Shown: positions 1-34,632, counted from the first letter of the stretch. The stretch: DNA of 34,632 nucleotides from Nitrospirales bacterium (GCA_030648395.1 JAUSHW010000073.1:1-34632); one strand, 5' to 3'. Made by a program: numbers and translations. The notes: generated from the letters alone by a model not told the origin.

Positions 1-891
1 GTAGAGTTGATCCTGATTGACCAGTTTGCCGAGCGTGCCGTCGCCATGCTCGATCTTCCCTATCAGGGCCTCGCCTTTGGCGGTGACGCCTTCCAATCGC
101 TGGTACAGGGCCGGATCGCGGGCCAGCTTTCCCAGGGTGCCGTCCGGGTTATTGAGCAACGCCCCCAGTTTCTGCATCTCCCCGACGGCAGCCGTCGCCC
201 GGTCGTAGAGCGCGCGGTCCGTCATCAGCTTGCCGACGGTGCCGTCGCCGTGCTCGATGCTGGCGATCAATTGGCTGGTCCGTTCGGAGAGGATATCGGC
301 CTTCCGGATTAATTGGGCGCTGTGGTCATAGAGCGTCGAATCATTGAGAAGCTTGCCTGCGGTGCCTTTTCCCTTGTTGACGCTGGCGAGAATCCCCTGC
401 AACTCGCGCAGGGTCTGGTCCACGTTTTGGAGCGTGGCCGTCGCGCTGCCCGCGACCCCGGTGATGTCGGCGGTATCGCCGCGCCCGCTCAGGACGGTGC
501 CATCGGGAAGAGGCGGCTGTTTGGGCGATCCGGCGAGGAGCTCCAGGTACTTGTCTCCCAGCAGCCCCATCGGGCGGATCATGATGGCGGCGTCGTCATG
601 GAGGAGGGAGCGCATGTCGTTGTTGACGGTGAATTCGATCACGACGCTGCCTTTGCCGGCATCGATGCTCACGCCTTTCACGTTGCCCACATCCACGCCG
701 CTGATCCGAACCGGCGCGCCGACCTTGATGCCCTGGCTGTCAGTCAGGGAGGCATGGAAGGTTGAGGCGGCCGTAAACACTCCCATGCCGCTGTTCAGAT
801 TCATGATGGTGTAAAAGATCGCGGCGATGCCGAGAATGAGCACCACGCCGACCTTCACTTGGGGCCAGGTCGTGTCGGTACGGCGCATCAT
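1..891 (-). CDS. mlaD: MlaD/MCE-domain phospholipid/lipid transport substrate-binding protein (partial, runs off window start)
   Basis: Not in the ORF track because it is open at the edge. My minus-strand translation from ATG at 891 begins MMRRTDTTWPQVKVGVVLILGIAAIFYTIMNLNSGMGVFTAASTFHASLTDSQGIKVGAPVRISGVDVGNV, with an N-terminal TM and an MCE domain. It is followed by mlaF and mlaE homologues. Confidence 0.88.
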   Translation of the reverse strand, partial: MMRRTDTTWPQVKVGVVLILGIAAIFYTIMNLNSGMGVFTAASTFHASLTDSQGIKVGAPVRISGVDVGNVKGVSIDAGKGSVVIEFTVNNDMRSLLHDDAAIMIRPMGLLGDKYLELLAGSPKQPPLPDGTVLSGRGDTADITGVAGSATATLQNVDQTLRELQGILASVNKGKGTAGKLLNDSTLYDHSAQLIRKADILSERTSQLIASIEHGDGTVGKLMTDRALYDRATAAVGEMQKLGALLNNPDGTLGKLARDPALYQRLEGVTAKGEALIGKIEHGDGTLGKLVNQDQLY

Positions 892-1703
892 GCCGGCGCC
901 TGCTCAGCCTTTTCAGACATCGGAGGAACGACGCGGACCCCTCCGTCCTTGTGCGGAAAGCAGCCGGGTTCAGCCAGCACTTCCTCCGGCCTGAGGAACG
1001 TGCGGATGCGCGGGTCGTCGGATGCCTGGAGCGCGTCCACAGACCCGTCAAAAATTGCTTCTCCCCGGTGGATCATGATGAGCCGATCGGCGATCCTGTA
1101 GGCGCATTCCAAATCATGGGTCACGACAATCTGGGTGACATGCTCTTCCCGGTGCAGCCGGCACACGAGTTCGCTGACGAGGTGGGTGTTGATCGGATCG
1201 AGCCCGGCGGTCGGCTCGTCATAGAGGATGATCTTGGGCTTGCAGGCCAGGGCCCGCGCGATGGCGACCCGTTTTTTCATGCCGCCGCTCAGTTCGGCCG
1301 GCATCTTGTCCAGGGTGTCCTCCAGGCCCACGAACCGGAGGCTTTCGGCCACGCGTTGTTCAATGGACTCGTTGTCCAGAGCGCCTTCCTCCCAGAGACG
1401 GTAGCCCACGTTCTCGCGCACCGTGAGCGAATCGAAGAGGGCCGCGCCCTGGAAGACCATGGCCATCTGGGCGCGAATGGACGCCATCTGCCGCTCGGTC
1501 AGTCCGACGATCTCCTGTCCATTGATGACAATTGAGCCGGACTCCGGGTGCAGCAGCCCCAGGATCAGCCGCAGGGTGGTGGTTTTCCCGCAGCCGCTCC
1601 CGCCGAGAATGACCTGTGTCTGGCCGGCCGGCACGTCCATGGAAATGTTTTGGAGGACCTGCCTGCCGTCGAATTTGAGGAAGATGTTGGAAAACCGGAT
1701 CAC
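888..1703 (-). CDS. mlaF: ABC transporter ATP-binding protein, MlaF-type
   Basis: Walker A GGSGCGKTT, signature LSGGMKKRVAIARAL, Walker B IILYDEPTAGLDP; ATGA overlap with mlaD. Confidence 0.92.
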   Translation of the reverse strand: MIRFSNIFLKFDGRQVLQNISMDVPAGQTQVILGGSGCGKTTTLRLILGLLHPESGSIVINGQEIVGLTERQMASIRAQMAMVFQGAALFDSLTVRENVGYRLWEEGALDNESIEQRVAESLRFVGLEDTLDKMPAELSGGMKKRVAIARALACKPKIILYDEPTAGLDPINTHLVSELVCRLHREEHVTQIVVTHDLECAYRIADRLIMIHRGEAIFDGSVDALQASDDPRIRTFLRPEEVLAEPGCFPHKDGGVRVVPPMSEKAEQAPA

Positions 1704-1706
1704 GGC

Positions 1707-2489
1707 TCACCACCCCCAATAAATGAAGAGCTTCGTCATGAAAAAGTCCGACACCAGGATCAGAATGGACGAGGTGACCATGGCGTGTGTCGTCGAATGC
1801 CCGACCCCCACCGTGCCTCCCGATGTCGTGATTCCGGCGTAGCAGCCGACCATGCAGACGATGAATCCAAAGACCAGCGGCTTGAGCAGACCGTACACGA
1901 GATCCATCGGCCCCAGCGCCGCGAAGGCCCATGTCCAGTAGAAGAACGTGTCGATGCTCAGGGAGAAATGGGCGATCAGGTAGCCGCCCATCATGGCGAT
2001 GCCGTCCGTGATGACGGTCAGCACGGGCACCATGACGAGGGACGCAATCAGGCGCGTGGTGATCAGTTTCTTGATGGGGTCGGTGCCTTCGGCCCGGAGC
2101 GCGTCGATCTGTTCGGTCACCTGCATCGTGGCCAGCTCGGAGGCGATGCCGGAGCCGACCCGCCCGGCGATCATCAAAGCGGCGAGCACGGGGCCCAGCT
2201 CGCGGACCACTGACGCGCTTACGAGCTTGGAGACGTAAGGGACGGCTCCATAGGGCTCGAGCTGGATGGCCCCCTGGAGGGTCAGGACCATGCCCGTGAA
2301 GATACCGGTCAGGACAACGATGAAAATGGAGCCCACCCCGATCCGATTCATGTGGTAGATGGTTTCCTGGACGTACCACGGTCGCCGGAAGGCCCCGGCC
2401 GCTGCGGTCACGCAGAGCTGTGCGAAATCCTGCACGGCTGCGGCGTAGCCTTTGAGGGTGTCTTCGATACGGGTCACGGCAAGGTCCAC
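1707..2489 (-). CDS. mlaE: MlaE-family ABC transporter permease
   Basis: Hydrophobic protein with MlaE-family motifs (VRELGPVLAALMIAGRVGSGIASELATMQVTEQIDAL); adjacent to mlaF. Confidence 0.93.
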   Translation of the reverse strand: MDLAVTRIEDTLKGYAAAVQDFAQLCVTAAAGAFRRPWYVQETIYHMNRIGVGSIFIVVLTGIFTGMVLTLQGAIQLEPYGAVPYVSKLVSASVVRELGPVLAALMIAGRVGSGIASELATMQVTEQIDALRAEGTDPIKKLITTRLIASLVMVPVLTVITDGIAMMGGYLIAHFSLSIDTFFYWTWAFAALGPMDLVYGLLKPLVFGFIVCMVGCYAGITTSGGTVGVGHSTTHAMVTSSILILVSDFFMTKLFIYWGW

Positions 2490-2612
2490 GGGGCCGTTCC
2501 TTTCAGTGAAGCAACCGAGGAGCCGGCACTATACCGAGTTTTCAGGGTTCCGGCAAGCGGGGGTGGGGCGCCCGTCCCTCGGGTCGGAGGTCAGTCCTCT
2601 CGCGACCGGAGG

Positions 2613-3710
2613 TCAATTCTCCAGGTAGACGCGCGTCACCCGGGGGCCGATCCGGCAGAGGACTTCGTAGCTGATGGTGTCTTGCCAGGCCGCAAGATCG
2701 TTCGCAGTGATGACAGCCTCGCCCTGCTGTCCCAGCAGGACCGCTTCGTCTCCGGGGCGGACTGCCGGGTGATCTGTGACGTCCACGACAGTCAGGTCCA
2801 TGCAGACGCGCCCGACCACGGGGGCCGGACGGCCTCCGATCAGCGCGTGTCCCTTGTTGGAGAGGGCGCGGCTGTAGCCGTCTGCATAGCCGACCGGCAG
2901 AACGGCCAGGGTCGACGGGCGTGAGGCGACAAAGGTTCCGCCGTAACTGACTGGCTGACCTTTCTCCACCTTCTTGATTTGGATGACGCGGCTCTTCCAT
3001 GTCAGGACCGGGCGAAGATCCGTGGAAGGCGTCGGTCCTGAGGCATAGCCGTAGAGCATGAGGCCGGGGCGGACGAGGTCCAGGTGGCTGGAGGGGTACT
3101 TGAGAATGGCCGCGCTGTTGGCGATATGCGCGGTGGGCACCGGCAGCCCTGCCGACCGGATTGCGTCAAGGAATGCGCGGAATCGCGCCAGCTGTTGTTC
3201 GGTCTCCCTGCCGTCCGGTTCATCGGCCGAGGCCAGATGGCTCATCACGCCCTCGAGGTGGAGATTGGGCGGCCAGTCTGAGCGGAGGAGAGCCAGGGCT
3301 TCATCAGGGGCGAGCCCGAGACGGCTCATGCCGGTATCGATTTTGAGATGGACGCGGAGGGGAGCGGTTCGGGGGTCTGCGAGCCGGCTCGCCGCTTCGA
3401 CGGCACCCCGCGAGGGCAGGACCGGCGTCAGGGTGGATCGTTGAAGTGTCTGGATGTCGTGGACGCCGCCCATCACCAGGATCGGCGCGGTCACGCCGGC
3501 GGCCCTGAGTTCAAGGCCTTCCTCCACCGTGGCGACGCCCAGCTGGTGCGCGCCTGCGGCCAGAAGGGCCAGCGACACAGGAACCGCCCCATGGCCGTAG
3601 GCGTTGGCTTTGACGACAGCCAGGACGGCGGCCGTGCCGACACGTCGCGTGACTTCCTGAAGATTGTGGCGGAGAGAGGGAAGGTGGATCTCGACGACGG
3701 TGGGACTCAA
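2613..3710 (-). CDS. alr: Alanine racemase
   Basis: PLP-lysine motif AVVKANAYGHGAV; C-terminal VGRVCMDLTVVDVTD and SYEVLCRIGPRVTRVY. Confidence 0.95.
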   Translation of the reverse strand: MSPTVVEIHLPSLRHNLQEVTRRVGTAAVLAVVKANAYGHGAVPVSLALLAAGAHQLGVATVEEGLELRAAGVTAPILVMGGVHDIQTLQRSTLTPVLPSRGAVEAASRLADPRTAPLRVHLKIDTGMSRLGLAPDEALALLRSDWPPNLHLEGVMSHLASADEPDGRETEQQLARFRAFLDAIRSAGLPVPTAHIANSAAILKYPSSHLDLVRPGLMLYGYASGPTPSTDLRPVLTWKSRVIQIKKVEKGQPVSYGGTFVASRPSTLAVLPVGYADGYSRALSNKGHALIGGRPAPVVGRVCMDLTVVDVTDHPAVRPGDEAVLLGQQGEAVITANDLAAWQDTISYEVLCRIGPRVTRVYLEN

Positions 3711-4264
3711 ATTTCGGTGATCTCCGCCTCCTTTTTTTTCACGATCTCGTCCACTTTCAGGATATACGCATCGGTCAGTTTCTGAATTTCGTCATGGGAC
3801 TTCTTGGCCTCATCCTCGGTCATGTGCGAGGCTTTCTGGGCCTTTTTGGCTTCCTCAAGAATATCCCGTCTGATGTTGCGGATGTGGACCCGGACGTCTT
3901 CGGCGATTTTCTTGCCCAGTTTCACCAGATCCCTGCGGCGATCCTCGGTCAGCGGCGGGATTGGCAGGCGGATCACCTTCCCGTCGTTCGCGGGAGTCAG
4001 GCCGAGGCTGGACGCCATGATGGCCTTTTCGATGTCCTTGATGATCTGGGGATCGAACGGCTGGACGGTGATGAGCCGACTCTCTGGCACCGCGAGCGCC
4101 GCGACCTGCTTGAGGGGCGTGGGCGTGCCGTAATAATCCACCTTGACGTGGTCCAGCAATCCCAGCGAGGCCCGTCCCGTGCGGATCACGGCCATTTCGT
4201 GGCGCAAGTGCTCGATCTGGCCTTCCATTTTCTCTGTGGCTTTTTTCTTGAGTGCGGCTTGCAT
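3707..4264 (-). CDS. frr: Ribosome recycling factor
   Basis: RTGRASLGLLDHVKVDYYGTPTPLKQVA...RLPIPPLTEDRRRDLVK. Start chosen at MQAALKKKATEKMEG (4264) rather than the upstream M of the ORF track. Confidence 0.95.
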   Translation of the reverse strand: MQAALKKKATEKMEGQIEHLRHEMAVIRTGRASLGLLDHVKVDYYGTPTPLKQVAALAVPESRLITVQPFDPQIIKDIEKAIMASSLGLTPANDGKVIRLPIPPLTEDRRRDLVKLGKKIAEDVRVHIRNIRRDILEEAKKAQKASHMTEDEAKKSHDEIQKLTDAYILKVDEIVKKKEAEITEI

Positions 4265-4286
4265 GGTATGTCCTCGCGCGCGGAAT

Positions 4287-5018
4287 CTAGGCCTGGCCCA
4301 CTTCGTCCTTGACCAGCGTGCCGAGTTGCTCCCCCTGGACAATCCGCTTGATGTTGCCCTTCTCTTTCACGTTGAACACGATGATCGGAAGATTATGGTC
4401 CATGCACAGGGAAATGGCGGTCGAGTCCATGACCTTGAGGCGCTTGTCGATGACGGCCAGGAAGGAGAGGCGGTCGAATTTCACGGCCTTGGGGTTTTTC
4501 ATGGGGTCGGCATCGTAAATACCAGAGACTTTGGTGCCTTTCAGGATGATCTCGGCCCCGATTTCCATGGCGCGGAGCGCGGCGGCGGTGTCGGTTGAGA
4601 AGTAGGGGTTTCCGGTGCCGGCCGCGAAAATGACCACGCGCTTCTTCTCCAGGTGGCGGATCGCCCGCCGGCGGATGTATCCCTCGGCCAGTTGGCGCAT
4701 GTCGATGGCGGACTGGACGCGGGTGACGGTGCCCAGTTTTTCCAGCGCGTTCTGGAGGGCGAGCGCGTTGAGCATGGTGGCCAGCATCCCCATGTAGTCG
4801 GCCGACGCCCGTTCCATGCCGCCATCGGCCGCGTCAATGCCGCGGAAGATGTTCCCGCCTCCGATCACGACGGCGACTTCAACTCCCATCGCGGCCACCT
4901 CTGAGACCTCCGAGGCGATGTACTGGATCATCCGGGCGTCGAGGCCGAAGGACTGCTCGCCGGCGAGCACTTCTCCGCTGATCTTCAGGAGGATACGCTT
5001 ATAGACCGGGGGGCTCAT
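4287..5018 (-). CDS. pyrH: UMP kinase
   Basis: [22 protein letters not shown]...[11 protein letters not shown]...[17 protein letters not shown]. Confidence 0.97.
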
Positions 5019-5614
5019 TCCTCATCGCCGAGCTGGTATCGGGTAAACCGGCGGACGGTGATGTTCTCCCCGGTCTTCGCGATCTTCTGCGTGAGCAGGT
5101 CGGTGATCTTGATGTTGGGGTCTTTCACGAAGGTCTGCTCCAACAGGCAGCTGTCCTGGTAGAATTTTTCCAGCTTGCCCGCGGCGATCTTTTCCCAGGC
5201 GGCCTGGGGCTTTCCCATTTCCTTCGCCTGGCCCCGGTAGATCTCCATCTCTTTGTCGATGACGTTCTGGCAAATATCCTCGCGGCGGACATGGGTCGGC
5301 TTGGAGGCGGCGATCTGAAGGGTCAAGTCGTGGACCAGAGACTGGAATTCGTCGTTCCGGGCGACAAAGTCGGTTTCACAGTTCACTTCGATCAAGACGC
5401 CCACCTTGCTGCCGGGGTGAATGTAGGAGGCGATGACGCCTTCGTTTGTGGCGCGCCCGGCTTTCTTGCCGGCCGTGGCGAGCCCCTTTTGCCGAAGCCA
5501 ATCAACGGCTTTCCCGATGTCGTCGCCATTTTCCACCAGGGCCTGCTTGCAGTCCATGATGCCGGCACCAGTTTTCTGCCGAAGTTCCTTTACGAGCGTG
5601 CTGTCTCCTGCCAT
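5015..5614 (-). CDS. tsf: Elongation factor Ts
   Basis: [19 protein letters not shown]...[17 protein letters not shown]...[12 protein letters not shown]. Confidence 0.97.
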
Positions 5615-5658
5615 GTTGCTTCTGACTCCTTACCGTTGTTGCTGGTTGCAGTGCGTGC

Positions 5659-6426
5659 TTAGACTCCGGCCCCGGCGGATTGTACGGTTCGCATCTCGGC
5701 CGGCGTCAATGCCCCTGGCTTCCCGTCCTCGACGCGCTGGGCGCGGAGGTGCAGGCCCTCAATCACGGCGTCGGCGATTTTGGAGGTGACCAGTCTGACG
5801 GAGCGGATCGCGTCGTCATTGCCGGGAATGAGATACTCGATCCCCTCGGGGTCGCAATTGGTGTCGGCGATGGCGACGATGGGAATACCCAGTCGCTGCG
5901 CTTCCATGATGGCAATGCGTTCGCCCCGCGTATCGGCGACGAAGATGCAGCCGGGGAGGCCGTTCATACCCTTGATGCCGCCCAAGGTCCCTTCGAGGCG
6001 TAGACGCTCTTTTTCCAGCCCGGAGACTTCCTTCTTGGGAAGGCGATCGTAGGTGCCGTCGGTTGACGCGGTCTCGATCTTGCGCAGTTTGTCGATGCTT
6101 TTGCGAATGGTATTGAAGTTCGTCAGCATCCCGCCCAGCCAGCGGGACGTGACATAAAACATCTGGCACCGCTTGGCCTCGTCTTCGACGATGTCGCTGC
6201 TCTGCCGCTTGGTGCCGACAAACAGAACGGATTCTCCCTGGGCGACGGTCTGCCGTACGAAGTCATAGGCGGAGTCGAAGCGGGCGAGGGTCTGTTGCAA
6301 GTCGATGATGAATATGCCGTTGCGTTCTCCGAAGATATAGCGCTTCATCTTTGGATTCCATCGATTGGTCTGGTGGCCAAAGTGCACACCGGCCTCCAGC
6401 AGGTCCTTGATCGTGATCGCTCCCAT
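5659..6426 (-). CDS. rpsB: 30S ribosomal protein S2
   Basis: [30 protein letters not shown]...[17 protein letters not shown]. Confidence 0.98.
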
Positions 6427-6562
6427 AAACCGTCACCCCCTTTCCTTATTGCCGGCGCGACCCGCGAGTCCGTCTTGGTGACGGGGCGGGAGGATTTCTC
6501 AGGTCCTTACTGCGTCGACCTCTCGCCCGCCTTGGCGGACGTGCAGAGATTGTGGATAATCC

Positions 6563-6582
6563 CCGCCGCGTTCTCGCGGCGG
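6563..6582 (-). promoter_or_regulatory. Perfect 8-bp GC hairpin in the rpsB 5' leader
   Basis: ccgccgcg-ttct-cgcggcgg on the + strand, about 140 nt upstream of the rpsB start within a roughly 240-nt noncoding leader. Confidence 0.4.
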
Positions 6583-6666
6583 ACTGTCCAGCCCGGATTC
6601 AGACCGGCCTAAACTTTTAAAAATTAACACGTTACCGGTTGATTCTTCAAGATAAAAGATTGTCCG

Positions 6667-7872
6667 TCACGACCGGTACGAGGCGTTGATTTTGATGTAA
6701 TCCACTGTGAGGTCTGTGGTCCAGACCGTTGCTTTGGCGTGGCCCGATCCCAGGTCAACCGTGACGCTGAATTCGCGGGACTTCATGACGGTATTCGCGC
6801 GCTTCTCCACATCGGGGCCGAGCCCCATCCCGCGGCGGACGATCTGAATAGGGCCGACCATGATGGCGATGCGGTCTTCAACAACCCGGGCTCCCGATCG
6901 CCCCAGCGCCGCCATGATGCGTCCCCAGTTGGCGTCTTCGCCGAACCAGGCGGTCTTTACCAGGCTTGACGTGGCGATGGTGACGGCCGCGCGAAGGGCA
7001 TCGGCTTCCGTTCTGGCTCCCTTCACGCACAGCTCTACAAATTTTGTCGCGCCTTCGCCGTCCCATACGATTTTTTTGGCCAGGTCGAGGCAGACATGGT
7101 CAAGGAGCGCCTGGAAGCGGCGTGCGTCGATGCTGCCGGGTTTCCACGGCCGGTTCCCCGCCATCCCGTTGGCCATGCACAGCATCATGTCGTTTGTGCT
7201 GGTGTCGCCGTCCACCGGAATGCGATTGAAGGACTGTGCCGTGGCTTGCCGGAGTCCCCGCTGTAAAACCGCTTGCGGTACTTGCGCGTCAGTGGCCAGG
7301 TAGGCGAGCATGGTGGCCATGTTCGGATGAATCATGCCGGATCCTTTGGCGATCCCGCCCACCGTGACCGTGCGCCCTCCGACCGTGTCGGAGGCAGCCG
7401 CAGTTTTCACGGTGGTGTCGGTCGTCATGATGGCGCGCGCGGCGTCCTCTCCTCCGCGGCGATGGAGGCGGGCCGCGAGCAACGGTATGGCCGCCTTAAT
7501 CTTCTCCATGGAAAGAGGCTTTCCGATGACTCCGGTTGAGCCGACGTAGACGTCCGCCGGGGACACGCCCAAGGCGCTGGCTGTCAGGGCCGCCATAGCC
7601 ACCGCATCGGCGTATCCTTGGCGTCCCGTGCAGGCATTGGCGTTTCCGCTGTTGACGATGATGGCCCGTCCCTTCCCACGGCGTAGTCGCCTGCGGTCAA
7701 GGATGAGCGGAGGCGCCACGACCGTATTGGTGGTAAAGACGCCCGCCACTGCCGCTTCCCGTTCGGAAAAAATCAGCGCGAGGTCAAGCGCCGAGCCCTT
7801 CTTAAGTCCGGCGGCCACTCCTGCGGCCAGAATCCCTGGCACCGCTGTAATTCCACCCGTGACGATTTTCAT
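6667..7872 (-). CDS. argJ: Bifunctional ornithine acetyltransferase / N-acetylglutamate synthase
   Basis: ITAVPGILAAGVAAGLKK..., GMIHPNMATMLAYLATDA autoproteolysis motif, GEGATKFVELCVKGA. Confidence 0.97.
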   Translation of the reverse strand: MKIVTGGITAVPGILAAGVAAGLKKGSALDLALIFSEREAAVAGVFTTNTVVAPPLILDRRRLRRGKGRAIIVNSGNANACTGRQGYADAVAMAALTASALGVSPADVYVGSTGVIGKPLSMEKIKAAIPLLAARLHRRGGEDAARAIMTTDTTVKTAAASDTVGGRTVTVGGIAKGSGMIHPNMATMLAYLATDAQVPQAVLQRGLRQATAQSFNRIPVDGDTSTNDMMLCMANGMAGNRPWKPGSIDARRFQALLDHVCLDLAKKIVWDGEGATKFVELCVKGARTEADALRAAVTIATSSLVKTAWFGEDANWGRIMAALGRSGARVVEDRIAIMVGPIQIVRRGMGLGPDVEKRANTVMKSREFSVTVDLGSGHAKATVWTTDLTVDYIKINASYRS

Positions 7873-7910
7873 CTTCGTGTCTCTGTGATGCCGTCGTTTC
7901 GAGTGCCTGG

Positions 7911-8927
7911 TCAGGGATAGAGGCCGGAATCCTGCAGTCCGAGCGTTTCGTCCCAGCCCTGCATCAGGTTCATGGCCTGCACGGCCTGGCCGGCTGCCCC
8001 TTTGACCAGGTTGTCGAGGGCGGCTATCAGGATGGCCGTCCCCGTGCGAGGATCAGCGAAGGCCGATACTTCGCAGAGGTTCGCCCCGCGCGTATGACTG
8101 GGGTTGGGAGATTGTCCCGGGTTCAACACGCGGACGAAGGGCTCTCCCTTGTAGAACTCCCGGTATAGTTCGGTCAGTTGCTCCGACGTTCGGGCCTGCT
8201 TGAGCCGCACGTAGGCTGTGCTGAGAATGCCCCGCGTCAGAGGGACGAGATGTGGCGTGAACGTCACCGTCGCGCCGAGTTCCTGTTCGATCTCCGGGAT
8301 GTGCCGGTGCGCTCCCAGCTTGTAGGCTTCCATGGATTCATTGGCCTCGGGAAAATGATAGGCGAGGGCCGGTGTCCGTCCGGCGCCGGAGATGCCGGAT
8401 TTTGCATCAATGATGATGTGATCGCCCAGCAACTGGTGCTTCGCCAGCGGCGCCAGCGACAGGATCGCGGCGGTCGGATAGCATCCCGGCGAGGCGACCA
8501 GCGAGGCCGTGCGGATCGCGTCCCGGTGCAGCTCGGGAAGGCCGTAGACGGCCGTCCCGAGGAGATCGGGGCACGGGTGGGGAGTCTGGTACCAGGCCTC
8601 GTAGGCCCGCACGTCTTTGAGGCGGAAGTCGGCGCTCAAATCAATGACTTTCCGTCCGGCTTTGAGAAACACCTGCGCAGGCCCGGCCGATTTTGTGTGG
8701 GGGAGGGCCAGGAAGATGACCTCGGCCCGGGCGGCCACCTGCTGCGGATCCAGGGATTCGCAGAGCAGTTCCGTTCCCCTCAGGTTGGGGAAGAGCGCCT
8801 GGACCGGTTTTCCGGAAGAGTGCTCCGAGGTCACGGCGGTGACCCTGGCTTGGGGGTGGCGCAACAGCAGGCGCAGGAGCTCTCCCCCGACATAGCCGCT
8901 CGCACCGACTATCGCAACCGCTGTCAT
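7911..8927 (-). CDS. argC: N-acetyl-gamma-glutamyl-phosphate reductase
   Basis: VAIVGASGYVGGELLRLLLRHP...VASPGCYPTAAIL active-site Cys motif; HRHIPEIEQEL. Confidence 0.97.
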   Translation of the reverse strand: MTAVAIVGASGYVGGELLRLLLRHPQARVTAVTSEHSSGKPVQALFPNLRGTELLCESLDPQQVAARAEVIFLALPHTKSAGPAQVFLKAGRKVIDLSADFRLKDVRAYEAWYQTPHPCPDLLGTAVYGLPELHRDAIRTASLVASPGCYPTAAILSLAPLAKHQLLGDHIIIDAKSGISGAGRTPALAYHFPEANESMEAYKLGAHRHIPEIEQELGATVTFTPHLVPLTRGILSTAYVRLKQARTSEQLTELYREFYKGEPFVRVLNPGQSPNPSHTRGANLCEVSAFADPRTGTAILIAALDNLVKGAAGQAVQAMNLMQGWDETLGLQDSGLYP

Positions 8928-8941
8928 CGACAGGCTCCAAT

Positions 8942-8969
8942 AAAAAAGGGAAGGCCGAGGGGCCTTCCC
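8942..8969 (-). terminator. Rho-independent terminator downstream of rpsI
   Basis: + strand aaaaaa-gggaaggcc-gagg-ggccttccc. Read on the minus strand this is a perfect 9-bp GC hairpin followed by TTTTTT. Confidence 0.85.
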
Positions 8970-8992
8970 TTCGAAAAGGGTCGCAGCCCCGT

Positions 8993-9388
8993 TTACCGCT
9001 TTGAGAACTGGAAGCGGGCGCGGGCGCCCTTCTGGCCGAATTTCTTCCGTTCCTTTATCCGGGAGTCCCTGGTCAGCAAGCCTTCCTTTTTCAGAACGGG
9101 CCGCAACGCGGGATCCATCGTCACCAACGCCTTGGACACGGCATGGCGCAAGGCGCCGGCCTGGCCGGTATTGCCGCCGCCTACGATCGTTGCCGTGACG
9201 TCCAGTTTGCCTTGCAGGTTGGCGAGCTCGATCGGAAACGTGATCGTTGAGCGATGAGTCGCCCTGGGGAAATACGATTCAATGGAACGGTCGTTCACGG
9301 TGAACTTGCCTGAGCCTGCCTGTATCCAGGTCCGGCAGATGGCGCATTTGCGTTTTCCGGTGGCCCTCGTTGCGTCTTTCATGGACAT
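8993..9388 (-). CDS. rpsI: 30S ribosomal protein S9
   Basis: ATGKRKCAICRTWIQAGSGKFTVND...GGGNTGQAGALRHAVSKAL...KERKKFGQKGARARFQFSKR C-terminus. Confidence 0.97.
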   Translation of the reverse strand: MSMKDATRATGKRKCAICRTWIQAGSGKFTVNDRSIESYFPRATHRSTITFPIELANLQGKLDVTATIVGGGNTGQAGALRHAVSKALVTMDPALRPVLKKEGLLTRDSRIKERKKFGQKGARARFQFSKR

Positions 9389-9413
9389 ATGCGCAAAATC
9401 TCCTATTCAGAAT

Positions 9414-9845
9414 TCAAACAGCCAGCGCTTCGGGTTGCTGGGCCTTGTGGGGATGTGTTGGCCCGGCATAGACGTTCAGTTTTCGCCCTATCTGCTTGCC
9501 GAGCTTGGTTTTGGGCAGCATCCCTTTGATGGCCCGCTCGACGATCACGTAGGGCTTGCGTTCCAGTAGGTCCTTCACGGTTTCTGATTTCAAGCCTCCC
9601 GGGTAGCCCGAATGCCGGTAATAGGTCTTCTGCCTGACTTTGTCGCCGGTCAGGTGGATTTTCTCGGCGTTCACGACGATCACATGGTCGCCCGTATCCA
9701 CGTGAGGGGTGAAGGTCGGCTTGTGCTTGCCCCGCAAGACGATGGCAACTTGCGTGGCCAGGCGGCCCAATGTTTTGCCTTCGGCGTCGACGACGTACCA
9801 CTTTCGCGTGATGTCCGCTTCCTTGGCGGAATAGGTTCTTGTCAT
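9414..9845 (-). CDS. rplM: 50S ribosomal protein L13
   Basis: [47 protein letters not shown]. Confidence 0.97.
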
Positions 9846-9863
9846 GATGCTGCGCTCCTCATA

Positions 9864-10334
9864 CTAGACTGTGCCGCCGAATTCCTTAGCCCCCAACATT
9901 TTCAGCCACGGATCGACATTTTCAGGCGCCAGCCGGTCCAACACGTCCTGCGCCACATAGATCGGACTGCTGGTTCGCACGGCCAGGGCGATGGCGTCGC
10001 TCGGTCTGGAGTCCACGGTCAACTCGGACTGCTTACTGCTCAGATAAATCGAGGCGTAGTAGGTGTTGTTCTTCACATCCGTCACAACGACCTTCGAAAT
10101 TTTCAGGCCCAGTTGCTCGGTCAGATTCCGGATCAAATCGTGACTGAGCGGTCGCGGAGGAATGACCCCTTCCATGGCCAGCCGGATGGCCGTTCCTTCT
10201 GCAACTCCCACCCAGATCGGGAGGGTGTTAGCCTTGTTCTCATCCTGCAGGATCACGACCTGGCTGTCCGAATTGGGGATCGCGTCAGGCATGACTCCCT
10301 GCACCGTTAATTTAACCAAACCGTTTTCCATCAT
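9864..10334 (-). CDS. Bifunctional nuclease (DUF151/BFN) family protein, copy 1
   Basis: LPIWVGVAEGTAIRLAMEGV..RPLSHDLI...TYYASIYL..DSRPSDAIALAVRTSSPIYV matches the BFN family core. Confidence 0.87.
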   Translation of the reverse strand: MMENGLVKLTVQGVMPDAIPNSDSQVVILQDENKANTLPIWVGVAEGTAIRLAMEGVIPPRPLSHDLIRNLTEQLGLKISKVVVTDVKNNTYYASIYLSSKQSELTVDSRPSDAIALAVRTSSPIYVAQDVLDRLAPENVDPWLKMLGAKEFGGTV

Positions 10335-10388
10335 CGCCGCCTTTGAGGCTGATTGCGAACGCTGTTGCCGAGAGGGACGGAAGGCCCG

Positions 10389-10844
10389 TCAGGCGTCAAA
10401 CTTGCCAAAGTCCTCGGGTTTGAGATTCTCCAGCCATCGGTCCATCTCTTCGTTGCTGTGTTTGCGGATGACATCGTCGTTCACGAAGATGGGGGTCTTT
10501 GCCCGCAAGGCAAGCGCAATCGCATCGCTGGGCCTGGCGTCGATCGAGTACTCCGAATCTTCATAGAGGAGATGGACTCTCGCATAATAGGTGTTTTCTT
10601 TGAGATCGGTGACCACCACGCTGATGACCTTGGCATCCGCCGTATCCAGCACGGTTTTCATGAGATCATGAGTCATCGGTCTGGGAGTTGCAACCCCTTC
10701 CATGGCGAAACTGATGGCACTGGCCTCAGGCTTGCCCACCCAGATGGGAAGCATCTCAGCGTTGCTGTCATCCCGCAGAATGATGATGTAGGCGTTGGTA
10801 TAGGGGTCAAACATCAACCCCCGGACATGCATCTGGGTCAGCAT
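10389..10844 (-). CDS. Bifunctional nuclease (DUF151/BFN) family protein, copy 2
   Basis: LPIWVGKPEASAISFAMEGV..RPMTHDLM...TYYARVHL..DARPSDAIALALRAKTPIFV; tandem paralogue of the preceding gene. Confidence 0.87.
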   Translation of the reverse strand: MLTQMHVRGLMFDPYTNAYIIILRDDSNAEMLPIWVGKPEASAISFAMEGVATPRPMTHDLMKTVLDTADAKVISVVVTDLKENTYYARVHLLYEDSEYSIDARPSDAIALALRAKTPIFVNDDVIRKHSNEEMDRWLENLKPEDFGKFDA

Positions 10845-10962
10845 TCAGCACCTAAAAACTTTTCTTTACCTACCACTTTCGCCTCGTTGTTGTCAAATGA
10901 GCGTCGCCGGGTTGCCGGCTTTTCCCGGAGCGTACTGTGCGGCGTCCCTCTGTCAGGATTTC

Positions 10963-11214
10963 TTACGGTGTGGGCTGCTCCGGTTTCGGCAATTTCAGAA
11001 AGCTGAACATCTGCTCCTTCACAAGGGTGCGCCCGCTTTCCTCTCCGAGGTTCACGCGATATTCGTTGATGACCATCACCCGCATCTTCGCCCACTCGGC
11101 CCAGCAGGGCGCGCAGATACCGGCTTTCACCTGGGGTTCAAGCTTGCCCAGATACAATGGTTCGGAGATGGCCTCTCCCTGGTTGCCGCAACGGATGCAT
11201 TGGACCTGTGCCAT
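10963..11214 (-). CDS. Small YggX-like (Fe(2+)-trafficking / oxidative damage protection) protein with two added CxxC pairs
   Basis: MAQVQCIRCGNQGEAISEPLYLGKLEPQVKAGICAPCWAEWAKMRVMVINEYRVNLGEESGRTLVKEQMFSFL; the WAEW..MxVINEYRxNL..R..L..QM..FL pattern resembles YggX. Confidence 0.65.
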   Translation of the reverse strand: MAQVQCIRCGNQGEAISEPLYLGKLEPQVKAGICAPCWAEWAKMRVMVINEYRVNLGEESGRTLVKEQMFSFLKLPKPEQPTP

Positions 11215-11312
11215 AGTATTGAGAATGCTCCTTTCCCTCTTCAGCGCTTGGCGAGCAACGGGATTCTAGCACAGCCTTCCTTCTAAAGGGAACCATTGCT
11301 GTTCGGCGTGTC

Positions 11313-11341
11313 TTGACGCTTGGATGGCATCATGTTAGAAA
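11313..11341 (+). promoter_or_regulatory. Putative sigma70-type promoter for tRNA-Leu
   Basis: TTGACG -17 bp- TAGAAA, ending about 20 bp upstream of the tRNA 5' end. Confidence 0.45.
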
Positions 11342-11361
11342 CGGCGAGACGCGTGGCGCAT

Positions 11362-11447
11362 GCCCGGGTGGCGAAATGGCAGACGCAGCGGACTCAAAAT
11401 CCGCCGGTGGCGACACCATGGGAGTTCGACCCTCCCCCCGGGCACCA
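11362..11447 (+). tRNA. tRNA-Leu (anticodon CAA), CCA encoded
   Basis: Acceptor GCCCGGG/CCCGGGC; anticodon arm GCGGA-CTCAAAA-TCCGC; long variable arm; T-arm GGGAG-TTCGACC-CTCCC; discriminator A plus CCA. Confidence 0.95.
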
Positions 11448-11630
11448 CTCTCAGCTAGCTGACCCGGCACCTCGATCAAAAGTGCCGGATATGCAACACC
11501 CCAAGTGATCTTCTAACCCGACCCGAATCTTCGATCAGATGCTGATGAGACATGCGCTACCTCCCGTGCTCTTTATTCGCCCGTATATTTCGGTCACCCC
11601 CCCCTCAATTCCAACGGCCTGCCAAGGCCT

Positions 11631-11647
11631 AAAAAGGCCGCCTTTTT
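11631..11647 (+). terminator. Possible intrinsic terminator between tRNA-Leu and the secreted-protein gene
   Basis: AAAAAGG-CCG-CCTTTTT inverted repeat with T tract; an overlapping GGCC-taaaaa-GGCC alternative pairing is also present. Confidence 0.45.
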
Positions 11648-11662
11648 CACGATTATTCCCTC

Positions 11663-11691
11663 TTGACACGACCTGAGGCCTGCGCTATAGT
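11663..11691 (+). promoter_or_regulatory. Near-consensus sigma70 promoter
   Basis: TTGACA (11663-11668) - 17 bp - TATAGT (11686-11691). Confidence 0.8.
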
Positions 11692-11699
11692 GCCGCCAT

Positions 11700-11736
11700 C
11701 TTTCACCTGAGTTAAGGGTAATGCCTCAGGAGAAAG
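11700..11736 (+). promoter_or_regulatory. 5'-UTR stem-loop beginning at the predicted transcription start
   Basis: CTTTC-A-CCTGAG ttaagggtaatgc CTCAGG-A-GAAAG: 11 paired positions plus one internal A/A mismatch, immediately after the promoter. Confidence 0.7.
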
Positions 11737-11798
11737 TGGCGGCGTACAGGCGCTGTCGGTCATCATAATATAAATCTCCTAAGGGGAGGCACATCATT

Positions 11799-12383
11799 AT
11801 GAACAGGTTTTTAGCAATCGGTGCGGTTGCCATTTTTTCTTTCGTGGTCGCGGGAACGGCAATGGCTCAAGAGCGGGCGGTGCTACAGGAAGGCTCTTCA
11901 GGTCTGGGTGGCGGTTCTATCGGGAGCGGGCCTGGCGGTGGGATCGATAACAGTTGGATGCGCGAGTTGCTCTCCCATCCTGAAACCGTCTATGGGCGGC
12001 TCTGGGGTAAGGATATTGCCGGCAGCAAGGTCTATGTCGAGACAGGCGGTGGCGCTATCCTCACGCTCAAGCTGACCGCTGAGACCAACATGGAGAACAT
12101 CAAGGCTATCGGAGTCGGCAACGACATTGAGGTCCAGGTCAAGCGCAACTACAGGCGGCTCGGATCAGGCGCGTTTGCTTCCGAGGTTCCGGAGGGCGAC
12201 GCGATTGCGCTCAACGCCGCTGTGATTCGTGCGGCTGTCAATCCATCTGCCTTGACGCCTCAAGCCGGCTTTGAGCCGGATACGGATCGCGGGATCAATA
12301 GCAAGGATTCGTCCTTGATGGGCGGCGTCGGTGGGCAGTGCTGGCAGTGCTTTGAGGGCCAAGCCGCGTCCTACGGCAAGTAA
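11799..12383 (+). CDS. Hypothetical secreted/periplasmic protein with C-terminal CWQC motif
   Basis: Signal peptide MNRFLAIGAVAIFSFVVAGTAMAQ; Gly/Ser-rich linker; SD GGAGG 9 nt before ATG; dedicated promoter and terminator. No family recognised. Confidence 0.85.
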   Translation: MNRFLAIGAVAIFSFVVAGTAMAQERAVLQEGSSGLGGGSIGSGPGGGIDNSWMRELLSHPETVYGRLWGKDIAGSKVYVETGGGAILTLKLTAETNMENIKAIGVGNDIEVQVKRNYRRLGSGAFASEVPEGDAIALNAAVIRAAVNPSALTPQAGFEPDTDRGINSKDSSLMGGVGGQCWQCFEGQAASYGK

Positions 12384-12447
12384 GAGCCAGGCAAACTAAC
12401 TCGGTGTGGCGACGCGCGTACACATCGGGTGCTCAGTGGATTCTCTG

Positions 12448-12484
12448 TCGGGCGGTAGTCGAAAGGCTGCCGCCCGATTTTTTT
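12448..12484 (+). terminator. Strong intrinsic terminator
   Basis: TCGGGCGGTAGTC-GAAA-GGCTGCCGCCCGA (13-bp stem including G-T pairs, GAAA loop) followed by TTTTTTT; overlaps the rsmI stop on the opposite strand. Confidence 0.92.
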
Positions 12485-13280
12485 AGGTGTCTATTCCGTT
12501 CTGGCAGCCTTGCTCTTTGAGAGGGTAGTCCTCTCGATCCGGCCGTTTTCGTTTCGGAGCTCCTTCCACCACAACCGTGATCTCGCCCTTCGGCGGGTGG
12601 GCTTGGACCTGCTCCAGCAGTTCGCCCAGCGTTCCGCGGTGAAATTCTTCAAATCGTTTCGTGAGTTCGCGCCCCAGCACGGCGCGGCGATTGCCTAGTA
12701 TGGAATGAAGAGACGCCAGGAGCTTGCCGATGCGGTGGGGACTTTCGAAGAGGATCAGTGAAGCGGAATCCTCACGAAGGCTCTCGATGCGTTTCGATCG
12801 GGGCCCGTCCTTGCGTGGGAGGAATCCCTCGAATCGGAAGGAATCGGTCGGAAGGCCTGAGGCCGCCAGCGCTGCCAATATGGCTGAGGGGCCTGGAATG
12901 GGCACGATCCGGATGCCTGCCTCGATTGATCGGGTGATCAAAAAATAGCCGGGATCGGAGATGACCGGGGTGCCCGCGTCGGACACGAGCGCGATGCTGG
13001 TGCCCGACCGCAACCGTTCAAGCAGCACGGCCGTCTTGCCCTCCTTGTTAAAGTCGTGGTAGCTGGTCAGGGGGGTGGTCACGCCGAAGTGTGTGCAGAG
13101 CTGTTTCGTGTGGCGGGTATCTTCGGCGGCGATGATGCCGACTTCCTTCAGGACACGCAGTGCGCGCATGGTAATGTCCTCAAGGTTGCCGATTGGGGTG
13201 CTGACAACATAGAGCGTGCCGGCTTCGTGTTCGGGATGGCCCATGGGGCGCATCCTAGCTGAATCGGGGTGCAGCAGCAA
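12483..13280 (-). CDS. rsmI: 16S rRNA (cytidine(1402)-2'-O)-methyltransferase
   Basis: LYVVSTPIGNLEDITMRALRVL...AAEDTRHTKQLCTHFGV...ALVSDAGTPVISDPGYFL. The true start may be internal (MGHPEHEAGTLYVV). Confidence 0.95.
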   Translation of the reverse strand: MLLHPDSARMRPMGHPEHEAGTLYVVSTPIGNLEDITMRALRVLKEVGIIAAEDTRHTKQLCTHFGVTTPLTSYHDFNKEGKTAVLLERLRSGTSIALVSDAGTPVISDPGYFLITRSIEAGIRIVPIPGPSAILAALAASGLPTDSFRFEGFLPRKDGPRSKRIESLREDSASLILFESPHRIGKLLASLHSILGNRRAVLGRELTKRFEEFHRGTLGELLEQVQAHPPKGEITVVVEGAPKRKRPDREDYPLKEQGCQNGIDT

Positions 13281-13343
13281 AGCGTTGGCCGGCGCAAGGC
13301 GATTTTTTCATGCCATGCCCATGTGCTAAGATGCTCGCTGCTC

Positions 13344-13850
13344 ATGATGGAATATTCATTTTGTCCGAAATGCGGAGCTGCGCTGGCGTCTCGCTCGATC
13401 AAGGCGAGCGAGCCTGATCGTCTGGTATGCCAGGGCTGCGACTTCATTTTTTATCTCGACCCCAAGGTTGCGGTGGGGACCATCATCTCGACCGACGAAG
13501 GCATTGTGCTGCTCAAGCGGGCCATCGAGCCGGCTTATGGGAAGTGGGTTTTCCCGGGCGGGCTTGTGGATCGAGGCGAGCGCGTTGAGGACGCAGCGAT
13601 CAGGGAAACGCGGGAAGAGGCGTGCCTGGATGTCCGTCTGACCGGACTGCTGAAGATTTATTCCTATGCCGAGTATCCCGTGATTATCATCGTGTACACC
13701 GCCGAGGTGATCGGCGGCCGGCTTGCCGCCGGCGATGAGACGCTGGAGGCTCGCTGCTACCCGTCGGCGGCCATCCCCTGGCCTGAACTGGCTTTTCCGA
13801 GCACGGTGGAAGCGCTGCGTGATTTTCTTCAAACCCCTGTGAAAGGGTAG
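13344..13850 (+). CDS. NUDIX hydrolase with N-terminal zinc ribbon
   Basis: FCPKCGAAL...CQGCDF zinc ribbon; Nudix box GGLVDRGERVEDAAIRETREEACLD. Start chosen at MMEYSFCPKCG. Confidence 0.9.
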   Translation: MMEYSFCPKCGAALASRSIKASEPDRLVCQGCDFIFYLDPKVAVGTIISTDEGIVLLKRAIEPAYGKWVFPGGLVDRGERVEDAAIRETREEACLDVRLTGLLKIYSYAEYPVIIIVYTAEVIGGRLAAGDETLEARCYPSAAIPWPELAFPSTVEALRDFLQTPVKG

Positions 13851-13859
13851 GCTAACGGT

Positions 13860-14645
13860 ATGGTGCTGAAGGATCGGGTGGCGCTCGTCACCGGCGGGGG
13901 AACGGGGATAGGCATGGCGATTGCGCTGGCGTTTCTTCGCGAAGGCGCGCACGTGGCCATTGGATCGAGAAATCCCGCGCACTTAAAGGCCGGCGAGGAT
14001 GCGGCTCGAGCCGCCGGCCATGACATGCTGGCCGTCCGGATGGATGTGACGGACGCGGCCATGGTCCGTGCCACGGTTGAGGAGGCGGTGAAGCGCTACG
14101 GGCGCCTCGATATTCTTGTAAACAATGCCGGGGTCTCCGGCCAGACCCCCATGACCGATCCGGACGATGCGCGCTGGCATGCGATCCTGAACACGAACCT
14201 GACGGGCGCGTATCTGTGCGCCAAGCAAAGCCTCCGACATATGCGGAACGGGGAGGGCGGACGGATCATCAATCTTTCGTCGGTGCTGGGACGGTTTGGT
14301 GTTGCCGGGTACGCGGCCTATTGCGCTGCCAAGCACGGGATCATCGGCTTCACGAAGGCGCTGGCGCTCGAAGTCGCCGCGCGCGGGGTTACGGTGAACG
14401 CGATCTGTCCCACATGGGTGGACACGGCCATGGCGCAGCAGGGCATCGCCGAGACTGCTGCCATGCTGGGCGTCACCGTTGACGAGTTCCGCCGTCAGGC
14501 TATTCAGGGGGTGCCGATTCACCGCATGGTGGATGCGTCGGAGGTGGCGGAACTGGCCCTCTTCCTAGCCTCTCCGCGAGCCGCGGGTATTACCGGCCAG
14601 GCGGTCAATATCTGCGGGGGATCGACTGCCGGCGCGGGAGGCTGA
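13860..14645 (+). CDS. SDR-family NAD(P)-dependent oxidoreductase
   Basis: TGGGTGIG cofactor motif, NNAG, S..YxxxK (YAAYCAAKHG). Confidence 0.93.
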   Translation: MVLKDRVALVTGGGTGIGMAIALAFLREGAHVAIGSRNPAHLKAGEDAARAAGHDMLAVRMDVTDAAMVRATVEEAVKRYGRLDILVNNAGVSGQTPMTDPDDARWHAILNTNLTGAYLCAKQSLRHMRNGEGGRIINLSSVLGRFGVAGYAAYCAAKHGIIGFTKALALEVAARGVTVNAICPTWVDTAMAQQGIAETAAMLGVTVDEFRRQAIQGVPIHRMVDASEVAELALFLASPRAAGITGQAVNICGGSTAGAGG

Positions 14646-14655
14646 TGTCGCGTGC

Positions 14656-14685
14656 TTGACTCCCCCTTGACCCCATCTCTATAAT
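14656..14685 (+). promoter_or_regulatory. Promoter of the heme operon
   Basis: TTGACT - 18 bp - TATAAT; about 67 bp upstream of the ccsA/hemX-like start. Confidence 0.75.
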
Positions 14686-14751
14686 GCCGCAGAAGGGAAT
14701 CGTATCCTCTCAGAATAAAATTCCCTCGAAATTTAGCGGACTTGTGGAGCC

Positions 14752-15540
14752 ATGAACGTTCTCTTCTTTGAGGTTACCCTCCTCCTTTATTTTTTAGGTA
14801 CCGCTCTGTTTTTGACCCAGTTGGCCGGGCGGTGGGAGAAAGGCTCGCACGCGTCGCTTGCCGTGGCCGGGGCCGGGTTCTTTTTCCATACACTCGCGCT
14901 GGTCTCGCGCATGATCGAGGCGGGACATATCCCGCTGACGTCGATGCACGAAGCGCTGTCTTTTTTCTCCTGGGCGCTGGTGCTGGTGTTTCTGGTCGTT
15001 GAGCTCCGATACCGTGTGCATATCCTGGGCTCATTCATCCTGCCTCTGGCCTTCATCTCCCTCATTTCGGCCGCCGCCCTTCCCAAGGAAATCAGGGCCC
15101 TGGAGCCCATTTTCAGAAACGTCTGGATGCACGTTACGTTGTCCCTGCTGGGCACTGTCGCGTTTGCGGTCGCCTTCATTGCGGGATTGATGTACCTGAT
15201 CCAGGAGCACATGCTCAAATCCAAGCATCTGGACGGCCTGTACCACAAATTGCCGGCGCTGGACTTTCTCGACGAGCTCAACGGCAGGGCCATTTCCATG
15301 GGGTTCCCGCTGCTCACCCTGGGGATCATCACCGGCGCGTTGTTTGCGGAGTTCGCGAGGGGATCGTTTTTGAACTGGAACGCCGAGCAGATCGGCGCGC
15401 TGGGAACATGGCTGTTCTACCTGGTCGTGCTGTTGGGCCGCGTCACGGTCGGCTGGCGCGCGAAAAAAGCCGCCTACCTGACGGTTGTCGGGTTTGCGGG
15501 CGTGGTCTTTACTCTGGTGGGTGTGATTCTGAAGGGGTAG
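14752..15540 (+). CDS. CcsA/HemX-like cytochrome c assembly family membrane protein
   Basis: Multi-TM; SMHEALSFFSW, NVWMHVTLSLLGTVAF, GSFLNWNAEQIGALGTWLFYL (degenerate WWD-like segment); directly upstream of hemA. Confidence 0.85.
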   Translation: MNVLFFEVTLLLYFLGTALFLTQLAGRWEKGSHASLAVAGAGFFFHTLALVSRMIEAGHIPLTSMHEALSFFSWALVLVFLVVELRYRVHILGSFILPLAFISLISAAALPKEIRALEPIFRNVWMHVTLSLLGTVAFAVAFIAGLMYLIQEHMLKSKHLDGLYHKLPALDFLDELNGRAISMGFPLLTLGIITGALFAEFARGSFLNWNAEQIGALGTWLFYLVVLLGRVTVGWRAKKAAYLTVVGFAGVVFTLVGVILKG

Positions 15541-15558
15541 CATCCCGTTGCGTAGGCT

Positions 15559-16878
15559 ATGAACATCGTCGCGGTCGGATTGAACCATCGAACGGCTCCG
15601 GTCGAGCTACGGGAGAGGCTTGCGGTGACGGAGGCCCGTTTACCCGAAGCCTTGGCGCGGCTGAAGCGGTGGCCTGGAATTGACGAAGGGGTCATCCTCT
15701 CCACCTGTAACCGCGTTGAGCTGTACGCCGTGGTCAAGGATACGGAGCTGGGCCTTGAGTCCCTGAGCGAGTACATGGTGACGATCGCCGCCGACGTCAG
15801 CCCCGGGGAGGTTGAGCCCCACCTCTACCGGTTGGACGGGGCCGACGCCATCAAGCATCTCTTTCGTGTCGCGGCCAGCCTGGATTCCATGGTCATCGGC
15901 GAGCCGCAGATCTTGGGCCAGGTCAAGGAAGCGTTTGAAGCCGCGCTGGCGGGGAAGTCCACCGGCGTGGTGTTGAACAAGGTGGTCAAGAAAGCGATCT
16001 CGGTGGGCAAGCGGGTGAGGACCGAAACCGGGATTGCCGAGAACGCCGTGTCGGTCAGTTATGCGGCGGTCGAGTTGGCCAAAAAGATCTTCCAGAACCT
16101 GGCGGAGAAGACGGTCCTGCTGGTCGGCGCAGGGGAGATGGGCAAGCTGGCAGCACGGCACTTCATCAGCGCGGGGGTGTGCCGCGTACTGATCACCAAC
16201 CGGAACTACGATCGCGCGCTGGATGTCGCCAAGCGGTTCAATGCCCTCCCGGTTCCCTTCGATGAATTTCATCATGAGATGGCGGGCGCCGACATCGTTG
16301 TCTGCGCGACCGCCGCGGATTCGTTTGTGATTGGTCCCGAAGACGTCCAGCGGGCGCTGCATTCGCGCCGAAACCGCCCCATGTTCCTGATCGACATTTC
16401 GGACCCGCGCAACATCGACCCGGCGGTGGGGACTCTCGATAACGCGTATTTGTACAATATCGACGATCTTCAGGGGCAGGTTGACATGAACATCGAGCAG
16501 CGTCTCCGGGAGGCGCGCAACGCCGAAGACATCGTCAGGGCGGAAGTCCCATCCATTGTCATGTGGATGAAGTCGCTGGAGGTCGTGCCGACGATCGTGG
16601 CGTTGCGGCACAGGGCCAATGAGATCCAGCGCGCCGAAATCGAGCGGATCATGGCGAAGCTGGGGGATCTGTCACCCAGACAGCGCGCGCTGGTGGAAGA
16701 ACTGGCCGCGGCCATTACGAACAAGTTGTTGCACAGCCCGCTCATCGCGCTGAAGGCCGAAGCGGATTCCCCGAACGGGTCGCTCTTTGCGGAGACCACG
16801 CAGCGATTGTTCGATCTTGAGAAGGAGCTGCAGCGCATGTCCAGCGAGTCTTCTTCGGAGCAGGGGCGCCGGGAATGA
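15559..16878 (+). CDS. hemA: Glutamyl-tRNA reductase
   Basis: VGLNHRTAPVELRERLAV; LSTCNRVELYAV; GEPQILGQVKEAF; VLLVGAGEMGKLAARH. Confidence 0.97.
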   Translation: MNIVAVGLNHRTAPVELRERLAVTEARLPEALARLKRWPGIDEGVILSTCNRVELYAVVKDTELGLESLSEYMVTIAADVSPGEVEPHLYRLDGADAIKHLFRVAASLDSMVIGEPQILGQVKEAFEAALAGKSTGVVLNKVVKKAISVGKRVRTETGIAENAVSVSYAAVELAKKIFQNLAEKTVLLVGAGEMGKLAARHFISAGVCRVLITNRNYDRALDVAKRFNALPVPFDEFHHEMAGADIVVCATAADSFVIGPEDVQRALHSRRNRPMFLIDISDPRNIDPAVGTLDNAYLYNIDDLQGQVDMNIEQRLREARNAEDIVRAEVPSIVMWMKSLEVVPTIVALRHRANEIQRAEIERIMAKLGDLSPRQRALVEELAAAITNKLLHSPLIALKAEADSPNGSLFAETTQRLFDLEKELQRMSSESSSEQGRRE

Positions 16879-17150
16879 GCACGTCGGCAAGCCCTCACGT
16901 CTTTACCTGTCCACGCTGCAGGGAAACCTACTGGGGAGGGGCGGGCGAACAGTTGCCCGATTGCCCGCACTGCGGGCATGACTATCGCACGCGGGAGGGA
17001 GTTCGGATCGATCTGCTGTTTTTGATGATCTTGATCGTCGCGATGGTCGGCTTTCTCCTGCTCACGTCGACGTACCGGAGCGGGGTCATGGGCTCGTCAG
17101 CAACTCAGGCTGGTCAAGGGGATGTTCTTGAAAAGCTTCCGGGGCGGTAG
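16875..17150 (+). CDS. Small zinc-ribbon, single-TM protein
   Basis: CPRCRETYWGGAGEQLPDCPHCGHDYRT then TM LLFLMILIVAMVGFLLLTST; ATGA overlap with hemA. Confidence 0.75.
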   Translation: MSTSASPHVFTCPRCRETYWGGAGEQLPDCPHCGHDYRTREGVRIDLLFLMILIVAMVGFLLLTSTYRSGVMGSSATQAGQGDVLEKLPGR

Positions 17151-17165
17151 CGAGATGTCGAACGC

Positions 17166-18107
17166 ATGAAACACGCAGTCCGCGAACTGGTCATCGGCAC
17201 ACGCGGGAGCAAGCTTGCCCTGTGGCAGGCTGAGTGGGTGCATGCGCGGTTGCGTCAACTGGAGCCGGGCCTGTTGGTCTCGCTGAAGCAGATCAAAACG
17301 ACCGGGGACAAGATGCTCGATACGCCGTTGGCGACTATTGGCGGTAAGGGCCTGTTCGTCAAGGAAATCGAAGACGCGCTCCTGCGAGGCGAGATCGATC
17401 TGGCCGTGCACAGCATGAAAGACGTCCCCACGCGGCTGCCGGACGGATTGGAGATTCTGTCGATTCCTGAACGGGAAGATCCGCGGGATGTGCTCATCAG
17501 TCGGGACGGGGTCATGCTGGATCGGCTGGCCGTAGGGGCGCGCATCGGGACGAGCAGCTTGCGGCGGCAGGCGCAGCTGCTGCATGTCAGGCCGGACCTG
17601 TCTATTCACATGTTGCGTGGCAATCTGGACACCAGGCTTCGCAAGCTTGAGGCGGGTGAGTACGACGGAATTATCCTGGCCGCCGCGGGCCTGCGCAGGC
17701 TCGGCTGGGCCGATCGGGTCACGGAGTATCTGTCGCCCGATGTCTGTCTGCCGGCCATTGGTCAGGGTGCCCTTGCGCTCGAAGGCCGCGCGGATGACGC
17801 CTTCGTGCGGGAACTCGCGGGGCGGATGGAGCATCGGCCGACTCGACTCGCCGTGACGGCCGAACGCGCGCTTCTTGAACGCTTGGAAGGCGGGTGCCAG
17901 GTTCCCATCGCGGCGCATGCCACAATTGAAAGTGATAGGCTTTCGATGAGTGCGCTGGTGGCCGGAGTCAATGGGCGTCGCCTCATTCGTGATGCAATCC
18001 ACGGCTCTGTCGACGAGGCGCACCGTTTGGGCGTCCGGCTGGCCGAGCTTTTGCTTGAGCATGGAGGCGGCGAGATCCTCAGGGAAATTTACGGGACGGC
18101 GACATGA
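17166..18107 (+). CDS. hemC: Hydroxymethylbilane synthase (porphobilinogen deaminase)
   Basis: IGTRGSKLALWQAEWV; LAVHSMKDVPT; GTSSLRRQAQLL; cofactor Cys in EGGCQVPIAAHA. Confidence 0.97.
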   Translation: MKHAVRELVIGTRGSKLALWQAEWVHARLRQLEPGLLVSLKQIKTTGDKMLDTPLATIGGKGLFVKEIEDALLRGEIDLAVHSMKDVPTRLPDGLEILSIPEREDPRDVLISRDGVMLDRLAVGARIGTSSLRRQAQLLHVRPDLSIHMLRGNLDTRLRKLEAGEYDGIILAAAGLRRLGWADRVTEYLSPDVCLPAIGQGALALEGRADDAFVRELAGRMEHRPTRLAVTAERALLERLEGGCQVPIAAHATIESDRLSMSALVAGVNGRRLIRDAIHGSVDEAHRLGVRLAELLLEHGGGEILREIYGTAT

Positions 18108-19642
18108 AGACGGGAACGGTCTATCTTGTCGGTGCGGGGCCGGGAGACCCGAAACTGCTGACCCTGCGCGGGAAGGAATGCCTGGAACAGGCCGATGTGG
18201 TGCTCTATGACTACTTGGCCAACCCTGCGCTGTTGGACTATGCGCGTCCGCAGGCGGAGCGTATCTATGTGGGGCGTCGGGGGCGCGGGGAGTACGGTGC
18301 CCAGGAGGAAATCAACCGCCTGATGATCGAACAAGCGCGCGCCGGCAAGACCGTGGTCAGGCTGAAGGGCGGCGATCCCTTTGTGTTCGGCCGCGGCGGA
18401 GAAGAAGCCGAGGCGGTGGCCGAGGCCGGGATTCCCTTCGAGGTCATTCCGGGCGTCACGGCGGCCATCGCGGTTGCGGCCTATGCCGGCATCCCGGTCA
18501 CCCATCGGACGCTGGCCTCCAGCGTGGCGTTGGTCACCGGCCATGAGGATCCGCTGAAACCGTCGCCGACAATCGAATGGGACCGGCTGGCTTCGACCAG
18601 CGGGACCGTTGTGTTTCTGATGGGCATGAAGAATCTGCCCTCCATTGTGACGCATCTCACAGCCTCCGGCCGCCCGTCGAGCACGCCGGTGGCGTTGATC
18701 CGGTGGGGGACGCGGGCCGAGCAGAAGACCATTGTCGGCACGCTGGCCGATATCGTGAAGAAGGCAGAGGCGGCGAAGCTGGAGCCGCCCACCGTCATCG
18801 TTGTGGGTGAGGTGGTGCGGCTGCGCGAGAAGCTCAACTGGTTCGAATCCCGGCCGCTGTTTGGCACGACGGTCCTCATCACGCGGCCCCGTGAACAGGC
18901 GGCTGAGTTTGCCGATCTTCTGGCGGCGCGCGGCGCCCACGTGATCGCCTTTCCGACGATTGCGGTTGTGCCGCCCACGGATTGGAGCGGGCTCGATCGG
19001 GCCATTGCCGATCTCGCCGTCTACGACTGGCTGATTTTCACCAGCGTGAACGGCGTGCGGTTTTTTTTCGAGCGCCTGCGAACGCTGGGGCGTGATGTCC
19101 GGGCGCTGGGGCGTGTGCGTATTTGTGCGATCGGCCCCCGGACGGCCGAGGCTCTGGCCGCAGCCGGATTTACGGCTGACGTGGTGCCGGCCGAGTACCA
19201 GGCGGAAGGACTCGTCGAGGCGTTCAAGAAGGAGCGGCTCCAGGGTACCCGCATACTGATCCCGCGGGCCGAAGTTGCCCGCGATCTGCTTCCGGACGAA
19301 CTCAAGGCCCGAGGGGCGGATGTGACGGTGGCAGCGGCCTACCGCATCATCCGGCCGGACGCGGATGCGGCGCCCATCAAGGAACGGCTTCGCCGGGGAG
19401 AAGTCGGCGTGGTGACGTTCACGAGTTCCTCCTCCGTGCGCAATTACGTCGAGCTGTTCGCCGACCAGAACGAGGCGCGCGCTTTGACGGCGAATGCGGC
19501 GGTGGCCTGCATCGGACCCATCACGGCGGAGACGGCGGAAGCCTATGGGTTGCAGGTTGTCATTCGAACGAGAGAGAATACCATTCCGGCGCTGGCGGAG
19601 GCCATCGTCGGGCATTGTGCGCATTCATCGTGTGACGCGTAA
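18104..19642 (+). CDS. Fused uroporphyrinogen-III C-methyltransferase / uroporphyrinogen-III synthase
   Basis: N-terminal SUMT (VYLVGAGPGDPKLLTLRG; VRLKGGDPFVFGRGGEEA) fused to a C-terminal HemD domain (TVLITRPREQAAEFADLLAARGA). Confidence 0.95.
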   Translation: MKTGTVYLVGAGPGDPKLLTLRGKECLEQADVVLYDYLANPALLDYARPQAERIYVGRRGRGEYGAQEEINRLMIEQARAGKTVVRLKGGDPFVFGRGGEEAEAVAEAGIPFEVIPGVTAAIAVAAYAGIPVTHRTLASSVALVTGHEDPLKPSPTIEWDRLASTSGTVVFLMGMKNLPSIVTHLTASGRPSSTPVALIRWGTRAEQKTIVGTLADIVKKAEAAKLEPPTVIVVGEVVRLREKLNWFESRPLFGTTVLITRPREQAAEFADLLAARGAHVIAFPTIAVVPPTDWSGLDRAIADLAVYDWLIFTSVNGVRFFFERLRTLGRDVRALGRVRICAIGPRTAEALAAAGFTADVVPAEYQAEGLVEAFKKERLQGTRILIPRAEVARDLLPDELKARGADVTVAAAYRIIRPDADAAPIKERLRRGEVGVVTFTSSSSVRNYVELFADQNEARALTANAAVACIGPITAETAEAYGLQVVIRTRENTIPALAEAIVGHCAHSSCDA

Positions 19643-19682
19643 TCATTCAGGTCAACCGAACAAGACAAGGGGAGGGAGCAGC

Positions 19683-20075
19683 ATGGTGCCGGTTAAATCG
19701 GTAATGATCCCGGTGGAAAAGGTCCGTACGGTGGATCGGGACGCGACAATTAAGACTGCAGCGGAACAGTTGCGTGATTTCAACATTGGAAGTCTGTTCG
19801 TCACGAAGGGGGGCGAGATCATCGGAATCTTCACCGATACGGATGTCGTCCGGCGGTGCGTGGCCGGCGGCCTCGATCCGAGCAAGGCCAGCGTCGAGCA
19901 GGTGATGTCGGCGCCGGTGCTGATGATCGACGAAGGCAAAACCCTCCTGGACGCCAACGACCTGATGGCCAAGTCTCACGTGCGTCATCTGGGGGTGTCT
20001 CGCAGCGGGAAGCTTGTCGGCATGATCTCGGTCAGGGATTTGGTGGTGTTCCTGACCAATTTGCCTCGGAAGTAG
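19683..20075 (+). CDS. CBS-domain pair protein
   Basis: [40 protein letters not shown]...[11 protein letters not shown]...[22 protein letters not shown]. Confidence 0.9.
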
Positions 20076-20083
20076 GGGGCGCA

Positions 20084-21058
20084 ATGCCGTTTCCACAAGA
20101 CCGCCTGCGTCGCCTTCGGGCGACCGAGGGGCTTCGCCGAATGGTCCGTGAGACCCGGCTGTCGGCGGACAATCTGATCGCGCCGTTCTTTGTGGTGGAG
20201 GGGCGCGATGAGCGCCAGCCGATCGGGTCGATGCCGGGCCAGTTCCGGCTGTCGGTGGACCATCTGATCAAGGACGCCGGGGAGGTTCACGCGCTTGGTG
20301 TGCCGGCCATCCTGCTGTTCGGAGTCCCCGCCAGAAAGGATGAGATCGGGAGCGAGGCGTGGGCGCCAGACGGGATCGTGCCGCAGGCGATCCGCGCGGT
20401 GAAGGATCGGGTCCCCGACCTGGTCGTCATCACCGACGTCTGTGTTGATGAGTACACGACGCACGGCCATTGCGGAATCGTGAAGGATGGACGGATCCTG
20501 AACGATGAGACCCTGGAATGCCTGCAGAAGATGGCGCTCAGCCATGCCCGCGCGGGCGCCGATATGGTCGCGCCGTCGGACATGATGGATGGGCGGGTCG
20601 CCGCCATCCGTCGGGCGCTGGATGGTGAGGGCTTTTCCGATGTGCCCATCATGGCGTATGCGGCCAAGTTCGCATCCTGTTTCTATGCGCCGTTCAGGGA
20701 AGCCGCGGGGTCGAGCCCACAATTCGGCGACCGCCAGTCCTATCAAATGGACGCCGCCAACATTCGGGAGGCGCTTCGCGAGATCGAGCTCGACATCCAG
20801 GAGGGCGCCGACATTGTCATGGTCAAGCCGGCGCTGCCGTACCTTGATGTGATCCACGCGGCCCGGAAGGCCTTTGACCGGCCGATTGCCGCCTACCAGG
20901 TGAGCGGGGAATACAGCATGATCAAGGCGGCGGCCCAGAAGGGGTGGCTGGATGAGCGACGGGCCATGCTGGAGACCCTGGTATCCATCCGGCGCGCGGG
21001 GGCTGATCTGATCCTGACCTATTTTGCGAAGGAGGCCGCCCAGGCCTTGCACGAATGA
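20084..21058 (+). CDS. hemB: Delta-aminolevulinic acid dehydratase (porphobilinogen synthase)
   Basis: [59 protein letters not shown]. Start set at [12 protein letters not shown]. Confidence 0.97.
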
Positions 21059-22011
21059 GGGTGCTGCAACGTCTCCAGGACTGCGCAGGACTTCCTTTCC
21101 CGGTTGTCACCATCGGCAATTTCGACGGGGTGCATGCGGGGCACCGGGCGGTACTGCATCTGGCCTGCGGGCGCGTGCGCGCGCAATGCGGCACGGCCAT
21201 CGTCCTGACGTTCGAGCCGCATCCGCTGCGCGTGCTGGCTCCGGGCGTGGAACTCAAGTTTCTCAGCGATCCTGAAGAAAAGCTGGCGCTGCTTGAGGAA
21301 GCCGGCGTGGATATCGTGGTCCGTCTTCCGTTCACGCATGCCTTCGCGGCGCAGACACCGGAAGAGTTCATGGCCCAGGTCTTGCGGGACGGGTTGGGCA
21401 CACGGGAACTCTATGTGGGCGAGAATTTTCGATTCGGCAAGGAGCGGCACGGCACCATCCAGATGCTGATGGAAGCAGGGCCGCGGCTGGGCTTTGCCGT
21501 TCATGCCATCTCACCGGTGGTGGTGGATGGAACGCCGGTCAGCTCGACGCGGATCAGGGACCTGCTCCAGGCAGGGGCGATGGAAGAAGCGGCGCTGCTG
21601 TTGGGGCGGGCCTACCAACTCAAGGGAACCGTCGTGCGGGGAAGTCGCCGTGGGGGTGATCTGGGTTTTCCCACGGCGAACGTGCTCCCGCCGGAAGGGC
21701 GCGTGCTTCCACCGGATGGCGTGTACGTGACGTGCCTCCGAATGGGAACGCAACTATGGGGCGCGGTGACGTATATCGGCACGCGCCCGACATTCGGGAC
21801 AGGATCGCGCATCATTGAAACGTATTTGCTGGAAGGCGATCCTGACCTCTATGGCTGCGAGGTGGGGATTGTGTTTCATGAGCGTCTGCGGGGGGATCAG
21901 GCTTTCGAGTCGGCCGATGCGCTGGCGCGGCAGATTGCGGCCGATGTCGATCGGGCACGCGAGATCTTGCGAAGGCTTTCCGGCACAACGGCGCGTTCCA
22001 TGTTATCGTGA
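21055..22011 (+). CDS. ribF: Bifunctional riboflavin kinase / FAD synthetase
   Basis: [49 protein letters not shown]. Confidence 0.96.
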
Positions 22012-23474
22012 GTGAGCATATGGACACTCTCCGCGACACGTCTCCCCATGCCGTCCTCCGACAGGTCACGGAGGCCGTCCGGCGCCAGCGGCTGATTCAG
22101 CCCGACGGCCGCGTGCTTGTCGCCGTTTCAGGAGGGGCGGACTCGGTCTGTCTCCTCACGCTCCTGCATGAGATGCGGGAACGGGTTTTGTTGCCCGGGA
22201 TCGAACTCCGCATTGCCCACGTCAATTATGGGCTCCGTGGTGATGAGTCGGAAGAAGATGAAGCCTTTGTTCGGGAGTTGGGATCGAAGCTGGGAGTGCC
22301 GGTGGACTGTGAGCGGGTGCGTCTCATGCCGAAGTCCGGAGGGACGCTCCAGAGCCGGGCGAGGGACGCGCGCTATGCGTTTTTCGGGCGCTTGCTGCGG
22401 GAGCATGGGATGGCGGCCGTCGCGACCGGCCATACCGCCGATGATCAGGCGGAAACCGTTCTGTTGTGGCTGATGCGGGGGGCTGGAACGAGCGGCCTGA
22501 CCGGTATCCCTGTGAAGCGCGCAGGGGGCATCATCAGGCCGCTGCTGGGTGTGACCAGGCAGCAGGTTTTGGATTATCTGGCTTTCCGCGGGATGCCGTA
22601 CCGTTCCGATTCCTCCAATGGCACACCGCGGTATCGTCGGAATCGGATTCGCCAGGAAATTCTGCCGGCCTTGCGGTTGTTGAATCCACGCATTGTCGAG
22701 GCGTTGGCCCGCGGAGCCGATATCCTCGCGGCCGACGCCGCGGTGTTAAACGAGATTGAGCGCGAACGGTGGGGTGTCGTTGCAAAGGACGCCTCTTCCG
22801 GGCTGGTCGTGTTGGACGGCGATCGGCTGGCTGCTGAGCCGCTGGGCCTGCAGCGCCGCCTGGTCAGACGGGCATTGGCTGTGGTGCGGCAAGGCCAGGA
22901 GGGACTGACCTTTCGTCATGTGAGCGGTATCCTCGAGCGTGTCCTGGCGGGGGCTCACGGGGCAGGGCTGAATCTCCCGGGCGGTCTCCGTGTGGCGCGC
23001 CACGGTGCGCTCATCGTGATGGAATATGGCGGGAGCAAGGGCGGGGCTCGCTCCCTCACGGAATTGACGGCCGGTATTCCGCTGCCGGTTCCCGGAGAAA
23101 TCAGGGTTGGCTACGGAGGCCGGCGGTTGCTGGCGGCCGAAGGGTGGGGCCTGCCTGCCGGGCTTCCCGGCGACCGGGCGGTGTTCGCGGTGGACCGTGA
23201 TCGATGTGACGGGCCTTTGTCCGTGAGGACCTGGAGGAAGGGAGACTGGTTTTGCCCGCTTGGCATGGGAGGGCATCGGAAGAAGCTGCAGGATTTTTTT
23301 GTGGATCGGAAGGTGGCCCGGACGTTGCGGGGCGGGATCCCACTCGTGGTTGCCCCATCCGGGATCGTGTGGGTGGCCGGCTATCGCGGAGACGAACGGT
23401 TTGCGGCGGGGCCTGCGACCGCGCACCCTGTGATGCTCTCCATCGCCCCTCCCGCTGAAAATGGAGGAGGATAA
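22008..23474 (+). CDS. tilS: tRNA(Ile)-lysidine synthase
   Basis: PP-loop VAVSGGADSVCLL; HVNYGLRGDESEEDE; ATGHTADDQAETVLLWLMRGAGTSGL. The start may be the ATG at 22020. Confidence 0.95.
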   Translation: MSEHMDTLRDTSPHAVLRQVTEAVRRQRLIQPDGRVLVAVSGGADSVCLLTLLHEMRERVLLPGIELRIAHVNYGLRGDESEEDEAFVRELGSKLGVPVDCERVRLMPKSGGTLQSRARDARYAFFGRLLREHGMAAVATGHTADDQAETVLLWLMRGAGTSGLTGIPVKRAGGIIRPLLGVTRQQVLDYLAFRGMPYRSDSSNGTPRYRRNRIRQEILPALRLLNPRIVEALARGADILAADAAVLNEIERERWGVVAKDASSGLVVLDGDRLAAEPLGLQRRLVRRALAVVRQGQEGLTFRHVSGILERVLAGAHGAGLNLPGGLRVARHGALIVMEYGGSKGGARSLTELTAGIPLPVPGEIRVGYGGRRLLAAEGWGLPAGLPGDRAVFAVDRDRCDGPLSVRTWRKGDWFCPLGMGGHRKKLQDFFVDRKVARTLRGGIPLVVAPSGIVWVAGYRGDERFAAGPATAHPVMLSIAPPAENGGG

Positions 23475-23479
23475 CTAGC

Positions 23480-24028
23480 GTGGACGGCCTATTCGGCAAA
23501 CCCATTGTAACCCAGGAAGCGATGCGGGCCCGCATTCGCGAGCTGGGGCGCCAGATCACCGCCGATTACGCGCAGAAGGATTTGATCATGATCGGAATCC
23601 TGAAGGGCGCCTATGTCTTCTATGCGGATCTGGCGCGGGCCATCGGCCTGCCGCTCAAGGTGGATTTTCTGGTTGTCTCCAGCTATGCCGGGAAAGCCAG
23701 GTCTTCGGGAAAGATCAGGGTCCTGACCGAACTGACCGAGGACATCGCCGGCCGTGACGTGCTGCTGGTGGAGGACATTGTGGATTCCGGCTGCACCGTC
23801 CAGCATCTCAGGAAAGCGCTCGGGGCTAGAAAACCCAAATCGATCAAGGTGTGCGCGCTGTTGAACAAGCCCGGCCGCCGCCAGGTCGAGGTGACGGTCG
23901 ACTACGTGGGCTTCAATATTCCCAACAAGTTCCTCGTGGGGTACGGGCTCGATTACCGTCAAAATTACCGGAACCTTCCGTACCTGGCGGTATTAGACAA
24001 GGTCGATGAGGAAGGCGAGCCGGTCTGA
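23480..24028 (+). CDS. hpt: Hypoxanthine phosphoribosyltransferase
   Basis: GILKGAYVFYADLAR; VLLVEDIVDSGCTVQHL PRPP-binding motif; VGYGLDYRQNYRNLPY. Confidence 0.95.
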   Translation: MDGLFGKPIVTQEAMRARIRELGRQITADYAQKDLIMIGILKGAYVFYADLARAIGLPLKVDFLVVSSYAGKARSSGKIRVLTELTEDIAGRDVLLVEDIVDSGCTVQHLRKALGARKPKSIKVCALLNKPGRRQVEVTVDYVGFNIPNKFLVGYGLDYRQNYRNLPYLAVLDKVDEEGEPV

Positions 24029-24039
24029 GGCGAGGTGTA

Positions 24040-24069
24040 TTGTGTCCCTGTGCGGGGGTATGCTAGAAT
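24040..24069 (+). promoter_or_regulatory. Putative ftsH promoter with extended -10
   Basis: TTGTGT - 18 bp - TAGAAT, with TGC immediately before the -10. Confidence 0.45.
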
Positions 24070-24097
24070 TTGTGAGATTTTCAGGGGGTAGTCAGGG

Positions 24098-25918
24098 ATG
24101 AATTCCCGCGTGAAAAATCTGGTCTTCTGGGTCGTTGTCGGCCTGTTCATGATCCTGCTGTTCAACCTGTTCACGTTCCAGGGCCAGTCCCCGGACGAAG
24201 AGGTCCGGTTCAGCGAATTCGTGACCAAAGTCGAACAGGGCGATATCCGGGAAGTCACCATCCGCGGCAACCACCTCAGCGGCCTGTTCAAGGACGGCCG
24301 CCCGTTCAAGACCTACACGGTCGAGTATCCCGAACTCGTGAAGCTGCTCCGTGACAACCACGTCGCGATCAATGCAAGGCCGCCTGACGATAGCCCGTGG
24401 TACGTGACGCTCCTTGTCACATGGGGCCCGTTTGTCCTCTTCCTGGCCCTCTGGTTCTTCTTGATGCGCCAGATGCAGGTCGGCGGCAACAAGGCGCTGT
24501 CCTTCGGCCGCAGCCGTGCGCGCATGCTGACGGAAGACCGCAAGAAGATCACCTTTTCCGACGTCGCCGGGATTGATGAGGCCAAGGAAGAAGTCGTCGA
24601 GATTATCGAGTTCCTCAAGGACCCGCACAAGTTCCAGAAGCTCGGAGGGCGCATTCCGAAAGGCGTGCTGATCGTCGGCCCGCCGGGGACCGGCAAGACG
24701 CTCCTGGCCAAAGCGATCTCGGGCGAAGCGGGCGTCCCCTTTTTTAGCATCAGCGGCTCGGATTTCGTGGAGATGTTCGTCGGTGTGGGCGCCTCTCGCG
24801 TGCGCGATCTGTTTGAGCAAGGCAAGAAGCACGCGCCCTGCATTATTTTCATTGATGAGATCGACGCTGTCGGGCGGCTCCGCGGGGCGGGTCTGGGAGG
24901 CGGCCATGATGAGCGGGAGCAGACGCTGAACCAGCTCCTTGTCGAGATGGACGGTTTCGATACGACGGAAGGGGTCATTCTGATCGCGGCGACCAACCGG
25001 CCGGATGTGCTGGATCCGGCATTGCTCAGGCCTGGCCGCTTCGATCGTCAAGTCACGGTCAACCGGCCGGACGTGCGGGGGCGCGCCGAGATTCTCAAGG
25101 TCCATACGAAGAAGGTTCCGCTCGCCACGGATGTGGATCTCGCCGTGATTTCACGCGGCACGCCCGGTTTCTCCGGGGCCGACCTCGAGAACCTTGTCAA
25201 TGAAGCGGCGTTGCTGGCGGCGAGACTGAACAAGACCGTCGTCGAGTTGAAGGACTTTGAGTTTGCCAAGGACAAGGTGCTGATGGGGGTGGAGCGCAGG
25301 AGCATGGTCCTGACCGATCTGGAGAAGCGCACCACGGCCTACCACGAGGCAGGGCATGCGCTGATGGCCAGGCTCATCCCTGGGACCGATCCGGTCCACA
25401 AAGTTACCATCATTCCACGAGGGCGGGCCCTGGGTCTGACGATGCAATTGCCGGTGGACGACCGGCACAGCTATTCGAAGGAGTTCCTCTACGATAGCCT
25501 GGCCATTCTCATGGGCGGGCGGGTTGCCGAAGAGCTGGTGTTTCAGCAGATCACCACCGGCGCCGGCAACGACATCGAGCGGGCAACCGATCTCGCGAGG
25601 AGGATGGTCTGCGAATGGGGCATGAGCGAAGACCTGGGCCCCCTCACGTTCGGGAAGAAGGACGAACAAATCTTTTTGGGACGCGAGATTGCCACGCGGC
25701 GTGATTACAGCGAGGAAATCGCTCACAAAATCGACTCCGAAGTCAAACGGCTCGTCACCGAAAATTACGAACGCGCCAAGCGTATGTTGCGCGAGAACAT
25801 GGCCGCTTTGAAGGCGCTTGCTGAAACTCTGCTGGAAAAGGAAGTCCTGGATGGTTCCGAGATCGACCTGATCATCCAGGGGGCGCTTCCGCAGGAAGCC
25901 CAAGGGGCATCCGCCTGA
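24098..25918 (+). CDS. ftsH: ATP-dependent zinc metalloprotease FtsH
   Basis: Two N-terminal TMs; [19 protein letters not shown] zinc motif. Confidence 0.98.
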
Positions 25919-26000
25919 GCCGTGCCCGGGATACCCGGCCCCTGTTCCTCCTGAATTCTCGCCCCGTGTTACCTTTGCCCATTTCGGGTGTCCCATAAGC

Positions 26001-26909
26001 ATGGGGACATGTTCCATGACGCTCCCAGCGAAGCTCATGCAGTGGACGGCGCGAGAGCACGTTCTGCCGATCCAGGAGCGCGTCCTCATCATGGGCGTGC
26101 TGAATGTCACCCCGGATTCGTTTTCGGATGGGGGGCGCTACCCGGGTGTTGACGAGGCGGTTGCCCGTGCTGAGGCGATTGAAGCCGACGGCGCCGATCT
26201 GTTGGACATTGGCGGGGAATCCTCTCGACCGGGGGCGCAGCCTGTTTCCCTTGAAGAGGAGCTTGCCCGTGTTCTGCCGGTGGTGTCGGCGCTGGCCGGA
26301 CGGGTGCGGATTCCCATCTCCGTGGATACGACCAAGGCGGAAGTGGCACGGAGGGCGCTCGACGCGGGTGCGGCCATCATTAACGACATCAGCGCGCTCC
26401 GTGGCGATCCCGGGATGGCAGACGTGGTGGCGCGCAGCCGGGCCGGCCTGATCCTGATGCACATGCAGGGGACTCCGGCGACAATGCAGGATCATCCCGC
26501 CAATGCGGCCACTGTCGAGGAGATCGGGGACTTTCTGCAGGCACGTGTGGACGCTGCGGTCGCCGCAGGCATTGATCGCGAACGGATTGCGGTGGACCCC
26601 GGGATTGGCTTCGGGAAAACTGGTGAGCAGAGCCTTGCGCTGATGGGCGGGCTCGCGGTCTTTCTGGCGCTGGGGCGTCCAATCGTCATCGGGCCGTCGC
26701 GGAAGTCCTTTGTGGGCGCCGTGCTGGAGCGCCCGGTCCATGAACGGGAATGGGGAACGGCCGCGGCGGTAGCGGCAGGGGTGTTGCGGGGCGTGCATGT
26801 GGTACGAGTCCATTCCGTCGCGCAGATGAGAGATGTGGCGCGCGTGGCGCAGGCCATACGGGAGGCGACGGCCGTTCCCTATGGGCGGGCGTCGATCAGC
26901 GCGCCGTGA
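26001..26909 (+). CDS. folP: Dihydropteroate synthase
   Basis: IMGVLNVTPDSFSDGGRY; DIGGESSRPGA; DPGIGFGKT; GPSRKSFVGAVL. Exact start uncertain (26001 or 26016). Confidence 0.95.
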   Translation: MGTCSMTLPAKLMQWTAREHVLPIQERVLIMGVLNVTPDSFSDGGRYPGVDEAVARAEAIEADGADLLDIGGESSRPGAQPVSLEEELARVLPVVSALAGRVRIPISVDTTKAEVARRALDAGAAIINDISALRGDPGMADVVARSRAGLILMHMQGTPATMQDHPANAATVEEIGDFLQARVDAAVAAGIDRERIAVDPGIGFGKTGEQSLALMGGLAVFLALGRPIVIGPSRKSFVGAVLERPVHEREWGTAAAVAAGVLRGVHVVRVHSVAQMRDVARVAQAIREATAVPYGRASISAP

Positions 26910-26939
26910 GCAAGTCGGAGGCGTAGGGAGGCACGCGAT

Positions 26940-28295
26940 ATGGGCCGGTTATTCGGGACTGACGGCATCAGGGGCGTGGCGAACGTCGAGCCCATGACCA
27001 GCGAGACCGCCTTGAAGCTGGGGCGGGCGGCCGCCCATGTCTTCAAGACCCGCCCGGGCCGCCATCGCATCGTCATCGGAAAGGATACCCGGCTTTCCGG
27101 GTATCTCATCGAGTCGGCGCTGACGTCGGGGATCTGTTCCATGGGCGTGGACGTCCTGCTGGTCGGCCCCATGCCGACGCCCGCCATCGCGTTTCTGGCC
27201 AGGAGCCTCCGCGCCGATGCGGGGGTCATGATTTCGGCCTCTCACAATTCATACGAGGACAACGGGATCAAGTTTTTCTCCCGTGAGGGGCTCAAGCTCC
27301 CGGACGATGTCGAGGATCAAATCGAAGATCTGGTTGTGTCGGGAAGCATCAACTCCCTGCGCCCGACGGCGTCTGCGATCGGGAAGGCTTTTCGTATCGA
27401 CGACGCCGAAGGACGCTACATCGAGTTCGTGAAGCAGTCGTTGCCGAAGGGGTTTGACCTGGAGGGACTCAAGGTGGTCGTGGACTGCGCCCACGGCGCA
27501 GCCTACAAGGTCGCGCCGCATGTCTATCGTGAACTCGGGGCGGATGTGACGGTTCTGTGCGACAAGCCGGACGGTACGAACATTAACCAGGAATGCGGTG
27601 CGATTCAGCCCCGCGTTCTTCAAGAGGCCGTCAAGGCATCGGGGGCCGCGCTCGGCATCGCACATGACGGGGATGCGGACAGGTCCATCTTTGTGTCCGA
27701 GGACGGCCGTATCGTGGACGGCGACCAGATTTTAGGGGCGCTGGCCGTGGATCTCAAAGACCGGGACCGTCTGGCGCGCCGGACCTTGGTGACCACGGTG
27801 ATGAGCAATCTGGGTCTGGAGCAGTCGATGGCGCAGGCAGGCATCAAGCTGGTTCGGACGGCCGTGGGCGATCGCTATATTTTGGAACGCATGCTGGCCG
27901 AGGGTTACAACTTCGGCGGAGAGCAATCGGGCCATATCATCTTCCTCGATCACAATACCACGGGGGACGGGCTCATCTCCGCGCTGCAACTGATGGCCCT
28001 GGTACGCCGTTCCGGGAAAACACTATCCCAGTTGGCGGAGCGGACCACGCTCTGCCCGCAATTGCTGGTGAACGTCCGGGTTCGCGAGCGGAAGGATCTC
28101 GCCGACATCGCGCCCTTCCAGAAAGCGTTGCGCGCGCACGAGGACTCCTTGAACGGAACCGGCCGGATACTGGTGCGGTATTCAGGGACTGAGCCGCTGG
28201 TCCGCATCATGGTGGAGGCCCAGGATCAGGGGACGGTTCAGGAGGTCGCCCATCATCTGGCCGACGTGCTCCGAACGGAGGTTGGTGAATTTTGA
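26940..28295 (+). CDS. glmM: Phosphoglucosamine mutase
   Basis: [29 protein letters not shown] active-site Ser; [21 protein letters not shown]. Confidence 0.97.
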
Positions 28296-30862
28296 GTCTG
28301 GCCGTGCGGCCTGTGGTGGTGTGGGCCGTAAGTCTGTTGCTTGGCTCCCTCGCCGGTTCCGCGTTTGTCTTTTTTCCCGTGTCCATCCTCTGCCTCCTGA
28401 TCCTTGTCATTGGCGGGGTCGCGCTGCTTTCCCTCTTCGGCCGCTGTGCTCCCGCTTCCGGATGCGCGGTGTTCGGGGTTTTCCTTCTGGGCACGGTCGG
28501 GGCCGCGCTGGCCCATGCGCAGGCGGAATCGTCGTCCCTGCTGCGGTCGGTCGGGCTGGGGAAAGCCGGCGTGATCGGAGTCATTGCAGAACCGGTCCGA
28601 TTCGGGCCGGACCGGGCAGTGGCGGTGGTGGCAGTCCAGCAACTGGTGGTGGCGGAGGGCGGGACTCGTCCCATTGCCGGCCGGATCAGGCTGTCGATAC
28701 GCGGGGCTGCTCCTCCCCTGGTTGTCGGCGATCTGATCGAATTTGAGTCGAGACTCAGACCGCCCGGAGGGCTGCTGAATCCGGGAGGCTATGACTATGC
28801 CGGCCATCTCCGGCGGTCCGGCATCCAAGCGGTCGGGAGTGTGACCCTGCGAGAGGACGGGTCGTCTTTTCGAGTGTTGGCGCACGGGGCGTTCCCGCTG
28901 CTGTCTCGCGTGGATCAGTGGCGGGGCCGGACCCGCGAAGCGGCGCTCAAGACCTTGCCGGCTCCGATTGCCGGACTGTACCTTGCCCTGGTGACGGGGG
29001 AGACCGGGTATCTGACTCAGGATATTCGGGACGCCTTCATGGCTTCGGGGACCATGCACATTCTGTCCATTTCAGGCTCGCACCTCGGATTGATCGGCAT
29101 CGTAATCTTCTGGTCGGTCAGGCGGGCGGTGCTGGCCCTCCCGCCGCGGGTGCTGCTTCGGTTGAGTGCGCGGACGACGGCCACGCGCGTCGCCGCCGGC
29201 GCGACGATCCTTCCCGTGGTGCTGTATGCCCTGCTGGGCGGCGCAGAAACGGCCACCGTGCGGTCTCTTGTGATGATCCTCATCGTGCTCGCCGCAACTC
29301 TTCTGGGCCGAACGCACTGCATGGGGACCGGTCTCGCGCTGGCACTGCTGCTGATCGTGGGATGGGATCCGCTGGCGCCTTTTGATATCTCCTTCCAACT
29401 GTCCTTTCTCTCTGTGCTGGTGATCGTGCTGGTCATGCGCGTTCGCGCTCATTCTGATGCGGAGGCTGCGGAAGACGGATTTTCCGAGGCGCGCGGGATC
29501 AGGGATCGGATGAAGGAAGGGATGGCGGAGACCCTGCTTATGAGCGTCCTTGTGACGGTGGCGAGTGCGCCGCTTGTGGCGGCGTATTTCAATCAACTGG
29601 CCTGGGTTGGGGGCGTGTCGAACATCCTGGTTGTGCCGTTCGTCGGCTTCCTTGTGCTTCCCGCAAGCCTGCTGGCATGCCTGGGGACTCTCCTCGGCGG
29701 GTCGGAAGAATTGGCTGGGAACGCGGTCGTCCTGCCGTTGCTGAATGCGCTTGTCTGGATGGTGCAGGGATTTGCGGCCGTGCCTGGAGCGGAACTCCGT
29801 GTGCCGTCGCCCGCCGTCTGGCAGATGCTGTTCTTTTACCTTTTTCTGGGGGTGTGCTTTCTCTGGTGGCGGCGCGTGGCGGGATGGGTTGCGGGGGCGT
29901 TGGTGATGGGAATGCTGGTTCTCTGGGCCTGGGCTCCGCGAGATCTGCCGGAGCCTGGGAGCGTTCGCCTGACATTTTTGGACGTGGGACAGGGCGATGC
30001 CGCTCTGGTTGAAACAGCCGACGGGCATGCCATGCTGATCGATGGCGGAACGGCGTCTGAAAAATATGATGTCGGGCGGATGGCGGTAGCCCCGTTGCTC
30101 TGGGACCGCGGAATCCGGCGGCTCGACCTGGTTGTGGCCACCCATCCCCAGCTCGATCATGTCGGGGGGCTGGCTTTTGTGGTGGGCAAGTTCGAGGTTG
30201 GGGAATTCTGGACGAACGGCGTGAGCCGTGACGTGGCGTTCCTCCAGCGACTGGAAGAGGTGATAGCCGCGCGCGGGGTGCGGGTCAGGTCTGTTTCCAG
30301 CGCGGAGGAGGACGTGTTGCTCGGAGACTGCCGGGCGCGTGTGTTGAATCCGGTCCTTTCTCCGGATGGAGGGGGCCAGGGGAACGATGGGAAACGCTTG
30401 AATAATCAATCAGTCGTGCTCCATCTCCGGTGCGGCAAGTCGGCTTTTCTGTTCACCGGGGACGTCGAACGCGAAGCGGAGGCATGGCTTACAGAGAGGG
30501 GCGAAGGTCTGGAGGCTGCTGTCCTGAAGGTTCCTCACCATGGAGCGCGGGGATCTGTGTATCCGCCTTTTCTTGGAGCCGTCAAGCCACGGGTGGCGGT
30601 GGTCTCAGTCGGTCGGGCGAATGCGTACGGGCACCCATCCCGGGTGATGCTGGAAGCGTATGCCGGGCTGGGTATTCCGATCCTGAGAACGGATCTCCAT
30701 GGCGCCATCACGGTGAAAGGAACGGATGCCGGCCTGCAGGTGAGTTGTGAGTCGGGTCGCCGGTTGAGAAGAGTCAAGTTAGGGGAGGGGACCGGCAATG
30801 CGGAAGTCCAGAACATGCAACGACTCTTCAGTGAACATGGAACTTGTAATGTCGCGGCGTGA
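28292..30862 (+). CDS. comEC: ComEC/Rec2-family DNA internalisation competence protein
   Basis: Multi-TM competence domain ([13 protein letters not shown]) plus C-terminal metallo-beta-lactamase-like domain ([40 protein letters not shown]). Confidence 0.94.
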
Positions 30863-30919
30863 GGCACCGTATTACGCGCATGCAGGATGGCGTAACTCTT
30901 CATTATTATTATATTTTTA

Positions 30920-30948
30920 TTGACTTGACATCGATTTGATGTTAAAAG
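30920..30948 (+). promoter_or_regulatory. Putative promoter of the EPS operon with embedded inverted repeat
   Basis: TTGACT (30920-30925) - 17 bp - TAAAAG (30943-30948). The inverted repeat ACATC-gattt-GATGT (30928-30942) lies in the spacer, within a strikingly AT-rich intergenic region. Confidence 0.45.
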
Positions 30949-30983
30949 CGATAAAATGCACATCGTTCCATGAAAGGTGAATA

Positions 30984-31781
30984 TTGCATTACGAAGATTA
31001 TTGGGGGTTGAAGAAAGCTCCCTTTGATAACGTCCCTGATCCGCTCTTCTACTTTCCTTCCGCCAGGCACGAGGAAGGACTGCATAGGCTTCTCTATGGC
31101 GTGGAGGCGCGAAAAGGGGCGATCATGCTGACAGGGGAAATCGGATGCGGAAAGACCCTGCTGAGCCGCACCCTTATCCAACACCTCGCCCACGATCACT
31201 ACGACTTGGCCCTCGTCGCCAATCCAAGCTTTGAAGTCGCAGATTTTATTAAAGAAATTCTCTACCAGCTGGGGGTCAGCCAGAACGGGACCAAGCTGGA
31301 CATGGTTCATGCACTCAACGAGCGGCTATTGGAGAATCTCAAGAAGGGAAAAGATACTGTCCTGGTCGTCGATGAAGCACAGGCCATCAATGACCAGGCA
31401 ATTTTCGAGGAACTCCGACTGCTCTTGAATTTTCAGCTTAACGATCGGTTTCTGTTGACCTTGATTCTGCTTGGCCAACCGGAACTGAGGAGCAAAGTGG
31501 AGGCGATCAAGCAGTTGTCCCAGCGGGTTGTGATTCGGTATCACCTGATGCCGTTCAATATGGACGAAGTCGGCGACTATATCAATTTTCGGATGCAGGC
31601 GGCCGGAGCTTCGCGGGCCGTATTTACGCCGGAAGCCATTGTCGCCGTGTATGAATCGAGCGGAGGCATTCCGCGGAAAGTGAATACCATCGCGGATCTC
31701 GCTCTCCTGATCGGGTTCATGGAGAGATGCCAGCAGGTCGGACCTGAGGTCATCAGAAAAGCAGTCATGGAGGCCCAATAG
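30984..31781 (+). CDS. ExeA-like / polysaccharide-locus-associated AAA ATPase (TTG start)
   Basis: MHYEDYWGLKKAPFDNVPDPLFYFPS; Walker A GEIGCGKT; Walker B TVLVVDEAQAI; FQLNDRFLLTLILLGQPELRSKV; SGGIPRKVNTIADLALL. RBS AAAGGTGA before TTG. Confidence 0.88.
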   Translation: MHYEDYWGLKKAPFDNVPDPLFYFPSARHEEGLHRLLYGVEARKGAIMLTGEIGCGKTLLSRTLIQHLAHDHYDLALVANPSFEVADFIKEILYQLGVSQNGTKLDMVHALNERLLENLKKGKDTVLVVDEAQAINDQAIFEELRLLLNFQLNDRFLLTLILLGQPELRSKVEAIKQLSQRVVIRYHLMPFNMDEVGDYINFRMQAAGASRAVFTPEAIVAVYESSGGIPRKVNTIADLALLIGFMERCQQVGPEVIRKAVMEAQ

Positions 31782-31787
31782 GCTGTT

Positions 31788-32822
31788 ATGGCACGTCTCA
31801 ATGAGCTCGTGAGGAATCAAGGAGACTCTCCGGTTGGAGGCATGGGCCAACTGAAGAGGGTGGAGCCCAAAGTCGTTTCCTTCAAGAACATCGAGGCGAA
31901 TGTGACGCGGGCTTCTGTGGAGCAGGACGCCCAGCTCATTCTCGACGCCGACCAATGGCACGCCAAAGCCGAGATGGAGTTGTCTCCCATCATCGGGGCC
32001 GTTCGCCAGGCCCAGCAGTTCTCGCTCGATGGGATCACGCAAGTGGTACATGGTTTTGTCGACTCCCTCTCCAAAAGCGACCGACTCCTCGTCAAGGCCA
32101 TTTCCGTGGAGCGGGGCGGCCTGGTGATTTCCAACCTGCTCAACACGGCGATCATGTCGATCAAGATCGGGATGGGTTTAAAGTACACCCGCGATGATCT
32201 TCTGAGACTGGGGCTTGCCGCCATCCTGCACGATTTGGGCATGGGCCTGATCCCCGACAACATTTTGAACAAGCAGGGTCCGCTGAGCCCGGATGAGCGC
32301 AACCTCATCAAGCAACATCCTGAGCAGGGCGCCCAGGCGATTCGCCAGCTGGGGGAGGACGCCGCCTGGGTTGCGGACATCGTGGTGCAGGAGCATGAGA
32401 GGGTGGGGGGGCAGGGCTATCCGCGTGGGCTCAAGGGCGCGGAGATCCATGAGTACGCCCAGATCATCGGCCTGGCCGACACGTTCGAGGCCCTTCTTCA
32501 TAGCCGCCCTCACCGCAAACGGTTTCTGCCGCATGATGCGGTGCGCGAACTCGTGGTCAAGGAGAAGGCGTTGTTTTCAATACGCATTTTGAAGTGCCTG
32601 ATTCAGCAATTTTCCGTGTTCCCCCTGGGGACCAGGGTGCAGCTCAACACAGGGGAGATCGGAGAGGTTCTGGAGCTGAATCCGCAGTATCCACTCCGGC
32701 CCATCGTCAAGGTCTATATGGACCCCGGTCGTGTCGCGCTGCGGGAGCCGCGGCTGCAAGACCTCAGCAAGACGTCGTTGGTCCATATTACAGAGGTCGT
32801 TCAGGACGACCAGCAAGAATGA
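31788..32822 (+). CDS. Divergent HD-GYP domain protein (c-di-GMP phosphodiesterase-like)
   Basis: HDLGMGLIPDNILNKQGPLSPDERNLIKQHPEQGAQAI...EHERVGGQGYPRGLKGAEIHEYAQIIGLADTFEALLHSRPHRK. Confidence 0.88.
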   Translation: MARLNELVRNQGDSPVGGMGQLKRVEPKVVSFKNIEANVTRASVEQDAQLILDADQWHAKAEMELSPIIGAVRQAQQFSLDGITQVVHGFVDSLSKSDRLLVKAISVERGGLVISNLLNTAIMSIKIGMGLKYTRDDLLRLGLAAILHDLGMGLIPDNILNKQGPLSPDERNLIKQHPEQGAQAIRQLGEDAAWVADIVVQEHERVGGQGYPRGLKGAEIHEYAQIIGLADTFEALLHSRPHRKRFLPHDAVRELVVKEKALFSIRILKCLIQQFSVFPLGTRVQLNTGEIGEVLELNPQYPLRPIVKVYMDPGRVALREPRLQDLSKTSLVHITEVVQDDQQE

Positions 32823-33748
32823 CCCGGAAATTTAGATTTCTGGGGCGTTCTGCCGCGAATCACCCTTCCAATCTTCCCGCGTGTTCGATCATCTCAGACC
32901 GCGCGCGTGGCATTCTATCGACTGTGCCCAGGGTGTTGGGGTTGTTGTGCACGTTGGCGGCGTTGATCCTGCCGTTCGGATGCACTCCGGTTCCTTTCAC
33001 GCCCGGAACGCAGTCGCCGTTCTCCCGTCCGGTCAAACCTGAAGATCTGTACGTCGAGGAGTCCGAGCAGGGCCCTCCCAAAATCGAGCCTGGCGACAGC
33101 ATCGAGGTCGTGATCAGACGGGGAGCCGGAGAGGAACGGTCAACGGTCACGGTCCGGGATAATGGGAGGGTCTATATTGGGGTTCTGGATGTGGAAGTGA
33201 AAAGCCTGACGGTGCCGGAGGCAGAGGTCCGCATTACCGAGCAGGTGGCAACGATCATCCGTAATCCTCGTGTTGAGGTCGCGATCAAGCAGAAGAAGCT
33301 CCAGTTGCGCAAGCAGAGGGTCTATATCATCGGCGGGGGAAGCGGGGTTGGAGCCGGGGCGATTTTAGCCGGAGTCGCGAAATTTGCGGACCTGGATCGC
33401 AAAACAACGGTCGGGCAGCTCATTGCCCAGGTCGGATACAACGACGTCGCGGTGCTGGACGATGTCCGGGTCATCAGGGGGGATGCCAGAAAACCGGAAG
33501 TGATCCCCGTCGACGTCCAGCGGTTGTTCCAGTACGGGGACCGCAGCCAGGACATCGTGCTGAAGGACAACGACATCGTATTCGTGCCTCGCCAGCGGAT
33601 TGCTGACTGGAACTCGTTCCTGCAAAAGATGACCCCGACGCTCAATCTGCTGCTCGGATCCTCCACGCTGAGCCCCGAGGCGCTATCCAGGTTTTTGTCG
33701 GATAACAACGTCCAGCCGGTGCTGGTCCCGACCATCAACGTGCGGTAG
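32819..33748 (+). CDS. Polysaccharide export (Wza-like) outer-membrane lipoprotein
   Basis: ATGA overlap with the preceding gene; hydrophobic segment then Cys (LCTLAALILPFGCTP); KIEPGDSIEVVIRRG..VTVRDNGRVYIGVLDVEVKSLTVPEAE SLBB/PES pattern; DNDIVFVPRQ. Confidence 0.88.
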   Translation: MTRKFRFLGRSAANHPSNLPACSIISDRARGILSTVPRVLGLLCTLAALILPFGCTPVPFTPGTQSPFSRPVKPEDLYVEESEQGPPKIEPGDSIEVVIRRGAGEERSTVTVRDNGRVYIGVLDVEVKSLTVPEAEVRITEQVATIIRNPRVEVAIKQKKLQLRKQRVYIIGGGSGVGAGAILAGVAKFADLDRKTTVGQLIAQVGYNDVAVLDDVRVIRGDARKPEVIPVDVQRLFQYGDRSQDIVLKDNDIVFVPRQRIADWNSFLQKMTPTLNLLLGSSTLSPEALSRFLSDNNVQPVLVPTINVR

Positions 33749-33762
33749 GTCTAAGGAAGCGC

Positions 33763-34632
33763 ATGGCCCAATACGAGCTGAACCTTCGCGACTACTGGCT
33801 GATCATACGCAAGCGCAAGTGGATTATCACATTCACGGTCCTGCTGGTGGCGGGAGCCACCTGGTTCGCGAGTCAGTTGTCCAGCCCTCATCTGATCTAT
33901 GACGCGTCGGCCCGCGTCAAGTTTGATCGCTCGACCTCGATGTCCGGTCTGATGACGGAGGTGATGGCGTTCTCGGAAGGCAACAACATCACGACCCAGA
34001 CTGAAGTCATCCGCAGTGTCCCTGTCATGGTGCGGGCCGCGAAAAAGCTTGGATTGATAGGCAAGGACGCCGATCCCAGGGAAGCCCGCGTCCCGCAGGA
34101 GGTCCTGGTCAAGGTCTACGACCTGAAGGGCCAGATTGCGGTTTCGCAAGAGACCGGGACGAACATTCTGAGGATCAGCGCGACCATGGACGATCCCGAT
34201 CATGCTGCGCGGTCCGCCAATGCGGTGGCTGAGTCGTACCGTGAGGAGAATATCGTCAGCCGGAACCGGCAGGTGGACGAGGCCAAGCTGTTTGTGGAAG
34301 GGCAACTGAAGGCCATCGAGGTGGCCTACAGACAATCCGAGGAAGCGCTGCTCCGATTCAAAGAACGGGAGGGCAATGTCTTTCTGACCGAAGAGGCACG
34401 GGAAGCCCTGGGGCGCTACAGCAGCCTCGAAGCCGAGAGGGAGAAACTGGCTCAGATCAGACGTGAGGTCACCGAGCAGCTCAGGATATTGAAAGCCAAT
34501 AAGGCATTGCCGGAGCCTGGGTCGGTGCGTATTTTTTCTGATGATGTCCAGGCCCTTATCGCGAAGTTGAACCAGAAGCTGTCTGATCTGACAACCGAGC
34601 GAACCACCTTGTTGGTCAACTATACCCCCAAG
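33763..34632 (+). CDS. Wzz/chain-length determinant-type polysaccharide co-polymerase (partial, runs off window end)
   Basis: My translation is MAQYELNLRDYWLIIRKRKWIITFTVLLVAGATWFASQLSS...; Wzz N-terminal topology followed by a coiled-coil region; open at the window end. Confidence 0.87.
   Translation, partial: MAQYELNLRDYWLIIRKRKWIITFTVLLVAGATWFASQLSSPHLIYDASARVKFDRSTSMSGLMTEVMAFSEGNNITTQTEVIRSVPVMVRAAKKLGLIGKDADPREARVPQEVLVKVYDLKGQIAVSQETGTNILRISATMDDPDHAARSANAVAESYREENIVSRNRQVDEAKLFVEGQLKAIEVAYRQSEEALLRFKEREGNVFLTEEAREALGRYSSLEAEREKLAQIRREVTEQLRILKANKALPEPGSVRIFSDDVQALIAKLNQKLSDLTTERTTLLVNYTPK

Follow-up and report, generated by a model that had tools for sequence, protein, structure and literature searches.

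Gene layout of the exopolysaccharide locus

The window analysed here, a stretch of 34,632 nucleotides from a Nitrospirales bacterium (GCA_030648395.1, JAUSHW010000073.1:1-34632), is one contig (C181) of a 216-contig, 2.16-Mb genome (G000). Its end carries, downstream of GlmM and ComEC, the genes and features listed in Table 1. The open reading frames confirm the layout reported in the first-pass annotation: an ATPase, an HD-GYP protein, a Wza-like protein and a chain-length gene follow one another, with 6 bp between the first two, 14 bp between the last two, and a Wza ORF that begins inside an ATGA overlap with the end of the HD-GYP gene. The Pfam domains AAA_22, HD_5, Poly_export and Wzz were detected with E-values of 1.8e-24, 8.8e-28, 3.2e-08 and 4.2e-06, respectively. 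The start codon of the ATPase is TTG, which is kept in two relatives. The promoter claim rests on relatives, since a consensus scan of the window returned no plus-strand site, the window's copy being degenerate: G007 and G003 display TTGACA and TATAAT/TATAGT boxes, spaced by 16-17 bp, before the ATPase.

Table 1. Features of the locus, with positions counted from the first nucleotide of the window
Feature	Position	Strand	Basis
Promoter region (probable), before the ATPase	30918..30960	+	TTGAC kept in three relatives
AAA ATPase (AAA_22), relative of XrtA-associated/ExeA-like ATPases	30984..31781	+	ORF, Pfam, TIGR03015, alignment
HD-GYP-family protein, degenerate active site, 344 aa	31788..32822	+	HD_5, PDB fold match, residue census
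MARLNELVR motif, N-terminal in the HD-GYP protein, before a low-confidence linker	31788..31814	+	Motif survey
N116 codon, replacing PmGH metal ligand H189	32133..32135	+	N in 36 of 39 phylum-set proteins
HDLGM (H148-M152), HD dyad kept, PmGH K225 replaced by M	32229..32243	+	PmGH alignment, census
E202-H203, at PmGH metal ligands H276-H277	32391..32396	+	PmGH alignment, census
GYP motif (G210-P212), kept	32415..32423	+	39/39 and 80/80 relatives
Wza-like outer-membrane polysaccharide export protein, probable lipoprotein signal	32819..33748	+	Poly_export; start conserved
Wzc-type co-polymerase/tyrosine autokinase, N-terminal 290 of 715 aa	33763..34632	+	Overlap with C91; Wzz

The chain-length gene is cut by the end of the contig. 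The last 141 bp of the window are identical to the first 141 bp of contig C91 and match nothing else in the genome, and C91 carries the remainder of the gene (L003:1-1419), including a tyrosine-rich tail, YNPEYAKHQYYKYSS. Once joined, the gene encodes 715 amino acids with Wzz, GNVR and AAA_31 domains; the join is supported by an uninterrupted homologue (L047, in G007) that is also 715 amino acids long and 80.6% identical across its full length. By these predicted domains, the last gene encodes a complete Wzc-type tyrosine autokinase and not the bare Wzz protein that it had been called at first. Beyond it, C91 encodes Wzy_C, a DegT aminotransferase, a GT2 glycosyltransferase, two methyltransferases, an NAD-dependent epimerase and a Wzx-type flippase, so that Wza, Wzc, Wzy and Wzx are all present. 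The initial proposal of an export operon, which called for a search past position 34632 for a tyrosine kinase and glycosyltransferases, is thus borne out, and by its gene content the locus is the head of a real Wzx/Wzy-type exopolysaccharide (EPS) operon.

The gene order recurs. The same arrangement is found in two genomes of the source family and in five of a second family, which belongs to the same taxonomic order and includes Nitrospira. The ATPase-HD-GYP-Wza-Wzc series is present in the window and in G007, G150, G227, G084, G067, G301 and G343, as well as in two Nitrospirota contigs (L069 and L071) and one Omnitrophota contig (L137); G003 and contig L067 keep the order up to Wza, where their contigs end. 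The leading position of the ATPase, first regarded as unusual, is therefore real but not peculiar to the source genome. Desulfobacterales and their relatives display another order, HD-GYP-ATPase-Wza-Wzc-Wzy (L095, L096, L100, L101 and L125), and many Nitrospira, including N. moscoviensis, have HD-GYP-Wza-Wzc-Wzy without the ATPase; in the two such loci checked, these genes occupy the same site, after GlmM/ComEC or ComEC. Since most Nitrospira EPS loci have an HD-GYP gene with no adjoining ATPase, the latter is not needed in cis. The HD-GYP stop and the Wza ATG lie within 4 bp of each other in three of three family members (the stop differs in G003), which makes the tight coupling a common trait of the source family, but not a strict one in other lineages.

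Association of the ATPase with the HD-GYP protein

The Walker A (GEIGCGKT) and Walker B (VLVVDEAQ) motifs of the ATPase are intact in the alignment, and a sequence search against the PDB returned weak AAA matches only. The first-pass annotation implied a rearranged XrtA/PEP-CTERM locus. The ATPase, Wza and Wzc do match XrtA-associated models, albeit weakly, all three scoring under the cut-offs: 231.8 bits with TIGR03015 for the ATPase (203-243 bits for all tested members, cut-off 324.5) and 55 bits with TIGR03027 for the Wza-like protein. Moreover, no exosortase (TIGR02602) was found in any of the eight genomes with the ATPase-HD-GYP-Wza-Wzc order, i.e. G000 and seven others, while the same search was positive in four of four control Nitrospira genomes with the split arrangement. 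A search for PEP-CTERM targets gave no match in G000 but was uninformative because the control genomes were likewise silent. On the model scores and the missing exosortase, we rejected the assignment: that the locus is an ordinary XrtA/PEP-CTERM one with a shuffled gene order is highly improbable.

When 396 genomes of the phylum were searched independently with the ATPase and with the HD-GYP protein, 49 of the 62 ATPase matches had a member of this HD-GYP family no more than 1.5 kb away. Such pairing is far beyond chance, given that these genomes are 2-5 Mb in size and contain one to four such HD-GYP genes. A context-blind scan (the genome_contigs set), based on HD-GYP sequence patterns only, yielded 68 loci flanked on each side by 900 bp or more; the ATPase was found within 600 bp in 33 of them, Wza within 8 kb in 39, either in 52 and both in 20. 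At least eight phyla contain the pair, namely Nitrospirota, Thermodesulfobacteriota, Planctomycetota, Fidelibacterota (Neomarinimicrobiota), Nitrospinota, Omnitrophota, Calditrichota and Latescibacterota. Note that several loci with no Wza in reach (L090, L091, L098 and L127) have putative polysaccharide-type neighbours, as judged by sequence inspection.

In one deltaproteobacterial metagenome-assembled genome (L103, JAFGNJ010000019.1), the ATPase and the HD-GYP protein form a single 578-aa ORF (AAA_22, 43-172; HD_5, 358-504). The stop of this ORF overlaps the start codon (ATG) of a Poly_export/SLBB gene, and Wzc and Wzy come next. A second, different fusion (L149) associates the ATPase with an HD-GYP relative lacking the GYP motif and lies away from polysaccharide genes. 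The ATPase and HD-GYP trees also display the same main groups.

Nitrospira-type genomes contain a second ATPase-HD-GYP pair, located after CheA, CheW, a receiver and an Hpt-like protein, and the HD-GYP protein of this pair is often fused to about 400 extra residues. In the midpoint-rooted HD-GYP tree, the chemosensory copies group together with a support of 100 and are nested within the Nitrospirota EPS clade (96 and 99), which speaks for a duplication of the EPS pair; the ATPase tree unites them as well (support 99). The Nitrospira HD-GYP ORFs of about 700 aa found in chemosensory operons were considered as further ATPase-HD-GYP fusions and rejected, because the frames differ; their extra length is a C-terminal region of about 400 aa for which Pfam gave no match.

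Together, the fusion, the cross-phylum pairing and the joint move to the chemosensory operons identify the HD-GYP protein, and not the exporter, as the likely partner of the ATPase. They weigh against a reading in which the ATPase is an ExeA/GspA-like assembly factor that places the outer-membrane exporter, the HD-GYP gene being merely next in the operon; an ExeA/TIGR03015-like ATPase does directly precede an outer-membrane exporter here, yet we regard this explanation as improbable. The ATPase and the HD-GYP protein probably act together, as a complex, and we infer from the genomic associations that they are in direct contact in the source organism.

The N-terminal motif of the HD-GYP protein does not look like the site of this contact. 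The Nitrospirota EPS HD-GYP proteins have the pattern M-x-R-[LM]-x-[DE]-[LIV]-[LIV]-[RK], as do many of those from other phyla; every chemosensory copy examined lacks it. In its strict form, it occurs in the named set in 34 of the 57 proteins with ATPase or EPS genes nearby and in 1 of the 19 with neither (approximately zero with shuffled sequences). This distribution disfavours a role as ATPase contact, the motif being kept where the ATPase is missing and lost in chemosensory copies that have one; its partner more likely belongs to the export machinery or the membrane.

A degenerate HD-GYP active site

The AlphaFold model of the HD-GYP protein (mean pLDDT 77) comprises a helical domain and a small C-terminal beta domain, residues 1-43 being a low-confidence linker region (pLDDT below 50). 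Its best fold match in the PDB is DvhD in complex with c-di-GMP (9rbz; E 3.3e-08, TM-score 0.72 on the target). In PmGH, the residues H189, H221, D222, H250, H276, H277, D305 and K225 define the set expected of an active phosphodiesterase, and the H189A, H276A and K225A substitutions each abolish hydrolysis (PMC4159591). The window protein lacks this full set: H221, D222, H250, H277 and D305 are kept, whereas H189, K225 and H276 are replaced by N116, M152 and E202, respectively. Note that the equivalence of N116 with H189 rests on the family alignment, relatives elsewhere in the phylum having a histidine there. Across the phylum set, the K225 position is occupied by M, L, I or T and the H276 position by E, A or V in 39 of 39 proteins; the genome_contigs set was not used for these two positions because its search patterns contain GM and QEHER.

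Loss of catalysis is thus well supported at the level of predicted residues, and the c-di-GMP-domain protein that the first-pass annotation placed in the export cassette, although indeed present, is probably not a functional phosphodiesterase. We see little likelihood that it is an active enzyme with an altered metal site, lowering c-di-GMP beside the export machinery. Five of the eight PmGH ligands do remain, and relatives in other phyla also keep H189; with the HD dyad, H250, H277 and D305 in place, the site could still hold a single metal, and some other activity is possible. But the three replaced residues are those whose individual change to alanine inactivates PmGH, and the asparagine at the H189 position is invariant in the EPS and chemosensory copies of the order, a pattern more suggestive of an altered site under selection than of decay.

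Most of the nucleotide-contact residues are retained. The residues of PmGH that contact c-di-GMP, Y285, R314 and K317 (PMC4159591), correspond to Y, R and R in all 39 phylum-set proteins. DvhD, which has lost its catalytic ligands, binds c-di-GMP, with a Kd of about 0.1 uM, but without hydrolysing it (PMC13090378). Its contacts Y621, R650 and R653 are kept in 39 of 39 proteins; L577 is kept in 33, E668 in 34 and Y652 in 30 (the window protein has H at this position), K582 is found as R in 29, and Y523 was not mapped. The K582 and Y652 positions thus vary in the family. Altogether, the protein combines an HD-GYP fold with lost catalytic residues, as expected of a degenerate, DvhD-type protein. 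Active enzymes retain the substrate-contact residues too, so that these residues alone do not make it a receptor, and it is by reasoning from these several features that we infer c-di-GMP binding. The source genome has genes for three GGDEF proteins but for no EAL protein, so c-di-GMP is probably made.

Alternatively, the HD-GYP protein may not sense nucleotides at all and may serve the ATPase as a scaffold or activator, its degenerate site being a relic and the signal coming from elsewhere. Bd1817 is a known inactive HD-GYP protein with a closed site (PMC4159591), the HD-GYP relative in the L149 fusion also lacks the GYP motif, and the chemosensory copies are tied to CheA, CheW, a receiver and Hpt, a phosphorelay input with no need of c-di-GMP. 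Conservation of the GYP motif, R240 and R243 in 39 of 39 phylum-set proteins, however, goes beyond what a pure scaffold would need, and we consider this alternative unlikely, while taking it seriously.

A candidate switch on polysaccharide export

Our preferred reading is that the AAA ATPase and the degenerate HD-GYP protein form a two-protein module that switches Wzx/Wzy export through c-di-GMP binding without hydrolysis, a proposal that we hold at about even confidence. The HD-GYP protein would bind c-di-GMP without hydrolysing it and change shape; its state would be passed to the ATPase, whose action on the export complex (Wzc/Wza) would be altered; polysaccharide assembly or export would then be turned on or off, with either sign possible, after protein synthesis. 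The suggestion initially drawn from the tight coupling, that export has a regulatory module of its own, remains the best reading of the locus. More tentatively, the module could represent an undescribed c-di-GMP-gated switch on Wzx/Wzy export present in many phyla, the Nitrospira copy of which was duplicated and rewired as an output of a chemosensory array, the ATPase staying with the array and an ATPase-less HD-GYP protein with the EPS operon.

c-di-GMP drives exopolysaccharide production but, to our knowledge, its action on Wzx/Wzy export complexes is poorly known beyond a few model species. The ATPase-HD-GYP pair, present in at least eight phyla and often beside EPS operons, is a direct and testable candidate for such control. 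If the proposal is true, the annotation of these HD-GYP proteins shifts from phosphodiesterase to regulator and, in Nitrospira, an important nitrite oxidiser, a chemosensory pathway would be linked to the same switch as polysaccharide export.

In the literature searched (subscription journals being outside its scope), we found no paper on the ATPase-HD-GYP pairing, and none joining an HD-GYP protein with an exosortase or an EPS ATPase. The parts belong to known families and DvhD offers a precedent; it is the ATPase-HD-GYP-EPS combination that appears undescribed. The locus shares with Wzx/Wzy-dependent operons (Wza-Wzc-Wzy-Wzx) the full export and polymerisation set, but here the ATPase-HD-GYP pair leads. 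With the XrtA-associated ATPases (TIGR03015), the ATPase shares its superfamily and a general polysaccharide setting; unlike them, it comes without exosortase and is tied to an HD-GYP protein, all tested members scoring under the cut-off. The HD-GYP protein resembles PmGH and the active HD-GYP phosphodiesterases (PMC4159591) in its fold, its GYP loop and its guanine-contacting Arg and Lys/Arg, and differs from PmGH at the three replaced positions. A further parallel is with DvhD of Desulfovibrio vulgaris (PMC13090378; 9rbz, 9rc0): the fold is alike, catalytic ligands are lost in both, the nucleotide-site arginines and the GYP tyrosine are kept, and the gene lies in a biofilm-related operon. 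DvhD, however, resides in the membrane, has dCache and PAS domains, controls a periplasmic protease and no longer has the HD dyad, whereas the protein described here is soluble, keeps the dyad, is paired with an AAA ATPase and sits at a polysaccharide export locus.

Cyclic di-GMP turnover proteins in the genome

Three GGDEF domains were found in the incomplete assembly that contains the window (GCA_030648395.1), and no EAL domain. The two remaining HD_5 proteins of this genome, both encoded on contig C119 (loci L160 and L161), lack the HD dyad, one reading ADIGK at this position and the other having no HD. Thus, no canonical c-di-GMP phosphodiesterase is recognised in this incomplete assembly.

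N-terminal motif and chemosensory copies

The window's HD-GYP protein carries at its N-terminus a short motif that recurs in EPS- or ATPase-linked members across phyla and absent from the chemosensory HD-GYP copies. In Nitrospira-type genomes (loci L055, L057, L060 and L061), the ATPase and HD-GYP genes occur again, as a pair, at the end of a chemosensory operon, behind genes for CheA, CheW, a receiver with a coiled coil and an Hpt-like protein; the HD-GYP protein of this operon has ~400 additional residues without a Pfam match.

Fused relatives

In L148, an ATPase of this family stands behind a dCache sensor domain within one protein. The ATPase/HD-GYP-type fusion, whose HD-GYP part lacks the GYP motif, probably ends in a C-terminal membrane helix and has no polysaccharide genes nearby. 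The FG-GAP/Wza-like fusion (732 aa) neighbours an HD-GYP–ATPase pair, both in L096 and in similar Desulfobacterales loci.

Coordinates of the motif and fused proteins
Feature	Locus	Contig	Position
HD-GYP N-terminal motif	window		31788-31814
dCache sensor domain followed by same-family ATPase	L148	G343:C189	640-2676
ATPase + HD-GYP relative	L149	G340:C86	1456-3729
FG-GAP repeats followed by Wza-like export protein	L096		7100-9298
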